Made by a program: the position numbers and the translations under genes. From contig PERY01000002.1 in NCBI GenBank assembly GCA_002929055.1, forward strand, positions 124,001 through 188,000: a stretch of DNA of 64,000 bases, read 5' to 3'. Shown here in pieces: positions 1-64,000 of the stretch. Source of the DNA: Methylocystis sp. GTDB lineage: Bacteria; Pseudomonadota; Alphaproteobacteria; Rhizobiales; Beijerinckiaceae. The notes under the pieces were generated by a model, which saw only the letters and a list, made by a program, of their open reading frames with translations, ran no database searches and was not told where the DNA came from. Each line of letters opens with the position of its first letter. Position 1 is the stretch's first letter.

Positions 1-528
1 GGCACCGACCCCCATGCCTGGCAGGACGTGGCTAACGCCAAGCTCTACGTCGGCGAAATCCGTGACGCGCTCAGCGCCGCAGACCCCGCCGGCGCGGACG
101 CCTACAAGGCCAACGCCGCCGCCTATCTCGCGAAGCTCGACGCGCTCGACGCGGAGATCGTCAAGGCGCTGGAGGCCATCCCCAAGGATCGTCGCCGCGT
201 CGTTTCCACCCATGACGCTTTCGGTTACTTCTCGGCCCGCTATGGCGTGGCGTTCATCGCGCCGCAGGGCGTTTCCACGGAGGCCGAGGCCAGCGCCCGC
301 GACATCGCTCGCATCATCGAGGCCGTGAAGGCGCAAAAGGTCAGCGCGGTCTTTCTGGAGAACATCTCCGACCCCCGGCTGGCCAAACGCATCGCCGCCG
401 AGACCGGCGCCCGCGTCGGCGGCACGCTCTTTTCCGACGCGCTCTCCGAGCCCAAAGAGGGGGGTGCGAATTATATCGACATGATGCGCCACAATGTTAG
501 AGAATTGGCGAAAGCTCTCGCGCCGTAG
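1..528 (+). CDS. znuA: Zinc/manganese ABC transporter substrate-binding protein (3' part)
   Basis: C-terminal 175 codons of a cluster 9 (ZnuA/TroA-like) periplasmic metal-binding protein; the 5' end lies outside the window. Visible metal-site motifs are DPHAW at the very start (one His ligand), STHDAFGYF (second His ligand) and LFSDALSEP (Asp ligand near the C terminus). The long charged helix between them (about residues 40-60) is the connecting backbone helix of the family. The protein would bind Zn2+ in the periplasm and hand it to a ZnuB/ZnuC membrane complex, not visible here. A His-rich COG0523 GTPase follows 139 nt downstream, which favours zinc over manganese. No Zur box was recognised. 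Confidence 0.85.
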
Positions 529-648
529 GGCCCCCTCCCCAACCCTCCCCCACTTCGTGGGAGAGGGAGAAAGCCCCGGCCTTCATCGCGAACGCGGATC
601 GCGAGCGTCCTCTCTCCCGCGTAGCGGGGGAGGGACAGGGAGGGGGCA
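529..648. repeat. GC-rich palindromic intergenic repeat, family A, copy 1
   Basis: The gap between the znuA stop and the next gene is filled by C- and G-rich arms that can fold: a CCCTCCCCCACTTCGTGGGAG hairpin-like unit followed by CTCTCCCGCGTAGCGGGGGAG. A related unit lies at 49011-49105. This type of repeat is common between genes in Hyphomicrobiales. It puts coding-looking codons in front of the GTPase gene and so decides where that gene does not start. Confidence 0.6.
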
Positions 649-667
649 CAAGACACAGGAAACGCTC

Positions 668-1774
668 GTGACCGACAAAATCCCCGTGACCGTCATCACC
701 GGCTATCTCGGCGCCGGCAAGACCACACTCCTCAACCGCATCCTCACCGAGGAGCACGGCCGCCGCTACGCCGTCATCGTCAATGAGTTCGGCGAGATCG
801 GGATCGACAATGATCTCATTGTGGGCGCGGACGAAGAAGTCTTCGAGATGAACAACGGCTGCATTTGCTGCACCGTGCGCGGCGACCTCATCCGCATCAT
901 CGAGGGGCTCATGCGCCGGCGCGGCAAGTTCGACGCCATCATCGTCGAAACCACGGGCCTCGCCAATCCGGCGCCCGTGGCGCAGACCTTCTTCATGGAC
1001 GCCGACGTCAACGGCGCCGCGAAGCTCGATGCGGTGGTGACGGTCGCGGACGCGAAGTGGCTTTCCGACCGGCTGAAGGACGCGCCCGAGGCCAAGAGCC
1101 AGATCGCCTTTGCGGACGTCATCCTGCTCAACAAGACCGACCTCGTGACGGCGGAGGAACTCGCGGAGGTGGAAGGCCGCATCCGCGCCATCAATCCTTA
1201 CGCGACCCTGCATCGCACGGTGAAGTCGGACGTGCCGCTGGCGTCGGTGCTGGAGCGCAACGCGTTCGATCTCGACCGCATCCTGACGATCGAGCCGTCG
1301 TTTCTGGACGCAGATGAGCACGACCACGATCATGACAATCATGACCACGCGCATCATGATCATGATCACTTGCATGGACCCGACTGCGCGCCCGACTGCG
1401 GCCACGACCATCATGATCACCACGAGCACAAGCACGAAGAGCACGCTCATCACGGCGGCTTGAAGCATTTTCACGACGAGGACATGCACTCCGTCTCGAT
1501 CCGCCACATGGGCGATATCGACCCCGAGCGCTTCGTGCCCTGGCTGAACGAATTCATCCAGCGCGAGGGGCCGGACATTTTGCGGTCCAAGGGCATCGTC
1601 GCCTTCAAGAACGAGCCGCGCCGCTTCGTCTTCCAGGGCGTGCACCAGATTCTGGACGGCGATCTGCAGCGCGAATGGAAAGACGGCGAGAAGCGCGAGT
1701 CGCGCCTCGTCTTCATCGGCCGCAAGCTGAAAGAAGAGGAAATCCGCAAGGAATTCGCGACGGTTGTGGCCTAA
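668..1774 (+). CDS. COG0523/CobW-family GTPase with His-rich metal-binding loop
   Basis: 368-residue G3E-family P-loop GTPase, a probable zinc metallochaperone. Residues 12-21 carry the Walker A motif (GYLGAGKTT), residues 65-68 the family-defining CICC metal site, and residues 155-158 the NKTD guanine-specificity motif. Residues 216-274 form a loop with 23 histidines plus CxxxC, then a CobW C-terminal domain follows. Start chosen at GTG 668, just after an AGGAAA ribosome site, because the longer upstream frame only translates the intergenic repeat. Adjacency to znuA fits the ZigA/YjiA-type zinc branch better than cobalamin or nitrile-hydratase branches. The target protein cannot be told from sequence. 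Confidence 0.85.
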
Positions 1775-1847
1775 CGTTCCGCTTGCAAAGCCGCCCGCCG
1801 CCCCTAGCTCGTCAGTGAGCGGCGCGCGGGCCGCCTGAGAGGCGGCG

Positions 1848-2384
1848 ATGCTGAAGCGCGTGCTGGAGCGGTATCTGTTGCTCTCGCGCTGGCTGCTGGC
1901 CCCCTTTGTCGTGATGCTCACGCTCGCGCTCTTCGCGCTGCTTGTGAACGCCGGGCGGCATCTCTACGACCTTCTCGTCGCCATCGGCTCGAGCACAGAG
2001 GACCGCATCATTCTGGGGCTCCTCGGCCTCGTCGATCTCACGCTGACTGGCGCGCTGGTGATGCTCGTGACGATCTCCGTCTACGAGAACTTTATATCCG
2101 GCGTCCGTTCGGGCAGGCCGGAGGGATGGCCGGACTGGATGGGCGGCATCGACTTTTCGCAACTCAAACTGAAGCTGCTGTCGACCATCGTCGCCATCTC
2201 GGCGATCAAGCTGCTTGAAGTCTTCATGGATGTGCCGAAATTCGACGACCGCGAAATCAACTACTACATCGCGATCCATATGACATTCGTCCTGTCCACG
2301 GTGATTTTCGCCTATTCGGACCGGGTCGCGATATCTACCCAGGCCGAAAAAAAGACGACCGACGAAACGACCCCGGGCGCCTGA
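1848..2384 (+). CDS. UPF0114 (YqhA-like) membrane protein
   Basis: 178 residues. Four hydrophobic segments are visible: about 15-37, 52-76, 105-125 and a C-terminal one at 144-162. The N-terminal LxRxLxxSRWLLAP and the central SVYENFISG are features I associate with the UPF0114/YqhA family of inner-membrane proteins, whose function is not established. The protein ends in a charged Lys/Thr-rich tail. It lies 73 nt after the GTPase and 75 nt before another small membrane protein on the same strand, so co-transcription is possible, but no functional link is evident. Confidence 0.75.
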   Translation: MLKRVLERYLLLSRWLLAPFVVMLTLALFALLVNAGRHLYDLLVAIGSSTEDRIILGLLGLVDLTLTGALVMLVTISVYENFISGVRSGRPEGWPDWMGGIDFSQLKLKLLSTIVAISAIKLLEVFMDVPKFDDREINYYIAIHMTFVLSTVIFAYSDRVAISTQAEKKTTDETTPGA

Positions 2385-2459
2385 AACGGCGCGCGACTTG
2401 CCAATTGGCCGACCGACGCAGCATTCTGTAAGGTCATTCCGGAGGGAGAGAAGCGGCGC

Positions 2460-2894
2460 ATGATCGAATTCGTTCCAGACATTCAGCGTCTCACGATGAT
2501 TTTTTCTCAAGCGACGGCGCCCACGTTCTTTCTGGGAGCGGTCGCCGCCTTCGTGTCCCTCATGTCTGGGCGGCTCTCCACAGTCGTGGGGCGCATCCGC
2601 GCCCTCAACGGCATTTCGCAGGACGATCCGGCGCGCGCGCATCTCAAGGCGGACATTGATCGCCTGCGCCGCCGCGCGCGACTGCTGAGCAGCGGCATAT
2701 TCGCTTCGCTGATCAGCGGCATTTGCGCAACCGCGCTTCTGGCGATCGTCTTTGCGTCGGAGTTTTTCGGTCTCAAATACGCCTATGGCGCCGGCATGCT
2801 GTTCGTCTTCGCGACAATGTCGCTGGGCTTTGGCCTGGTCCGCTTCGCCCAGGAAGCAAGAGTCGGCCTCGTCGAAGCCGACGAATATGAATGA
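2460..2894 (+). CDS. DUF2721 family membrane protein
   Basis: 144 residues, preceded by a strong GGAGGGAGAG ribosome site. Hydrophobic segments lie at about residues 19-38, 76-98 and 105-126. Between the first two is a charged helical stretch (about 40-72) with the SGRLSTVVGRIRAL pattern typical of DUF2721 proteins. Function of the family is unknown. It is followed by the convergent DUF6101 gene only 6 nt away, so no room remains for a long shared terminator. Confidence 0.7.
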   Translation: MIEFVPDIQRLTMIFSQATAPTFFLGAVAAFVSLMSGRLSTVVGRIRALNGISQDDPARAHLKADIDRLRRRARLLSSGIFASLISGICATALLAIVFASEFFGLKYAYGAGMLFVFATMSLGFGLVRFAQEARVGLVEADEYE

Positions 2895-2900
2895 ATTCAA

Positions 2901-3428
2901 TCACTCGTAGCAGACGATCTCGCGCTCATTGGCGAAGACCTCTCCCATACGCGCGAGCGCGCCGGCCTGGCGGCGGGTGAGAAAACGCGGCCGGCGCTGG
3001 CGCACGGCGGCGTTCGAGCGCCGCCGCGCGCCCAGGAGCGCGCTTCCCGCAGCATCGACCGGAGCGAAGCCGCCCTCGTCGCTCACGGCGAGGCGCGGCA
3101 GGCCGAAGAAGGCGGCCCAGGCTTTCCAGTCCGCCGCGGCGGCGCCGATGTCGGCGTTCTCCCCAAGGTCCACGGCGAGGTCGCGATCCCGATGCGCCAG
3201 CGAGAGGCGATAGGCCGGAGCGCCCTCGCGCCCCTCCACGACCTCGAGGACCACGCCGCGATAGGCGTCGACCGGCACCGAGATCATCATATCGACCCCG
3301 CTGTAGCGCCGGGCGATATGGACGCCGCCCTTTGTGAGCTTCACGCGCCGCGAGCCCCCATCCGCGCGCCAGTCCCGCTGAACGAGCAGCGCTTCCTCGT
3401 GTTTCTGCGCAGCAGCCGCTTCGAACAT
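2901..3428 (-). CDS. DUF6101-like hypothetical protein
   Basis: 175 residues, soluble, no signal peptide or membrane segment. The start at ATG 3428 is favoured by a GGAGGGG ribosome site five to six nt upstream; a longer upstream reading frame lacks support. The middle part (SVPVDAYRGVVLEV, then AYRLSLAHRDRDLAVDL) reads as a beta-rich domain, and the C terminus is Arg-rich (about residues 130-160). I associate this with a conserved Hyphomicrobiales family of unknown role (DUF6101). It is divergent from cysQ, with a shared 222-nt promoter region. Confidence 0.6.
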   Translation of the reverse strand: MFEAAAAQKHEEALLVQRDWRADGGSRRVKLTKGGVHIARRYSGVDMMISVPVDAYRGVVLEVVEGREGAPAYRLSLAHRDRDLAVDLGENADIGAAAADWKAWAAFFGLPRLAVSDEGGFAPVDAAGSALLGARRRSNAAVRQRRPRFLTRRQAGALARMGEVFANEREIVCYE

Positions 3429-3650
3429 GGACCCCTCCAGAACTTGAACTCTTTCGTGGAGGCATTCTTGGCGCGGTAGGGCGCCCCAAGTCGCTAAAAA
3501 CCCTGGTGAACACGGCGTAAACCCTTGCTTTTCTAACCGAATTGACCAGTCACAGTGAAGCGTCGGCAAAGGCGATTGTTCAAATTGTCGGCAATTCGCT
3601 TCCCTGACCGTCTTGCGGGCGGGCGATGCCTCGCGTACTGCTTTGAGGCA

Positions 3651-4475
3651 ATGCCACTCCCCGCGACCGAACTCGCCGCCTTTCTCTCGCGCCTCGAAGC
3701 CGTGACCCGGGAAGCCGGCGACATCGCCTTGTCCTATTTCCGGCCCGGCCAGCGCACGGCGGCGGCGGTCTCCTACAAGAACGGCGGCTCCCCGGTGACG
3801 GAGGCCGATTTCGCCGTGGACCGCTTCCTCTTCGAGGCGATGCGCGACCTCGCGCCGGAAGCCGGCTGGCTGTCCGAGGAAACAACCGACACAGATAGTC
3901 GCCTTGCCCGCGCCAGCATCGTCGTCGTCGATCCGATCGACGGCACCCACGCCTTCACACGCGGCGACGAGCGCTGGTCGGTGTCCATCGCCCTCATCGA
4001 GGACGGCCGGCCGACGGCTGGCGTCATTCATGCGCCCGCGCGGGGAGAGACCTTCACGGGCGCGCTGGGCCTCGGCGCCTTTCTCAACGGCGAGCCGCTG
4101 GCGCAGCGCGCGCGCGAGGCCGTCACAGGCGCGCTCGTCGTCGCGCCGCGCGCGCTGCACGAGCGCATAAGCAAACTGCCGCAGAACCTCGGGCTCGCGC
4201 CGCGCATTCCCTCTCTCGCGCTGCGTCTTGTCGACATCGCCGCGGGGCGCTACGACTTGGTCATTTCCTCGCCCAACGCGCGCGACTGGGACATCGCCGC
4301 CGCCGACGTCATTCTCGCCGAGGCGGGCGTCTCGCTCGTTGAAGTGGAAGGCGGCCCGCTCGTCTATAATCGCGCGTCCTCGAAGCGGGGCATGCTGGTC
4401 GCCGCGCCCAGGACGCTCATCGACGAAACGCTTTCCATAGCCCGCACCGTCTCGAAAGGAATAGAATGGTCATGA
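3651..4475 (+). CDS. cysQ: 3'(2'),5'-bisphosphate nucleotidase / inositol monophosphatase family
   Basis: 274 residues. Metal and substrate motifs of the family are present: SEE near residue 78, DPIDGTHAFTRG (the DPxDGT signature) and WDIAAAD near the C terminus. CysQ hydrolyses 3'-phosphoadenosine 5'-phosphate made during sulfate assimilation; inositol-monophosphatase activity cannot be excluded by sequence alone. ATG 3651 was chosen because upstream codons do not resemble the family N terminus. The gene overlaps the DUF4170 gene and heads a same-strand run to waaA and lpxK, an order I recall as conserved in alphaproteobacteria. Confidence 0.85.
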   Translation: MPLPATELAAFLSRLEAVTREAGDIALSYFRPGQRTAAAVSYKNGGSPVTEADFAVDRFLFEAMRDLAPEAGWLSEETTDTDSRLARASIVVVDPIDGTHAFTRGDERWSVSIALIEDGRPTAGVIHAPARGETFTGALGLGAFLNGEPLAQRAREAVTGALVVAPRALHERISKLPQNLGLAPRIPSLALRLVDIAAGRYDLVISSPNARDWDIAAADVILAEAGVSLVEVEGGPLVYNRASSKRGMLVAAPRTLIDETLSIARTVSKGIEWS

Positions 4476-4726
4476 CAAAGCATGCGCCGCCCGCAAAGCA
4501 GGACAAACAGCTCCTCCATCTCGTTTTCGGCGGCGAACTCGAGTCGCTCGAAGGCGTATCCTTCCGCGATCCTTCGAAACTGGACATCGTCGGCATCTAC
4601 CCCGACAATGACAGCGCGCTCGCCGCATGGAAGGCGAAAGCCCAGTCCACCGTCGACAATGCGCATATGCGCTATTTCGTCGTGCATCTTTATCGCCTGC
4701 TCGATCCCGATCACGAAGAACTCTAG
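4466..4726 (+). CDS. DUF4170 family protein
   Basis: 86 residues, soluble. The pattern LHLVFGGEL, then GIYPDNDSALAAWKAKAQ and MRYFVVHLYRLLDP is what I recall for DUF4170, a small alphaproteobacterial family of unknown function. The gene begins inside the end of cysQ: ATG 4466 has an AAGGA site five nt upstream, while an in-frame ATG at 4472 would give an ATGA stop-start overlap. Either way translation is coupled to cysQ. It precedes waaA by 97 nt, and this order suggests a link to envelope biogenesis, which is inference only. Confidence 0.8.
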   Translation: MVMTKHAPPAKQDKQLLHLVFGGELESLEGVSFRDPSKLDIVGIYPDNDSALAAWKAKAQSTVDNAHMRYFVVHLYRLLDPDHEEL

Positions 4727-4823
4727 GCTGGACGCCTTCCCAAAATCGCCCGTTTTGCGCTGAATAGTTCTGTCGGCGCCCGCTTGAGGCAGAAGCGCGG
4801 CTGCGCTCGGAAGACTGAGGATA

Positions 4824-6101
4824 ATGCCGCTTTTCACGCTTTATCGACTGGCGACGTCGGCGCTGACGCCATTTGCGGGCCTCGCTCTGAAATGGCGCGC
4901 ATCGCGGGGGAAGGAAGACGAGTCGCGCCTCGACGAGCGCCTCGGAATCGCGAGCCGGCCGCGCCCCGAGGGCCGGCTGGTCTGGCTGCATGGCGCGAGC
5001 CTCGGGGAGACGCTCTCGCTCCTGCCCCTCATCGAACGCTTCATTCAGCGCGGTTCGGACGTCCTCGTCACCAGCGGCACGGTCTCCTCCGCGCGCATCC
5101 TGATGCAGCGCCTGCCGGCGGGCGCCTTTCATCAATATGCGCCGCTCGACGCCCCGAAGTTCGTCAATCGCTTTCTCGACTACTGGACCCCCGGCATCGC
5201 CATCTTCGCGGAGTCGGAACTGTGGCCCAACATGGTCGCCGCCGTGCGTGCGCGCGACATTCCGCTCGTTCTCGCCAACGCCCGCATATCCCGCAAATCG
5301 GCCGAGCGCTGGAGCAGCCTGCCCGGCGCCGCGCGCGCCGTCTTTGGCTCCATCGACCTTTGCCTCGCGCAGGATTCCGACAACGCCGCGCGCTTTCTCG
5401 CGCTGGGCGCGCCCTGCGTGCGCATCGCCGGCAATCTGAAATTCGATGTGCCGCCGCCGCCCGTCGATGCGGCGAAACTTGCGGAATTCAACGGCGCCGT
5501 TGGCCCGCGGCCGGTCTGGGCGGCCGTCTCGACTCACGCGGGCGAAGAGGAGTTCGTCCTCGACGCGCATGCCGATCTCGTCGCGCAAATCCCCGGAACG
5601 CTCACGGTGATCGTTCCGCGGCATCGCGAACGCGGCGAGGAAATCGCCGCGCTGGCGGCGGCGCGCGGCCTCTCCGTCGCGCTGCGCACGCGCGACGGCG
5701 AACCACGCGGCGACACGGATGTCTATGTCGCCGACACCATCGGCGAACTCGGGCTCGTCTTCCGCAGCGTCGGCGTCGTATTCATGGGCAAGTCGCTCGT
5801 GCCCGGCGGCGGCCAGAACCCCATTGAGCCGGCAAAGCTCGGCTGCGCCGTTCTGTATGGCCCCCACGTCGACAATTTCAACGAAGTCTATGGCGAACTT
5901 GCCGCCGCGAAAGCCGCCGCGCGCGTGACCGACGCTGCGTCGCTGGCGCGCGCGGCGCATTACCTCCTCTCCGAGCCCGCGCGCATGCGCCGAATGGGCC
6001 GCGCCGGCGCCGAGGCGGTCGAAAAACTCGGCGGCGCCTCGCGCGGCATCATGACGGCGGTGGAGCCCTTCCTTGCGCAGATCGCCGTCGCGGAGAGATG
6101 A
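4824..6101 (+). CDS. waaA: 3-deoxy-D-manno-octulosonic acid (Kdo) transferase
   Basis: 425 residues, the normal length for GT30 enzymes. An N-terminal membrane-anchoring stretch is followed by HGASLGET (residues 56-63; the Glu is the expected catalytic base), the FAESELWPN motif, LANARIS and a C-terminal GT-B donor domain with MGKSLVPGGGQNPIEPA. The enzyme transfers Kdo from CMP-Kdo onto lipid IVA at the inner face of the cytoplasmic membrane. lpxK follows after 6 nt, so the two lipid A steps are translated together. Confidence 0.95.
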   Translation: MPLFTLYRLATSALTPFAGLALKWRASRGKEDESRLDERLGIASRPRPEGRLVWLHGASLGETLSLLPLIERFIQRGSDVLVTSGTVSSARILMQRLPAGAFHQYAPLDAPKFVNRFLDYWTPGIAIFAESELWPNMVAAVRARDIPLVLANARISRKSAERWSSLPGAARAVFGSIDLCLAQDSDNAARFLALGAPCVRIAGNLKFDVPPPPVDAAKLAEFNGAVGPRPVWAAVSTHAGEEEFVLDAHADLVAQIPGTLTVIVPRHRERGEEIAALAAARGLSVALRTRDGEPRGDTDVYVADTIGELGLVFRSVGVVFMGKSLVPGGGQNPIEPAKLGCAVLYGPHVDNFNEVYGELAAAKAAARVTDAASLARAAHYLLSEPARMRRMGRAGAEAVEKLGGASRGIMTAVEPFLAQIAVAER

Positions 6102-6107
6102 GCGGCG

Positions 6108-7100
6108 ATGCGCACGCCTGACTTCTGGCGGGCCGAGGGACTTGCGTCACGTCTACTCTCGCCGATTGGCGCGCTTTACGGCGCGATTGCGCAAAGGCGC
6201 CTGCGCCGGGCCGCCCCGCGCGCCGCGCTGCCAACCATCGTCGTCGGCGGATTGACAACGGGCGGCGACGGCAAGACGCCGCTTGCGATTCTTGTCGCGC
6301 AATTGCTCGAGTCGCAGGGCGAAACGCCCGCCGTGCTCACACGCGGCTATGGCGGCCGGCGCGATCACGCGGCGCCTTTCGTCGTCGAACCGCGGGCGCG
6401 GAGCGACCTGGTCGGCGACGAAGCGCTGCTGCTGGCCGATCATGCGCTGACGATCGTCGGCGTCGATCGCGCCGCAAGCGCGGGGCTGGCGAGAGAAAAA
6501 GGCGCCACAGTTCTCGTGTTGGACGACGGCTTTCACAGCCGCCGGCTCGCGCCGGACATGACCATCCTCGCGATCGATGCCGACTACGGCGCGGGCAATG
6601 GCCGCTGCATCCCGGCAGGCCCGCTGCGGGCGCCGCTCGACGCGCAGTTTGCCGCCGCCGACGCGCTCGTCCTGATCGGCGACGGCGCCGCCGGGAAGGC
6701 GATCGCGGCGCGCGCGGCCAAGCCGGTCTTTGAGGCGCATACCGTTCCGGACTGGCAGATCGCCCATGAACTGAAAGGCGCCCGCGTCGTCGCCTTCGCC
6801 GGCATCGGACGGCCTGCGAAGTTTTTTGAAACGTTGCGGGAGACGGGAGCCGAGGTGGTCGCGACGCGCAGCTTCCCCGATCACCATCGCTTCAGCGATG
6901 CGGACCTTGCCGAACTGGCGGAGCTGCGTCGCAAGCACGGCGGCCGTCTCGTGACGACCATGAAAGACGCCATGCGGCTACATCATCAGGGCCTGGACGT
7001 CTGCGCCCTGCCGATTTGCCTCTCTGTCCAGAACATCGAAGGCCTCGCGGGGACGCTGACCGACGCCCTCGCCCGCGCGCGCGTCAGTCGGGCTTCTTGA
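6108..7100 (+). CDS. lpxK: Tetraacyldisaccharide 4'-kinase
   Basis: 330 residues. The P-loop TGGDGKTPLA (about residues 51-60) follows the VVGGLT strand, and LTRGYGGR, VGDEALLL and DDGFHSRRLAPD are further LpxK signatures. The enzyme phosphorylates the 4' position of the disaccharide-1-phosphate precursor to lipid IVA. It lies directly downstream of waaA. The last 17 nt overlap the convergent DUF2093 gene, so the two messages have complementary 3' ends. The call is firm because signature motifs and neighbour agree. Confidence 0.95.
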   Translation: MRTPDFWRAEGLASRLLSPIGALYGAIAQRRLRRAAPRAALPTIVVGGLTTGGDGKTPLAILVAQLLESQGETPAVLTRGYGGRRDHAAPFVVEPRARSDLVGDEALLLADHALTIVGVDRAASAGLAREKGATVLVLDDGFHSRRLAPDMTILAIDADYGAGNGRCIPAGPLRAPLDAQFAAADALVLIGDGAAGKAIAARAAKPVFEAHTVPDWQIAHELKGARVVAFAGIGRPAKFFETLRETGAEVVATRSFPDHHRFSDADLAELAELRRKHGGRLVTTMKDAMRLHHQGLDVCALPICLSVQNIEGLAGTLTDALARARVSRAS

Positions 7101-7305
7101 GCCCGAGCTTCATCAACTTGGCGTGCGGGCCGGCGTAGGGCTCCTGCAGATCGACGTTCCAGTAGCGCAGATCCTCGAGCGGGATCGGCTCGCCGGTCAC
7201 GGCGCAGCGCACATAGGCGCCCGGCTTGCGGACGCGATATTCGCCATCGAGAAATTCGACCTCGGCTTCGCCGGTGGGTTCTGGTGAGCGTTCGTAGCGG
7301 TTCAT
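7084..7305 (-). CDS. DUF2093 family small protein
   Basis: 73 residues, soluble. The sequence EVEFLDGEYRVRKPGAYVRC followed by AVTGEPIPLEDLRYWNVDLQEPY matches the DUF2093 pattern seen in alphaproteobacteria. ATG 7305 begins the conserved part; the longer frame to 7443 adds Arg-rich, unconserved-looking residues. The gene is tail-to-tail with lpxK with a 17-nt overlap of coding ends. The function is unknown; its repeated position near xseA or lpxK in related genomes is a recollection, not something shown here. Confidence 0.75.
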   Translation of the reverse strand: MNRYERSPEPTGEAEVEFLDGEYRVRKPGAYVRCAVTGEPIPLEDLRYWNVDLQEPYAGPHAKLMKLGLKKPD

Positions 7306-7479
7306 TCGGAATCTTTTGTTGAAGCGCCGCGAGAGCGGCTGTCCTGTCAGTCGTCGGATCGACGAGATGATCGACCTCATGGGCGATGCGCCTCCAGCCC
7401 GCCGGGCCGCGTTTCGCAAATCATATAGCCGCGCGAGCGCCAAAGAAAGGCTGTGATGTGCCCTGGAGATATTGAAGCC

Positions 7480-7508
7480 AAAAAAAACGGGGCCGCATAG
7501 CAGCCCCG
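7480..7508 (-). terminator. Rho-independent terminator of the 41-residue membrane protein gene
   Basis: On the minus strand a stem pairing CGGGGCTG-side with CAG/GGCCCCG bases (7488-7508) is followed directly by a run of eight T residues (A run at 7480-7487 on the plus strand). It sits 35 nt beyond the stop of the small gene at 7543-7668, giving that gene its own transcript end. Confidence 0.75.
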
Positions 7509-7542
7509 CTCGAGACGTGGGCCGGAGCCCCTCGGCGCGCCG

Positions 7543-7668
7543 TCACATGTCGGAGAGCATACGCACGAAGCTCGGCGCCTGCGTGATGAGGAGGGCGATC
7601 AGGGCGATCACGCCGATGGCGATAAACAGGGGCTTCATTTTCTGCTGGGACTGGCTGGGAAGCGACAT
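7543..7668 (-). CDS. 41-residue single-span membrane protein
   Basis: Reads MSLPSQSQQKMKPLFIAIG, then a hydrophobic span of about residues 13-31, and a short tail ending in RMLSDM. A GAAGGAAA ribosome site sits six nt before ATG 7668, and a clear intrinsic terminator follows, so this looks like a real monocistronic small gene and not chance. No family was recognised. One transmembrane helix with a short cytoplasmic N terminus is predicted by eye. The upstream side is an unusually AT-rich gap shared with the divergent DGQHR gene. Confidence 0.65.
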   Translation of the reverse strand: MSLPSQSQQKMKPLFIAIGVIALIALLITQAPSFVRMLSDM

Positions 7669-7973
7669 CAGTTTTCCTTCGATTTGTGCATTTTTTAATC
7701 ACATGATTTTCCTGCACTAAGTATAGCTAAGTTAAAATCTCATTGGTGTAAATCTAGGCAGATGAAAATACATCGATAAATCTTAGATACATTTTGTCGC
7801 ATGCCGGCATCGGAGCCAGACCGGCCTCGGCGCCCGGGCATGCGGGCGTGAGAGCAGCCCTGTCTTGTTCTCGCCGGCATTCCCGCCTACCCTTTCGGGC
7901 GAGTGCCGGTTTTGATTCGTCGAGTCAGCGGGCGAACGCTGTCAAGTTCGCGCTTCGATGGGATCACAGAAAT
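7669..7973. promoter_or_regulatory. AT-rich divergent intergenic region
   Basis: 305 nt between the 41-residue gene (minus) and the DGQHR gene (plus). Bases about 7676-7795 are far more AT-rich than the rest of the window. No tRNA, repeat or clear promoter hexamers could be fixed. The right half (7795-7973) returns to normal composition and stays open in the DGQHR frame from a TTG at 7794, so a longer N terminus for that gene cannot be excluded. Confidence 0.4.
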
Positions 7974-9047
7974 ATGGATCGGGACACGATAGGCGACATC
8001 GCCGACTCCGCCCCTCTGTCGGGCGACGCTTCAGACCTTTCCAGCCCCCCTTCCGAGCCCCGCAAGGGCAAGACCGTCAGCGAAAGGGCGCTGGTCGTCA
8101 CACAGGGCAAGCACCGCTTCTATTCGCTGGTGCTGCCGAGCGACCTTCTCGCCGGAACCTGCATGGTCGAGCCGCGGGTCGAGAACCCCATCGACGGCTT
8201 CCAGCGTCTGCTCGACGAGCGTCGCGCGAAATCCATCGCGCGCTACATCGACGCCGGCTTCGGCACCGTGCCGGGCGCCGTGGTGCTTTCGGCGCAGTCG
8301 CGGGCTCATCTCGCCTATGACAAGGAGACGGGCGCGCTCACCTTCAGAAAAGACCCCAAGGCCTTCCTCATCATTGACGGCCAGCACCGCGTCTACGGCT
8401 TCAAGCTCGCGAAAACCTCGGTGAGCGTGCCCGTCGTCATCTACAACAGGCTCACGCGCGCCCAGGAGTGCCGCCTGTTCATGGACATCAACACCAAGCA
8501 GCGGCCCGTGCCTAACGAATTGCTGCTCGACATCCGCCGCCTCTCCGAGGTCGAGACGGAGTCGGAGGCGTTGATGCACAATGTCTTCGACCTCTTCAAC
8601 ACGCGCAAGGACAGCGCGCTCTCCGGCTTTCTGAGCGCGGCGGAGCGCAAGAAGGGCATGATTTCGCGCGTCACCTTCAATGCGGCGCTGCGCTCCATCA
8701 GAGGCGCCTTCGTCGGCGCGCCTGCCGAGGAAGTCTATAGCGTCCTCAACGCTTATCTGCGCGCCTGCCGTCACGGACTTGGATTACACGCCCTCGACGA
8801 CAGCATCGCCAATCCCGTGCTGTTCAAGGCGCTGATGCTGCTCTTCACCAATGTGGCCGAGCGCGTCGCCGACCGGCACGCCGGCAAATATACAGTGGCG
8901 AATTTCGAGGATGTGCTCATCCCCTTTTTCCGCCGCCTCAAGAAGAGCGACCTGCCGCGCGCCGGCATGAGCCACATCGTTCTGCACGAGCATTACAGCA
9001 AGGCGCTGAGCGCCGGCTTCCTGCTCAAGCAGTGGCTCTTTGCGTAA
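7974..9047 (+). CDS. DGQHR domain protein (DndB-like, orphan)
   Basis: 357 residues from ATG 7974. Residues 133-139 read IIDGQHR, the name-giving motif, and residues 170-179 read MDINTKQRPV, matching the F-x-x-x-N-x-x-x-x-PV block of DndB-type proteins. DndB regulates DNA phosphorothioation in complete dnd systems, but no dndA, C, D, E or F-H neighbour is visible. The first 35 residues are low-complexity and probably disordered. The 3' end overlaps the convergent glycosyltransferase gene by 23 nt. The DGQHR fold call is firm; any role in DNA modification or defence is inference. Confidence 0.75.
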   Translation: MDRDTIGDIADSAPLSGDASDLSSPPSEPRKGKTVSERALVVTQGKHRFYSLVLPSDLLAGTCMVEPRVENPIDGFQRLLDERRAKSIARYIDAGFGTVPGAVVLSAQSRAHLAYDKETGALTFRKDPKAFLIIDGQHRVYGFKLAKTSVSVPVVIYNRLTRAQECRLFMDINTKQRPVPNELLLDIRRLSEVETESEALMHNVFDLFNTRKDSALSGFLSAAERKKGMISRVTFNAALRSIRGAFVGAPAEEVYSVLNAYLRACRHGLGLHALDDSIANPVLFKALMLLFTNVAERVADRHAGKYTVANFEDVLIPFFRRLKKSDLPRAGMSHIVLHEHYSKALSAGFLLKQWLFA

Positions 9048-10992
9048 AGTCCGCCGCCGACGCATCCGGGAGGCCGCGCATGGTCAGGCCATGCTCGGTC
9101 TTCTCCCAATGGAACGGGCGTCGCCATAGCTCGTAGAAGGCGCGCCAGCAGGCGATGCTGAGCATCAGCAGCCATAGCGGCAGATAGAGAAGCGCGCGTT
9201 TCCGCACTGCGAGCTTTCGCCGCCGCAGACCGATCGCGAGCGGCCAGAGAAGCGCGACTGCGCCCGAAATTGCGAGAAAGCACCACAGCGTGCTGCAGGC
9301 GATCTGGAACGTCGTCTGCGGCGCCAGCAGCGGGCCGTAGAGCGCGTCGTAGGTGAGGCGGCTCATCAGCAGCGGCCCCAGCAACGGCCCCAATATGCCG
9401 CCCATGAACATGGCGAGCACGGCGAGCGCGCGCCGCGCCCCGAGATCGGCGAAAAGCCGCGCCGGATGGCGGCAATGCACCAGCGCCGTCTGCATCCAGC
9501 CCTTGAACCAGCGTGTGCGCTGCTTCACGAGAGCGCGAAAAGCGGCCGGCGCCTCTTCGAATGTCGCGGAGTCGAACGTGCGCACTGAATAGCCTGCGCG
9601 CGCGAGGCGCAGGCCGAGATCGGCGTCTTCGGTCACGTTCCACGCGTCCCAGAAGCCGATCTCGCGCAGCGCCCCGAAACGAAAATGGTTAGAGGTGCCG
9701 CCAAGGAAGATGGGCAGCCCCATCGCCGAAAGGCCCTTGTTGTAGACGTCGAAGAGCGCGGCGTATTCCAGAGCGAACAGACCCGTCATCCAGTTCGTCG
9801 CGCCATTGTCGATCACGAGACTGGCCTGCAGGCAGGCGACGCTCGGGGGCATCTGCGCAAAGAGCGCGGCGGCGCGGCGCAGCTGGCGCCCATCTGGAAG
9901 ATCCTCCGCGTCATAGACGGCGACGAGCGCGCCGCGCGCGAGCGGCATGGCGATGTTGAGCGCGCGCGGCTTGGTGCGCGGGGCGCCCTCCGGCGCAACG
10001 ATGATTTCATGCGGCGTGCGCGGCGGATGCGACCGCAACGCGGCGGCGGTGGCTTCGTCGTCTTCTTCCACGACGAATTTCACGTCTAGCTTGGCGCGCG
10101 GATAATCGAAGCGGTCGATGGCGCGGGCGAGCTGCCGCGCGACAGCCGCCTCTTTATAGAGCGCGATGACGATCGTGTAGACGGGCAACCGTGCGTCGTC
10201 GATCCATTCCGCCTGCGGCTCGCTTTCGCCGCTCGCCGCGCAGGCGAAAAGCCGCAGGAAAACGCTACCGAGAAAGCCCGCCGCGAGTGCGAAGGCGGCG
10301 GCGAGGCTCGCGACCTCGAAGGGTGCAAAGAGACTGGCGACGAGCAGCAGGAAGGCGGCGCTGGCCACGCCAAGGGGCTTGCGCCGCAGCGAGCCGCGCA
10401 CGCAGAGATCGCGATCCACCCGCTCGGCGGAAAAGCTGGCGGCGCGGACGACGTCCACAGGGTCGGCGCGGCGCAGCGCCTCGGTGAACCGCGCGCGCGT
10501 CGTCACCGCGAAGAGAGGACGCCCTCGCGCCGTCCGCACCGCGCTCATGAGACGCATGATTTCAGCGCCCTTCGGAGCGAATAGCCATCGCAGCCCGCTC
10601 TCGTGTTCGCGCAGCCGCAGATAACCGCGGCTCGCCGTCGCCAGCGCCCAGGGCGCAAGGTCGATGTCGGTGTCCACGAATGCGACCCCCAGGTGATCGG
10701 CAAGCGCGCGGTAAAAGGCCTCCTGCCCGACGACGCCCTCGGCGAGCAGCGCGGCGTCCGCGGTCACCCCCTGCCGGCGCGCGAGCGCCGCCGCGTAATG
10801 CAACGCCTCTATGGGAACTCCGTAGTCGGAAAGAAAAGCGATTTCCACGGGGATCGGTCGCGGCGCGGCAGCGGCGGACCGCGCGGGCGGGCGGCGGCTT
10901 TCGAATGGCGACGGGGCGTCGGCGGGCCGCAGCTCCTCCCGGCTTTGGGGAGGGCGTTCGGCGGAAAAGCGGTCGACCGACCCCCTGATCAT
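9025..10992 (-). CDS. GspE-N/MshEN-like domain fused to family 2 glycosyltransferase
   Basis: 655 residues. Residues about 1-45 are disordered; about 48-175 resemble the GspE N-terminal (MshEN-like) domain (EGVVGQEAFYRALADHLGVAF). Two hydrophobic helices follow (about 200-245), then a GT2 domain with YDAEDLPD (DxD-like metal site), NVTEDADLGLRL (TED base) and QRTRWFKGWMQT (QxxRW acceptor motif). The C-terminal third has several membrane spans. This is the layout of processive, membrane-bound beta-glycan synthases; the polymer made is unknown. MshEN domains can bind cyclic di-GMP, so allosteric control by that messenger is possible but not shown. Confidence 0.8.
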   Translation of the reverse strand: MIRGSVDRFSAERPPQSREELRPADAPSPFESRRPPARSAAAAPRPIPVEIAFLSDYGVPIEALHYAAALARRQGVTADAALLAEGVVGQEAFYRALADHLGVAFVDTDIDLAPWALATASRGYLRLREHESGLRWLFAPKGAEIMRLMSAVRTARGRPLFAVTTRARFTEALRRADPVDVVRAASFSAERVDRDLCVRGSLRRKPLGVASAAFLLLVASLFAPFEVASLAAAFALAAGFLGSVFLRLFACAASGESEPQAEWIDDARLPVYTIVIALYKEAAVARQLARAIDRFDYPRAKLDVKFVVEEDDEATAAALRSHPPRTPHEIIVAPEGAPRTKPRALNIAMPLARGALVAVYDAEDLPDGRQLRRAAALFAQMPPSVACLQASLVIDNGATNWMTGLFALEYAALFDVYNKGLSAMGLPIFLGGTSNHFRFGALREIGFWDAWNVTEDADLGLRLARAGYSVRTFDSATFEEAPAAFRALVKQRTRWFKGWMQTALVHCRHPARLFADLGARRALAVLAMFMGGILGPLLGPLLMSRLTYDALYGPLLAPQTTFQIACSTLWCFLAISGAVALLWPLAIGLRRRKLAVRKRALLYLPLWLLMLSIACWRAFYELWRRPFHWEKTEHGLTMRGLPDASAADFTQRATA

Positions 10993-11092
10993 GCACTAGA
11001 ACTCTACGAACGGCTGCTGACGCTGGCTTGACTATGGGCCGGGAACGGCGGCTCTTGCAATTGGAATCCGTCGGATTTCACCGGGAGCGCGC

Positions 11093-11965
11093 GTGCAGGC
11101 TTTTGATTCCGCACTTCGCAACGCCATGCTCGCCGCCTGCCTCGCGCTCGGCGCGGCGGCGGCGCTGGCTATGGGGATGGCGCAGGCGGCGGCCCCGGGG
11201 GCCGCGACCGCGCCCTCCTTCTTCGATCCGAACCGCACGCTGCAGAAGCCCGACATGACGGGCATAAAACAGATCCGTTTCCTCACGGAGGACGACTTTC
11301 CGCCGTTCAACTACCTGCTCTCCGACGGCCAGGTGGCGGGCTTCAACATCGACCTCGCCCGCGCCATCTGCGCCGAACTCGACGTCCCCTGCACGATCCA
11401 GCGCCGTAGCTGGGAATTGCTGACGCCCGGACTCAACGACAATAGCGGCGACGCCGTGATCGCCTCGCTCGCCATCAACGACGACACACGCAAAGAGGTG
11501 GATTTCACCGCGCCCTATTTCCTGACGCCTGGCCGTTTCGCCATGCTCGCGGATACGACGCTGAAATCGGCGACCCCCGAGGCGATCGCCGACCGCAAGG
11601 TGGCCGTCGTCGCGGGCTCGCGGCACGAGGCTTTCCTCAAGGCCCTCTATCCAGGGGCGGACCTCGTGCGCTTCGAGACGCCTGCGCTGGCGCGCATGGC
11701 TTTGAAAAGCGGCAAGGTCGCCGCGCATTTTGGCGACGCCGTCAGCCTCGCCTTCTGGCTCAACGGCGCGGAAGCCAATGGCTGCTGCGCCTTCAGGGAC
11801 GGCCCCTTCACCGACCAACGTTATTTTGGAGAGGGCGTGGGCGTCGCAGTGAAGAAGGGTAATTCGGGCCTGCGGCGCGCGCTCGACTATGCGCTGGCGC
11901 GGCTCGACCGCCGCGGCGTCTTCGCGGAGCTATATTTGAAGTATTTTCCGGTCGGTCCGTTCTGA
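11093..11965 (+). CDS. Amino-acid-type ABC transporter substrate-binding protein (family 3)
   Basis: 290 residues starting at GTG 11093; an ATG at 11126 would give a shorter, more usual signal peptide. The hydrophobic segment LAACLALGAAAALAMGMAQA ends near AAA, the likely cleavage site. The mature part has the solute-binding protein family 3 pattern: FPPFNY, VAGFNIDLARAICAEL, ASLAINDDTRKEVDFTAPYF and VGVAVKKGNSGLRRALDYAL. It would bind an amino acid or similar small solute in the periplasm. No permease or ATPase gene is adjacent, so it is either an orphan receptor or pairs with a distant transporter. Confidence 0.8.
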   Translation: MQAFDSALRNAMLAACLALGAAAALAMGMAQAAAPGAATAPSFFDPNRTLQKPDMTGIKQIRFLTEDDFPPFNYLLSDGQVAGFNIDLARAICAELDVPCTIQRRSWELLTPGLNDNSGDAVIASLAINDDTRKEVDFTAPYFLTPGRFAMLADTTLKSATPEAIADRKVAVVAGSRHEAFLKALYPGADLVRFETPALARMALKSGKVAAHFGDAVSLAFWLNGAEANGCCAFRDGPFTDQRYFGEGVGVAVKKGNSGLRRALDYALARLDRRGVFAELYLKYFPVGPF

Positions 11966-11990
11966 CCGGCGTCGCGGGCGCGCGGGCGCG

Positions 11991-12395
11991 TCACGCTCTC
12001 TCGAAGAGCGCCGCGATGGCGGCGCGAGCGGACTCGATCTCGGCCATCAGTTTCGCGCAGAATTCTGCGCCGTCCGGATCGCCCGCGCGCAGCGCGTCTT
12101 CATAGGCCTCTGCCGCGGCGCCGACCGCGAACGCCCCAACCGCGCGCGAGGAGCCTTTGAGCGTATGGGCGAGATCGGCTCGTGAACCGGCGTCGCCTGG
12201 ATGGCGAGGCTCGGCGAGGCGCGCCGAGAAATGCGCCGCCTGGCTGTCGAAAAGCGTCAGTATCTCCGTTTCGAGGGCATGGTCGCCGAAGGTCTGCCGC
12301 GAGAGGTGGACAAGATCAAGAACCGGAAAGCCGGGACGAGAATGGTCAAGCTCCAGATGAGAGGCAACATGGTTAATCTCAGCTGGCTTGCCCAT
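11991..12395 (-). CDS. Hpt (histidine phosphotransfer) domain protein
   Basis: 134 residues, all-helical. The motif AHTLKGSSRAVGA carries the phosphorylatable His of Hpt domains (HxLKG[SA]). ATG 12395 has a strong GGAGGAAAAGG ribosome site, so the longer upstream frame was rejected. Stand-alone Hpt proteins shuttle phosphoryl groups between hybrid histidine kinases and response regulators; in alphaproteobacteria ChpT plays that role, but this sequence is too short and generic to claim ChpT. No kinase or regulator is adjacent. It is divergent from the GPR-like gene across a 274-nt gap. Confidence 0.8.
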   Translation of the reverse strand: MGKPAEINHVASHLELDHSRPGFPVLDLVHLSRQTFGDHALETEILTLFDSQAAHFSARLAEPRHPGDAGSRADLAHTLKGSSRAVGAFAVGAAAEAYEDALRAGDPDGAEFCAKLMAEIESARAAIAALFERA

Positions 12396-12669
12396 CCTTT
12401 TCCTCCATTTTGCCCGTCGGTCGCCTCCAGGCTGTGATTCTGCCGCGCTTACAAGGCCATATGCGAACCGGGCGCCCGACCGCGCGGCGTCTCCCTTGTC
12501 CACAATTGCGCCCTTTCCTGAAGTCCGCGTTAACGAAGTTTCGGATTACGGCCTGAGCCCATGTTTCAATTGCAGATGAGGGGCTGTAATATTTGGTTAA
12601 TCTTTTATGCGCCCGTCCCGCGAGGCGCGGAATGGAACGGCGCGTGCGTCGCCGCCCGGAGAGTTGTCG

Positions 12670-15600
12670 ATGTCGAAAACGGGTAAGATTCAGGACGCGG
12701 CCTCCGCGGCTCTCACGGCGATCGAGGAGGCGCTGGATCTCGGCGCGCCGCCCGCCGTGGATGGCGCGGCTCCCAAGGAGCAGCCGACCGCGACCGACTC
12801 CGGCGACAAGCCGCTCGACGTCCCCGCGGCCACTGGCGGCGACACGCTCGCCCTCAACCCGCCGGCCTCGCGAAAGCCCGAGGCGCCAAAGCCCCCGGCG
12901 GGACTTGTCGCGCCTGCCCTCGCCCCGGCCAACGACGACCGCCGCACCGTCGGCGAACTGCGGGCGGCGCTGCAGATCGAGCCCAACCGCACCATCATGG
13001 CGATGACTTTCGCCTCCATTGCGCTGTGGGCCGTCGCCTGGACGCTGTATGTTTATTTCAACCGCGGCGACATTCTGGACGCCGACGGATCGCTCTTCGC
13101 GCCCAAGCCGATTTTGACCATCGCCGCGCTCGTCGGACCGACGGTCTTCCTGTTCATCACCGGCCTCATGGCGCGCCGCGCCCACGAAATGCGCCTCATC
13201 GCCAATTCGATGACCGAAGTGGCGATCCGACTGATCGAACCCGAGACGATCGCCACCGAACAGGTGGTCGCCCTGTCGCAGGCGATCCGCCGCGAAGCCG
13301 CCTCCATGGGCGACGGGATCGAGCGGGCGCTGGCGCGCGCTGGCGAACTGGAAGTCATCGTGCGCACCGAGGTGACCAACCTCGAACGTTCCTACACCGA
13401 GAACGAGCGGCGCATCCGCCTGCTCGTCGACGAGCTCACGCGCGAGCGCGAGTCGATCCTCATCAACGCCGACAACGCTCGCACCGCCCTCTATGGCGCG
13501 CGCGACGCGCTCTCCGCCGAACTCGCCGCGACATCCCTCCATCTGGCCGAAGCGGTCAGCGAAGCTGGCTCCCGCGTCACCTCCTCGCTCGGCTCCAAGG
13601 GCGAAGAAATCAAGCTCGCTCTCGAAAAGGCGGGCGACACCTTCGAAACGACGCTCGGCGCGCACGGGGACAAGGTGGTGGGAACCCTGTCCCTGACCGG
13701 CGACGCGGTCGCCGAAAAGATCGCCGGCGCCAGCGACGACGTGACACGACGTTTCAATGAGGGCGTGAACCAGGTCGCCGAGAAGCTCAACGCCGCGGGC
13801 GAAGCTTTGGCCGTGGATTTCGGCGTGCGCGGCGCCACGATCGTCGAACGCTTCGAGGAGCTCGGCTCCAGTTTCGCGCATTCGATCGGCGAGCAGGGCG
13901 ACCGGCTGGTGGTGCGTCTGGCAGAGACGGGCGGCGTCATTCACGAAACGATCGCGACGCATGGCGGCGCTCTCGACAAGTCGCTCGCCGACACCACAGA
14001 GCGGCTGACGACGCGCGTCGGCGAGCAGGTTGAAACCGCCCGCGCCACCTTCGAGAACGCCGAGACGCGACTGCTCGGCCTCATGGAGGAGACCAACCGC
14101 AAGGCGCATGACGAACTGCTGCAGCGCGGCGAGTCGCTGCACGAAGCGCTCGCCGTGACGCTGAACCGCAGCGCCGCGCAAGTCGCCGAACAGGCGGACT
14201 CTCTCCAGCAGCGCTTCGTTTCCGCGGCGGGCGACGCCCTGGGCGCGCTCGCGGCCCATAGCGACCGCGTGAATGAGACCCTCTCCGAGCGCCTGCAGAC
14301 TTTCGAACGCGCCGTTATCCACCGCGGCGAGGAGATCGCCGAGCGCGTCGCCGAGCGCGGCGGACAGCTCGAGTCGACGCTCGCGGAGCGTCTCTCGGCC
14401 TTCGAGGACGCTGTCGTGCGCAACAGCGCCGATGCGGCGATGCGCGTCGCGGAACACGGCGACCGGGTGGCGGCCGCGCTGAGCGACGGGCTGACCGCTT
14501 TCGAGGAAAGCTTCACCCGCCAGGGCGAAGAGATGACGACGCGCGTCTCCGACCACACCGAGCGCGCGACCGCCACGCTCTCCGACCGTCTCGCCGCCTT
14601 CGAGGACGTCTTCTCCACCCGCGGCGAAGAGCTTGCCGCGCGCGTCACCGAACACGGCTACCGCGCCACCAATACGCTCGGCTCGAAACTCGCCGAACTG
14701 CAGGAAGCCCTTGCACGCAGCGCCGATGAAGCCGCCACCCGCGTCGTTGACCACAGTGAGCGCGCGACGAGCACGATCGCGGAGCAGCTGGCGAATTTCG
14801 AAGGGGCCATCACGCAGCGTGGCGACGCGTTGACGTCGCGCGTCGTCGAGCACAGCGAACGCACCGCCGCAACCCTGACCGAGCAGCTCGCCGCCTTCCA
14901 GGACGCCGTGCTGTCGCAGACCGAGCAGGTCGCCGTCCAGGTCGCTGAACATGGCGCGCTCGCGGCCGAAAAGCTCACGCGCCATGTCGCCGCCTTCGAA
15001 GAATCCGTCGCGCAGCGTGGCGACGAGATCGCTTCGCGTGTGTCCGAGCACGGCGATCGCGCGCTCGGCAATCTGTCGCTGGGTCTCGCAGCGCTCGAGG
15101 ACGCGATGCTGCGCCAGAGCGAAACCGTCACGGCCCGCGTCGCTGAACAGGGCGAACGCGCCAACGTCGAGGTCGTGCGCCAACTCGCCGCCTTCCAGGA
15201 CACAGTCGACCGTCACGCATCGCAGATCGCGGCGCGCGTCGCCGAGCATGGCGAGCGGGCCACGACGGTGCTTGTCGACAAGCTCGGCGCCTTCGAGGAG
15301 ACGCTGACGCAGCGCAGCGCCGATGTCGCCGCGCGCGTGACCAATGAGAGCGAACGCGCCGCCGCGCTGGTCGCGGACCGGCTCGCCGCCTTCGAAGAAG
15401 CGGTCGCCTCGCAGGGCGAGGAACTTTCGAGCCGCGTCGCCGAACATGGCGGGCGCGCCCAGGCGACGCTGACCGAACGGCTCGCCGCTTTCGAAGAAAG
15501 CGTCGCCCGCCATAGCGAGGATGTCGCTTCGCTCGTCGCAACCCACGGCGAGCGCGCCACCCTGGAACTGACGCGTCAGATCGCCTCTCTCGAAGACGCC

Positions 15601-18600
15601 GTCACGCGCAAGAGCGAAGAGGCGACGACGCGCGTTTCCGAACATGGCGACCGCGCGCTCAACAATCTGTCGGTCGGCCTCGCAAGCTTCGAAGACGCCA
15701 TCCTGCGGCAGAGCGAAATGGTGACGTCGCGCGTCACGCAGCACGGCGAGCAGGCGACGGCGGCCGTGACGCAGGGCCTCGCCGCCTTCGCCGAAGCCGT
15801 CCTGAAGCACAGCGGCGACGCTGCAGCCCAGGTCGCGTCCAAGAGCGAAGAAGTCAACGCCGCCTTTACGCAAAGCCTCGCGGCTTTCGAAGACGTCTTC
15901 GTGCGTCAGGGGGAGGAAGTCGCGCAGCGGGTCCTCGAACAGACCACGACGACAGGCGAGGATCTCGCCGCGCGGCTGCAGGCCTTCGAAACAGCCGTGC
16001 AGCAGGTCAACGCGGAAACCGCGAACCGCATCGCCCAGGAGAGCGAGCGCATTGCGGGAACGCTGACCAATGGCGTCGGCGCTTTCGAGGATTCCGTGCG
16101 CCGTCACGGCGCGAGCGTCGCTTCGCTCGTCTCCGACCACGCGCAGCGCGTCGACAACTTGCTGGGCGAGCGCATGACGGCGCTGGAGAACGCCGGGATG
16201 CTCGTCGCGCAGACGATGGAGACCACCCGCGAGCGCGCCCTGCAGGAATTCGAGACGCATGGCGCGGTCCTGCGCGAGAGCCTGCAGCGTAGCGTGCAGG
16301 AAGCGACGGCGGCTCTGGCCCAGAACTCCGGGACCATGCACGACCGCTTCGCGGAGACGGCGAGCGAAGCCGTGGTCGCCATCGCCACTCAGGGCGAGCG
16401 GTTGAACGAACTCCTCGCGGACAGGCTCGTCGCCTTCGAAAATTCCGTGCTGACCCAGGGCAAGGACGTCGTGTCCTCTCTCGCCGACCATGGCGAACGC
16501 ATCGCTTCGACCCTCGGCCAGCAGCTCGGCGCGTTCGAGGATGCGCTGCTGCGCGACGGCGGCGAGATCGCCGACAGGGTGGCCCGGCACGCATCCAGGC
16601 TCACGGATGACGTCGCCGCGCGCCTCAATGTGATCGAGGAGGTGATCGGCGGACGCGGCGGCGAACTCGTCCAGCATCTCGAAGAAAAGACACAGGATGC
16701 AGATGCGCGCATCGGCGCGCAGGCGCAGAAATTCGTCGTCAGCGTCGACGACCGCATCAGCGCCATCGATCAGACCATAGCGAAACATGGCGACGCCCTT
16801 GTCGAGCGTCTTGCCGAGCAGGCCGACCATTACGCCTCGCGCATCGGCGACAACTCGCGCCACTTCGCGCATGAGATCGACGCCCGTCTCGAATCTATCG
16901 ACGACGCCATTTCGGTGCGCGGCGGCAAGCTCGTCAGCGAGCTTGACGCGACCACCATCTCAGCCTTCTCGCGTCTCGGCGAGCAGGCCGGCCGGCTCGC
17001 GACCGAAGTCAAGGAGAAGCTCGAGGCCATCGATCATACGATCGTCGCGAAAGGCGACGAGCTGGTGGAGAAACTGGGCGCGCGCGCGATCGACATCGCC
17101 TCGTCGATGTCCGGCAAGATCGAAGCCTTCGAGAACGTCAGCGACGCCCGCACGAAGGAAGCGGCCGAGAGGATCGAAGCGCTGGTCAAATCCATGGATG
17201 CGGGCCTGGGCGCCGGCGGACAGAAGCTGCAGGAATCGCTCGCGAGGCACGCGCTGGACATTGCGCGCGTGATGGGAGAAGGCGGCCGCGAGGTCGTCCA
17301 CCAGCTCGACTCCAAGCTCAAGGACGTCGACGCGGTGCTGCTCACCCGCTCCACCGAGCTGGCTGAAACGCTCGCCTCCAAGGCGTCCGAGATCAACGAT
17401 ACGCTGGGCGGACGCGCCAAGGAGCTGGCGAACACGCTCGACGGACGCATCGAACTCTTCGAAAAGAACGTCGTCGAGCGCCTCGGCTCCGTCTCGACAG
17501 AAATCGACCAGCGCGGCCGCATGGTCATCGAGACGATCGGCGCGCGGCTGGAGGACATCAACCACACGCTCTCCGACGCACGGCGCGAGCTCGACACCAC
17601 GATGCACGCGCGCACCGGCGATCTCGGCCAGGCGCTCACCGAGCGCGTCGGTCAGATCAGCGGCGCGCTCGACGAGCGACTCACGCAGATCCAGGGCGCG
17701 CTGGACGAACGTCTCGCGCATATCGAGACGACGCTCGGCGAGCGCGGCGGCGCGGTCACGAACGAGCTGGCGAGCGTCGGCGAGTTGATCGCCAAGACAA
17801 TCGAGACACGCGGCTCGGCGATCGTGCGCCATCTCGGCGACAAGCGCGAGGAACTCGAGCGCTCCATCGACCAATCGCGCGTCTCGCTCACCGAGTCGCT
17901 CGAAGCCGGCGCGCAATCCTCGATCGGCGCGCTCGTCGCGATGAACGACAAGATCCGTGCGGAGCTGCCGTCCCTGCTCGACAAGCTCGGCCAGACGAAC
18001 ACCTCGCTGCACGCCATCATCGACAAGACCGGCGGCAACCTGGTCGATCTCGAGCGCGAGCTCGGCACACGCCTAAACGAGTTCCAGGAGGCGATCCGCG
18101 TCGTTTCCGGACAGGTGCAGCAGATGAGCGAAGTCGCCGGCGGGACGGTGAGCAATGCGCACGACATCGTCGATGCGCTGAGCGAGCGCCAGCAGACTTT
18201 GACGGAAAGCGTCGACAAGCTCGTTCACAGCCAGGCTTCGCTCGACGCCGCCTTCGACGCGCGCCGCCGCTCGCTGGAGGAACTCCTTGGCATGGTCGAG
18301 GGCAAACGCGCCGAGGTCGAGGGCGTGATGACCGGCTTCGCGCAGAAGATGGAAGAGACGTTCCGCGCGATCGAAACGCGCTCGCGCGACATCAACGGCG
18401 CGCTGTCGGAGACGACGGAAGAAGCCGCCAATCTCGTCGACACGCGCTTCGCCCATATCCGCTCAGTTGCGGAAGGCCAGCGCGACCAGACGGAACAGGC
18501 GATGCGCGCCGCCTTCGTCCAGGCGAATGAAGAGATCAACCGCCTCTTCTCCGACGCGACGACGCGGTTCCAGTCGACGGCCGAAGACATCCGCGGCATG

Positions 18601-19377
18601 TCGCGCGAGATCCATCGCGAACTGGAGGAGACGCGTGAGGAAGTCCGCCGCGGCGCGACGGAACTGCCCCGCGAAACCGCCGAACAGGCCGCGGCGCTGC
18701 GCCGCGTCGTGGGCGATCAGGTGAAGGCGCTCAACGAGCTGACCGACATCGTCGCGCGCTCCGGCCGGGTCTACGACGTCGCCGAGCAGGCGCCGCCGGC
18801 GGCGGCCCGTCGCGCCTTCGAGGCGGCGCCGCGCGTCGAAGCGCCCAAGCCCCGCCTCGCCGCGGCGCCGCCGGTCGCGGCTCCCGCGCAGCGCGTGGCG
18901 GAACCGGCCCGCGATCCGCAGGGCGGGTGGCTCAGCGATCTCCTCGCCCGCGCCTCGCGCGACGAGGCGCCGCAAGCCGGGCAGCTTACCGCGCCCGCGC
19001 CCGCCGTCGCGGCCCGGCCCGCGCGCCAGCCCAATGGCGGCGCGCTGGACAGCCTGACCCTCGACATCGCCCGGATGGTCGACAATGCCGCAGTCGCGGA
19101 GCTGTGGCGGCGCTATCAGCGCGGCGAGAAGGGTGGCCTCTTCGGCCGGCGCCTTTATACGGCGCAGGGTCATCAGACCTTCGAGGAAATCCGCCGCCGC
19201 TACCGCGTCGATCAGGACTTCCGCGCCACGGTCGATCACTATGTGCGGCACTTCGAGGAGTTGCTGGTCGAGACGAGCCGCGGCGACCGCGACGGCGGCA
19301 AGGCGCTGGATCTCCTTACGGGCGACGCCGGCAAGGTCTACACAATGCTCGGCCACGCCGCCGGCCGCTTCGACTGA
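12670..19377 (+). CDS. Giant GPR/RgsE-like polar-growth scaffold (apolipoprotein-like repeats)
   Basis: 2235 residues. ATG 12670 follows a GGAGA site. Residues 1-105 are Pro/Ala-rich and disordered; two transmembrane helices lie at about 108-130 and 147-167; then some 1800 residues of helical repeats follow, with a 33-residue unit in perfect register through the centre. Residues about 2040-2120 are a Pro/Ala linker, and the last ~110 (LTLDIARMVDNAAVAELWRR onward) form a separate conserved-looking domain. Layout and length match the Growth Pole Ring protein of Agrobacterium and RgsE of Sinorhizobium, which organise unipolar growth in Hyphomicrobiales. Role here is inferred by homology of architecture. 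Confidence 0.8.
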   Translation: MSKTGKIQDAASAALTAIEEALDLGAPPAVDGAAPKEQPTATDSGDKPLDVPAATGGDTLALNPPASRKPEAPKPPAGLVAPALAPANDDRRTVGELRAALQIEPNRTIMAMTFASIALWAVAWTLYVYFNRGDILDADGSLFAPKPILTIAALVGPTVFLFITGLMARRAHEMRLIANSMTEVAIRLIEPETIATEQVVALSQAIRREAASMGDGIERALARAGELEVIVRTEVTNLERSYTENERRIRLLVDELTRERESILINADNARTALYGARDALSAELAATSLHLAEAVSEAGSRVTSSLGSKGEEIKLALEKAGDTFETTLGAHGDKVVGTLSLTGDAVAEKIAGASDDVTRRFNEGVNQVAEKLNAAGEALAVDFGVRGATIVERFEELGSSFAHSIGEQGDRLVVRLAETGGVIHETIATHGGALDKSLADTTERLTTRVGEQVETARATFENAETRLLGLMEETNRKAHDELLQRGESLHEALAVTLNRSAAQVAEQADSLQQRFVSAAGDALGALAAHSDRVNETLSERLQTFERAVIHRGEEIAERVAERGGQLESTLAERLSAFEDAVVRNSADAAMRVAEHGDRVAAALSDGLTAFEESFTRQGEEMTTRVSDHTERATATLSDRLAAFEDVFSTRGEELAARVTEHGYRATNTLGSKLAELQEALARSADEAATRVVDHSERATSTIAEQLANFEGAITQRGDALTSRVVEHSERTAATLTEQLAAFQDAVLSQTEQVAVQVAEHGALAAEKLTRHVAAFEESVAQRGDEIASRVSEHGDRALGNLSLGLAALEDAMLRQSETVTARVAEQGERANVEVVRQLAAFQDTVDRHASQIAARVAEHGERATTVLVDKLGAFEETLTQRSADVAARVTNESERAAALVADRLAAFEEAVASQGEELSSRVAEHGGRAQATLTERLAAFEESVARHSEDVASLVATHGERATLELTRQIASLEDAVTRKSEEATTRVSEHGDRALNNLSVGLASFEDAILRQSEMVTSRVTQHGEQATAAVTQGLAAFAEAVLKHSGDAAAQVASKSEEVNAAFTQSLAAFEDVFVRQGEEVAQRVLEQTTTTGEDLAARLQAFETAVQQVNAETANRIAQESERIAGTLTNGVGAFEDSVRRHGASVASLVSDHAQRVDNLLGERMTALENAGMLVAQTMETTRERALQEFETHGAVLRESLQRSVQEATAALAQNSGTMHDRFAETASEAVVAIATQGERLNELLADRLVAFENSVLTQGKDVVSSLADHGERIASTLGQQLGAFEDALLRDGGEIADRVARHASRLTDDVAARLNVIEEVIGGRGGELVQHLEEKTQDADARIGAQAQKFVVSVDDRISAIDQTIAKHGDALVERLAEQADHYASRIGDNSRHFAHEIDARLESIDDAISVRGGKLVSELDATTISAFSRLGEQAGRLATEVKEKLEAIDHTIVAKGDELVEKLGARAIDIASSMSGKIEAFENVSDARTKEAAERIEALVKSMDAGLGAGGQKLQESLARHALDIARVMGEGGREVVHQLDSKLKDVDAVLLTRSTELAETLASKASEINDTLGGRAKELANTLDGRIELFEKNVVERLGSVSTEIDQRGRMVIETIGARLEDINHTLSDARRELDTTMHARTGDLGQALTERVGQISGALDERLTQIQGALDERLAHIETTLGERGGAVTNELASVGELIAKTIETRGSAIVRHLGDKREELERSIDQSRVSLTESLEAGAQSSIGALVAMNDKIRAELPSLLDKLGQTNTSLHAIIDKTGGNLVDLERELGTRLNEFQEAIRVVSGQVQQMSEVAGGTVSNAHDIVDALSERQQTLTESVDKLVHSQASLDAAFDARRRSLEELLGMVEGKRAEVEGVMTGFAQKMEETFRAIETRSRDINGALSETTEEAANLVDTRFAHIRSVAEGQRDQTEQAMRAAFVQANEEINRLFSDATTRFQSTAEDIRGMSREIHRELEETREEVRRGATELPRETAEQAAALRRVVGDQVKALNELTDIVARSGRVYDVAEQAPPAAARRAFEAAPRVEAPKPRLAAAPPVAAPAQRVAEPARDPQGGWLSDLLARASRDEAPQAGQLTAPAPAVAARPARQPNGGALDSLTLDIARMVDNAAVAELWRRYQRGEKGGLFGRRLYTAQGHQTFEEIRRRYRVDQDFRATVDHYVRHFEELLVETSRGDRDGGKALDLLTGDAGKVYTMLGHAAGRFD
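14302..16182 (+). repeat. Tandem 99-bp (33-residue) coding repeats in the GPR-like gene
   Basis: The AFE/AFQ codon block recurs at 14302, 14401, 14500, 14599 and so on every 99 nt to 16084 with no insertion or deletion: 19 units in exact register. Consensus of a unit is roughly LAAFEDAVxRxGEExAxRVxEHGERAxxTLxxR. After 16084 the phase slips and resumes at 16435 and 16534. The period of 33 equals three 11-residue turns, the hendecad spacing of apolipoprotein-like helices. Confidence 0.9.
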
Positions 19378-19386
19378 CGCCGGCCG

Positions 19387-20919
19387 TCAACCGCTGAGCG
19401 CGCCGATCGCCGCTTCGAAAGCGGCCTCGGCGCGCAGGCTCTCCAGATCGCGGCCGAGCGTCGCGAGCGCGAGCTTGCGGTCGCCCTTGTAGAAGGCGAC
19501 CGAGCAGGCGCCGGAGGCCGGATCGCCGGACAGCTCCGCCCTCTCCCACCCCGGCGCATGGCCGACGTAGGAGATCGCCTGATCGTAATGCTGGCTCCAG
19601 AAGAAGGGCGCGGCGTCGAAGCGCTCGTTGCGGCCGAGCATGTTGCGCGCGGCCGTCTGGCCCTGCCGCTCGGCGACGACCCAATGCTCCACGCGGATGC
19701 GCTCGCCGGTGATGCGGTCGGGCCAGCGGGCGATGTCGCCGGCGGCGTAGACGTCCGGGGCGCTGGCGCGCAGATATTCATCGACGATCACGCCCTTGTC
19801 GGTCTCCAGCCCCGCCAGCTCAGCGAGCATCAGATTGGGGCGCACGCCGACGCCCACGACGACGAGATCGGCCGCAAGCTCGCCGCCGCGCGCCAGCGTC
19901 AGGCGCCCTTCCCCGATCTGCGTCGCGGTGTCTTCGAGATGGAAGATCACGCCATGCGCTTCATGCAGCCGCTTCACATGCGCGCCGAGTTCCGGCCCCA
20001 GTATGCGCGCCATAGGAACGGCTTCCGGCGCGACGACATGCGTCTCGAGCCCGCGCGTACGCAATGACGCCGCAACCTCGAGGCCGATGAAACTTGCGCC
20101 GATGACGACGGCGCGCGCGGCTCCCGGGCACGCGGCGACGATCCGGTCCGCATCGGCGAGGCTGCGTAGATAATGCACGTTGGCTCCCTCGGCGCCGGGG
20201 ATCGGCAGGCGGACGGGCTCCGCGCCGGTGGCGAGGAGCAGCGTGTCGAAGGAAAGCGTCGCCCCGTCATGGAGCGTCAGCCGCCGGGCGGCGATGTCCA
20301 GCGTCTCGACCCTCGCGCCAAGACGCAGCATGACGCCGTTTTCGCGGTACCAGTCGGCGCCGCGCAGCGGCAGCCATTCCTGCTGCGCCGTTCCCGCAAG
20401 ATAGTCCTTGGAGAGATTGGGACGGTCGTAGGGCGCGGCCGCGTCGGCGCTGACGATCTCGATGACGCCGTCGTAGCCTTCCGCGCGCAGCGTCTGCGCG
20501 GCGGCGAATCCGGCGGCGCCGCCGCCGACGATGAGCACAGAGCGCGGCGCGGCGGAGGGCGCGGGCTTTGCGGCCCTGTCCCTTATCCTTTCACGCGCGT
20601 AAATCCGGCCGTCCGCCTCTTCCACGCGCCAGCGCGGCAGGGCGTCGAAAGCGGGCGCGCGGACCGCCTCTCCGCTCCGCAGGCTGAAACAGGCGTGATG
20701 CCAGGGACAGCGGATCGTCTCTCCGACAAGGAGCCCATCCTCCAGCGGCCCGTGATAATGCGTGCAGAAGGCGCCAACGGCGAAAACCTCGCTAGCGCTG
20801 CGCGCCATGATCGCCGGCTCGCCGTCCACATGCCCGCGCAGGATGACGCCAACGCCAAGGAGCGCAGCCTCGATCCCAAGAGCGAAATCCGGCCCGGTTT
20901 GATCCGCTTCCTGCGACAT
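19387..20919 (-). CDS. Rieske-type FAD-dependent NAD(P)H oxidoreductase (AIFL-like)
   Basis: 510 residues. ATG 20919 has a GGAGGGAGG ribosome site. Residues about 15-110 form a Rieske [2Fe-2S] domain with CTHYHG and CPWHHACF as cluster ligands. Then comes a pyridine-nucleotide disulfide-type reductase: FAD GxGxxG (VLIVGGGAAGFAAA), NAD(P)-binding VVIGASFIGLEVAASL, and AAGDIARWPD near the C terminus. This is the layout of AIFL-type reductases and of ferredoxin/rubredoxin reductases feeding oxygenases. No oxygenase or ferredoxin gene is next to it, so its electron acceptor is unknown. It is divergent from the porin gene. Confidence 0.85.
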   Translation of the reverse strand: MSQEADQTGPDFALGIEAALLGVGVILRGHVDGEPAIMARSASEVFAVGAFCTHYHGPLEDGLLVGETIRCPWHHACFSLRSGEAVRAPAFDALPRWRVEEADGRIYARERIRDRAAKPAPSAAPRSVLIVGGGAAGFAAAQTLRAEGYDGVIEIVSADAAAPYDRPNLSKDYLAGTAQQEWLPLRGADWYRENGVMLRLGARVETLDIAARRLTLHDGATLSFDTLLLATGAEPVRLPIPGAEGANVHYLRSLADADRIVAACPGAARAVVIGASFIGLEVAASLRTRGLETHVVAPEAVPMARILGPELGAHVKRLHEAHGVIFHLEDTATQIGEGRLTLARGGELAADLVVVGVGVRPNLMLAELAGLETDKGVIVDEYLRASAPDVYAAGDIARWPDRITGERIRVEHWVVAERQGQTAARNMLGRNERFDAAPFFWSQHYDQAISYVGHAPGWERAELSGDPASGACSVAFYKGDRKLALATLGRDLESLRAEAAFEAAIGALSG

Positions 20920-21280
20920 GCGCGCCTCCCTCCAGTTGAACCCGACTGTCGTGAACGCAGCCGTACCGGAAGGTGGGCTCCCAATGCGGCGGGACAAGGC
21001 GCTGGGAAGAAACGGGCGCACGAATCAGAAGAATTGCGCAAGTCAACGTCCACAGGACAAGGTTTTACGCGTTTCCGTGTGACAAAGTTAACAAAGCGCA
21101 AATTTCCGGGAGGCCTCGACCCCTGAAAATGGGACATTGCCGCAACATCAACGAACACAATTGCTTGCGAAGGCCCGATTTGCCCACACATTGGGCATTT
21201 GCGTTTCAGATGAGCTTGAAGAACGGCCGGGCTGAGGCTGTTATCGATCCAGGTTTCGCCAAAAGACCGGAGTTCCTGGC
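20920..21280. promoter_or_regulatory. Divergent control region between reductase and porin genes
   Basis: 361 nt without a convincing gene. It holds two AT-richer patches (around 21050-21110 and 21150-21215) and a perfect 6-5-6 inverted repeat listed separately. Long leaders before porin genes are common, but no promoter hexamers or small RNA could be assigned with confidence. Confidence 0.4.
21181..21197. promoter_or_regulatory. Perfect inverted repeat, possible operator upstream of porin
   Basis: TGCCCA-N5-TGGGCA, a 17-bp dyad 84 nt before the porin start. The size and spacing suit a dimeric repressor or activator, but the cognate regulator is unknown and the match could be chance. Confidence 0.3.
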
Positions 21281-22768
21281 ATGAAGTGGTACTATCTCCC
21301 CGTCGTTACAGCGGCGTCTCTCGCGGCCGGCATGGCTTCCGCGGCGGACCTTTCCAGCAAGAAGGCGCCGCCGGCCCCGCCGCCGCCGGCCTGGCTCAGC
21401 ACGATGACCGTGGACGGCTATGTCCAGGGCGGCATCGCCTTCAACTTCAATCAGCCTTACAACAAGCTGAACTGGGGCCACCTCTATACGGACCGCGCCA
21501 ACTGGCCGAACTTCAACGGCGCCGTTCTGACGGCCCAGCGCCCGATCGACCCCAAGTCCACGACCTATGACTTCGGCTTCAAGGCCCAGGTGCAGGTCGG
21601 CACGGACGCCCGCTACAACCACCTGCCCGGCACCAGCGAATACTGGATCAGGGACCGCTCGCAGATCGCCTTCCTAGAGGCCAACGTCCAGGCCCATCTG
21701 CCCTGGACCAGCTTCGTCTCGCAAGGCGGCATCGACGTGAAGGCGGGCATCTTCCCGACCTATAACGGCGCCGAAGTGATGTATGCGAAGGACAACCTGT
21801 TCTATTCGCACTCCTACATCTTCAACTTCGGGCCCTTCCTCCACACCGGCGTCATGACCGCGACGCATGTCCGCGACTGGCTCGACGTCTATGCCGGCGT
21901 CACGACGGGCGTGAACACCTTCATCGGCTGGCCGGGCAACAACAACGCCGCTCCGTCCTTCCACGGCGGCGTCGGCCTCAACCTGCTCGACGGCAATCTG
22001 ACCATGATGGCGATCGTCCACCACGGTCCGGAGAACTCGAAGCAGGCGGGCAATCCGTTCCTGCCGTTCCAGCCGTTCCCCGGCGCGCCGGCGCTGACCT
22101 GGCCGAACACGGGCGTGGCCTGCTTCTGTAACCCGAACACGACGGACCGCACCTTCGTCAATCTGACGACGACCTACAAGGCGACGGAAAACCTGACCCT
22201 CATCACGGATATGGCCTACAACCGCGAAAGCGGCTGGAACCCCATCTCTCCCACGGGCTTCCCGCAGAACTGGTGGGGCGGTTTCGACGCGGCGATCGCC
22301 ACCGTCAACCCCGCCTGGCCGGGTAGCGCGAACCTGCCGGCGTCGCCGCAAGGCGCCGAGTCCTGGGCCGTGGCGCAATACGCCTCCTATAAGGTCAACG
22401 ACCTCTTCAAGATCAACGGCCGTATCGAATATTACCGCGACAACAAGAACTTCTTCGTCGCCGGATTCCCGGGTTACTTCGACGCGGTCAACTTCCTGCA
22501 AAACTTCCCCTGCTTCTCCTGCCAGGTCCAGCCCGCCAACGTCGGCACGACCTACCTTGCGCTCACGGCCGGCGTGACGATCACGCCGACCATTCCGAAA
22601 CTGCCGATCATCACCGGCATGATCATCCGTCCGGAATTCCGCTGGGATACGTCGCTCAACGGCGCTACCCCCTTCTTCCGCGGCGTCAACAATGGCAGCC
22701 CGACCGGCCGCAGCCGCTCGCAGGGCATGTTCAACGTGGACGTGATCATCCCCTTCTCGCTGCTCTGA
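21281..22768 (+). CDS. Outer-membrane beta-barrel porin (bbp2/OmpL-like)
   Basis: 495 residues. A signal peptide with cleavage near ASA-AD (about residue 21) is followed by a Lys/Pro-rich linker (SSKKAPPAPPPP) and then a barrel rich in aromatic, Asn and Gly residues, with alternating strands such as MTVDGYVQGGIAFNF and MIIRPEFRWDTSLNG. Cysteines cluster in two loops (ACFCNP; CFSC), unusual for porins. I recall similar porins as abundant outer-membrane proteins of type II methanotrophs. A strong terminator follows, so it is probably a highly expressed single gene. The exact porin subfamily is uncertain. Confidence 0.75.
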   Translation: MKWYYLPVVTAASLAAGMASAADLSSKKAPPAPPPPAWLSTMTVDGYVQGGIAFNFNQPYNKLNWGHLYTDRANWPNFNGAVLTAQRPIDPKSTTYDFGFKAQVQVGTDARYNHLPGTSEYWIRDRSQIAFLEANVQAHLPWTSFVSQGGIDVKAGIFPTYNGAEVMYAKDNLFYSHSYIFNFGPFLHTGVMTATHVRDWLDVYAGVTTGVNTFIGWPGNNNAAPSFHGGVGLNLLDGNLTMMAIVHHGPENSKQAGNPFLPFQPFPGAPALTWPNTGVACFCNPNTTDRTFVNLTTTYKATENLTLITDMAYNRESGWNPISPTGFPQNWWGGFDAAIATVNPAWPGSANLPASPQGAESWAVAQYASYKVNDLFKINGRIEYYRDNKNFFVAGFPGYFDAVNFLQNFPCFSCQVQPANVGTTYLALTAGVTITPTIPKLPIITGMIIRPEFRWDTSLNGATPFFRGVNNGSPTGRSRSQGMFNVDVIIPFSLL

Positions 22769-22790
22769 TTCGCGAGAAGCTCCAACAGGA

Positions 22791-22826
22791 AAGGCCGGCG
22801 ACGAAAGTCGCCGGCCTTTTTCTTTT
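22791..22826 (+). terminator. Strong intrinsic terminator after the porin gene
   Basis: A 12-bp perfect stem, AAGGCCGGCGAC / GTCGCCGGCCTT with a GAAA tetraloop, followed by TTTCTTTTC. Because the arms end in AA and TT it may also stop transcription of the convergent gene at 22866-23837. Confidence 0.9.
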
Positions 22827-22865
22827 CTGTGTGCCGAGCGTCGGACGCAGGGCGTCTGGAGTTCC

Positions 22866-23837
22866 TTACTGCGGCGCCTCTTCGGAGCCCTGGTCCTTCA
22901 TGACCACTTCGACATCGGCGTCCCTGGTGGACTGGACGCGGAAGGTCGCCTGAAAGGTCTTGCCCTCATGGCGGGCGATCGCGACATATTCGCCTTCGGC
23001 CAGCACGAGCGACGGGAAGGCCCCGATCAATTCGCGGATGACGTCGCCGCCCGGCGTTAGCACGGAAAAGCTGGTGTTGGCCAGCGCCTCGCCGCCCGGC
23101 GCCTTGACGAGCTTCAATGTCATTGTGGCGGCGTGATGCTTCAGCGTCGCCTCGATCAGCTTGCCGGCAGGCACCTTGAGGTCCGCCGTCACGACGGAGT
23201 TCGTCGTGTTGGAGCCGCCCTGCCCCGTGTCCAGAAGAGTGGAGACGACGTGATAAGAGCCCTCCGGCAGGCAGATCACCTCGTCGCCCCTGGCGTTGGC
23301 GAGCACCAGCTTCGCCTCGGAGTTTCCTTTTTCCGGGACATAGATCGAGATCGAGAGCCGCTGCGCGGGGATCTTCGTCTCGCCGAGCATGTCGATGAGC
23401 CGCAGCCCGCCGGCGTTGAGCGGCACACGCTCGGAGACGCCGCGGCCTTCGACGAGAACGCGCCGTGTCGCCCCGGCGAGCCCATAGGCCGCGTGGACGA
23501 CATAGGCCCCATCGGGCAATGGCAGGCTGGGCGCCGCTTCACCGGATTGCGCGACAAGCTTGTGAGAGCCGTCCGGCTGGGCGGCTTCCTCGAAAACGCG
23601 CCAGACAACGCCGGATCGGATGGGTTGCGAATCGTTCCCCCCCAGCGTCGCGCTGAGCCGCAGGACGGACATGCCCTCCGTATTCGCGGGGGCCGCAGGC
23701 GGAGCGGGGGCCGGCTGCGGCGCCTGGGCGGGAGCAGGAGCAGCACCGCGGCGCGCCTGCGCGGGCTCCGCCGCGGCGGAGATCGCGAGCGTCGCGGCGA
23801 GGAGACGAGCGGCGTTTCGAAGAGATTCTTGGCTCAT
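22866..23837 (-). CDS. Secreted protein with repeated beta-sandwich-like units
   Basis: 323 residues. N-terminal signal peptide (cleavage near AQA, about residue 28), then an Ala/Pro linker to about residue 52. The mature part contains recurring blocks ending in a Gly-x-Tyr turn: LPDGAYVVHAAYG, LPEGSYHVV and LAEGEYVAIARHEGKTF, spaced by about 90 residues, suggesting three tandem beta-sandwich (carboxypeptidase-regulatory-like) domains. One cysteine only. No enzyme motif was seen and no named family recognised. It is convergent with the porin gene across a shared terminator. A periplasmic or envelope structural role is a guess. Confidence 0.65.
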   Translation of the reverse strand: MSQESLRNAARLLAATLAISAAAEPAQARRGAAPAPAQAPQPAPAPPAAPANTEGMSVLRLSATLGGNDSQPIRSGVVWRVFEEAAQPDGSHKLVAQSGEAAPSLPLPDGAYVVHAAYGLAGATRRVLVEGRGVSERVPLNAGGLRLIDMLGETKIPAQRLSISIYVPEKGNSEAKLVLANARGDEVICLPEGSYHVVSTLLDTGQGGSNTTNSVVTADLKVPAGKLIEATLKHHAATMTLKLVKAPGGEALANTSFSVLTPGGDVIRELIGAFPSLVLAEGEYVAIARHEGKTFQATFRVQSTRDADVEVVMKDQGSEEAPQ

Positions 23838-23875
23838 GCCAAATCTCTATGGCCCCGATCATGGCCTTTTGTCGA

Positions 23876-24559
23876 TCAAGGCCCGGCCAGAGCCGCTTCG
23901 ATCGCCGGGATTTGCCCCGGAAAACGGGCGAGCATGCCGGAAAAGCCCTCCCGCCGCGCCGCCGCGCAAGCCGCCGCCAGCGTCGGCCCGACGCCAGCGG
24001 GCGCGATCAGCAAGGCGGGAACGCCCGCTGCGGCCGCCCCAAGCGCCAGTAGCGTGCGCACGGTCGCTTTCGCCTGCGCGTCTCCCGGCAGCGGCCCGTC
24101 GTCCAGCGCCAGGCCCGCGAGGCGCGCGCTCGCCTGGCCGTAGCCGCCCAGCGCAAAGACGCCCGCCGGCGTCTGCGCGGCGAGCGCGACGATTCGCGTG
24201 GCGCCTTCTGCGACGCCCGCCATCGCCTCGCGCGCCGCGAGCTTCGCGGAAAGCGCCTGCACGTCGGCGCGTCCTTCGCAAGCCTCGAGAAAGACGCCAT
24301 CGGGCCAGGCGCCGGCAAGGGCGTCGAGATCGGCGTCGTGGACGGGCGTTCGCACGGGCGCGATCTGCACGAAGACAGGCGGCGCGCCTGCGAGCGCCCG
24401 CGTCGCATTGATGAAAGCCCGTGCGCCATCACGCGCTTGCGCGCGCGCGCCCGCTTCATCGACCGGCCCGAGCCGCAGCAGCAGCGCCGACGCGCGATGT
24501 CCCGGGGGGGCCGAAAAGCCCCCCGGCGCGTCGGCGGAAAGAATCAGAAAAGCGCGCAT
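23876..24559 (-). CDS. CitE/HpcH-HpaI aldolase-like protein, short and divergent
   Basis: 227 residues. The order ALLLRLGP...INAT, VFLEACEGRADVQAL and the C-terminal REGFSGMLARFPGQIPAIEAAL matches the citrate-lyase-beta/HpcH-HpaI barrel, where the last segment is usually GFxGKxxIHPxQI. The protein is shorter than the usual 280-300 residues and the normal Lys/His in that last motif are changed, so lyase activity is doubtful. It lies 38 nt from the secreted repeat protein and is divergent from the DUF2336 gene. Confidence 0.55.
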   Translation of the reverse strand: MRAFLILSADAPGGFSAPPGHRASALLLRLGPVDEAGARAQARDGARAFINATRALAGAPPVFVQIAPVRTPVHDADLDALAGAWPDGVFLEACEGRADVQALSAKLAAREAMAGVAEGATRIVALAAQTPAGVFALGGYGQASARLAGLALDDGPLPGDAQAKATVRTLLALGAAAAGVPALLIAPAGVGPTLAAACAAARREGFSGMLARFPGQIPAIEAALAGP

Positions 24560-24592
24560 GTCACAGAATGAGTTAAGCGCATCGGCGCGCTC

Positions 24593-24608
24593 TTAAGCCG
24601 GAGTTTAC
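24593..24608. promoter_or_regulatory. CtrA-like box between CitE-like and DUF2336 genes
   Basis: TTAA-N7-TTTAC, one base off the TTAA-N7-TTAA core recognised by CtrA in alphaproteobacteria, 60-75 nt before the DUF2336 start. Such short motifs occur by chance, though less often in GC-rich DNA. Confidence 0.3.
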
Positions 24609-24667
24609 CATAAATCGCCATAATCCGTTCACCAGAGCCAAGCCCTTTTGCGAGGAAGAAGCGTCCC

Positions 24668-25948
24668 ATGATCGTGCGTAATTTCCTGTCCTGGGCGCAA
24701 ACGGCCAATGCGGCGCAACGCGCGGAAGGCGCCGGCGCTCTCGCGCGGGCCTATCTTTACTCCGATCTCGACGCGCCTTCCCGCCGCGAGGCCGAAATCG
24801 CGCTGATGTCGCTGCTCGACGACGCCTCGCCCATCGTGCGCCGCGCGCTTGCGGATAATTTCGCCAGCGCCGCCAATGCGCCGCATGCGATCGTCTCCGC
24901 GCTCGCCAACGATCAGTCGGACATCGCGACGCCTGTACTGTCGCGCTCGCCGCTGCTCACCGAGGCCGAACTGATCGACTGCGCCGCCATCGGCGACGCC
25001 TTCGCCCAGAGCGCCATCGCGCTGCGCGCGCAGGTTCCCGCCGGCGTTTGCGCGGCGCTCGCCGAAGTCGGCGCGCGCGAGGCGGCGATTTCGCTGGCCG
25101 TCAATCCGGGCGCGGACCTGCCCGAATTCGCGATGCGCCGCATGGTCGAACGCTTCGGCGACGACGGCGAGATGCGCGAGGCGCTGCTCGCCCGTCCCTG
25201 GCTCCCGGCGACGGTGCGCAACGAGCTCGTCAACGCCGCCGCCGCCGCGCTCTCGGCCTTCGTGACCGAATGCGGCTGGCTGACCAACGAACGCGCCGAA
25301 CGCCTGGCGCGCGAGGAGCGCGACAAGGCCAATGTCATCATCGTCGCAGAAACCGGCGAGCGCGACGGCCTGCATGGCGTGCGCGCGCTCGTGGCGCATC
25401 TGCGCGCCTCGCGCCAGCTCACGGCGGGTCTCGTGTTGCGCGCGCTGCTGTCGGGCAATCGCGATCTCTTCGAAGCGGCGCTCGTCGAGCTTTCGGGCCT
25501 GCGCGAAGACAAGGTCATGGGCCTCGTGCGCGATTTCCGCGGCGCCGGCTTCGCCGCGCTTTATGTGCGCGCCGGCCTGCCTGGAAAATTCCTGCCGGCC
25601 TTCCGGGCCGCGCTCGAGGCGCAGCGCGAATACGCCGGCGTGCATGGCGGCGAGGCGCGCCTGTCGCTCGTGATGATCGAGCGCGTTCTGACCGCCTGCG
25701 AGGAGATCAATGGCGGCGAACTCGGCAAGCTGATGGCGCTGCTGCGCCGTTTCGAGATGGAGGCCGCGCTGGAAGAGGCGCGCACACACGCCGCGCGACT
25801 CACCGCCGAGGCCGAAGCCGCGCGCATCATGGAGAATGCGGCGGAACCGCTCATCGGCACGCCCAAAGCCATCAACGACGACCGCTGGGGCGCCCCCGCC
25901 ATCGATCTCGACGCCTTCGAGGCGGAACTGTTGCAGGCGGCGGCGTAG
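24668..25948 (+). CDS. DUF2336 family protein
   Basis: 426 residues, all-helical and soluble, preceded by a GAGGAAGAA ribosome site. Short HEAT-like helices such as SLLDDASPIVRRALADNFA and ALANDQSDIATPVLSRSPLL are the signature I associate with DUF2336 proteins, a family common in Caulobacter and Hyphomicrobiales. The C-terminal 60 residues are a charged helix with a final acidic segment. Molecular function is not established; a regulatory or scaffold role is plausible. A CtrA-like box lies in its upstream region. Confidence 0.75.
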   Translation: MIVRNFLSWAQTANAAQRAEGAGALARAYLYSDLDAPSRREAEIALMSLLDDASPIVRRALADNFASAANAPHAIVSALANDQSDIATPVLSRSPLLTEAELIDCAAIGDAFAQSAIALRAQVPAGVCAALAEVGAREAAISLAVNPGADLPEFAMRRMVERFGDDGEMREALLARPWLPATVRNELVNAAAAALSAFVTECGWLTNERAERLAREERDKANVIIVAETGERDGLHGVRALVAHLRASRQLTAGLVLRALLSGNRDLFEAALVELSGLREDKVMGLVRDFRGAGFAALYVRAGLPGKFLPAFRAALEAQREYAGVHGGEARLSLVMIERVLTACEEINGGELGKLMALLRRFEMEAALEEARTHAARLTAEAEAARIMENAAEPLIGTPKAINDDRWGAPAIDLDAFEAELLQAAA

Positions 25949-25954
25949 CGGCGA

Positions 25955-28900
25955 TCAGTATTGGCCGGCGAGCGAGGATTCGAGCAGGGCGATCTCTTCG
26001 CCCGTGAGGTCGAAAAGCCCGTAGACGATGGCGTCGATCTCTTTCTCCGCGGCTTCTATCTCGCCTGTCAGCGAGAGAACGCGCGCGCGGTTCCCGGCGA
26101 GATAGGCCTCCCACTCGCCGCGCTCCTTCAGCGGAATGTCGGCGCGAAAGGCTTGTTTCAGCGCGGCGCGGAAGGCCGCGAAGTCGAGCTCGTGCCAGTC
26201 TTCCAGCTTGCCGGTGAGCTTGCGCCGCTCGGGCGGCGCAAGATCGAGAATGCGGCGGCGCACGGCGGATTGAATCTCGAAACGCTCGCGCGCGGCGTTG
26301 GTGCAGGCCTCGCCGAGGGCCGCGAGCTTTTTGCGCGCGGGCGCGGGCATGGCCGGGATGGGGAGGGTTTCGACGTATTGCACCCTTAGCTCGCGCCATT
26401 GGTCTCGAACCGCTGGAGCAAGCCCAATGATAACAAACCAGAGCACTGCAGAATTGAGCACCGCAAGGAGGACAAAATCCGCCTGCGGGATGAAATAGGT
26501 CTTATCATTGGAAAAAACCTTGCTTTGATCGAGAGCGAAAATTCGATCTTGGGCAAAATGGCCGTAGATGATTTTTTGTGTTTCAAACTTCGGCTGATAC
26601 GCCAACTGCGCCTGCTGCAACTCCCACCATTCCTGCTTCGTCGCGCGCTTCTCCAGTTCGGGTTTGAACGGCAGCAGCCAGTCGCGGATCGCCGGATATG
26701 TCTCGATGTCGACCTTGCCCTTCGGCGTGTTGATGAGCCACAGACCCTGCGGCTCGACGCGCCAGCGCTTGACGTCCTCGCCGCGCAGAAAGGGCTTCAG
26801 CAGCTCCGCCGATTTTCTGTCCGCCTTCACCAGCCGGTCCCGCGTCGGCGCATCGATGATGAAGGCCTCGTTAAATCCGGTCTTGATGCCGTAAAGCGGC
26901 GCCCCGTAGACCTCGCCCAGCGTCTTGCGTCCGCCCGCGATCTTGTCGCGCAGCTTCGCAAGCGGCTCCTCCTCGAAGCGCCAGGAGCCTGCGGTCAGGC
27001 GCGAGAGGGGCATACGCCTCGCCCCTTCGTCGAAAACGCGGCCCAGCTCCTGCGGAATATCGTCGACGACGAGAAAGGAAAGCTCGGCGGCGGACGCGGT
27101 TTCCTCATCCTGAGGAGCCTGCGCAGCAGGCGTCTCGAAGGACGAGGAAACCTTTGCCTTGCTCACCCTCGTGCTTCGAGACGCCGCCTTCGGCAGCTCC
27201 TCAGCATGAGGGTGAGGGTGTAAGCCCAAGCCCTTGCGCAGCGTCAGGATCGCCGGATAGGTCGTCACGCCCTCGAAAATCTGCAAATCGCCGAAATCGA
27301 CGACGGTCTCGACGCAAACGCCATCGGTCAGGAATTTGCGCAGGTTCTCGCCCGAGCCGGTACGGAAAAACGTCGATGACGAAATGAAGCCGAGCCGTCC
27401 GCCCTGTTTCAACAGCCCCACGCCGCGCTCGAAAAAGTATGCGTAGAGATCGGCCCGGTCGGCGGCGACGACATAATGCTTTTCGAGCCAGGGTTTGACC
27501 GGCTTGATGAACTCCATCCGCACATAGGGCGGATTGCCGATCACGATGTCGAAGCCGCCCTTCTCGAAGACCTGCGGGAAAGCGGTGCGCCAGTCGAAGG
27601 GGCGCGCGGTGTAGTCCTTGTCCTCGATCAGGCTGTCGCCCGCCCGGATCGTGCTTTCGAGATTTTGCAGTCGATGGTCGCGCCGCGCCGTCTTCAGCCA
27701 CAGCGAGAGCCGCGTGATCTCGACCGACTCGGCGTTGAGATCGACGCCGAAAAGATTCTTCGTGACGATCTCGTCGAAAATGTCGAAGTCGATTTCCTCG
27801 CCCAGCGCCGCCAGCGCGGCGGCCGCGCTGCGGTATTCCGCAGCGAGCACGTCGAAGGCCGCGACGAGGAACGCGCCGGAGCCGCAGGCGGGATCGACAA
27901 TGGTGAAGCCGCGCAGCATGGCGAGATGCGCGCGCCAGAAGGCGAGATGATTGGCCTCGCTCTGCGCGCAGCCAAGCGCCGCCCATCCAGCGTCGAATCT
28001 TTCACGCAACGTCGACCCGATCGTCTTCTCGACGAGAAACCGCGTCACCATGTCGGGCGTATAGACGACGCCCTCGCGCTTGCGCTTGCCGACAGGCGGC
28101 GGCGCCTCGCCGCGGCCCTCGGCCTTGAGGCGCTCGATGTCGGTGATCGACTGCTCGAAGATGTGGCCGAGAATGGTGACGGGAACTTCGCGACGATAAT
28201 CCCATTTCCCGAGCTCCACCACCTCGTTCGCAAGAGCGTCGGGAAGGGTCAGCGAGTCCGCGACGGGATCATGCGCAAAAAGCCCGCCATTGTAGGGCCA
28301 GATGTTGAGGCGCGTGTTGCCCTCGTCCACCGCCCGGAAGAGCGTTGCGAAATTCTTCCATACCGGCTCCGGGTTGAACTCGTTGCGCGACTCGGCGGCG
28401 CGCTCCAGCACGCGGCTCGGCAAGAGATCGGTGCGCTGCGCAAAGGCGATGAAAAGAATGCGGTCGAGAATCTTCTGCGCCGGCTCGATCGCCGCAAGAG
28501 CCGGAAGCTTTGGCCCGTCGGCCGAATTGACGATGAACGCGATCAGACGGTCGCGCAGGTCCTTGTATTCGACGTAAAGGCGCTGCGTCACGTCCTTGTA
28601 GGCGCTGTCGGTTTCGCGCAGCAGCGCGTCCGTCCCGCCGCCGAGCAATTGCTGAGCGGAGAGAATGAGCCAGAGCCGCGCATGCTCCTCGGGCTCGTCC
28701 AGCCGCGTGAGATCGAACAGCTCATATGCGTCCCGCCCGCGACCGAAGCCATAGAGGCGAATTTCCAGGCAATTGGAGACGAGCACCCATCGGGCGCCCG
28801 GAGCGTCCATCGCGTATTCCCACGCCTGCTGCACGGGACTGCGTCCGCGCCCGGGCATGGGCGCGTCCAGATCGGTCGTTCTCGGCCCCTTGAACTCGAA

Positions 28901-29299
28901 GGGCGCGGCGATCTCGTTTATCCCGCCGGCGTCATCGAACCTCCCGAGCGCGACATCCACCCTGCCGTGCCGGATGGGACGCTCGAAGGCGAGCGAATAG
29001 ACGGCGTCCGGATCGGCGGTCTTGTAGCCGAGAATCTTTTCCAGAATCGCCGAAAAGAAAATTGGACGAACCGCCTCTTCTTTCAACTTCCCGAAGTTTT
29101 TCCTCGCCTTGCGGGCATATTCAGCGGCCGCTTCCACCTGCTCAGGCGTCGGCGCGAAGGCGGCCTTGCCCCGGGCTTCGACGACGACCTTGTGTGCGAA
29201 GAGCGGGGTCCGCAGGGAACGCGGCGCGCCAATTCTGGCCCGCGCACCCTCCTTGCCGCTCGTCGGCAAATCCATTCCTGCGGTTGCGAAGAGATCCAT
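25955..29299 (-). CDS. Type IIG restriction-modification enzyme (Eco57I-like)
   Basis: 1114 residues combining nuclease, methyltransferase and specificity parts. Residues 115-137 hold a PD-(D/E)xK-type site (VDVAL...PFEFKG, with D115, E135, K137). The gamma-class N6-adenine methyltransferase follows: YTPDMVTRFLV at 413-423, DPACGSGAFL at 469-478 (SAM binding) and NPPYVRMEF at 589-597 (catalytic NPPY). The C-terminal third has TaqI-like recognition-domain features (GIKTGFNEAF, FLRGEDVKRW). One chain would both cut and methylate; no separate subunits are nearby. Residues about 692-738 come from a palindromic repeat inserted in frame. The recognition site cannot be read from sequence. Confidence 0.9.
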   Translation of the reverse strand: MDLFATAGMDLPTSGKEGARARIGAPRSLRTPLFAHKVVVEARGKAAFAPTPEQVEAAAEYARKARKNFGKLKEEAVRPIFFSAILEKILGYKTADPDAVYSLAFERPIRHGRVDVALGRFDDAGGINEIAAPFEFKGPRTTDLDAPMPGRGRSPVQQAWEYAMDAPGARWVLVSNCLEIRLYGFGRGRDAYELFDLTRLDEPEEHARLWLILSAQQLLGGGTDALLRETDSAYKDVTQRLYVEYKDLRDRLIAFIVNSADGPKLPALAAIEPAQKILDRILFIAFAQRTDLLPSRVLERAAESRNEFNPEPVWKNFATLFRAVDEGNTRLNIWPYNGGLFAHDPVADSLTLPDALANEVVELGKWDYRREVPVTILGHIFEQSITDIERLKAEGRGEAPPPVGKRKREGVVYTPDMVTRFLVEKTIGSTLRERFDAGWAALGCAQSEANHLAFWRAHLAMLRGFTIVDPACGSGAFLVAAFDVLAAEYRSAAAALAALGEEIDFDIFDEIVTKNLFGVDLNAESVEITRLSLWLKTARRDHRLQNLESTIRAGDSLIEDKDYTARPFDWRTAFPQVFEKGGFDIVIGNPPYVRMEFIKPVKPWLEKHYVVAADRADLYAYFFERGVGLLKQGGRLGFISSSTFFRTGSGENLRKFLTDGVCVETVVDFGDLQIFEGVTTYPAILTLRKGLGLHPHPHAEELPKAASRSTRVSKAKVSSSFETPAAQAPQDEETASAAELSFLVVDDIPQELGRVFDEGARRMPLSRLTAGSWRFEEEPLAKLRDKIAGGRKTLGEVYGAPLYGIKTGFNEAFIIDAPTRDRLVKADRKSAELLKPFLRGEDVKRWRVEPQGLWLINTPKGKVDIETYPAIRDWLLPFKPELEKRATKQEWWELQQAQLAYQPKFETQKIIYGHFAQDRIFALDQSKVFSNDKTYFIPQADFVLLAVLNSAVLWFVIIGLAPAVRDQWRELRVQYVETLPIPAMPAPARKKLAALGEACTNAARERFEIQSAVRRRILDLAPPERRKLTGKLEDWHELDFAAFRAALKQAFRADIPLKERGEWEAYLAGNRARVLSLTGEIEAAEKEIDAIVYGLFDLTGEEIALLESSLAGQY
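27101..27217. repeat. RIME-like palindromic repeat pair inside the type IIG gene
   Basis: Two related units in opposite orientation: CCTCATCCTGAGGAGC...GCGTCTCGAAGGACGAGG (27103-27147) and CCTCGTGCTTCGAGACGC...GCTCCTCAGCATGAGGGTG (27167-27215). This is the type of palindrome usually found between genes in Hyphomicrobiales. Here it lies inside an open reading frame and adds about 45 codons without a stop or frameshift, in the spacer after the methyltransferase core. Confidence 0.85.
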
Positions 29300-29367
29300 G
29301 ACAAGGCCACGCTATCTCGCGAATCGGGAGCCGTCGAGGCCTGGTCCGCCGCCCGCCGGGACGATGA

Positions 29368-29661
29368 TCAGCGCGGCTTCGCGACCGCCTCCAGCACGAA
29401 CCGCTCCAGCTCCTCCGCCGAGCCATAGCTGATCCACTCGCCTTGCGGATAGGCCACCGCGACGGGGCCGTGGTCGCAGCGGCCGAGGCAGCCGGATTGA
29501 GAGAGACGCACGCCCGCGCGCTGCGGCGGCGGCAGCGCGTGCACGGCGGCCTTGGCGCGCGCCAGCGCATCCTTTGCCCCGTGGTCCTCGCAGGCGGGCT
29601 TGCCGTCGCGCTTGTTCGTGCAGACGAAGACGTGGAGGCGGAAGGGTTCAATTTCGGACAA
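29368..29661 (-). CDS. Thioredoxin-like [2Fe-2S] ferredoxin
   Basis: 97 residues from TTG 29661. The four cluster cysteines are C14, C24, C58 and C62 in VCTNKRDGKPACEDHG and QSGCLGRCDHGPVAVAYPQG, the pattern of stand-alone thioredoxin-like ferredoxins. No ATG is available: TTG 29661 has an AGGGAG site nine nt upstream, while TTG 29679 would overlap the nadK stop as TTGA. Either start is coupled to nadK translation. The partner of this electron carrier is unknown. Confidence 0.8.
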   Translation of the reverse strand: MSEIEPFRLHVFVCTNKRDGKPACEDHGAKDALARAKAAVHALPPPQRAGVRLSQSGCLGRCDHGPVAVAYPQGEWISYGSAEELERFVLEAVAKPR

Positions 29662-29675
29662 GTTCGCAGGCTCCC

Positions 29676-30467
29676 TCAATACCCAAACTGCTCGCGCAGA
29701 ATCCGCTCTTCCAGCGAATGCCCCGCATCGTGCAGCAGCATGAGATTGGCGCCGTGGTCCATCGCGATGTCGACATAGGCGAGGTCGCGGAATTCGTCAT
29801 GGTCGGCCACGACGGAGACCGGACGCTTGGGCGCCTCCAGCACCTCGATCCTGACCTTCGCGGCGTCTGGCAGAAGCGCGCCGCGCCAGCGCCGGGGACG
29901 GAAGGCCGAGATCGGCGTCAGCGCCATCAGCGGCGCGTCGAGCGGCAGGATCGGGCCATTGGCCGAGAGATTGTAGGCGGTGGAGCCCGCCGGGGTCGAG
30001 ATCAGCACGCCGTCGGTGATGAGCTCGGGCAGACGCTCCTGCCCGTTGACCAGAATGCGCAGCTTGGCGACCTGCGAGGTCTGCCGCAGCAGCGAGACTT
30101 CGTTGATCGCATGCGCGGAAAACTCGTCGCCATGCACATTGACGGCGTGCATGAGCAGCGGATGCACGATCGAGGGCTTGGCCTCGGCGACGCGCTTGCG
30201 CAGGCCCGTCTCGCGATACTGGTTCATCAGAAAACCCACCGAGCCGCGGTTCATGCCGTAGATCGGTTTGCCGGAGTCCATGTACCTGTGGAGCGTGCGC
30301 AGCATCAGCCCGTCGCCGCCGAGCGCGACGATGCAGTCAGCTTCCTCCGGCGCGACGTCGCCATATTTGTCCACGAGCCGCAGACGCGCCTCCTCCGCCT
30401 CCGGCGTGCCGGAAGAAAGGAATGCGAGCTTCTTGACCGGGTTCGGCGAGTCGCCGGAGGCGCCCAT
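29676..30467 (-). CDS. nadK: NAD kinase
   Basis: 263 residues from ATG 30467, which has a GGAAGGAAA ribosome site. The catalytic GGDG motif is at residues 50-53 ([14 protein letters not shown]), with [12 protein letters not shown], the substrate-binding [10 protein letters not shown], and [21 protein letters not shown]. The enzyme phosphorylates NAD to NADP in the cytosol. It is the essential type I form by length. The ferredoxin gene follows with overlapping or near-overlapping ends. Confidence 0.95.
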
Positions 30468-30663
30468 CGCGCAAGTTTCCTTCCCTGTGCCGCGCAAGCG
30501 CGCGGTTTTCCTCTCCGATACACCGCCGCGCCGCCTCTTGAAACCTGCGCGACGCCTTTTCGCGGGATAGGCGCAATTTTAGGCAAATTGGAAAATCTTG
30601 CTCAAACTGGTCCGGCTAAATGTAGGCGGATGAACCTAGGAGGGGACCAGGAGCACGAGTGGC

Positions 30664-30831
30664 ATGTCGAAGATCGGATTAATTGCGAGCTTCCTCGCGG
30701 CATTCATTACCATGGACGGCCAATTTTTCGACGGCGACACGACCCGCGCCGTATGGCGGGCGCTGAACGACACCGCTAGGGCGGCCGAGGCGCGATTGGA
30801 GCGCTGGTCGCACCCGGCAGGGCGGCCCTAG
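30664..30831 (+). CDS. Hypothetical 55-residue protein
   Basis: Begins MSKIGLIASFLAAFITMDGQ, a short hydrophobic stretch, followed by an Arg-rich helix. AGGAG lies ten nt before ATG 30664. The stop shares the tetranucleotide CTAG at 30828-30831 with the stop of the convergent ROK kinase. No family was recognised. The long-enough open frame, ribosome site and clean fit between neighbours argue for a real gene, but chance is not excluded. Confidence 0.4.
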   Translation: MSKIGLIASFLAAFITMDGQFFDGDTTRAVWRALNDTARAAEARLERWSHPAGRP

Positions 30832-31745
30832 GTCGCCTCGCGCCACAGCCACGCCGCGCCGCGCACGCCGCCCGAGTCGCCATGCGCATTGCGCCGGATC
30901 GATGTGTCGAGCGCATCGGTGAAGGCGTATCCGGCCACGCGCTCCGTCAGCCCGTCATAGAGGCGCGCGATGTTCGACACGCCGCCGCCCAGCACGATCA
31001 CATCCGGATCGAGAATGTCGACCACCATCGCAAGCGCGCGCGCCAGGCGGTCCTGATAGACGTCGAGCGCGGCGAGCGCCGCCGCCTCCCCTTGCTCCGC
31101 GCGCGCGACGATCTCCTGCCCCGAAGCTAGATCGCCCGTGCGCGCCTGATAATCCCGCGACAGGCCCGGGCCTGACAAAAAGGTCTCGATGCAGCCGTCA
31201 TGTCCGCAGAAGCAGCGGCGGCCGGGATATTCCTCGCGCGTCATCCAGGGCAGCGGCGTGTGTCCCCACTCGCCGCCGATGTGGTTGCGCCCCGAAAGCG
31301 CCTTGCCGTCGACGACGACGCCGCCGCCGACGCCCGTGCCGATGATGACGCCGAAGACGACGCGCGCGTCCTGCCCCGCGCCGTCGACGGCCTCCGACAG
31401 CGCAAAGCAATTGGCGTCATTCTCGACACGCACCGGGCGCCCCAGAAGCGTCGAAAGATCGGCGTCGAGCGGCTTGCCGTTGACGACCTGCGTGTTGGAG
31501 CCCTTGATCAGCCCCGTGTGCGTCGAAAGCGAACCGGGAGAGCCGACGCCCACCGTGCCGCGCCGGTTCGTCTCCAGTTCGACGTCATGCACCAGAGCGG
31601 CGATGGCGCGGATGATTTCTGCGTAATCTTGAGCGGGCGTCGCGACGCGGCGGCGCGCGAGGATCGCGCCGGAACGCTCGAGCGCGATCGCCTCGATCTT
31701 CGTGCCGCCGAGATCGACGCCGATATGGATGGACTCGTGGCTCAT
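30828..31745 (-). CDS. ROK-family sugar kinase (fructokinase/N-acetylglucosamine kinase-like)
   Basis: 305 residues. The ATP-binding DLGGTK is at residues 11-16; VENDANCFALSEA provides the catalytic Asp, and GRRCFCGHDGCIETFLSGPGL is the ROK zinc site (CxCGxxGCxE). The enzyme phosphorylates a hexose; fructose (Mak) is likely, but N-acetylhexosamine or glucose cannot be ruled out. Start and pentapeptide-gene stop overlap as ATGA, making it the last gene of a three-gene operon. Confidence 0.85.
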   Translation of the reverse strand: MSHESIHIGVDLGGTKIEAIALERSGAILARRRVATPAQDYAEIIRAIAALVHDVELETNRRGTVGVGSPGSLSTHTGLIKGSNTQVVNGKPLDADLSTLLGRPVRVENDANCFALSEAVDGAGQDARVVFGVIIGTGVGGGVVVDGKALSGRNHIGGEWGHTPLPWMTREEYPGRRCFCGHDGCIETFLSGPGLSRDYQARTGDLASGQEIVARAEQGEAAALAALDVYQDRLARALAMVVDILDPDVIVLGGGVSNIARLYDGLTERVAGYAFTDALDTSIRRNAHGDSGGVRGAAWLWREAT

Positions 31746-32521
31746 CTGCGGCGGGCGCGGTCCAGATGCTGCGCATGCTGCAGCGCGCTTTCGGGAACGC
31801 CGTCGATTTGCGCCGAGTCGAGGTCGAGGTCTTTCGTATTGGCGCCGGTCATGATCGCGCCGGTGAGATCGGCGCCGGAGGCGTCGGCGTTCATGAGATT
31901 GGCGCCGGAGAAATCAGCGCCGGCCGCATGTGCGAAGCGCAGATCGGCGCTCATGAGATTGGCCTTGCGGAAATGCGCGCCCTCAACGATCGCGGATTTC
32001 AGCACGGCGCGCATCAGCCCCATCGACTGGTTCTTCATATCGGCGGAAAGATTGGCGTCGTTGAACGTCGCGCCGCGCAGCGAGGCGCCGGTGAGATCGC
32101 CGGCGACGCGCGCGCCGGAGAAATCGGCGCCGTCCGCGCGCATGCGCTGCATCTGCGCCGCAAAGGCGTGCGCGCCCTTCAGGGACGCGCCGGTGAGATC
32201 GGCTTCGATGAGCCACGCCTGATCGAGAATGGCCTTGTCGAGCTTCGCGCCGGGAAGCCGCACTTTGTTCAGCCGCGCGGCGCGAAAATTCGCCCCCGAG
32301 AGATCGAGGCCGGAGAGATCGAGTCCGTTGAGGCTCTTGCCGGAAAAATCGCTCTTATGCGCCGCGAGCGCCGCCTCGACATCGGCGCGCGAGAGTTCCG
32401 ACTTCGAATAGGCGGGCTGCGAAAGATCGACGCCCTGCAGCATGTCCTGCGCAAGAAGCGGCGCGGGCGAGAGAAGAAAGAGAGCGCAGGCGACGCGCGC
32501 CACTATACGCAGATTCATCAT
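31742..32521 (-). CDS. Exported pentapeptide-repeat protein
   Basis: 259 residues. Signal peptide to about residue 25 (FLLSPAPLLAQD), then many tandem A(D/N)LxG/x units (LNGLDLSGLDLSGANF, ADLTGASLKGAHAF, ANLMSADLRFAHAAG), which fold as a right-handed quadrilateral beta-helix. Two ATGs in tandem (32521 and 32518) overlap the stop of the upstream HhH gene. Pentapeptide proteins range from DNA mimics to scaffolds; export argues against gyrase protection. No catalytic motif is seen. Confidence 0.85.
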   Translation of the reverse strand: MMNLRIVARVACALFLLSPAPLLAQDMLQGVDLSQPAYSKSELSRADVEAALAAHKSDFSGKSLNGLDLSGLDLSGANFRAARLNKVRLPGAKLDKAILDQAWLIEADLTGASLKGAHAFAAQMQRMRADGADFSGARVAGDLTGASLRGATFNDANLSADMKNQSMGLMRAVLKSAIVEGAHFRKANLMSADLRFAHAAGADFSGANLMNADASGADLTGAIMTGANTKDLDLDSAQIDGVPESALQHAQHLDRARRR

Positions 32522-33228
32522 TGTTCCGTTCCGGCGCCGGCCAAAGCCCGCGCCTGTTGAATCCATTTGTCACGCTCGACGCGGCCCGGCGCGCCAATCG
32601 CCGCGCCGATCCATCGGGCGTTGTCGAGGGTCCACATCGCGATCTGATCATAATGGAAGACGCCGAGCGCGTGCAGCTTTTCCACGCTCCTGGGTCCGAC
32701 GCCCTTGATGCGCGAGAGATCGTCGGGCAAGCCATTGCGCGGCGCCGCAAGCACCTCGGGCTTCGCGCCCGGCGAGGCTGTCTTGGCTTTGGCCGCCGCT
32801 GGCGCTTTACCTTGCGGCGGCGGCGCAGCGGCTTCAGGCTCGGGTGCGCTCGCCGCAAGCGCAGGCGCGGCGCTCGGCTGCGGCGCCGCGACAGGCGCAG
32901 TCGCCACGACGACAGGCGCAATCGCGGGCCGCCTCTTCACGTCCTCGGCGCCGCCAAGCGATTTCACCCATCCGCCGGCCGGCAGGCCCGCCGCATAGGC
33001 GCCAGACGCAAGCAACGCAATGTCGAATGTCGCAGCGCCCGAACCGTTCAGAAGCTCGAGAGACGAAACAAGCGCGCCTGCCGCAAGCGCCAGCGCGCCG
33101 ACCACAATGACCCATCCACCGGAGAAAGCGGCGTCCTTCGCGGGCTTGAAGGTGAGAAACCCAACGAGCGCGCCGAGCGCGCCTGCGGCGGCGAACCACG
33201 GCCAGCCGAGCGCCAGCAAATAGATCAT
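32518..33228 (-). CDS. Membrane protein with C-terminal helix-hairpin-helix domain
   Basis: 236 residues from ATG 33228 with an AAGGAGAG site. Three hydrophobic helices lie at about residues 3-25, 38-57 and 69-88; an Ala/Pro linker spans about 100-165. The C-terminal 65 residues (LSRIKGVGPRSVEKLHALGV, FHYDQIAMWT) form a HhH unit of the type found in COG3743 and as an extension of some NADH dehydrogenase subunit E proteins. The linker would place the HhH domain in the cytosol or periplasm; which is not resolved. First gene of an operon with overlapping stop-starts. Confidence 0.75.
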   Translation of the reverse strand: MIYLLALGWPWFAAAGALGALVGFLTFKPAKDAAFSGGWVIVVGALALAAGALVSSLELLNGSGAATFDIALLASGAYAAGLPAGGWVKSLGGAEDVKRRPAIAPVVVATAPVAAPQPSAAPALAASAPEPEAAAPPPQGKAPAAAKAKTASPGAKPEVLAAPRNGLPDDLSRIKGVGPRSVEKLHALGVFHYDQIAMWTLDNARWIGAAIGAPGRVERDKWIQQARALAGAGTEQ

Positions 33229-33250
33229 TCGCTTCTCTCCTTGCGAGCCG

Positions 33251-34651
33251 TCACTTCAAGTTAAATTCGATGCGCCGGTTGCGCGCGCGGTTCTCGTCGC
33301 TGTCATTCGGGGCGAGCGGATGCGTCGCGCCATATCCGATCGCCCACACACGGAAAGAGTCGGCGCCGGCCTTTACGAATTTGTCGACGACCGCCTGCGC
33401 GCGCCTCTTGCTGCGATCGCGATCGAGTTCCTCTATGCCCTGACTGTCGATGTGTCCGGCCACTTCAACAGGGACCGGCTGGCAGCGCAGCACGGTTGCG
33501 GCGAGCGCATCGACGAGAGGCGCGGAGCTTTCGGAAATCGTGGCGTCGTCGGATTCGAAGATAATCGGCGTCTTCGCGAGTTCGGCGAGCGCCGCCCGGC
33601 AGGCGTTCACGTCGAGCGGCGAACCGACGGTCCGCGCGGTCAGGCGCGCGTCGCTCTTGACGCTTGTGGGAAGCCGCTCGGCCAGCGCATTTTCAATCTC
33701 GGCTTTCGCGCCTTCGTAACGCGCGGCGCCCGAGAGCGAGAGCGTCGCGTCGCTCAGCGCGACCTTGCCCTCGTCGAGACGCGCCAGCGCGGTGAGCGCG
33801 GCCTCCACCGCCTCGATGAAATTCTGCGGCGCGCCGGCGGCGACGCTCAAACGATCCTCGACCGCCGCATCGAAGAAGCGGCGGCGCGCAGCCTCGACAA
33901 CGCGCCTATGCGTCGCCTCGTCGGGCGCATAGCCCGTCAGCGTCGCCTTGCCCCCTTCACGCGCGGCCTCGAAGACATAAGGCGAGACGGGGCCTTGCGC
34001 GACGTCGATCCTGGCGATTTCGAACCCCGGCGGCAGAGCTTTCGCCATGTCGCGCGCAAGCCCGTCGGCGGAGACATTCGCGCCGCCGCGCCCCTCCACC
34101 GATAGCCTGTTGTCGGCGAGCGTCACCTTGCCCTGCGCCAGCGCGCCCAGCGCGTCGAGCGCGGCGGCCAGCGCCTTTGCGTAATCGCCCGACGGCGCGG
34201 CGGCGTCGATCTTCATCGCATCGCTGACGGCGAGCCCCTTGCCCGCAAGCGAGGCCAGGCTGATCGCCTTCTGGCGCAGTTCGTCGTTCGGCGTCTTGCC
34301 TTCGAGCGCGATGAGGCTTTCGCCCCGCGTCATGGTGAGAACGTAAGGCGCGCGCGGCGGCGCTTCAGCCTGGCGCGCGGGGGAGACCGAAGTGGCGGAG
34401 TTTGGCTGGAGCGTCGCGGAGAATTTTCGAACGCCCGGCTCGTCGCGCAAAGCCGCAAGCGCCTCGGCCGGCGCGCCCGACACCTCGACGTCCCTGCCAG
34501 AAACGGCGACTTTCGCGGGATCGATGGCGAGGCGCGCGGCGACTCGGGCCTTGAGGTCCGCCTCGAGCTGCGGCGTCAGCGACTGCGCGGCCGCGAAGAC
34601 GAGAACGGCGAGGACCGGCAGGCCGATCCACCATTTCCTGGGCTGGTGCAT
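33251..34651 (-). CDS. OmpA-family protein with BON-like repeats
   Basis: 466 residues. An N-terminal anchor or signal lies at about residues 8-25, then several BON-like repeats follow (ADLKARVAARL...VAVSGRDVEVSG; GKATLTGYAPDEATHRRVVEAA; LSDATLSLSGAARY). The C terminus is an OmpA/MotB peptidoglycan-binding domain: VEVAGHIDSQG, SKRRAQAVVDKFVKAGA and NRARNRRIEFNLK. The arrangement resembles ArfA of mycobacteria and the BON-OmpA proteins of Hyphomicrobiales. It probably links the cell wall to the inner or outer membrane. Clear AAGGAGG lies about 11 nt before ATG 34651. Confidence 0.8.
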   Translation of the reverse strand: MHQPRKWWIGLPVLAVLVFAAAQSLTPQLEADLKARVAARLAIDPAKVAVSGRDVEVSGAPAEALAALRDEPGVRKFSATLQPNSATSVSPARQAEAPPRAPYVLTMTRGESLIALEGKTPNDELRQKAISLASLAGKGLAVSDAMKIDAAAPSGDYAKALAAALDALGALAQGKVTLADNRLSVEGRGGANVSADGLARDMAKALPPGFEIARIDVAQGPVSPYVFEAAREGGKATLTGYAPDEATHRRVVEAARRRFFDAAVEDRLSVAAGAPQNFIEAVEAALTALARLDEGKVALSDATLSLSGAARYEGAKAEIENALAERLPTSVKSDARLTARTVGSPLDVNACRAALAELAKTPIIFESDDATISESSAPLVDALAATVLRCQPVPVEVAGHIDSQGIEELDRDRSKRRAQAVVDKFVKAGADSFRVWAIGYGATHPLAPNDSDENRARNRRIEFNLK

Positions 34652-34745
34652 GAACGTCCCGCCTCCTTGAGGAGAGAATCAGCAAAGACGCGCATACTCG
34701 GCGCGCATCGTTGCTTGGCGGGCGCTCTTGTCAAGATCGTGGCGC

Positions 34746-34774
34746 GAAAAAGGGGCGCTGCTTGCGCGGCGCCC
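34746..34774 (-). terminator. Intrinsic terminator downstream of rnhA
   Basis: On the minus strand GGGGCGC pairs with GCGCCCC around a ten-base loop and runs into five T residues. It lies about 75 nt after the rnhA stop and would end the ispH-thrB-rnhA message. Confidence 0.7.
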
Positions 34775-34847
34775 CGTCAGGTTCGAGAAGAGATAGTCCT
34801 GGGTCTGTTATGGAAATAGGCAGCCTTGGCCGGTTCACAAGGGGCTC

Positions 34848-35306
34848 TCAGCCAGGGGCGCGCCTGTGTGGTAAAAAAGGCGCCATTCCCGCCCGCGCCA
34901 GGGCGTCCGCCCGCTCGTTCATCTCGTCGCCCGAGTGGCCGCGCACCCAGTGCCAGGCCACGTCATGGCGCGCCTCTGCGACCTCGAGCTCCTGCCAGAG
35001 CTCCACGTTTTTCACGGGCTTGCGGTCGGCGGTCTTCCAGCCGCGCGCCTTCCAGCCCTTGATCCATGAGGTGACGCCGCCGCGCACATATTGCGAGTCG
35101 GTGTAAAGATCGATGGCGCAGGGCCGCGTCAGCGCCTCGAGCGCCTTGATGGCGGCCGTCAGCTCCATGCGGTTGTTGGTGGTCGCAGCCTCGCCGCCGC
35201 AGATTTCCTTCTCGCGGTCGCCGAAGCGCAGAATGGCTCCCCAGCCGCCGGGGCCGGGATTTCCCGAACAGGCCCCGTCGGTCCAGATTTCGACGCGTTT
35301 CGTCAC
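34848..35306 (-). CDS. rnhA: Ribonuclease HI
   Basis: 152 residues, standard length. All active-site residues are in canonical positions: D10 (WTDGAC), E48 (NRMELT), D70 (YTDSQY), H124 (VRGHSG) and D134 (ERADALA). The enzyme cleaves RNA in RNA-DNA hybrids. The start is GTG 35306, overlapping the thrB stop as GTGA, so translation is coupled. It is the last gene of ispH-thrB-rnhA. Confidence 0.97.
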
Positions 35307-36250
35307 AGGAAGGCGCCGGCCGTCTGGTGGAAGCGCAGCTTGGCGAGATATTCGCGCGGATCCTTCGGCTTCACGAGGGCGCCCGCGGGCACGTTCAGCC
35401 AGTCGACATAGCGCGTGAGCAGGAAGCGAATCGCCGCGCCGCGCGCGAGCGTGGGAAAAGCGTCGAGTTCCCCGGCGCTGAGCGGCCGCACGCGCTGATA
35501 GGCCGAAAGCAGCGCCGCGCCTTTCTCCATCTCAAAACGATGTTCGTCGTCGAAGCACCAGGCGTTGAGGCAGATGGCCAGATCATAGGCGTAGGCGTCG
35601 TTGCAGGCGAAATAGAAGTCGATCACCCCCGACATTCTGTCGCCAAGGAAAAAGGCGTTGTCGGGAAAGAGATCGGCGTGGATCACGCCGCTGCGCAGAT
35701 CGCGCGGCCAGTTGCGCTCGAGAAAGTCGAGTTCAGCCTCCACCGTGTCGCGCAGCCCGACCTCGACCTCGTCGGCCCGCGCCGCGGCGGGGGCGAAGAG
35801 CGGGCGCCAGGCGCCGACCGACAACGCATTGGCGCGGCTGAGCGGGAAGTCGGCGCTGGCGAGATGAAGCCGCGCCAGCGCGTCCCCGAGCGCCGCGCAA
35901 TGCAGAGGCTCCGGATGATGCACGGAATAGCCGTCGAGAAAGGTGACGATCACGGCCGGCCGCCCGGCAAGGCGACCCAGCGCCTCTCCGGCGCGATTGC
36001 GCACCGGCTGCGGACAGGTGACGCCGCGGGTCGCGAGATGCTCCATCAGCCCGAGGAAGAACGGCAGATCAGTCTCCGCCACGCGCCTTTCATAAAGCGT
36101 GAGGATGAAGCTGCCGGCGCTCGTGTGCAGATAATAGTTCGAATTCTCGACGCCCTCCGCAATGCCCTTGCAGGAGAGGAGGTCGCCGAGATCATATGTG
36201 GCGAGGAACGCGATGAGCTCCGCGTCGTCGACCTGGGTGTAAACAGCCAT
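35303..36250 (-). CDS. thrB: Homoserine kinase (APH-fold, type 2)
   Basis: 315 residues. This is the aminoglycoside-phosphotransferase-fold form found in alphaproteobacteria, not the GHMP form of enterics. [13 protein letters not shown] is the catalytic HxDLxxDN motif and SGVIDFYFA the metal-binding Asp; [12 protein letters not shown] is the nucleotide-binding loop region. The enzyme makes O-phosphohomoserine for threonine synthesis. It starts 24 nt after ispH and overlaps rnhA by four nt. Confidence 0.93.
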
Positions 36251-36274
36251 GGCGTCATTCCGAGAACGGCGCCC

Positions 36275-37243
36275 TCAGGCCAACGCCCGCAGCTCCTTGG
36301 GCAGCGGGAAGGACACGCTTTCGTCGGCCGTGGAGATGGTCTCGACGGCGATGTCGTAGCGCTCCGCGAATGCGTCCATGATCTCCTCGACGAGCACTTC
36401 CGGCGCGGAGGCGCCGGCGGTGATGCCGAGCGAGGTGATGTTGCCGAAGATCGCCCAGTCGATTTCGCCGCGGCCCTGAACGAGTTGCGCCGGCGCGCCC
36501 GCGCGCTCGGCGACTTCGCGCAGACGCTGCGAATTGGAGGAATTGGGCGAGCCCACGACGATCACGGCGTCGACATGCGGCGCGACTTCCTTCACCGCCG
36601 CCTGACGGTTCGTCGTGGCGTAGCAGATGTCTTCCTTGTGCGGGCCGACGATCGCGGGGAAGCGCTTGGTCAGCGCATTGATGATCTCCAGAGAGTCGTC
36701 GAGCGAGAGTGTCGTCTGCGTGACATAGGCGAGGTTTTTCTCGTCCGGCAGGTCGAGCTTGCCGATGTCCTCGACCGATTCGACGAGCATCACGGCGCCT
36801 TCCGGCAACTGGCCCATCGTGCCGACCACCTCCGGATGGCCGGAATGGCCCACGAGAAGGACTCGGCGGCCGCGCTTCCAGTGGATCTCCGCCTCACGGT
36901 GGACCTTGGTGACGAGCGGACAGGTCGCGTCGATCGCGAGCAGATTGCGCCCCTGCGCTTCGGCGGACACCTCCTTGGCGACGCCATGCGCCGAGAAGAT
37001 CACCGGCGCGTTGGTCGGGGGGATTTCCTCCAGCTCCTCTACGAAGACGGCGCCCTTGGCTTTGAGCGACTCCACGACGTAGCGATTGTGGACGATCTCA
37101 TGGCGTACATAGACGGGCGGGCCATATTTGGCGAGCGCGCGCTCGACGGCGTCGATGGCGCGCACCACACCGGCGCAGAAGCCGCGCGGCGAGCAGAGGA
37201 GGATTTTGAGCGGCGGTTTCATGCGACCGGGCTGAACATTCAT
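36275..37243 (-). CDS. ispH: 4-hydroxy-3-methylbut-2-enyl diphosphate reductase
   Basis: 322 residues from ATG 37243; ATG 37222 is an alternative with no ribosome site. The three [4Fe-4S] cysteines lie in [24 protein letters not shown] and [10 protein letters not shown]-preceding [21 protein letters not shown] and SAHGV supply active-site histidines, and [11 protein letters not shown] fits the family. The enzyme does the last step of the non-mevalonate isoprenoid pathway. It heads the ispH-thrB-rnhA operon, a layout I recall in many Hyphomicrobiales. Confidence 0.96.
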
Positions 37244-37525
37244 ATGGGCGCCTTCGGCGAAGGGGGCGGCGCGGCTGCGCCGCCGACTGCTGGCGATCCG
37301 CCGGGCGCAGACCCCTTTCAGGGCATGCGCCGATATATGGCGTCGGCTGGCGGCAAGGAATGTCCCGCCCACCGGGGTCTGTCAAGACGGCAGGGCGGCG
37401 CCTATGTCTGTCCCTGCCCTGCTGCGAAACAGGCTACCGGTACCGCGCGCCTTGGGCTAGCATGATCGAAATTGAAAAGAGACGGGAGGCGGCGACTCCC
37501 CTCGTTCGAAGTGGGAGGAAATTGC

Positions 37526-38455
37526 ATGTCTGACCTCGACGCCATCCTGTCCTCGGCCTTCGGAGGCAACCTCGTCCCCATCCTCGCGGAGCGTTTCGGC
37601 CTCTCCGAAGAGCAGATCGAGCGCGCCATTCAGGCGCTCGCCCCGGCCCTCGCCATCGGCATGAACAGGGCGGCGGAGGAGCCTCAGGTGTTTGAGAGGA
37701 CGGTGGGCGCGCTGGCCACGACGGACAGATATTCCTTCTTCGACGAACCCGACGACGCCCATAGCGACCACTCGGTCGAACTCGGCCGCGACCTCCTTTC
37801 CGACATGTTCGGATCGCCGGCGGCGACGGGGCAGGTTCTTCAGGCGGCTGCGCGCGAATCGGGCGTGCGGCCCGACATCCTCAGCCAGCTCGCGCCGGTG
37901 CTGGCGTCGATCGTGCTCAGCGGCCTGACCAAGTCCATCAATGAAAAGGGGCTTGGCGGCATCCTCGGGCAACTTGCGAACTCCGGCGCGCTTGGAGACA
38001 TCCTCGGCCAGGCGCTCGGCGGCGGCGCCCCCGCGCCCCAGCCGGCGCCTTCCCCTGCCCCGCGCGGCGGCCCAGGCGGCGGTTTTCCGGGCGGTTTCCC
38101 CGGCGGCGGCGCGGGCGGCGGGCTCGGAGGTCTGCTTGGGGGCATCCTCGGCTCGCTGCTCGGCGGACGACGCGCCCCTCCCGGCGGCATGCCGGCCCCG
38201 CGCGGCGGCCCGGGCGGCGGCTTCGATCGTGGCGGACCGCTGGATGTCGATTCCGGACCCAGCTCCGGGCCGGCCGGCCTGCCGCCGGGCCTCGATCAGG
38301 CGTCGATCCAGGATGCGATCGAGCAGATCAAGAAAACGCTTCAGGTCGGGCGCGGCCCTGGCAACCAGTCGGCCGGCCAGGGAGCGGGCCAGGGAGCGGG
38401 CCAGGGCGCTTCGGATCTTGAGGCCATTCTGGGTCAGATTCTCGGAAAGCGCTGA
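37526..38455 (+). CDS. DUF937 family protein with Gly-rich linker
   Basis: 309 residues, with GGGAGGAAA before ATG 37526. The first 160 residues are helical with DUF937/YidB-like features (SDLDAILSSAFGG, FGLSEEQIERAIQALAPAL, LASIVLSGLTKSINEKGLGG, GALGDILGQALGG). Residues about 165-270 are an extreme Gly/Pro low-complexity region, followed by a short helix (SIQDAIEQIKKTL), QGAG repeats and a closing DLEAILGQILGKR that echoes the N terminus. Function is unknown for the family. Confidence 0.75.
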   Translation: MSDLDAILSSAFGGNLVPILAERFGLSEEQIERAIQALAPALAIGMNRAAEEPQVFERTVGALATTDRYSFFDEPDDAHSDHSVELGRDLLSDMFGSPAATGQVLQAAARESGVRPDILSQLAPVLASIVLSGLTKSINEKGLGGILGQLANSGALGDILGQALGGGAPAPQPAPSPAPRGGPGGGFPGGFPGGGAGGGLGGLLGGILGSLLGGRRAPPGGMPAPRGGPGGGFDRGGPLDVDSGPSSGPAGLPPGLDQASIQDAIEQIKKTLQVGRGPGNQSAGQGAGQGAGQGASDLEAILGQILGKR

Positions 38456-38459
38456 TCGC

Positions 38460-38618
38460 TCAAAAGTTGCCGATCAGCGCCCCGAAGTAGAGGACCGACA
38501 ATCTGGTGCCGATCGCGTGCGAACCCGCGATGATCACGATCGACACCATGAAAGCTATCAGCGCGTATTCAAACGCCGTGGCGCCACGCCTGTCGGCGAT
38601 AAATCTGCGGATCGACAT
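38460..38618 (-). CDS. Flp/Fap-type pilin (orphan)
   Basis: 52 residues: MSIRRFIADRRGATAFEYAL, then a hydrophobic segment to about residue 34 and a short C terminus ending in LIGNF. RRG-ATAFEYALIA is the Flp prepilin processing site, with Gly before the cut and Glu at mature position 5. Flp pilins are cleaved by TadV/CpaA-type peptidases and assembled by the Tad system. None of the Tad assembly genes is in the window. It lies four nt after the convergent DUF937 stop and is divergent from gshA. Confidence 0.85.
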   Translation of the reverse strand: MSIRRFIADRRGATAFEYALIAFMVSIVIIAGSHAIGTRLSVLYFGALIGNF

Positions 38619-38860
38619 GCGCAACCTGGGCCTCCGTTGGACGGAAGCTAGTTTCCAACTCCTTCATATGCATTACGCCGCACGTGCAGTTTTGCTGACG
38701 TTAAGTCCCGGTCAAGCTTGACGCTTTCCTGACGCAAGCCAGGTGGCTCTTGCGTCTCCCCCGCTTTTCCGGCAATCCAGCGGCGCTGAACGCCGAAGCC
38801 CCGCCTCTCTCGCTTTCGCACCGGTCCTGTACATCTATGCTCATGGAAAATTTAATCTAA

Positions 38861-40252
38861 ATGGCTCGCGACGTTACAGATACGACGCCGATCGCGTCCC
38901 GGGACGCGCTCCTGGAATGGCTCGCCGCCGGCTGCAAGGACGCCGCCGGGCCGCTCCTGATCGGCACCGAGCACGAAAAGATTCCGTTCTTCGCCGATAC
39001 GCTCGAGCCCGTGCCCTATTACTGCGTCGGCGACCGTTGCGGCGTCGGCAGCCTTCTGGAAGGCGTGCGCCGCGAGACCGGCTGGGAGCCGATCATGGAC
39101 CGCGACGCGCTGATCGGCCTCGCGCAGACGGACGGCGGCGGCGCGATCTCCATCGAGCCCGGCGGCCAGTTCGAGCTTTCCGGCGCCCCGCTCCCCGACA
39201 TTCACTCGACCGCGGCCGAGCTCAACGCGCATCTCTCGGCCGTCAGCGGGGTCGCCCATGCGCTTGGCGTGCAGTTCCTCGATCTCGGCGCGAGCCCCGG
39301 ATGGTCGCGGGAAGACACCCCGGTCATGCCCAAGCAGCGCTACCGGATCATGGCCGCCTATATGCCGAAGGTCGGGACGCGGGGCCTCGACATGATGTTC
39401 CGCACGGCCACGATCCAGGCGAATCTGGATTTCGTCAGCGAGGCTGACATGGTCGAGAAGGTGCGCGTCGGCCTTGCCTTGCAGCCGATCGTCACCGCGC
39501 TCTTCGCCAATTCCCCCTTCATGGACGGCAAGCCCACAGGGCGGCTTTCCCAGCGCTCCTACATCTGGCTCGACACAGACCGCGACCGCACCGGCATGCT
39601 GCCCTTCGCCTTCGAGGACGGCTTCGGCTTCGAGCGCTATGTCGATTACGCCCTTGATGTGCCGATGTATTTCGTCAAGCGCGGCGAGACCTATCACGAC
39701 GTCGCGGGCGCAAGCTTCAAAGACCTCCTGGAGGGGCGTCTGGCGCAGCTCCCCGGCGAGCGCGCGACCATGTCGGACTGGGCGAACCATCTCTCCACGA
39801 TCTTTCCCGAGGTCCGGATCAAGACCTATCTGGAAATGCGCGGGGCCGACGGCGGTCCGCGCGAGCATATGACCGCGCTGCCGGCGCTTTTCGCAGGTCT
39901 CTTTTATGACTCCGTTGCGCTCGACGAGGCTCGCCAGCTCACGAAGGGCTGGAGCGCCGAGGCCCGCCAGAAGCTGCGCGAGGACGTTCCCGCTCACGCG
40001 CTCGAGGCGACGATCGAGGGCCGCAGCGTCCGCGACGTCGCCCGCGACGTTCTGGGGATCGCAGCCGCCGGGCTGAAGCGCCGCGCGCTCGCGAACGCGC
40101 AGGGGCAGGACGAAACGATCTTCCTCGCGCCGCTCCGGAAAATCGTGGAGGAGGGCCGCACCCTCGCGCAGATACGGCTCGAGGCCTATCACGGCGCCTG
40201 GAATCAATCGGTCGACGGCGCCTTCCGCGACTGCGTCATCCCGCTTCAATAA
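38861..40252 (+). CDS. gshA: Glutamate-cysteine ligase
   Basis: 463 residues, the plant/alphaproteobacterial class of the enzyme (GCS2-type core). Recognisable parts are LLIGTEHEKIPFF near the N terminus, DGGGAISIEPGGQFELSGAPL (substrate and metal site), MPKQRYRIM-AAYMP and KTYLEMRGADGG. It joins glutamate and cysteine in the first step of glutathione synthesis; the EgtA branch is a less likely alternative. The ATG at 38861 sits in an AT-rich leader with only a weak ribosome site. The rsmE and ubiA genes nearby match a layout I recall in related genomes. Confidence 0.9.
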   Translation: MARDVTDTTPIASRDALLEWLAAGCKDAAGPLLIGTEHEKIPFFADTLEPVPYYCVGDRCGVGSLLEGVRRETGWEPIMDRDALIGLAQTDGGGAISIEPGGQFELSGAPLPDIHSTAAELNAHLSAVSGVAHALGVQFLDLGASPGWSREDTPVMPKQRYRIMAAYMPKVGTRGLDMMFRTATIQANLDFVSEADMVEKVRVGLALQPIVTALFANSPFMDGKPTGRLSQRSYIWLDTDRDRTGMLPFAFEDGFGFERYVDYALDVPMYFVKRGETYHDVAGASFKDLLEGRLAQLPGERATMSDWANHLSTIFPEVRIKTYLEMRGADGGPREHMTALPALFAGLFYDSVALDEARQLTKGWSAEARQKLREDVPAHALEATIEGRSVRDVARDVLGIAAAGLKRRALANAQGQDETIFLAPLRKIVEEGRTLAQIRLEAYHGAWNQSVDGAFRDCVIPLQ

Positions 40253-40267
40253 TTCGCGCGTGGACCC

Positions 40268-40298
40268 CAAAACAAAACTTCCCGCGCAAGGCGGGAAG
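40268..40298 (-). terminator. Intrinsic terminator of the mini porin-like gene
   Basis: On the minus strand CTTCCCGC pairs with GCGGGAAG (five-base loop) and is followed by TTTTGTTTT. It lies about 60 nt past the stop of the gene at 40360-40662 and may be read only in that direction, since the plus side lacks a T run. Confidence 0.75.
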
Positions 40299-40359
40299 GC
40301 TAAGTCGTCAGGAGATTTTTGCGAGGCTCGTGTCTTATGGACCTGCCCCGTGAGACCGC

Positions 40360-40662
40360 TCAGCGCGGGAAGAGGTCGTTCAGGCCAAAGGGGGCCATCG
40401 GCTGGAGATGGGACGTGCGCTGAAAGCCGTCCGTAGCGGCGTAGCCCATCGCGGACGTCGGGGCGCGGGCGATGTCGACACGCACATGGCCGCCAATCTT
40501 AACGCAGCCGTTGGAGCCGGCGACGGCGACATAGTCCGCGCCGTAGCGTGCGCAATGGTTGGCCGTCTCGGCGTTGACGGACCCGGCCGCGAGCAGCGCC
40601 GCGAAGGCGACGCCAGCCGACAGACCAAGTGACGGACAGGGGCGGAATTCGGCAAACATCAT
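40360..40662 (-). CDS. Small exported protein resembling a porin N terminus
   Basis: 100 residues. Signal peptide to about residue 31 (AALLAAGSVNA). The mature start, CARYGADYVAVAGSNGCVKIGGHVRVD, matches the disulfide-closed loop and first barrel strand of alphaproteobacterial general porins (CxxYGxxFxxxPGTxxCIKIGGxVRxD). The barrel itself is absent: only about 45 residues follow before the stop, ending FGLNDLFPR. The frame is clean, with its own terminator, so it may be a stable mini-protein family and not a fresh pseudogene. Role unknown. Confidence 0.6.
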   Translation of the reverse strand: MMFAEFRPCPSLGLSAGVAFAALLAAGSVNAETANHCARYGADYVAVAGSNGCVKIGGHVRVDIARAPTSAMGYAATDGFQRTSHLQPMAPFGLNDLFPR

Positions 40663-40900
40663 GTGGCGGCCAGCCTCTGTTCCGATCGAAACCGCGCATG
40701 GCGCGACCCGATCTCAGCCCAAATTTCTTATGCAGCGAACGGGTTCAAACCCATCAGGTCGACTCGTTCTCGCGTCGTCACACTAGAGCCAAACATCGTG
40801 GCAGGATCGTGTCCCGGATCGACGCTTGGTTGCGGCTGTGGATTAAATGCAACACCCGTTAAATTTTATTGAACGCGTAAAGGCACGGTTAAGAACACGT

Positions 40901-41656
40901 TCAGACGCGCCCGCCCCCGCCCCAATCGCCGAGTGTCGCCTGAAGCAGCGCGAGCGCTGCGACGCCCGCCGTGTCGGCCCGCAGGATTCGAGGGCCTAGG
41001 GATATTGTCACGCACCCTGGAAGCCGCGCGATCGCGGCGCGCTCCGTGTCGTCGAAGCCCCCCTCGGGGCCGATGAGCAGGCTGACGCCGTGCCCCGACC
41101 GCCCCGACAGGGCGGAGACCGGATTCGCGAGCGGGGCGTCTTCGTCACAGAAGACCAGCGTGCGGCCCGCAGGAAATGCCGCGAGGAAATCGGGCAGTTC
41201 GACGGCCTCCGTCACCTCCGGCACCGCAATGACGCCGCATTGCTCCGCGGCCTCGATGGCGTTGGCGCGCAGCCGCGCTGAATTGACGCGGCGGACCTGG
41301 GTGCGGCGCGTGATGACGGGAACGAGCCGCCCCGCCCCCATCTCGGTGGCTTTCTGCGCAATATAGTCGAGCCGCGCTTGCTTGAGCGGCGAAAAACAAT
41401 AGTCGAGGTCCGGCCGCGCCGTTTGCAGCCGCAGCGACTTTCCGATGCGCAGCCGCGCCGACCGGCGCGTCACCTCGCGCAAATGCGCCAGAAACTCCCC
41501 GTCCCGGCCATTGAAAAGGACGATAGGATCGCCCTCGCGCAGGCGCAGCACGTTGACGAGGTAATTGAGCGCCTCGGGCGTCGGGGCGACGTCGGCGCCT
41601 TCGAGAAGGTCGTTCTCTACATGGAGGCGCTGGGCGGAAAAGTCGTAATGCGGCAA
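40901..41656 (-). CDS. rsmE: 16S rRNA (uracil-1498-N3)-methyltransferase
   Basis: 251 residues from TTG 41656, which gives the family-like beginning (M)PHYDFSAQRLHVE; an in-frame ATG at 41713 would add 19 unconserved residues. Conserved blocks are NYLVNVLRLREGD (PUA-like RNA-binding part), QKATEMGAGRLVPV and the SPOUT knot signature LLIGPEGGFDDTE, LGPRILRADTA. The enzyme methylates U1498 in the 30S subunit. It is divergent from the small exported protein gene that precedes ubiA. Confidence 0.92.
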   Translation of the reverse strand: MPHYDFSAQRLHVENDLLEGADVAPTPEALNYLVNVLRLREGDPIVLFNGRDGEFLAHLREVTRRSARLRIGKSLRLQTARPDLDYCFSPLKQARLDYIAQKATEMGAGRLVPVITRRTQVRRVNSARLRANAIEAAEQCGVIAVPEVTEAVELPDFLAAFPAGRTLVFCDEDAPLANPVSALSGRSGHGVSLLIGPEGGFDDTERAAIARLPGCVTISLGPRILRADTAGVAALALLQATLGDWGGGGRV

Positions 41657-41814
41657 GATGCAAGGCCCCAAGCTGGCGAGGGTCGCCCGTCGCCGCCATA
41701 TTTTAGCCGCCATGAGGCGACGGCTATGTGCGCTGGCACGTTGTCCAAAACTTGCGCGAGCGGCAAGCCTGCTGTTAACACGAAAGCCCGATTTCGAGAG
41801 CGGATCGTAGAGTC

Positions 41815-42267
41815 ATGAAGATCAACGCCGTCTCCTCCCCGCGCATGGCCGCGGGCCTCGCCCTGCTGGCGCTGCTCGCCGGCGGCGGCGCAGCGCATGC
41901 GCAATCCTGCCAGGAGGATTTCCAGAGGCTGACCCAGCGCCGCATGGCGCAAATCCAGGCCCTCAACAATCTTGGCAAGGCCGGCAAGGGCAAGATGGAC
42001 CCGAACGCGGCCTGCCCCACCGCCAGGAAGCTCGTCAGCATCGAAAACGAGATGCTCGGCTACATGACGAAGAACAAGGAATGGTGCAACATTCCCGACA
42101 ACGTCATCGACAGCTTCAAACAGGCGGGGGCCAAGACCAGGGGCTTCGCCGGCCAGGCCTGCACCGTCGCAGCCAAGATGAAGCAGATGCAGCAGCAGCA
42201 GCGCGAACAGGCTGCGAGCGGCGGCGGCATGGGCGCGCCGCCGAAGCTTCCCGCCGGACCGCTGTGA
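41815..42267 (+). CDS. Hypothetical exported protein upstream of ubiA
   Basis: 150 residues with a signal peptide cut near AHA-QS (about residue 29). The mature helical part carries four cysteines (QSCQED, NAACPTA, EWCNIP, QACTVA), probably two disulfides, and ends in a Gln-rich, Gly/Pro-rich tail. No family was recognised with confidence. Its stop overlaps the ubiA start (GTGA), so the two are translationally coupled, though no functional link to ubiquinone synthesis is visible. Confidence 0.65.
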   Translation: MKINAVSSPRMAAGLALLALLAGGGAAHAQSCQEDFQRLTQRRMAQIQALNNLGKAGKGKMDPNAACPTARKLVSIENEMLGYMTKNKEWCNIPDNVIDSFKQAGAKTRGFAGQACTVAAKMKQMQQQQREQAASGGGMGAPPKLPAGPL

Positions 42268-43214
42268 GCGTCACGCAAGAGGACGGCGACGCCGCCGCCC
42301 TGCCCGACGCGCAGACCAACCATCCGCTCTGGCGGCATGCGCCCGAGGCGCTGCGCCCCTTCGTGCAACTCGCCCGCCTCGACAGGCCCGTCGGCTGGTG
42401 GCTTTTGCTGCTCCCCTGCTGGGAGGGAAGCGCGATGGCCTCGGCCGCGCTGCATCGCGCGCCCAACCTTTGGCACCTGACGCTCTTCTTCATCGGCTCG
42501 ATCGTGATGCGGGGCGCCGGCTCCACCTACAATGACTATGTCGACCGCGAGATCGACGCAAAAGTCGAACGCACGCGCGGACGTCCGCTCGCGAGCGGCA
42601 GGGTTTCGCCGCGCGCCGCGATCTGGTTCATCGTCGCGCAGTGCCTCGTGGGGCTCTTCGTGCTGCTGTCCTTCAACGGCTATACGATCGCGCTCGGCTT
42701 TCTGTCGCCGCTCATCGTGCTGGTTTACCCCTTCGCCAAGCGCTTCACATCCTGGCCGCAGGCGATACTGGGCTTCGCCTTCGCCTATGGCGCGATGCTC
42801 GGCTGGACGGCGCAGACGGGTTCGCTGGCGGCGCCTGCACTGCTGCTCTACGCAGCCGCGATACTGTGGACGATCGGCTTCGACACCATCTACGCGCTGC
42901 AGGACGTGCGTGACGACGCGATTGCGGGCGTGCGCTCCACCGCACGGCTCTTCGGCTCGCAGGTGAAGCGCGCGGTCGGCGCGCTTTACGCGGCTTCCGT
43001 CCTTTGCGCGGCGCTCGCCGCATGGTCAATCGGCGGCGGGCTGTTCTCCTGGCTCGGCGTCGCCGCCTATGCGGCGCATCTCGCCTGGCAGACATCATTG
43101 ACCCGCGAAGACGCCTCGCCGGGAACCGCGCTGATGCTCTTTCGCTCGAACCGGGACGCCGGGCTGCTGCTGTTTGCAGGCTTCTTCTTGCAGAGCGTGA
43201 CCTTCTGGGCTTGA
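42264..43214 (+). CDS. ubiA: 4-hydroxybenzoate polyprenyltransferase
   Basis: 316 residues from GTG 42264, overlapping the previous stop. Both Asp-rich motifs of UbiA are present: NDYVDREIDAKVERTRGRPL and DVRDDAIAGVRSTA, which bind the Mg-polyprenyl diphosphate. About eight membrane helices alternate with these loops. The enzyme prenylates 4-hydroxybenzoate in ubiquinone synthesis in the inner membrane. RPLASG confirms the hydroxybenzoate branch over heme or chlorophyll prenyltransferases. Confidence 0.95.
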   Translation: MSVTQEDGDAAALPDAQTNHPLWRHAPEALRPFVQLARLDRPVGWWLLLLPCWEGSAMASAALHRAPNLWHLTLFFIGSIVMRGAGSTYNDYVDREIDAKVERTRGRPLASGRVSPRAAIWFIVAQCLVGLFVLLSFNGYTIALGFLSPLIVLVYPFAKRFTSWPQAILGFAFAYGAMLGWTAQTGSLAAPALLLYAAAILWTIGFDTIYALQDVRDDAIAGVRSTARLFGSQVKRAVGALYAASVLCAALAAWSIGGGLFSWLGVAAYAAHLAWQTSLTREDASPGTALMLFRSNRDAGLLLFAGFFLQSVTFWA

Positions 43215-43227
43215 TCGTCGGCGCAGG

Positions 43228-43650
43228 CTAAAACCGTCGCCCGGGGGGCGCCGGACGGCACGCCAGCACGGCGATCTCGTCGCCATTATTGTATCTCAGC
43301 TCGCCGCGGCCGACATCGAGCGTGTTGCGCAAATGCTGCTCGCTGCATTTGGCCGCGCCGTCTTCCATGCATAGACGGTCCGTGCCGAAGGTGACGAGGC
43401 TCTTCTCCATGCTCATCACATAGACGACCTTCTCCTTGCGCCCGCTTTTGTCCGGACCGGAGATGTAGGAGTCGCCCTGCGTGTATTCCTCGGCGACGCC
43501 CTCGCTCCACATGATCTGCAGAAACTTCCGGTCGGTGTCGACGTCGACCCGCGCCGTCTGATTGGAGCGCTCGCAATCGAGGTGGATTTCCGAGGCCGCC
43601 GCCGGCTGCGCGAGAAGACCGGCAAATACGACGGCGAAAGCTCTGTTCAT
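43228..43650 (-). CDS. Hypothetical periplasmic protein
   Basis: 140 residues with a signal peptide cut after AAA (about residue 19). The mature part is beta-rich with four cysteines (LDCERS, RLCMED, AKCSEQ, LACRPA), likely two disulfides. It is convergent with ubiA, 13 nt apart, and lies 23 nt downstream of a small membrane protein gene on the same strand. No family was recognised. Confidence 0.6.
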   Translation of the reverse strand: MNRAFAVVFAGLLAQPAAASEIHLDCERSNQTARVDVDTDRKFLQIMWSEGVAEEYTQGDSYISGPDKSGRKEKVVYVMSMEKSLVTFGTDRLCMEDGAAKCSEQHLRNTLDVGRGELRYNNGDEIAVLACRPAPPGRRF

Positions 43651-43673
43651 ATCGCCCTCCGGCGCATACGCGC

Positions 43674-43883
43674 CTATTTGCCCTCTAATGAGCGCTTCTG
43701 ATCCAGGCAGGAATCGAGCTGCGAGCGGTTCATCTCCCAATAGGAGGCGTTGCAGAGCGCCTGATAGCGGCTGCTGTTGAAGAAGGACCAGAGATTGTAG
43801 CTCATCAGCACGAATGCGATCACCGCAACAACTTTCAAAATGTTGTTGAAACGGATCATCGGGTCTGTTTCGGGTTCTGACAT
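43674..43883 (-). CDS. Small single-span membrane protein
   Basis: 69 residues. One hydrophobic helix at about residues 15-33 (LKVVAVIAFVLMSYNLWSFF), with a short acidic N terminus and a C-terminal part with two cysteines (ALCNAS, DSCLDQ), which would face the periplasm. It precedes the periplasmic protein gene by 23 nt, suggesting co-expression. No family was recognised. Confidence 0.6.
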   Translation of the reverse strand: MSEPETDPMIRFNNILKVVAVIAFVLMSYNLWSFFNSSRYQALCNASYWEMNRSQLDSCLDQKRSLEGK

Positions 43884-43944
43884 GGCGACCTCTTCTCACT
43901 CGAATGTTAGGCATTCGCCGCGGCGCGTCAACGGTCGAAGCCGG

Positions 43945-45120
43945 TTAATCCAGCGTCTGGCGGAAGCGCATCACGGCGATGCTCATCGCGACAAGCGTGA
44001 AAAGCGCCAAGGCGCCGGCGTCCGCCGCCAGATCGACGAAGCCGGACCCCTTCAGCATCACCGAGCGCACGATGCGCAGGTAATGGGTGAGCGGCAGCGC
44101 CTCCCCGATATATTGCGCCCAGACCGGCATGCCATAGAACGGAAAGAGAAAGCCCGAGAGCAGCATGCTCGGCAGGAAGAAGAAGAAGGTCATCTGGATC
44201 GCCTGAAGCTGATTCACGGCGACGGTCGAGAGCGTATAGCCCAGCGACAGATTGGCGATGATGAACAGTAGCGTCAGCGGCACGAGCACCAGGAGCGAGC
44301 CGACGATCGGCACATGGAACAGGAAGCTCGCGACGATCAGGATCGTGGCCATCTGCACGCCGCCGACGACGACATAGGGCGTGATCTTGCCAAGCATGAT
44401 CTCGACGGGCTTCACCGGCATGGCGAGCAGCGCCTCCATCGTGCCGCGCTCGATCTCGCGCGTGACGGAAAGCGCCGTGTAGATCAGCATCGTCATGGTG
44501 AGGATGGTGCCGATGAGCCCCGGCACGATGTTGCGGCGCGTTTCGCCCGCCGGATTGTAACGGCGCTGCACCTGAAGCTCGAAGGGCGGCGGGCCTTGCG
44601 CAAGCGCGGCGAGCGGCCCGGTGAGTTCGCGGTCGAGCGCCTGATTGGCCGCGCCGAGCGCCGCGGCGATGGCTCCCGACGAAGCCGTCGGATCCGTCGC
44701 GTCGGCGACGATGAGCAGAGTCGGACGTTCGCCGCGCACGAGGCGGCGAGAGAAATCCGGCGGCATCTGTATGACGAAGAGCGCCTTGTTGGAAAGGATC
44801 AACGCGTCCGCGTCGGCCTCCCCCTTGGCGACATATTTGATGTCGAAATAATCCGTCGCGCGCAGCGCCCCGACGATGGCGCGGGGGATGGGGCTGTCGT
44901 CGCTTGTGAGGATGGCCGTCGGTAGATGCTTTGGGTCAGTGTTGATGGCGTAGCCGAAGAGCAGCAACTGGATGAGCGGGATGCCGACGATCATCGCAAA
45001 GGTCGGACGGTCGCGGCGAAGCTGGATGAACTCCTTCACGAACATGGCGACCAGCCGCTGCCACGACTGCGCGAGGGCGCCGCGGCGCGCGGGCCTAACA
45101 TCGCCTGGCGCGCCGCTCAT
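43945..45120 (-). CDS. ABC-2 type transporter permease
   Basis: 391 residues of the YhhJ/YbhR type: one N-terminal membrane helix (about 41-60), a large periplasmic domain, then five C-terminal helices. EIERGTMEALLAMPVKPVEIMLGK is the conserved coupling segment of ABC-2 exporters, and LPSMLLSGFLFPFYGMP the late-helix motif. Start overlaps the ATPase stop (ATGA). With the ATPase and HlyD-like protein it forms a small efflux system; substrate not known. Confidence 0.9.
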   Translation of the reverse strand: MSGAPGDVRPARRGALAQSWQRLVAMFVKEFIQLRRDRPTFAMIVGIPLIQLLLFGYAINTDPKHLPTAILTSDDSPIPRAIVGALRATDYFDIKYVAKGEADADALILSNKALFVIQMPPDFSRRLVRGERPTLLIVADATDPTASSGAIAAALGAANQALDRELTGPLAALAQGPPPFELQVQRRYNPAGETRRNIVPGLIGTILTMTMLIYTALSVTREIERGTMEALLAMPVKPVEIMLGKITPYVVVGGVQMATILIVASFLFHVPIVGSLLVLVPLTLLFIIANLSLGYTLSTVAVNQLQAIQMTFFFFLPSMLLSGFLFPFYGMPVWAQYIGEALPLTHYLRIVRSVMLKGSGFVDLAADAGALALFTLVAMSIAVMRFRQTLD

Positions 45121-46061
45121 TGGCCGCTCCGGTGATTGCGCGTCATCAGGTCGATGAAGACGTCCTCTAACGTCGCCTTGTCATGCGCCCAGCTTTGCGT
45201 CGCGCTGGCGTGGCTCTGCGCGATCGCCTTCATCGCCGCAGCGTCGCGCCCCCCGACATGAAGCGCCGCGCCGAAGCGCGCCACCATATCGACGCCCGTC
45301 GCATGCCTGAGTTCGCTCGACAGCGCGTCGAGCCCCTCGCCGGTGACGACATAGGTCGTGAGCCCGGCGCTTGCGACGATATCGTCGATCGTCCCCGAGA
45401 CGAGCAGCTTTCCCTCGAGGATGTAAGCGATCTCATGGCATCGCTCGGCCTCGTCCATGTAATGCGTCGAGACCAGAACGGTCAGCCCTTCATTGGCGAG
45501 ATGATGGATCTCGTCCCAGAAGTCGCGCCGCGCCTTGGGGTCGACGCCCGCTGTGGGCTCGTCGAGCAGCAGGAGCGACGGTCCCGGCAGGATGCAGGCG
45601 CCGAGCGCGAGACGCTGCTTCCAGCCGCCGGAGAGCTCCCCCGCCAGTTGGCTCGCGCGCGCGCCGAGCCCCAGCCGCTCCAGCGCCGCCTGCGCCGCCG
45701 CTTCCGGCGCCTCCAGCCCGTAAATGCGCGCGACGAATTCGAGGTTCTCGCGAATGGTGAGGTCGCGGTAGAGCGAAAAACCCTGCGTCATATAGCCGAC
45801 GCGGCGCTTGATCTCCGCCTGCTCGGTTCGGATGTCGTAGCCAAGGCAGCGCCCCTCGCCTGCGTCGGGCGTCAGCAGGCCGCAGAGCATGCGGATCGTC
45901 GTCGTCTTGCCGCTGCCGTTCGGGCCGAGAAAGCCCTGTATGTGCCCGCGCCGGACGCGAAGGCTTAAGTTGTCGACGACCGTCCTGGTCCCGAAGACCT
46001 TGGTGAGGCCGGAGACCTCTATGGCGTTGCCGGATGCTGGCGTCTCGGGCGCCGCGGTCAT
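45117..46061 (-). CDS. ABC transporter ATP-binding protein
   Basis: 314 residues from ATG 46061, which has a perfect GGAGGT site. Walker A GPNGSGKTTTIRML, signature LSGGWKQRLALG, Walker B LLLLDEPTAGVDP and switch His in VLVSTHYMDEAERC are all present, followed by a CcmA/DrrA-like C-terminal domain. A longer frame to 46223 exists, but its extra residues (with the telltale ASEAKQS) merely translate a palindromic repeat. The protein pairs with the permease downstream and the HlyD-like gene upstream. Confidence 0.93.
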   Translation of the reverse strand: MTAAPETPASGNAIEVSGLTKVFGTRTVVDNLSLRVRRGHIQGFLGPNGSGKTTTIRMLCGLLTPDAGEGRCLGYDIRTEQAEIKRRVGYMTQGFSLYRDLTIRENLEFVARIYGLEAPEAAAQAALERLGLGARASQLAGELSGGWKQRLALGACILPGPSLLLLDEPTAGVDPKARRDFWDEIHHLANEGLTVLVSTHYMDEAERCHEIAYILEGKLLVSGTIDDIVASAGLTTYVVTGEGLDALSSELRHATGVDMVARFGAALHVGGRDAAAMKAIAQSHASATQSWAHDKATLEDVFIDLMTRNHRSGQ

Positions 46062-46075
46062 GGGTTTTGCACCTC

Positions 46076-46158
46076 CGTCATTGCGAGGAGCGCAGCGACG
46101 AAGCAATCCAGAGACCGCGGCCATTGCTCTGGATTGCTTCGCTTCGCTCGCAATGACG
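46076..46158. repeat. Palindromic intergenic repeat, family C (CGTCATTGCGAG type)
   Basis: An 83-nt near-perfect inverted repeat: CGTCATTGCGAG...GAAGCAATCCAGAG and CTCTGGATTGCTTCG...CTCGCAATGACG around a short centre. It fills the gap between the HlyD and ATPase genes, and its edge touches the ATPase ribosome site. This repeat type is widespread in alphaproteobacteria. Confidence 0.9.
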
Positions 46159-46209
46159 GCCGGTTGTTCTGGCCGGGAGCGCACGCGCCGCCGTCGCAGT
46201 TGCGCTGCA

Positions 46210-47196
46210 TCATTTGTTTTCATCTCCCACCGGCGTCACGGCAACCGGCATGCCGAGCGGCAGTTCTCGCGCAGCGCCCTCCAGCCGCGCCTCGGCCTTG
46301 AAGACGAGCTTGGCGCGTTCAACGTCGCTGAAGATGACGGGGGGCGTATATTCCTGCCGGCTGGCGACGAAGGAAATTCTGCCGAATAGATCGCTCGCGC
46401 AGCCGTCGCAATTGACCTTCACGCGCGCGCCGACCTTCACTGTCGCGAGCCGGGGCTCGGGGACATAAAAGCGCACTCTGCGATTTTCAGGCGGCAGCAG
46501 CGCGACCACCGGCTGCCCCGCGTTGACGACCTCGCCGGGCCGGAAGAAGACGTCCTGCACCACGCCTGCGGCCGGCGCGGCGACGCTCTGACGCGCGATG
46601 CGGATGTCGATGGCCTGCAACTGCGCGCGCGCCTGCCCGAGCGCCGCCTCCGCCGCCTCGATCTCCTGCGAGCGCCCCGGTATGCGCGCGGCCTCGACCT
46701 GACGGCGGGCCTCCTTCACGCTCGCCTCGTCGCGCCGCAGCGCCATCTCGGCGCGGTCGAGCGCCGCCCTGGCGACATGGCCCTGCCGGAAGAGCGTGCG
46801 CTGGCGCTGGTAGTCGTTGCGCGAGAGGGTGAGCGCCGCCTCCGCCCGCTCAAGCCCCGCTTGCAGGATGGCGATCTGCTCCGGCCGGCTTGTGGCGGCC
46901 TTCAGATTCTGCATCTGCGCCTCGAGCTGACCGATGCGCGCGACGGCCTCGGCGCGGCTACGGTCGAGGAGCGGCGTGGACATGGAGAACAACGGATCGC
47001 CGGCCTTGACCGCGGCTCCGGCGGAAACGAACAGCACCGCGACGCGTTCGCCCTCATTGGGACCGATGTAGAGCGTCTCGCCTTCGACATAGCCCAGGAA
47101 GGGTGCGTTCGCGGCGCTGTCGACGCGGGTCATGCGCCAGGCGAAAAAGCTCCCGAGCGAGACAAGGATCGCCAGAACCAGCGCCAGCTTCTTCAT
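46210..47196 (-). CDS. HlyD-family membrane fusion protein
   Basis: 328 residues from ATG 47196, with a GGAGG site. N-terminal anchor at about residues 4-20; then the split lipoyl domain (YVEGETLYIGPNEGERVAVLFV and VAAPAAGVVQDVFFRPGEVV) flanking a long coiled-coil hairpin (about 75-190), and a beta-barrel part near the C terminus. This is the YhiI/YbhG type that links an inner-membrane ABC exporter to an outer-membrane channel. It is first in the efflux operon. Confidence 0.9.
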   Translation of the reverse strand: MKKLALVLAILVSLGSFFAWRMTRVDSAANAPFLGYVEGETLYIGPNEGERVAVLFVSAGAAVKAGDPLFSMSTPLLDRSRAEAVARIGQLEAQMQNLKAATSRPEQIAILQAGLERAEAALTLSRNDYQRQRTLFRQGHVARAALDRAEMALRRDEASVKEARRQVEAARIPGRSQEIEAAEAALGQARAQLQAIDIRIARQSVAAPAAGVVQDVFFRPGEVVNAGQPVVALLPPENRRVRFYVPEPRLATVKVGARVKVNCDGCASDLFGRISFVASRQEYTPPVIFSDVERAKLVFKAEARLEGAARELPLGMPVAVTPVGDENK

Positions 47197-47326
47197 GCGG
47201 CTCGGCCTCCACCGGCTACGCCGCCCGCTCGGCTGGCTGGCCGACGGTCGAGCGCGCAAACTCCTTTTGGCGCGGCGGCGCCAAAAAGGCTAGAATATAT
47301 CCAAGAAGGTCGAGAAAGGCTCGGAA

Positions 47327-49006
47327 ATGTCTGAAGAAGCTACGGAATTGCCGGCGCGCGAGGGTATGGACTATGACGTTGTGGTGGTTGGCGCGGGGCC
47401 CGCGGGGCTTGCCGCCGCGATTCGCCTCAAACAGCTTGCGCCGGACCTTTCCGTCGTCGTCATCGAGAAGGGCTCCGAGCCCGGCGCGCATATCCTCTCG
47501 GGCGCCGTCGTCGACCCCATCGGCCTCGACCGCCTGCTGCCCGACTGGCGCGGCCGCGACGACGCGCCGCTGAAGACGCAGGTTCACGACGACCAGTTCT
47601 ATCTGCTCTCCGAGAAGAGCGGCGTGCGCCTGCCCAATTTCCTGATGCCGAAACTGATGAACAATCACGGCAACTTCATCGGCTCGCTCGGCAATCTGGT
47701 GCGTTTCCTCGCCGCCGAGGCCGAAAACCTCGGCGTGGAAATCTATCCGGGCTTCGCCGGAGCCGAGATTCTTTACGGCGACAAGGGCGAAGTGCTCGGG
47801 GTCGCCACGGGCGACATGGGCGTCGAGCGAGACGGCAAGCCGAAAGACAGCTTTACGCGCGGCATGGAGCTGCGCGGGAAATACACGCTGTTTGCGGAAG
47901 GCGCGCGTGGTTCGCTGACGAAGCAGTTGCTCGCGACATATGATCTCGCCAGGAACAGCGACGTGCAGAAGTTCGGCATCGGCTTCAAGGAGCTATGGCG
48001 CATCCCCAAGGAAAGGCACAAGCCTGGTCTCGTGCAGCACTCCTTCGGCTGGCCGTTGCAGACGGACACGGGCGGCGGCTCCTTCCTCTATCACTTCGAG
48101 GACGGCCTCGTATCCATCGGCTTCGTCGTGCATCTCAACTATTCGAATCCGACGCTCTCGCCCTTCGACGAGTTCCAGCGCTTCAAATGCCATCCGATGA
48201 TTGCGCCGACGCTGGAAGGCGGCGAGCGCCTCTCTTACGGCGCGCGCGCGCTCACCGAGGGCGGCTGGCAGAGCGTGCCCAAGCTCGTCTTCCCCGGCGG
48301 CGCGCTGCTCGGCTGCGGCGCGGGCTTCATGAATGTGCCGCGCATCAAGGGCTCGCATAATGCGATCCTCTCCGGGATTCTCGTCGCCGACCATGTCGCG
48401 GCGGCGATTGCGGAAGGTCGCTCCTATGATGAACTCACGGCTTACGACGCCGCATGGCGCACGTCCGAGATCGGGCGCGACCTCGAGCCCGTGCGCAATG
48501 TGAAGCCGCTCTGGTCGAAATACGGAACTTATATCGGCGCCTCGCTCGGCGGGCTCGACATGTGGACGAATTCGCTTTTCGGCTTTTCGTTCTTCGGCAC
48601 GCAGTCGCATGGCAAGCCCGACTACGCCTGCCTGAAGCCGCTCTCGGAAGTGACGCCGATCGTCTATCCCAAGCTCACGCAGAAGCCCGCTTTCGACAAG
48701 CTGTCATCCGTCTTCATATCGAACACGAACCACGAAGAAGACCAACCGGTGCATCTGAAGCTCGCCGACCCGTCTATTCCGATCGGACAAAACCTGCCGG
48801 TCTATGGCGAGCCGGCGCGACTCTATTGCCCAGCGGGCGTCTATGAGGTCGTCTACGCAGACGAAGCAGCGAAAACCGATCCGCGCTTCGTGATCAACGC
48901 GCAGAACTGCGTGCATTGCAAAACCTGCGACATCAAGGATCCTGCGCAGAACATCACCTGGGTTCCGCCCGAGGGCGGCGGCGGGCCGAATTACCCGAAC
49001 ATGTAA
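47327..49006 (+). CDS. Electron transfer flavoprotein-ubiquinone oxidoreductase
   Basis: 559 residues. FAD-binding DVVVVGAGPAGLAAAIRL near the N terminus, EKGSEPGAHILSGAV, the ubiquinone-binding membrane-associated middle part, and a C-terminal [4Fe-4S] site (CPAGVYE, NCVHCKTCDIKDP). The enzyme passes electrons from ETF to ubiquinone at the inner membrane. It is divergent from the efflux operon. No etfAB genes are in the window. Confidence 0.95.
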   Translation: MSEEATELPAREGMDYDVVVVGAGPAGLAAAIRLKQLAPDLSVVVIEKGSEPGAHILSGAVVDPIGLDRLLPDWRGRDDAPLKTQVHDDQFYLLSEKSGVRLPNFLMPKLMNNHGNFIGSLGNLVRFLAAEAENLGVEIYPGFAGAEILYGDKGEVLGVATGDMGVERDGKPKDSFTRGMELRGKYTLFAEGARGSLTKQLLATYDLARNSDVQKFGIGFKELWRIPKERHKPGLVQHSFGWPLQTDTGGGSFLYHFEDGLVSIGFVVHLNYSNPTLSPFDEFQRFKCHPMIAPTLEGGERLSYGARALTEGGWQSVPKLVFPGGALLGCGAGFMNVPRIKGSHNAILSGILVADHVAAAIAEGRSYDELTAYDAAWRTSEIGRDLEPVRNVKPLWSKYGTYIGASLGGLDMWTNSLFGFSFFGTQSHGKPDYACLKPLSEVTPIVYPKLTQKPAFDKLSSVFISNTNHEEDQPVHLKLADPSIPIGQNLPVYGEPARLYCPAGVYEVVYADEAAKTDPRFVINAQNCVHCKTCDIKDPAQNITWVPPEGGGGPNYPNM

Positions 49007-49010
49007 GCCA

Positions 49011-49105
49011 CGCCCTCCCCGCAACAGCGCGAGAGGGAGCCGACGCCCTCATCGCTGATCGCGCGCTCCCTCTCCCACGCAATGGGGGAGGGACAAGCAC
49101 GGGGA
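49011..49105. repeat. GC-rich palindromic intergenic repeat, family A, copy 2
   Basis: Contains GAGAGGGAGCC...GCTCCCTCTCCCACGCAATGGGGGAGGGACA, sharing the CTCTCCC-N-CGxxxxGGGGGAGGGACA end with the copy at 529-648. It fills the gap between the ETF-QO and DUF218 genes and extends the apparent frame of the latter, which explains the rejected longer start. Confidence 0.6.
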
Positions 49106-49152
49106 CGCCGCAACTCACTCGATTTGCGCGCCGGAGCGCGGAAAGTCCTCGC

Positions 49153-49947
49153 ATGTTCTTCATTGTCTCGAAAATCGCCGAATTCCTCGCCATGCCGACG
49201 CATCTGCTGCTCTTCGTGGGCGCAATGGGCGTGGCTCTGTCCTTCACGCGCCACAGGCGCGCGGGTTCCGCGCTCAGCGGCGGCGCGATCGTGATGCTGC
49301 TGATCCTGGGCTTTTCGCCGCTCACGGCGCTTCTCGTCGTGCCGCTCGAAGCGCGCTTTCCGGCGCCGCCAGACGACGCGCCCGCGCCCGACGGGATCAT
49401 CGTGCTCGGGGGCTCTGTCGACGAAAATCTGAGCGGCAGGCGCAACACGGTGACGATTGCCGACGCCGCGGAGCGCCTCACCGCGCCGATCGCCCTCAAA
49501 CGCAAATATCCGAACGCCCGGCTCGTTTTCACCGGAGGCACGGCGATGCTGCGCGGCTCGCAATATACGGAAGCGGGCACGGTCCGGAAGTTCTGGGGAG
49601 AGATCGGCCTCGACCAGGGCGACATCCTTTATGAGGACAAATCGCGCAATACGTTCGAGAACGCCGTCTTCACGCGCGATCTCGTGCAGCCGAAGCCCGG
49701 CGAACGCTGGCTGCTCGTGACCAGCGCCATGCACATGCCGCGCTCGGTCGGCATCTTCCGCAAGGCCGGATTTCCCGTCGTCGCTTACCCTGTCGACTAT
49801 CGCACGGCGGGCGATCTGGCCAGTTGGTCGCTGCCGCGCCATGCGTCCAAGACCTTCGTCCTCGCGGAGTTCGCGGCGCATGAATGGGCCGGACTCGTCG
49901 CCTATCGGCTGACGGGCAAGACCGACACGCTGTTCCCCGCGCCCTGA
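49153..49947 (+). CDS. DUF218 (YdcF/ElyC-like) membrane protein
   Basis: 264 residues from ATG 49153. Two hydrophobic helices lie at about residues 12-32 and 38-62; the rest is a DUF218 domain: GIIVLGGSVDENL, RLVFTGGTAMLRG, EDKSRNTFENA and LLVTSAMHMPRSVGIFRKAG. ElyC of E. coli, of this family, acts in envelope biogenesis; a similar role in handling lipid-linked sugars is possible. Upstream codons come from the repeat at 49011-49105. Confidence 0.85.
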   Translation: MFFIVSKIAEFLAMPTHLLLFVGAMGVALSFTRHRRAGSALSGGAIVMLLILGFSPLTALLVVPLEARFPAPPDDAPAPDGIIVLGGSVDENLSGRRNTVTIADAAERLTAPIALKRKYPNARLVFTGGTAMLRGSQYTEAGTVRKFWGEIGLDQGDILYEDKSRNTFENAVFTRDLVQPKPGERWLLVTSAMHMPRSVGIFRKAGFPVVAYPVDYRTAGDLASWSLPRHASKTFVLAEFAAHEWAGLVAYRLTGKTDTLFPAP

Positions 49948-49950
49948 AGC

Positions 49951-50769
49951 CTATTCGATTCGGCTGCGCCGGGTGCGCGTCGTCGACGGCTCTATGCTGC
50001 GGCCGCCTCCGCCGCCGGGATAGGCGCCGTGCTTCATTTCGAGGAACAGCGCGATCGCCTGCGCGCGGTTGCGCACTTCGAGCTTCTCGAAGAGATTGCG
50101 CAGGTGAAATTTGATCGTGTTGATCGAGACGCCGAAATCCTTGGCGAGTTGGCTATTGGTGTGGCCCGAGCCAAGCGCCGCCAACAGGCTTCTCTCACGC
50201 AGCGTCAAATTCTCCAGCGGATCGCTGCGCATCTTGCGTATGTCTACGAAGGGAAACACCATGTCGCCCGCCGCCACGGCGGCGAGAACGTCGAGCAGGC
50301 GCTCCGGCGGCGCGCGCTTGGAGACGAAGCCGGCGCCGCCCAGTTGCAGCGTCTCGGCCGGCGCCGCCGGATCATTGGTGCCGCTGTAGACGACGATCTT
50401 GGGCGCCGATACTTGCCGCGACAGCGCGCGCAACACGTCGCGTGCATGGAGCGTCGGCAGTTGCCAGCCGATGACCGCGATGGCGAATTTCTGCTGGCGC
50501 GCGGCGTCCAGGAACTCTTCGCCGTCGGTGACTTTCAGAACGAGGTTGAAACGCTTGTCGTCGGAAAGAAGCTTGTCGAGTCCGGCGAGGATCAAGGGGC
50601 TCTTGTCGGCGATGGCGACGCTGATGGTCTCGGCCGCAAGAGAGCCGGAAGAGCGGTCGTCGCTGTCTCCGCGCTGGCGGGACTTTGCATAGTCTCCCGT
50701 GTCGGCGCCGACGAGGCGGGCGGGTTCGCGCCGGTCGTCCAAATCCCTGATCGTTGAGGTGGGCGCCAT
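49951..50769 (-). CDS. LuxR-family regulator with degenerate receiver domain
   Basis: 272 residues from the second of two tandem ATGs (50769; first at 50772), positioned by AGGAGGAAA. The receiver-like domain has ISVAIADKSPLILAGL and VVYSGTNDP but reads AVIGWQLP where the phosphoacceptor is normally xxLDxxLP, so the Asp is missing and Gly stands in its place; FVSKRAPPE keeps the Lys. The C-terminal HTH has LTLRERSLLAALGSGHTNSQ and NTIKFHLRNLFEKL. It probably responds to something other than phosphorylation. Targets unknown; the 37-residue gene lies just upstream on the same strand. Confidence 0.85.
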   Translation of the reverse strand: MAPTSTIRDLDDRREPARLVGADTGDYAKSRQRGDSDDRSSGSLAAETISVAIADKSPLILAGLDKLLSDDKRFNLVLKVTDGEEFLDAARQQKFAIAVIGWQLPTLHARDVLRALSRQVSAPKIVVYSGTNDPAAPAETLQLGGAGFVSKRAPPERLLDVLAAVAAGDMVFPFVDIRKMRSDPLENLTLRERSLLAALGSGHTNSQLAKDFGVSINTIKFHLRNLFEKLEVRNRAQAIALFLEMKHGAYPGGGGGRSIEPSTTRTRRSRIE

Positions 50770-50976
50770 CATTTCCTCCTGGCCCGCACGAGCAGCTCGG
50801 CGAACCTTGAAAAATTCCCCGTAGCCCGCGTCGACAGTCAATCGACGGACGCCCCTCGATGAAACAGCCGCGCCGCCTTGGCGACCTGCCCATTCGAGTT
50901 GGAATTGGCGCTTAGAATACTCATCGCCCGTAGCGACGCAAGCCCTCTGCGAGGCGGGCCGCGATAATGATCGAAC

Positions 50977-51023
50977 CAAAAAATTAGGCGCGCCGCATCG
51001 GACCAAATCCGACGCGCCGCGCC
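50977..51023 (-). terminator. Intrinsic terminator of the 37-residue membrane protein gene
   Basis: On the minus strand a long stem (GGCGCGGCGCGTCGGA against TCCGATGCGGCGCGCC, five-base loop) is followed by TAATTTTTT. It lies 27 nt past the small gene and separates it from the LuxR gene. Confidence 0.85.
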
Positions 51024-51049
51024 TCGAAAAGCTGCGATGCTTTCCTGGA

Positions 51050-51163
51050 TCAGTCTGTGAAGATCCAACGAGCGGCGAAGTAAGCCGCCGCGCCGATGAC
51101 GATGATGCCGATCATGCCAACGGGAGTCGCCGCGTAGCTGGTCAGTTCGAGAATAGCGCCCAT
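51050..51163 (-). CDS. 37-residue single-span membrane protein
   Basis: Starts MGAILELTSYAATPVG and continues into a hydrophobic span (MIGIIVIGAAAYFAA, about residues 16-31), ending RWIFTD. A textbook AAGGAGGAAA ribosome site is six nt before ATG 51163, and a strong terminator follows, so the gene is probably monocistronic and well expressed. No family recognised. Its position between a long control region and a LuxR regulator gene suggests regulated expression, which is inference. Confidence 0.75.
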   Translation of the reverse strand: MGAILELTSYAATPVGMIGIIVIGAAAYFAARWIFTD

Positions 51164-51568
51164 AGTTTCCTCCTTCTGTCACACATACTGTCGGTTCAAC
51201 CGTTGGCCGACATGGTTCCATTCGCTCCGTCATGATGACGGAATTTTTCGCCGAGTCGAGTTCTTAGCATCGCATCGCGGACATGTTCCCATCGCGCCGT
51301 AACGCGAACCTCTTGGAGGGCGGGCGCATGATCCGCTTTGTCAATTCGGCACTGTCCGCGGCTGGTGAGCCATATCCGCAGGTCAACGCCTGCGGTTTCC
51401 GAAAGGCGGTGAACGACGAGGTATTGTAGATACTGACCCTTGTCAAGCGACGGGCCTCCCCTACGGGGCGGCGAGATGTCGCGGCGCCTTCACAGCTTGG
51501 CGGAGATTGCGCTTGTCGGCGCCCGAGGCGCGCGCCTAATGTCCAGGGAAAGTGAAAAGCGAGCAACC
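51164..51568. other. 405-nt region between small membrane gene and DUF1190 gene
   Basis: No convincing gene. It holds the divergent promoters of both flanking genes. Two small dyads are visible: TGTCGG-N12-CCGACA around 51189-51212 and CGTCATCATGACG-like symmetry around 51228-51240. An open frame on the minus strand (51264-51566) has no ribosome site and unconvincing composition. Confidence 0.4.
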
Positions 51569-51967
51569 ATGGTCAAATCCCCTTTTAAAACATTCCTCAT
51601 CGTTCTGGCGCTCGGGACGGCGGGCTACGTCATGTACAACGTGAGAAAAACCACGCCGGCCTGCGCGAAGGACGGAAAATACATGTCCAGCCTCGCCGAT
51701 TGTCAGGCGTGGGGCGTCGACACTGCGGTCTGCAAGACCGCCGTGGAAAAGGCGCACGCCGTCGCCGTGCGCGCCGCTCCCAAAGCCGAAACAATGTTCC
51801 AGTGCGAATTGCGCTTTTCGGATTGTTTCGAGAGCCCCGAGGGTGGCTTTACGCCGCGCCCGGCCTTCTGCCTGCGTCCCGACGGCGAGCCGAGCGAGAT
51901 CCGTTATCTCGAATATGAGTCTGACCGCCGCAACCGCAAGAAAACGAAGGAAGTGCGGATCGACTAA
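51569..51967 (+). CDS. DUF1190-like small membrane-anchored protein
   Basis: 132 residues from ATG 51569. One membrane helix at about residues 7-24, then a Cys-rich part whose spacing (SLADCQAW...TAVCKTAVEKAHAVA...AAPKAETMFQCELRFSDC) follows the DUF1190/YgiB pattern of paired cysteines with an intervening AP. C-terminal charged tail. Function unknown in the family. Convergent with the DUF3108 gene, 38 nt apart with a short GGCGCCTC hairpin between. Confidence 0.65.
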   Translation: MVKSPFKTFLIVLALGTAGYVMYNVRKTTPACAKDGKYMSSLADCQAWGVDTAVCKTAVEKAHAVAVRAAPKAETMFQCELRFSDCFESPEGGFTPRPAFCLRPDGEPSEIRYLEYESDRRNRKKTKEVRID

Positions 51968-52005
51968 CATCCACGCCGGCGCGAAGGCGCCTCTCGGGAG
52001 GCGCT

Positions 52006-52845
52006 CTAGCGGCCGGTCTCGGCCCGCCTGGAGCTCAGCTGGAAATCAGACGCCTCGATGAGAAGTTCGCCCGCGCCGGTCTTGATGTCGATATGGATCG
52101 GCACCACGACATGCGCGTCCGGGAGCGGGGCGAGCCAGACGTTCATGTCCCGGTTCTCGGCCATGTAACGGGTGGACTTGCTGTCGGGGCGGTGGCCGGC
52201 GATGGGCGAATAGCGCGCGGAGCAGACGGCGACAGGCCCCTGATAGCCTCTTGTGCTGGCCGTATGCGCGCCTGAGTAGGTCAGCGCGACGTCGAAACGC
52301 GTGACGCCGTCATAGACGGAGATGGTGCGGTTGCAGGCTGCGGGGCCGCTGAGATCCTGCCCGGCCGGAACGCTCATGATGAGCGCCGTCACCGGATCGA
52401 CGATGTGCTTCTTGCTGCCTTCGGTCACCGGGACGCGCGCGTCCTGGTCCCAGGGCTCCGGCTTCACCTCAACGGCGCGCACCGAATTGCTTGCGAGCGA
52501 CATGCGCACCGTGCGCGTCTCCTCGCTGTTCGAGGTCGTATTGGCGTAGGCGCTCGGCGAGGGGCCGACGGGCGTGAAGCCGCCGCTCGCCGTCGCGGCG
52601 CCTTTGGTGGTGTTGACCAGATTGGCGAGGCCGCTCGTGCGCATGGTGATGTCGACGCGGTAGCTCGGCGCCTCGACGACGCCGGAAGCGTAAGCGCTGC
52701 CGATGGAGAGACCCATCAGGGTCAGGGAATAATGCGCCTTGATGGACTCCGCCTCGGCGACGCCAGCGAATGCGCAGGACAGAGCCCCGGCCGCGGCCGC
52801 GCGGCGCAGGATCGGCTTGAACGTGCAGATAACGGTCGAACGCAT
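52006..52845 (-). CDS. DUF3108 periplasmic protein
   Basis: 279 residues with a signal peptide cut near AEA (about residue 32). The body is beta-rich: YSLTLMGLSIGSAYASG near the start, TMRTSGLANLVNTTKGAATASG, PVTALIMSVPAG and the late block MNVWLAPLPDAHVVVPIHID, the order I associate with DUF3108. Function unknown; proteins of this type are conserved in alphaproteobacteria, usually as single genes. Confidence 0.75.
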   Translation of the reverse strand: MRSTVICTFKPILRRAAAAGALSCAFAGVAEAESIKAHYSLTLMGLSIGSAYASGVVEAPSYRVDITMRTSGLANLVNTTKGAATASGGFTPVGPSPSAYANTTSNSEETRTVRMSLASNSVRAVEVKPEPWDQDARVPVTEGSKKHIVDPVTALIMSVPAGQDLSGPAACNRTISVYDGVTRFDVALTYSGAHTASTRGYQGPVAVCSARYSPIAGHRPDSKSTRYMAENRDMNVWLAPLPDAHVVVPIHIDIKTGAGELLIEASDFQLSSRRAETGR

Positions 52846-52894
52846 GGTCGCCTATGCAGGTGCTAGAGAACGCCGCGCGTCGCGGAAGAAGGTC

Positions 52895-53332
52895 TCACGC
52901 CGACTCCTGCCAGCGTCCGTCGGCGTAAATCCGCCAGGCGCGGAGCCCCGCCTTCGCCATGACCATTCTGCCCGCTTTCGCTTCCAGGACCAGATGCTTG
53001 AATACGAGCGGATTACGCCAGGAAAACGGCTTTTCCGGGTCGCAGACCGCGTGATACTCGTCGCTGTCGGGATCGTCCATGAGCAGCGTTCCCACCTTGT
53101 CGGGACGCATCGTCGCGGGCAGGCCGCGGTCCTCTTTCCACTGGCAGTGATAATCGCGGCAGACCTGCGGACGCGTGTCGTAGACGCCGCATCCGCCGGA
53201 CACGATGCAATGTTCGCACAGCTTGCCGGCGGTCTTCTTCATTTCCTCGATTTCCAGCACCTTGCAGCAGAAGGTGCAGGGGCCGCAGGCTTTGCCGGGA
53301 ATGTCGAGCATGGGTGTTTGCGCCGCAGACAT
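52895..53332 (-). CDS. YkgJ-family Cys-rich (zinc/iron-chelating) protein
   Basis: 145 residues. Ten or so cysteines in the YkgJ arrangement: KACGPCTFCCKVLEI, KLCEHCIVSGGCGVYDTRP and CRDYHC. The family is thought to bind a metal or an iron-sulfur cluster. Start ATG 53332 gives a short leader before the first Cys; ATG at 53311 would shorten it further. Divergent from the sulfurtransferase gene, 74 nt apart. Confidence 0.8.
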   Translation of the reverse strand: MSAAQTPMLDIPGKACGPCTFCCKVLEIEEMKKTAGKLCEHCIVSGGCGVYDTRPQVCRDYHCQWKEDRGLPATMRPDKVGTLLMDDPDSDEYHAVCDPEKPFSWRNPLVFKHLVLEAKAGRMVMAKAGLRAWRIYADGRWQESA

Positions 53333-53406
53333 TGAGAATCGAATCGGCGTATTGTGACCGCCGCGGCGCGGGATGCAAGCCGCGCCCGTATAACGAGATC
53401 GTGACA

Positions 53407-54267
53407 ATGACGCGTAACATGGACCCTGCGACTCTCTTCGTCTCCACGCAGTGGCTGGCCGAAAACCTCGCCTCTCCCGACCTACTCATCTTCGACGCCT
53501 CCTGGCACATGCCGGCCGCCAATCGCGACCCCCGTTCCGAATATCTGACCGGGCATATTCCCGGCGCCGTCTTCTTCGACATCGACGCCATCGCAGACCG
53601 CGCGACGGCCCTGCCGCATATGCTGCCCTCACCCGAGTCCTTTGCGGAGGAAATGCGCCGGCTGCGTTTTGGCGACGGCATGCACGCCGTCGTCTATGAC
53701 AGCGTCGGTCTCTTCTCGGCGCCGCGCCTGTGGTGGACGCTCCATGTCTTCGGCGTCGAAAGGGTTTCCATCCTTTCGGGCGGCCTGCCGGCCTGGAAAA
53801 CCGAAGGCCGTCCGCTCGAGGTCGGCGAATTCATCCGCGAGCCGCGCGATTTCACGCCACGGTTCGACGCTGAGCTCGTCGCCGACTGGGAGAAGGTGAA
53901 TGCGGCCCTGCTCAGCGGAGCCGCGCAGGTCGTCGACGCGCGCTCGGCCGAGCGTTTCCAGGGGCTGGCTCCGGAGCCGCGAGTCGGGCTGCGGTCCGGC
54001 CACATGCCGGGCGCCTACAGCCTCCCCTTCGGCAGCGTCGTCGAGGCCGGGAGGATGAAGGACAAGGCCGGACTGGAAGCCGCCTTCGCCGCCGCCGGCC
54101 TCAATCCGGAGAAGCCGACCATCGCCAGTTGCGGGTCCGGCATGACGGCCTGCATCCTCAGTCTCGCTTTCGCGGCCTCCGGCCATCCGATGTCGGCTGT
54201 CTACGACGGCTCCTGGTCGGAATGGGGCGCGCGGTCCGACCTGCCGGTGGTCACCAACGCCCGCTGA
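53407..54267 (+). CDS. sseA: 3-mercaptopyruvate/thiosulfate sulfurtransferase
   Basis: 286 residues, two tandem rhodanese domains. The active-site Cys242 lies in CGSGMTAC, the loop pattern (CGSGVTA) of mercaptopyruvate sulfurtransferases and not of thiosulfate-preferring CRKG enzymes. RSEYLTGHIPGAVFFDID and RSGHMPGAYSLPF are the paired rhodanese motifs. The enzyme moves sulfur to thiol or cyanide acceptors. Start chosen at ATG 53407; a GTG at 53401 and ATG at 53419 are alternatives. Confidence 0.9.
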   Translation: MTRNMDPATLFVSTQWLAENLASPDLLIFDASWHMPAANRDPRSEYLTGHIPGAVFFDIDAIADRATALPHMLPSPESFAEEMRRLRFGDGMHAVVYDSVGLFSAPRLWWTLHVFGVERVSILSGGLPAWKTEGRPLEVGEFIREPRDFTPRFDAELVADWEKVNAALLSGAAQVVDARSAERFQGLAPEPRVGLRSGHMPGAYSLPFGSVVEAGRMKDKAGLEAAFAAAGLNPEKPTIASCGSGMTACILSLAFAASGHPMSAVYDGSWSEWGARSDLPVVTNAR

Positions 54268-54343
54268 TGCGGCGCCAAAAGCAGGCGCCTGCAAGAAAAC
54301 AAGGCCCGAATCTGCGCAAGTGAGAGGCGCCCCGATCACGCGG

Positions 54344-54360
54344 AGCAATATTGCATTGCT
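54344..54360. promoter_or_regulatory. Dyad, candidate NtrC enhancer site upstream of glnII
   Basis: AGCAAT-ATTGC-ATTGCT, a perfect 6-5-6 inverted repeat of 17 bp. NtrC sites have the same size with TGCAC-like arms, so arms here match only in the GCA/TGC core. It lies 125 nt before the -24 element, a normal enhancer distance. Confidence 0.4.
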
Positions 54361-54484
54361 GCGGCCTCACGGTCGGCGCCGGGCGATAGTCCAATGGAAT
54401 GCAGAGCAAGCAGTACGAATCCGAACCGCGCTACGCGCCGCTGCGGCCTTCTTGCGACATCAGACATTCTGACGCCTTCGCTCG

Positions 54485-54500
54485 TGGCACGAGCAATGCA
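54485..54500 (+). promoter_or_regulatory. Sigma-54 (RpoN) promoter for glnII
   Basis: TGGCACGAGCAATGCA: the GG and GC doublets are separated by exactly ten bases, and TGGCACG matches the -24 consensus fully; the -12 part is ATGCA versus TTGCA. It lies about 100 nt before the glnII start. RpoN control of glnII by NtrC is known in rhizobia. Confidence 0.75.
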
Positions 54501-54598
54501 GTGACGCAGCGTGACTTCCACGCAGTCGCAGCAACCTTTTCCTGACGATCGAAAGCTGCGGCGGCGCCACGTCGATGAGTGATGGAGGCGTATAGGAA

Positions 54599-55615
54599 AT
54601 GCCAAAATACAAACTTGAGTATCTCTGGCTAGATGGATACAAGCCCGTGCCCAATCTGCGCGGGAAGACGCAAATCAAGGATTTCGACAGCTTCCCGACA
54701 CTGGAACAACTGCCCAATTGGGGGTTCGACGGCAGTTCGACGAAGCAGGCCGAGGGAAGCAGCTCCGACTGCGTCCTCAAACCCGTCGCCGTATATCCGG
54801 ACAGCACGCGCAAGAATGGCGCGCTCGTCATGTGCGAGGTTCTGCTGGCCGACGGCACGCCGCACCCCTCAAACGCGCGCGCCACGATCCTCGACGATCC
54901 AGGCACCTGGTTCGGCTTCGAGCAAGAGTATTTCTTCTACCAAGACGGAAGGCCCCTGGGCTTCCCCGACAAGGGCTTCCCGCCCCCGCAAGGCCCTTAT
55001 TACACCGGCGTGGGCTACAGCAATGTCGGCGACATCGCGCGTCAGATCGTCGAGGAGCATCTCGACATCTGCCTCGACGCCGGCATCAACCACGAGGGCA
55101 TCAACGCCGAAGTGGCGAAGGGACAGTGGGAATTCCAGGTCTTCGGCAAGGGCTCGAAAAAAGCAGCCGATGAAATGTGGGTGGCGCGATACATCCTTCT
55201 GCGGCTTGCCGAGAAATATGGCATCGACATCGAATTCCACTGCAAGCCGCTCGGCAACACCGACTGGAACGGCTCTGGAATGCACGCCAATTTCTCGACC
55301 GAACATCTGCGCACGGTCGGCGGCAAGGAGTATTTTGAGAAACTGATGGCGGCTTTCGAAGCGGCCGTGGACGACCACATCGCAGTCTATGGCCCGGACA
55401 ATCACCTGCGCCTGACCGGCAAGCACGAGACGGCGTCGATCCACAGCTTCAGCTGGGGCGTCGCGGATCGCGGCGCGTCCATCCGTTTGCCGATCAACTT
55501 CATCAAGAACGGATACAAGGGCTATATGGAAGACCGTCGGCCGAACTCGCAAGGCGACCCCTACCAGATCGCCTCGCAAATCCTCAAGACGATCGCGACT
55601 GTCCCGATCCCCTGA
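54599..55615 (+). CDS. glnII: Glutamine synthetase type II (eukaryote-like)
   Basis: 338 residues, the GSII length (GSI is about 470). The sequence begins MPKYKLEYLWLDGY and has WGFDGSSTKQAEG, FGFEQEYFFY (metal-binding Glu), GPYYTGVG, INAEVAKGQWEFQ and NFSTE near the catalytic centre, matching rhizobial GlnII. The enzyme makes glutamine from glutamate and ammonium and is an octamer/decamer not controlled by adenylylation. The sigma-54 promoter upstream implies expression under nitrogen limitation. It is followed by glnB and glnA, putting both GS types in one locus. Confidence 0.96.
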   Translation: MPKYKLEYLWLDGYKPVPNLRGKTQIKDFDSFPTLEQLPNWGFDGSSTKQAEGSSSDCVLKPVAVYPDSTRKNGALVMCEVLLADGTPHPSNARATILDDPGTWFGFEQEYFFYQDGRPLGFPDKGFPPPQGPYYTGVGYSNVGDIARQIVEEHLDICLDAGINHEGINAEVAKGQWEFQVFGKGSKKAADEMWVARYILLRLAEKYGIDIEFHCKPLGNTDWNGSGMHANFSTEHLRTVGGKEYFEKLMAAFEAAVDDHIAVYGPDNHLRLTGKHETASIHSFSWGVADRGASIRLPINFIKNGYKGYMEDRRPNSQGDPYQIASQILKTIATVPIP

Positions 55616-55673
55616 GGCTGCTCCAGCGGCGTTGAGCGTTCGCTTACGCCAATGAAAGCACTGTGATAAACAA

Positions 55674-55745
55674 CGCGGCGCCTAATTTTTTGGCGCCGCG
55701 CTATAGTTGTCGCCGCTATTTTAGGCGTGGCGCATTTTTGCGCCA
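55674..55745. promoter_or_regulatory. Two tandem inverted repeats in the glnB leader region
   Basis: CGCGGCGCC-N9-GGCGCCGCG (55674-55700) and TGGCGCA-TTTT-TGCGCCA (55728-55745), both with T-rich loops and a GGCGC core. The first could aid termination after glnII, but no T run follows the stem. They lie 85-155 nt before the glnB start. Confidence 0.5.
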
Positions 55746-55829
55746 AATGTTATTAGCGCAACGGTTCCTCGGCTGGGGTGGCGCTGTTCGTTTTAGCGCG
55801 GGGAACACGAGCGATGCGGGGAAGGGTGA

Positions 55830-56168
<339 letters not shown>

Positions 56169-56273
56169 CCGGCTGCCCGACCCGACCGTAGTTCGGCGAA
56201 GACCCGCACATCCCTCCCAGATCAACGCATGCGTCTCGTATCGTTACGCAATGCAACCAAAAGGCGTTAGCAC

Positions 56274-57683
56274 ATGACAACGGCCAAGGACGTAATCAAG
56301 CAGATCAAGGACAACGACGTTAAATACGTTGATTTCCGCTTCACCGATCCGCGCGGCAAGTGGCAGCATGTCACTTTCGACGTGTCGATCGTCGATGAAG
56401 ACGCGCTGGTCGAAGGCATTGCATTCGACGGCTCCTCGATCGCCGGCTGGAAGGCGATCAACGAGTCGGACATGACGCTGATCCCCGATCTCGCGACCGT
56501 CACGATGGATCCCTTCTTCGCCGCTGCGACGATGGTCATCGTCTGCGACGTCGTGGAGCCCACCACCGGCCAGCCCTATCCGCGCGACCCGCGCTCGATC
56601 GCCAAGAAGGCGATGGCCCACATCAAGACGCTCGGCCTCGGCGACGTCGCCTATTTCGGACCGGAAGCCGAATTCTTCGTCTTCGACGACGTGCGCTTCT
56701 CCGCCGACCCTTACAACACGGGCTTCCAGCTCGACTCGTCGGAACTGCCGTCGAACTCGGACACCGCCTATGAAGGCGGCAATCTGGGCCATCGCGTGCG
56801 CACCAAGGGCGGCTACTTCCCGGTTCCGCCGGTCGACTCGGCGCAGGATATGCGCTCCGAGATGCTCGCCGCCATGGCGGCCATGGGCGTCGCGGTCGAG
56901 AAGCACCATCACGAAGTCGCCTCGGCCCAGCACGAACTCGGTCTGAAGTTCGACACGCTGGTTCGCGTCGCCGACCATCTGCAGATTTATAAATACGCGA
57001 TCCATCAGGTCGCGCATTCCTACGGCAAGACGGCGACCTTCATGCCGAAGCCGGTCTTCGGCGACAACGGCTCGGGCATGCACGTCCATCAGTCGATCTG
57101 GAACGAAGGCAAGCCGGTTTTCGCAGGCGACAAATACGCCGGCCTCAGCCAGGAATGCCTGTGGTACATCGGCGGCATCATCAAGCACGCGAAGTCGCTG
57201 AACGCCTTCACCAACCCGTCGACCAACTCCTACAAGCGTCTGGTCCCGGGCTATGAGGCGCCGGTGCTGCTCGCCTATTCGTCGCGCAACCGCTCGGCCT
57301 CCTGCCGCATCCCCTTCGTCAACAGCCCGAAGGCCAAGCGCATCGAGGTTCGCTTCCCCGATCCGACGGCGAACCCCTATCTCGCCTTCGCCGCGATGCT
57401 GATGGCGGGCCTCGACGGCATCGTCAACAAGATCGATCCGGGCGCGCCCGCGGACAAGGATCTCTACGACCTGCCTCCGGAAGAGCTGAAGGCGATCCCG
57501 ACGGTCTGCGGTTCGCTGCGCGAGGCGCTCGACAGCCTGAAGGCCGACCACGCCTATCTGACGGCCGGCGGCGTCTTCAGCGAGGACTTCATCCAGTCCT
57601 GGATCGACCTCAAGCACACTGAGCTGATGCGTTATGAAATGACGCCTCACCCGGTCGAGTTCGACATGTACTACTCCTACTAA
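56274..57683 (+). CDS. glnA: Glutamine synthetase type I
   Basis: 469 residues. GSI beta-type markers are visible: [28 protein letters not shown] (metal Glu), [23 protein letters not shown] and the adenylylation site Tyr398 in [10 protein letters not shown]. It makes glutamine and would be switched off by GlnE adenylylation under PII control. It lies 105 nt after glnB, the usual glnB-glnA pair. A terminator follows. Confidence 0.97.
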
Positions 57684-57725
57684 GTCAGCCGCCGGCCGCC
57701 GCGCCGCGCGCTTCGACTGAATATC

Positions 57726-57760
57726 AGGCCCGGGAGATGTTCTTCCGGGCCTTTTCTTTT
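57726..57760 (+). terminator. Intrinsic terminator of the glnB-glnA operon
   Basis: AGGCCCGG pairs with CCGGGCCT around an 11-base loop, followed by TTTTCTTTT. It starts about 40 nt past the glnA stop. Confidence 0.9.
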
Positions 57761-57874
57761 GCATGATCGATCGCGCGGGGACTGAGCTTGAGCGCTGCAC
57801 GGCTCATTTGCATCGCTGATGCAACCGCCGTAAAAATCGCGGCGCGCAGTGCGCCAGCTTTGCCGGAGCCGCTC

Positions 57875-58243
57875 ATGGCGTCGAAGCGAATTTCCGTTTT
57901 TTCTCTTTTGGTCGCGATCGCCTCGCCGTCCGTCGCGCCTGCGCAGATCAGCGTCAGGCCGGATGCGCTTACGCATTACTCCTACTGCGTCAGCCATGCA
58001 AAAGATCGCGCCAATGTTTTCCTGCTCGATCGCGGCACGATGTATCGCTGCGGCGACGAGATCGCCGTCTCCTATTTCAATTTCCTTGGCCGCAGGAAAG
58101 CGCCTGAAAAACGCGTAGTGGAGGCCGAAGGCGTCTTCATCTATCGAATGATCGAAGGCGTCGGCAAATGCTGGAACAAGATCGAGGACGCCTCCGGCGC
58201 GCCGACGTCGATCTACGGCTGCGACATATACGTCGAGCTTTAG
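57875..58243 (+). CDS. Hypothetical exported protein
   Basis: 122 residues from ATG 57875, which has GCCGGAG upstream and starts a clear signal peptide (ISVFSLLVAIASPSVAPAQ, cut near residue 24). The mature part holds four cysteines (YSYCVS, YRCGDE, GKCWNK, YGCDIY), likely two disulfides, with several Tyr/Phe strands. No family recognised. Located between glnA and the T2SS pseudopilin gene; no link to either is evident. Confidence 0.6.
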   Translation: MASKRISVFSLLVAIASPSVAPAQISVRPDALTHYSYCVSHAKDRANVFLLDRGTMYRCGDEIAVSYFNFLGRRKAPEKRVVEAEGVFIYRMIEGVGKCWNKIEDASGAPTSIYGCDIYVEL

Positions 58244-58321
58244 GAGAAGCGTAGTCATCTCGTAACATGGACTTTCGCTGCGCATGCAAAGCGCAGGTCA
58301 AGTACGTGTTGGGGATGAGAT

Positions 58322-58792
58322 ATGCAGCAATTTTATTCGCACACAGCAATGGCGCGCAGCATTCGAACTGCCAACGCTCTGCGCCGGCGCGCGGGTTTCA
58401 CGCTCGTCGAAATGCTCGTCGTCCTCGCGATCATCGGTTCCATCGTGGGGCTCGTTGGACCGCGCGTGCTGAACTCACTCTCCGAGTCGAAAGTGAAGAC
58501 CGCGCAGATACAGATGGAAAATCTGTCGAGCGCGCTGGACCTCTTTTATCTCGACGCGGGCCGCTATCCCACGACCGAGGAAGGCCTCGCCGCTCTTGTC
58601 ACGCGCCCGGCCGGCGTCTCCTCATGGAGCGGCCCCTATCTCAAGTCGTCGTCGGCCCCAAAAGACCCATGGGGTCATGCCTATCTCTATCGTTCGCCCG
58701 GTCAGAACGGGCCCTATGACGTCGGCTCTCTGGGGCCGGACGGACGCGAAGGCGGATCGGCGGCGCTGTCGCGCAGCGCTCAGGCGAAGTGA
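58322..58792 (+). CDS. gspG: Type II secretion major pseudopilin GspG
   Basis: 156 residues from ATG 58322 (GGGGA eight nt upstream; ATG 58349 is an alternative). Prepilin cleavage site RAG-FTLVEMLVVLAIIG with Glu at mature +5, followed by the GspG core with DLFYLDAGRYPTTEEGLAALV and the calcium-site region PWGHAYLYRSPGQNGPYDVGSLGPDG, which defines GspG over other pseudopilins. It polymerises into the T2SS pseudopilus. The gspK start overlaps its stop (GTGA). Confidence 0.95.
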   Translation: MQQFYSHTAMARSIRTANALRRRAGFTLVEMLVVLAIIGSIVGLVGPRVLNSLSESKVKTAQIQMENLSSALDLFYLDAGRYPTTEEGLAALVTRPAGVSSWSGPYLKSSSAPKDPWGHAYLYRSPGQNGPYDVGSLGPDGREGGSAALSRSAQAK

Positions 58793-59748
58793 CCCGAGGC
58801 GGCAGGCCGGCGCGGCGCGTCGGGAGACGCGCGGGCTTCGCGCTGCTTGCCGTCATATGGGGGACGGGGATCATCTCCCTGCTCATCGTCTCCTTCATGA
58901 CGACGGGACGCCTGCGCCTGCAGACCGCCCAGAACATCGCAAGCGCGACGCAGGCCGGCTACATCGCCGAAGCCGTTGTGAATCTCTCCATTCTTGCGCT
59001 GCTCTCGGAGCGCGACGTGGTGGCGCAGGCGCAGAAGCCCATCATCTACGACGGCGCGCCGCGCTACTGCGTGTTCGACGGCGCCGCGATCGCCGTCGCG
59101 ATTTCGGACGAGTCGGGAAAGATCGACCTCAACGCAGCCTCGCCCGAACTGCTGCAACGAGCGATGCTCGGGCTGGGCGTCGATCAGGATGTGGCGGCGG
59201 CTGTCGCCAAAGCGATCGTCGCTTTTCGCGCGCAGGTGGCCGATCCACGTCAACCGCGCGCAACGCCTCCCGCCGACAAGCCCTTTCCGCCAAAGCTCGC
59301 GCCGTTCGAAACAGTGCTGGAGCTCGATCAGGTGAGCGGCTTCGATTCCGCCATGTTTCGCAGCCTCGTTCCCTTCGTGACGGTGCATTCGCATAGTCCC
59401 GGCGTCGACGCGCGTACAAGTCCGCCCGCGCTTTTCGCCGCTCTTTCCGGCGCGCCGCTCAGCGAGGTGCAGGCGCTCATGCGCGCGCCCTACCCCAACA
59501 AGCTGAACCGCGACGACCCGCGTCTGCTCGCCGATCTCAAACAGGCCGGTGAGCACGCCGCCTATACGATACACGTCGAGGCGCTGCTCGCGACGCGCCA
59601 GACAGCGTCGCAAGACGCCATTATCGATATGCAACCCGCGAGCGGCGCGGCCTTCGCGATAAGGGAGATGCGCCGCGGACCGTCTCATTACGCGGCGCAG
59701 TTACGGGAGATGATCGCGACGAACGGTTCGGGCGCGCCCGACTGCTAG
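58789..59748 (+). CDS. gspK: Type II secretion minor pseudopilin GspK
   Basis: 319 residues, GTG start overlapping the gspG stop. The leader RAGFALLAVIWGTGIISLLI lacks the Glu at +5, as usual for GspK, the pseudopilus tip protein. A SAM-like helical domain follows: SDESGKIDLNAASPELLQR and ELDQVSGFDSAMFRSLVPFVTV, matching the GspK signature. The gene ends seven nt before the convergent gspD stop. Confidence 0.85.
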   Translation: MTRGGRPARRVGRRAGFALLAVIWGTGIISLLIVSFMTTGRLRLQTAQNIASATQAGYIAEAVVNLSILALLSERDVVAQAQKPIIYDGAPRYCVFDGAAIAVAISDESGKIDLNAASPELLQRAMLGLGVDQDVAAAVAKAIVAFRAQVADPRQPRATPPADKPFPPKLAPFETVLELDQVSGFDSAMFRSLVPFVTVHSHSPGVDARTSPPALFAALSGAPLSEVQALMRAPYPNKLNRDDPRLLADLKQAGEHAAYTIHVEALLATRQTASQDAIIDMQPASGAAFAIREMRRGPSHYAAQLREMIATNGSGAPDC

Positions 59749-59755
59749 AAGATCG

Positions 59756-62134
59756 TCAGCGTGTTTCGCGATCGGCGCGCCAAGGGCTCTTCGACCAGGG
59801 ATCGAGCAGCGTGCGCCGTGTGGACTGCTCGATGTCGTGCGGTCGGGCGATGGCGCGCGTCGAGATTTCGAGCAGCTTGCGCTTGTATTCTTCGGTGATC
59901 TCGCGCCCCTCGCTGAGCGAGCGCACGACATGCGGGGTGATCATGATGACGAGCTCCGTCTTCTCGATCGCATCGATCTTTTCCTTGAACAGATTGCCCA
60001 TGATCGGCAGATCGCCGGCGACTGGAATCTGCGAGGAGGCCAGACCGCGCTGATCCTTGACGAGGCCGCCGAGCATGAGCGACTCGCTGTCATTGACGAC
60101 GACCTGCGTTTTCACCCGGCGCTGCTGGATGGTCGGAGTCGGGGTGCCCGCCGTCGCAGGATCGACGTTAGAAACCTCCTGCTCGATTTCGAGCATGACG
60201 CGGCCGCTTTCGCTGATGTGCGGCGTGATCTTCAGTATGACGCCGGTGTTGGTGTAATTGACCGAGTTGAAGGTGTTGCCAATGGCCGAAACCGTCGCAA
60301 GCGTCTGCACGGGAATCTGGTCGCCGACCTGCAGCATCGCTTCACGATTGTCGAGAACGGTCAGGGAGGGCGTCGAAATCACGTTGACGTCCGTGATGGC
60401 GTTCAGCGCGCTCAGCGTCACCTGCTGATTCAGCGCGCGATAGGCGTAGGCGAAGCCGGGGAAGGCTGCGCCTACGCCCGCGCCCAGCAGATTGGCGCCG
60501 AGGACATTATTTGCTGCGGGTGCGCCGCCGGGCTGATCTGTGAGACCGAAAAGACTGGCGTTTTTCTGCAGGAACCAGCGGACGCCGAACTGCAGCCTGT
60601 CATTGAGCTTCACCTCGGCGATCGTCGCTTCCAGGAAGACCTGATTTGGCATGACGTCGAGCGTTTCGATCACCTGACGGATACGGCGGTAATCGTCGGG
60701 CGTCGCCATGACGACGAGCGCGTTCTTGGCGTCGTCGACGCCAAGCTTGTAACGATCGTTGTCGAGACTCACGGCGGGCGCCGGTCCGGGTCCAAGCCCG
60801 TTCTGCGCGCCGCCGGGCACGCTGAAGCCACTGATGCCGCCCGCGCCCGTGCCCGAGCCGAGCGGGCCGCCGCCGACCGAAGGTGTCGGCGCTCCTCCCA
60901 TGCCGAGGCCGCCGCCATTGCTTCCTGCACCCGCCGCGGAGAGCGCGCCCAGCGGGCCCGTCGGCCCTGCGCCGAGCGCCCCTCCCGACGACATCGACGA
61001 CGGGCCGAAGCGCGGCGCGACATTGGGATCGCCCTGCCCCTTCGAGCCGAAGATCGAGGTGAGCACCGCCATCAGTTCCTTGGCCGGGCGGTTCTGCACG
61101 CGATAGGTGAAAAACTGCTTCTCGCTATGTTCGGCGCGCGCGTCGAGCTTCTGGATCCATGCGCGCGCGCGGCTGAGATACTGCTGCTGCGAGGTGATGA
61201 CGAGAATGGAGGAGAGGCGCTTGTTGCCGATGAAGCGGATCATGCCGCCCATCGGCCCCTCCTTCTCCGAACCGAAGACATTCCTGAGATCGTCGGCGAG
61301 CATGTCTGCGTCGCCGCTGCGCACCGGCACGAGCGCGAAGGACATTCCGCGCATGGTGTCGATGTCGAACATGCTGATGGCGTCTTCGAGCGTTGCGATG
61401 TCCGGCGCCGTGCCGCTCAGCGTGAGCGTATTGCGGGAGTCGTCGGCGCGCACGATGCTGCCGCGCGCGGCGATCGGCTCGAGAACGCGCTTCATCTCCG
61501 AGGCCGAGACGTAGCGCAATTGCACGACGCGCGCGCCTTCTCCGAGCGGACGCGATTCAGGCGAAACCGACTCGCTCGAAATCATCTCGCCCGAGACCGC
61601 CGCCTGTTCGAGCGGGACGATCTTGTAGATGCCGCCTGCTTTCACGACCGATGCGCCAGAGACGCGCAGGGCCGACTGGAAGAGATCGAGCGCGACGCTC
61701 CTGCGCACCGGATTGGCGGTGTGCACCGTCACCTTGCCGTCGAGCTTGGGGTCCACGACGTAATCGGCGCCCAATATGTCGCCGATGACGATCTTTGCGG
61801 CCTGCGGAATAGGAAGGCCGACGAGGTTGAGGGTGACGCCCTCTTCACCGGGCATGGGTTCCGTTGCAGCCGTGCGGCTGCGCCCCGGGCCGATGAGCGT
61901 TCCGGTGCCGGTCGCGACCAGAGTCTTGCCCTGCGGGCCGCGCGAAAGAGACACGGCGTCGCCGCGCCCGCCGACAGGATCGCGGCCCGGCGAACGCACG
62001 GCGGGGCCGACGTTCCATTCCGCCACCGGCGGGCCGCCCATTGTCGAGGATTCGCATCCTGCGAGGCCGGCGACGACTACAGCCACGGCAAAGACTCGAA
62101 GGACAGCGCGCAAAGTTGATAGCCTGTGAATCAA
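59756..62134 (-). CDS. gspD: Type II secretion outer-membrane secretin GspD
   Basis: 792 residues from TTG 62134. It is a lipoprotein: VVVAGLAGC is the lipobox, with Cys near residue 27. N0 and N1-N3 domains follow (NLVGLPIPQAAKIVIGDILG; RVVQLRYVSASEMKRVLEPI), then a Gly/Pro-rich insert between repeats (about residues 385-455) and the secretin core (VFLEATIAEVKLNDRLQFGV, VISTPSLTVLDNREAMLQVG, and VNDSESLMLGGLVKD near the end). It forms the T2SS exit pore. It is divergent from gspO and convergent with gspK. As a lipoprotein it may not need a GspS pilotin. Confidence 0.93.
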   Translation of the reverse strand: MIHRLSTLRAVLRVFAVAVVVAGLAGCESSTMGGPPVAEWNVGPAVRSPGRDPVGGRGDAVSLSRGPQGKTLVATGTGTLIGPGRSRTAATEPMPGEEGVTLNLVGLPIPQAAKIVIGDILGADYVVDPKLDGKVTVHTANPVRRSVALDLFQSALRVSGASVVKAGGIYKIVPLEQAAVSGEMISSESVSPESRPLGEGARVVQLRYVSASEMKRVLEPIAARGSIVRADDSRNTLTLSGTAPDIATLEDAISMFDIDTMRGMSFALVPVRSGDADMLADDLRNVFGSEKEGPMGGMIRFIGNKRLSSILVITSQQQYLSRARAWIQKLDARAEHSEKQFFTYRVQNRPAKELMAVLTSIFGSKGQGDPNVAPRFGPSSMSSGGALGAGPTGPLGALSAAGAGSNGGGLGMGGAPTPSVGGGPLGSGTGAGGISGFSVPGGAQNGLGPGPAPAVSLDNDRYKLGVDDAKNALVVMATPDDYRRIRQVIETLDVMPNQVFLEATIAEVKLNDRLQFGVRWFLQKNASLFGLTDQPGGAPAANNVLGANLLGAGVGAAFPGFAYAYRALNQQVTLSALNAITDVNVISTPSLTVLDNREAMLQVGDQIPVQTLATVSAIGNTFNSVNYTNTGVILKITPHISESGRVMLEIEQEVSNVDPATAGTPTPTIQQRRVKTQVVVNDSESLMLGGLVKDQRGLASSQIPVAGDLPIMGNLFKEKIDAIEKTELVIMITPHVVRSLSEGREITEEYKRKLLEISTRAIARPHDIEQSTRRTLLDPWSKSPWRADRETR

Positions 62135-62371
62135 ACGGACTCGAAAGTGTACGCTTGATCTATCATGCTTTTGTTAGCTTAGTCACGTTGACGAAAGTCT
62201 CTTGAAGCAGGAACTCAACAATATGTATTGCTACGCTATGGTTGCATGCGATACTAGAGCTGCCACTGTCAAGTTACAAGAGAATGAATACTATGACCGT
62301 TTTTGCTTTAACGCAGCATTATCGAGCGGCGTCTTGGCCGGAATGCAAGTTTCGCTGGATAAAGTGCGACA

Positions 62372-63025
62372 ATGAGGACGCATATCGCAGCAGCAACCCG
62401 ATGCCTGCGTCTTCCCCGCGCCTGCCAGCGCCGCCGCCGCGCGCTTGCGCCGCTTGCGCAGAACATTCTTCGCTCGCGCGGCGACGGACGGCCCCTCACG
62501 CCAACCGCATGGGCAGCGCTCGCTCTGCTTTTCTGGTTGCTGAGCCAGACCGGGCAGCTTGGCCTGTTCCTTGTTCCGAGCCTCGCGCTCTTTTCCGGCC
62601 TCGCGCTCATCGCGCTGTTCGACGCGCGCTATTTCGTTGTGCCGGACGGGCCTGTGCTGTTTCTCGCCGCCTGCGGCCTCGCAACCTCGATTGCGAGCGC
62701 GCCGGACGAAACCCCCGCCCGCATCGCCGCCGGCCTCGCCGGCTACACCGCCTTCAAGCTGGTGGCGGCGACGTTCGAGCGGCTGCGCGGCGTGCAGGGC
62801 CTGGGCGACGGCGACGCGCATCTTTTCGCCGTCGCGGGCCTCTGGCTCGGGGCGCGCGGCCTGCCCAGCGCGCTGGTTTTCGCGGTTCTGTCGGCGCTGC
62901 TCTCCGCCGCAATCGCGATCCGCCAGGGCGCCCTGGAGCACGCGCGCCAGCCCATTCCCTTCGCGCCGCATCTCGCGCTTGGGATATGGCTCGTGTGGGC
63001 GGCGGGTCCGCTCGAAATCGGTTGA
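62372..63025 (+). CDS. gspO: Prepilin peptidase (A24), methylase-less GspO-like
   Basis: 217 residues, about 60-70 fewer than full GspO/PilD. Both catalytic aspartates are present: D84 in ALFDARYFVVPD and D146 in VQGLGDGDAHLF. The N-terminal zinc/methyltransferase domain is replaced by a short Arg-rich stretch, so this looks like a TadV/CpaA-sized enzyme that cuts prepilins but may not methylate them. Six or so membrane helices. Located among gsp genes, it likely processes GspG, I, J and K; the orphan Flp pilin at 38460 is another possible client. Confidence 0.85.
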   Translation: MRTHIAAATRCLRLPRACQRRRRALAPLAQNILRSRGDGRPLTPTAWAALALLFWLLSQTGQLGLFLVPSLALFSGLALIALFDARYFVVPDGPVLFLAACGLATSIASAPDETPARIAAGLAGYTAFKLVAATFERLRGVQGLGDGDAHLFAVAGLWLGARGLPSALVFAVLSALLSAAIAIRQGALEHARQPIPFAPHLALGIWLVWAAGPLEIG

Positions 63026-63027
63026 CG

Positions 63028-63636
63028 CTACTGCTGGCGAAGCGCCACCGTCGCGCTCGCCTCGATCACCCGGCCGAGGCGATGGGCGCCGATCTTTATC
63101 GAGACGAGCGACGGGAGCGCCTCCGCATTCGTCCATCTCGCGCTCCAGACGGCAGGCCGCTCCCCATCCGGCCGGCCGAAAAAGGCGAGTTCAAAGGCCA
63201 CGACGCTCCTGAGGACGACAGTCTTCTTCATGTCCGGCCGCGCAGGCGAAAGGCCCTCCTCATTGCGATAGACGCACGTCCAGACCGCAATCTCGACGCC
63301 GTCCGAAGCGATCTCGGTGAGAATCAACCCGCCCCATTGCGCGGCGCCTTCGCTCAAGGCGACGAAGCGCGCGGCGTCGGGCGCGCCCTGGAACAACATC
63401 GTCGCATCAGACGCCGCCGCGGGATTAGGCTCGATAGCATAAGCGCGGCGAATGAGGCCCGAGACGACGCGCACCGCGGACTCGACTTCATCGAGCGCCT
63501 CGCTGGCCCGGGTGGTCTCCCACGTTCGCCTGCCAAGGCTGACGCCGCCCAAGATCGAACCCGTGATCAGCGAAAGAATGCTCACCGCAAGCAGGAGTTC
63601 GAGCAGCGTGAAGCCATTTGGCGCGCGCCGCTTCAT
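63028..63636 (-). CDS. gspJ: Type II secretion minor pseudopilin GspJ
   Basis: 202 residues. Prepilin motif PNGFTLLELLLAVSILSLITG with Glu at +5 after the cut, then LGRRTWETTRASEALDEVES and a beta-rich C-terminal part with FELAFFGRPDG. Length and position downstream of gspI fit GspJ. It belongs to the tip complex with GspK and GspI. Start overlaps the gspI stop as ATGA. It ends three nt from the convergent gspO stop. Confidence 0.88.
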   Translation of the reverse strand: MKRRAPNGFTLLELLLAVSILSLITGSILGGVSLGRRTWETTRASEALDEVESAVRVVSGLIRRAYAIEPNPAAASDATMLFQGAPDAARFVALSEGAAQWGGLILTEIASDGVEIAVWTCVYRNEEGLSPARPDMKKTVVLRSVVAFELAFFGRPDGERPAVWSARWTNAEALPSLVSIKIGAHRLGRVIEASATVALRQQ

Positions 63637-64000
63637 GGGCGCGCCTGCTGTTGTTGCGGATCGATGGCTTTCACCTTCGCCGTAGAAAGAATCAGCGTCT
63701 CGCCGTAACCCGAAGGGCGCCTGATCTCCAGCCGGGCGTGGAAGCTCGTCGCGAGCGTCGCGCCGCCCGGCCCCTGCGCACTGCGACCCGGCGCGACAGA
63801 GAGAGACCAGATAAGCCCGTCGGGATAGCGCCCGCTCGTCTCGCCGAAGGGAGGCGGCGTATCGACGCCCAGCGCATCGAGCTGAGAGGCGCCTTGCCGC
63901 GTCGCGCGCAGGAGAAAGTCGGCGCGCGACTCATTGCGCACGCCGCCGCTGACGCCCTGAAGCAATTGCGACAGCGCCATGGCGAGGATGGCGAAGGCCG
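63633..64000 (-). CDS. gspI: Type II secretion minor pseudopilin GspI (5' end outside window)
   Basis: The reading frame runs off the right edge, with AFAILAMALSQLLQG as the end of the pseudopilin helix, so the prepilin cleavage site lies just outside. The visible 122 codons include LIWSLSVAPG and a closing LEIRRPSGYGETLILSTAKV, matching GspI-like size and place ahead of gspJ. It overlaps gspJ by four nt. The call rests partly on context. Confidence 0.75.
   Translation of the reverse strand, partial: AFAILAMALSQLLQGVSGGVRNESRADFLLRATRQGASQLDALGVDTPPPFGETSGRYPDGLIWSLSVAPGRSAQGPGGATLATSFHARLEIRRPSGYGETLILSTAKVKAIDPQQQQARP

Follow-up and report, generated by a model that had tools for sequence, protein, structure and literature searches.

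Inverted REP pairs in open frame within type IIG restriction enzyme genes: a probable passenger of a recurrent acceptor loop

Background

REPs that lie inside genes have been described before. The GTAG- and CGTC-tagged REPs treated in the main text of Di Nocera et al. 2013 (PMC3733652) are mostly intergenic, often stand as inverted dimers and in some cases fall within ORFs. Intragenic copies are reported there to add 20-30 residues or more, and flexible linkers are suggested as tolerant sites. The recB genes of two Xanthomonas species carry different REPs at about one site, which, as far as that text describes it, is a precedent for the recurrence that we report below at a type IIG loop (PMC3733652). 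The main text of that source thus already covers in-gene REPs, their dimers and the tolerance of linkers. Its stress is on repair and replication genes, and the words 'restriction', 'methylase' and 'methyltransferase' do not occur in the main text (PMC3733652).

Two other kinds of element come close. The palindromic elements of Rickettsia (RPE), in the form in which they are cited in PMC3733652 and PMC2759123, resemble our case as palindromes that stand in frame inside alphaproteobacterial genes. Small enterobacterial repeats in coding regions are likened to miniature transposable elements in the main text of Delihas 2007 (PMC2759123). The repeats in that text are RU units of 103-168 bp, unlike the REP considered here, and the words restriction and methyltransferase are absent from it.

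In open-licence PMC text we found no publication that joins REPs with type IIG enzymes. Measured against that body of text, the newer part of what follows is that type IIG enzymes are repeated hosts with an acceptor loop and that hairpin-level turnover goes on within coding sequence. In-gene REPs are usually catalogued one at a time. The two enzyme families treated here have relatives with filled, half-filled, multiple and empty sites, which makes the fate of a palindrome that is read as protein measurable.

A REP pair inside a type IIG gene

The window is the whole stretch of DNA that was analysed (64 kb). Its genome, called G000 here, comprises 3.0 Mb and is 89.4% complete; the other G numbers stand for genomes of the same genus, 39 in all. 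The features of the locus are collected in Table 1.

Table 1. Positions in the window of the type IIG gene, its motifs and the inserted REP pair
Feature	Position	Strand	Remarks
Type IIG (Eco57I/MmeI-like) restriction enzyme-methyltransferase gene	25955..29299	-	Uninterrupted ORF, 1114 aa
Candidate PD-(D/E)XK nuclease residues D115, E135, K137	28889..28957	-	Conservation of 90% or more among 63 sequences
DPACGSG, residues 469-475	27875..27895	-	Invariant in 63-sequence alignment
NPPY, residues 589-592	27524..27535	-	Invariant in 63-sequence alignment
Inserted segment, residues 694-735	27095..27220	-	Insertion relative to the other 83 homolog rows; pLDDT below 50
REP unit 1, first in gene	27167..27211	-	CCTCATGCT...AGCACGAGG type, inner stem CTGCC/GGCGG
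Short spacer between extended hairpins	27153..27161	-	Hairpins 27098-27152 and 27162-27216
REP unit 2, inverted	27103..27147	+	CCTCATCCT...AGGACGAGG type, inner stem CCTGC/GCAGG

The two arms of the pair, 45 nt each and 82% complementary, stand head to head 19 nt apart, with a total span of 27098-27216. Each arm is a hairpin in itself, with stems at 27098-27111/27139-27152 and 27162-27175/27203-27216. The ORF runs through the pair without interruption and its translation there reads 'PHAEELPKAASRSTRVSKAKVSSSFETPAAQAPQDEE'. This is the single copy of the element detected within the window. It lengthens the spacer of the protein to 54 aa against the usual 11-18 aa, which amounts to about 42 added residues. 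The first-pass annotation had seen an inverted repeat pair in frame inside a type IIG gene, and its estimate of about 45 extra residues was close. In the ortholog of G001 (L002), REP unit 2 is the only unit seen.

With many dispersed copies, mostly intergenic, and inverted pairs, the element has the properties of a REP/BIME. The REP pattern has 10 matches in G000, against 0 for a reversed control pattern. BLAST in the same genome gives eight clear places including the window copy (match rows were merged by us), and the other seven lie between coding-like ORFs or at their edges, as expected by the first-pass annotation for a repeat that is normally intergenic. A short half-copy (C6:1773-1794) stands directly behind a second type IIG gene of G000. 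Across the genus the element was matched in 31 of the 39 genomes, G000 included. An Rfam search at E up to 1 returned three weak matches, whose scores fall far short of the gathering thresholds.

Compared with the GTAG and CGTC REPs of PMC3733652, as its main text presents them, the window unit of 45 nt has a bulged stem and neither tag. A CGTC-tagged REP is defined there by a terminal unpaired CGTC, a stem of 8-9 bp, a loop of 4-5 nt and a CCA-like tail. We rejected this class for the window repeat, whose 45-nt arm begins with CCTC, ends with GAGG in a paired stem and has an inner loop of 3 nt. A GTAG-tagged REP mobilised by RAYT was rejected as well: the arm ends without GTAG, and G000 is without a match to PF01797.

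The repeat in open frame, together with homologues whose site is empty, also makes the element RPE-like at the level of sequence, and the likeness to the Rickettsia palindromes drawn in the first-pass annotation is well chosen to that extent. A difference from RPE is that repeats of the window family lie mostly outside genes, the few in-gene copies being nearly all in one enzyme class.

The host enzyme

The window protein joins an N6-methyltransferase core and a target-recognition domain in one chain and is a type IIG enzyme by its Pfam matches (Eco57I, 2.3e-45; N6_Mtase; MmeI_Mtase; TaqI_C, 1.3e-10) and its PADLOC match (REase_MTase_IIG, 2.8e-117). We take DPACGSG to be methyltransferase motif I and NPPY to be motif IV, while D115, E135 and K137 presumably form a candidate PD-(D/E)XK nuclease motif.

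An AlphaFold2 model, made from an alignment of 63 of the 84 sequences followed in the window gene's family (family 1), has a mean pLDDT of 86.4. Values below 50 occur at residues 1-27 and 694-735 only, the insert being the sole such internal segment. In the model the insert stands at the turn of a beta-hairpin, with a strand at 682-689 before it and one at 739-744 after it. Along the chain it follows the methyltransferase match and precedes the TaqI_C specificity match. The best 50 Foldseek matches of the model include CamA, M.BseCI, MmeI (5hr4), BrxX/PglX, BpuSI (3s1s) and DrdV. The predicted fold is thus like that of the type IIG and IIL enzymes MmeI, BpuSI and DrdV, from which the window protein would differ by a disordered turn of 42 residues without a confident fold. 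That the position is tolerant of insertion, as the first-pass annotation supposed, is in line with this predicted turn behind the methyltransferase core.

Could the repeat have been an early disabling insertion in a gene that is now decaying? Signs of decay do occur among the relatives, since the second-family gene of G010 (see below) is split between ORFs and several family-1 homologs have shortened ORFs, for example L143 with 760 aa and L152 with 818 aa. The window ORF, in contrast, is full-length with intact core motifs. Compared with L002, an 80% ortholog, it has a pN of 0.119 and a pS of 0.546 over the whole gene, which gives a pN/pS of about 0.22 (0.16 up to residue 690), and the repeat of G001 also lies inside an uninterrupted ORF. 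We regard decay as very unlikely. Judged by its gene, the window protein is presumably made and active.

The hypothesis

We consider it quite likely that the REP dimer is a tolerated passenger in a recurrent acceptor loop of a selected type IIG enzyme. A REP dimer of a family dispersed over the genus would have entered the beta-hairpin turn behind the methyltransferase core. One open frame of the dimer matches that of the gene, and the dimer would be translated as a disordered loop that leaves the fold intact, with the enzyme still under selection around the insert. Without selection as protein, the insert would go on as a REP, with paired stems, inner-stem exchange, loss and gain of units and tandem copies. 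The turn would be a recurrent acceptor, since three seemingly unrelated palindromic families have entered it in three lineages, and another type IIG family carries the window-type repeat at a point that appears to be equivalent.

Filled and empty sites in the family of the window gene

Family 1 was followed in 84 homolog rows, namely the window gene, three relatives from the genus or order and the best 80 of 182 relatives (L003/L166 and L004/L158 are duplicate sequences). The spacer after the strand 'YPAILTLRK' measures 11-18 aa in 80 of the 84 rows. Long spacers belong to the window gene (54 aa), L002 (37 aa), L141 (52 aa) and L174 (36 aa). The rows with a short spacer uphold the reading of the segment as an insertion that was proposed in the first-pass annotation, and the outcome that would have refuted it, an equivalent segment of unrelated DNA in all homologues, did not occur.

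All rows were scanned for insertions, 10 aa or longer, in columns that few rows occupy, and those beyond residue 30 that lie short of the C-terminus were considered further. N-terminal extensions, such as those at residue 21 in L121 (29 aa) and L155 (25 aa), were set aside for their uncertain start sites, as was a C-terminal piece of L163 that contains unread bases. Six proteins have internal insertions of at least 24 aa in one place, and all six have palindromic DNA there. They are the window protein and L002, which share a site, L141, L174, L176 (residue 864) and L134 (residue 447), the last counted although its insertion consists of two neighbouring pieces of 22 and 26 aa. Other rows have insertions of 10-17 aa at residues 332-890, a size below that of the palindrome check.

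Two further lineages have taken up other palindromic repeats in this loop. The insert of L141, from a Gallionella MAG, is a pair that is CGTC-tagged by eye and has 50 match rows in its own genome. The insert of L174, from a Gallionellaceae MAG, is a pair that is GTAG-tagged by eye; it is weaker as a dispersed repeat because it has only 3 match rows, confined to about 2 kb (match rows for L141, L174 and L176 count both strands and the insert itself). Both hosts are gallionellaceans and their repeats differ. A single turn accounts for three of the five inferred independent events (P 0.004 under a uniform spread along the protein, 0.011 over loop residues, in a test chosen post hoc that rests on five events and counts shared ancestry once).

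Three side observations belong here. The GTAG-like match rows of L174 (5095-5256, and about 1.2-1.7 kb downstream) all lie inside the type IIG gene or a short way behind it, as though this gene had brought them along. A Methylococcales type IIG ortholog (L176:5367-5480) has a 38-aa insert at residue 864, and the repeat there has 68 match rows in its genome. Finally, in a Methylocystis MAG ortholog that is 77% identical (L134:4384-4498), the spacer of the main loop is short and a REP pair stands in frame at residue 447. The pair is of the same REP family as that in the window gene, in another loop. With arms of 43 nt, it is partly read in a frame other than that of the window copy.

A second type IIG family

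The second family (family 2) is represented by the L012 protein, which matches REase_MTase_IIG in PADLOC and MmeI domains in Pfam. Its relatives occur in 21 of the 39 genus genomes (E up to 1e-10), some of them distant, and 12 relatives were aligned. The REP site is directly behind 'VRVSIVCF'. One repeat pair occupies it in G029, G004, G001 and G026; the gene of G030 has a pair and one extra unit; the site is empty in G024, G032, G025 and G021, and a fragment in G028 stops before it. A further pair, CGTC-tagged by eye, lies downstream of the site in G029, G004, G001, G026 and G000, with its arms swapped between G029 and G000 (L184, where the pair is in frame).

Two members of the family deserve separate mention. 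The gene of G010 (L186, on C6) has five REP units in frame, four of them in tandem and forward and the fifth inverted, and its N-terminal part lies in another ORF. The second type IIG gene of the window genome itself, which is MmeI-like (L184, G000:C6:1486-6333), has a shrunken REP remnant after 'VRVSIVCF'.

When natural empty-site proteins of both families were compared by hhalign, they aligned with a probability of 99.95 and the insertion points came near each other. Since the alignment is gappy in that stretch, equivalence of the two points is likely, short of proven.

The repeat continues to pair as a hairpin

For the in-gene arms, 20 of 23 could be set in one register (16 of them distinct), one 46-nt and two 43-nt arms being excluded. 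In these, 97.8% of cells are paired compared with 84.5% in shuffled sets, and covariation is 0.313 compared with 0.087; neither value was reached in 500 shuffles, and slid partners gave at most 0.051. Pairs changed on both sides numbered 5 against 4.6 in shuffled sets (342/500), and further pair types 10 against 8.9 (115/500), so that these controls were not exceeded. The two measures, out of five, that do not beat the shuffles are those which the tool rates least affected by relatedness, and relatedness could therefore carry part of the pairing signal. With this limit on two of the five measures, the hairpin is kept through paired changes, as in a REP/BIME.

The in-gene arms hardly vary in their outer parts, and the two sides of the inner stem are replaced together. 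In G026, for instance, GCTGC/GCAGC stands against GCCCC/GGGGC, and in G001 CCGCC/GGCGG stands against CGAGC/GCTCG. Of the 264 intergenic arms found, 212 measure 45 nt, and every one of the seven base pairs tested is kept in 207-212 of these. Orthologous intergenic places allowed 146 arm comparisons, in which the inner stem is identical 77 times, exchanged 42 times (both sides altered in at least two pairs) and otherwise changed 27 times; the comparisons come from 126 pairs, same-locus pairs excluded, which are non-independent as genomes recur in many of them. To judge from these comparisons, stem exchange in the genes resembles that of the intergenic copies.

This pattern has several possible sources. 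Template-switch correction would produce it, as would a constraint on the hairpin or replacement by other copies, and the three are inseparable in these data.

Is the inserted peptide selected as protein?

If the repeat-encoded peptide had come to serve the enzyme, perhaps as a flexible linker that sets the distance or timing between methyltransferase and target recognition, this would be a true domestication. The position of the insert between the methyltransferase and TaqI_C matches would suit such a linker. That both type IIG families keep it in frame, and that genomes whose genes differ by a pS near 0.3-0.5 have it in common, would also be in keeping with such a role.

The substitution pattern within the repeats argues otherwise. 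Six pairs from G029, G004, G001 and G026 could be compared in family 2. Outside the repeats their pN is 0.032-0.069 and their pS 0.288-0.366. Inside repeat 1 the corresponding values are 0.024-0.142 and 0.036-0.152, and inside repeat 2 they are 0-0.070 and 0.043-0.154. In repeat 1, then, pN is about equal to pS and its codons appear to have no protection as protein; in repeat 2, with few sites, the two differ little. Residues vary freely upon stem exchange, unit number ranges from none to five among second-family relatives, and the family-1 spacer is short in all rows except four. We think domestication quite unlikely, and the word 'domesticated' in the first-pass annotation lacks support: in family 2, for which rates are measurable, the inserted residues of four genomes show pN close to pS while the hairpin stays paired.

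In the window gene itself, compared with G001, 20 repeat codons are comparable, with a pN of 0.089 and 0 synonymous changes in 15.2 sites. Protein-level selection on the insert may act there, as far as so few codons can tell. A family-1 arm of G001 without synonymous change would fit recent replacement and DNA-level constraint alike. Similarly, both family-2 repeats diverge less than the flanking synonymous sites, and this low pS is compatible with recent replacement from other copies and with constraint.

From pN close to pS in the family-2 repeat, together with kept pairing and exchanged stems, we infer that a tolerant loop lets the element live on as a hairpin. In the cases measured no protein-level constraint is seen, the hairpin is kept, and tolerance is found where the fold is open.

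Why the same loop, and how far the repeat spreads

Recurrence might also be mechanistic, if this DNA site is a preferred one for the machinery that mobilises REPs or for recombination at repeats already present. Family 1 has three entries into the loop, family 2 has insertions at a similar point, and the tandem units of G010 and G030 suggest local recombination. As for the machinery, 8 of the 39 genus genomes have a Y1 transposase (PF01797) over the cut-off, and 6 of these 8 carry the repeat. The repeat is present all the same in 25 of the 31 genomes without an over-cut-off match, among them G000, in which (at 89.4% completeness) PF01797 found no match, and G003 has four Y1 transposase matches and no match to the repeat. 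Among the 39 genomes no clear link between transposase and repeat was seen. The repeats that entered the loop, moreover, look unrelated in sequence. We regard a target preference as unlikely; recurrence in the passenger hypothesis would be due to survival in tolerant loops rather than to targeting.

A bolder extension can be entertained, to which we give somewhat less than even chances. Type IIG enzymes would then be a general refuge for REPs. Across proteobacteria, at least three unrelated palindromic families would have converged on the turn behind the methyltransferase core as their acceptor. Within the gene the repeats would stay active by stem swap, arm exchange and multiplication with the frame kept, so that a coding sequence would evolve by hairpin rules and one enzyme would occur naturally with a series of different linker lengths. 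Should the acceptor loop prove general, restriction enzymes would have in REPs a natural supply of linkers that differ in length.

How often does the repeat enter proteins at all? The genus search scored part of the candidates in each genome and ranked places by similarity to the window element, which favours close copies, and the counts of places are those among the matches listed. They comprise 152 places: 117 further listed ones, 29 loci (L070-L098) and the six type IIG places, of which two are in family 1 (G000 and G001) and four in family 2 (G030, G029, G026 and G004). A copy was accepted as in a gene if the frame was open for 40 codons on each side and the codon score exceeded 0.1 on both flanks. 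One of the 146 non-enzyme places examined (144 with enough flank on both sides) qualified. In-frame copies in genes thus make up 7 of the 152 places among the matches listed, 6 of the 7 in type IIG enzymes, and by our reading these six go back to about two insertion events. The suggestion of the first-pass annotation that such repeats can spread into proteins holds in that the spread occurs, and on the listed places it is narrow.

The codon-score screen recovers 7 of 9 known in-gene clusters, L012 and L186 scoring below 0.1. A stricter cut-off flagged the window gene and L002 only, missing L134 and the second family. A GC-position screen of 36 loci, with no known in-gene copy among them, flagged none, and L030, one more listed place, was not coding-like by that screen, the only one applied to it.

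Does the repeat lend itself to being read? In 104 dimers outside the known in-gene cases a mean of 1.98 of 6 frames are open, compared with 2.06 in shuffled sequence, and by length modulo 3 the dimers divide into three classes of 28, 33 and 43. Since its frames are open no more often than in shuffled sequence and its lengths cover all classes, the repeat is not built for reading. The in-gene copies are presumably those that fitted the frame by chance.

The one qualifying copy outside the type IIG enzymes (L293, G009:C1:3965239-3968361, minus strand) is in cobN, a cobaltochelatase gene (PF02514, 1.5e-132), where the REP pair stands in open frame before 'ATIVFYRSLYLADDTAP'.
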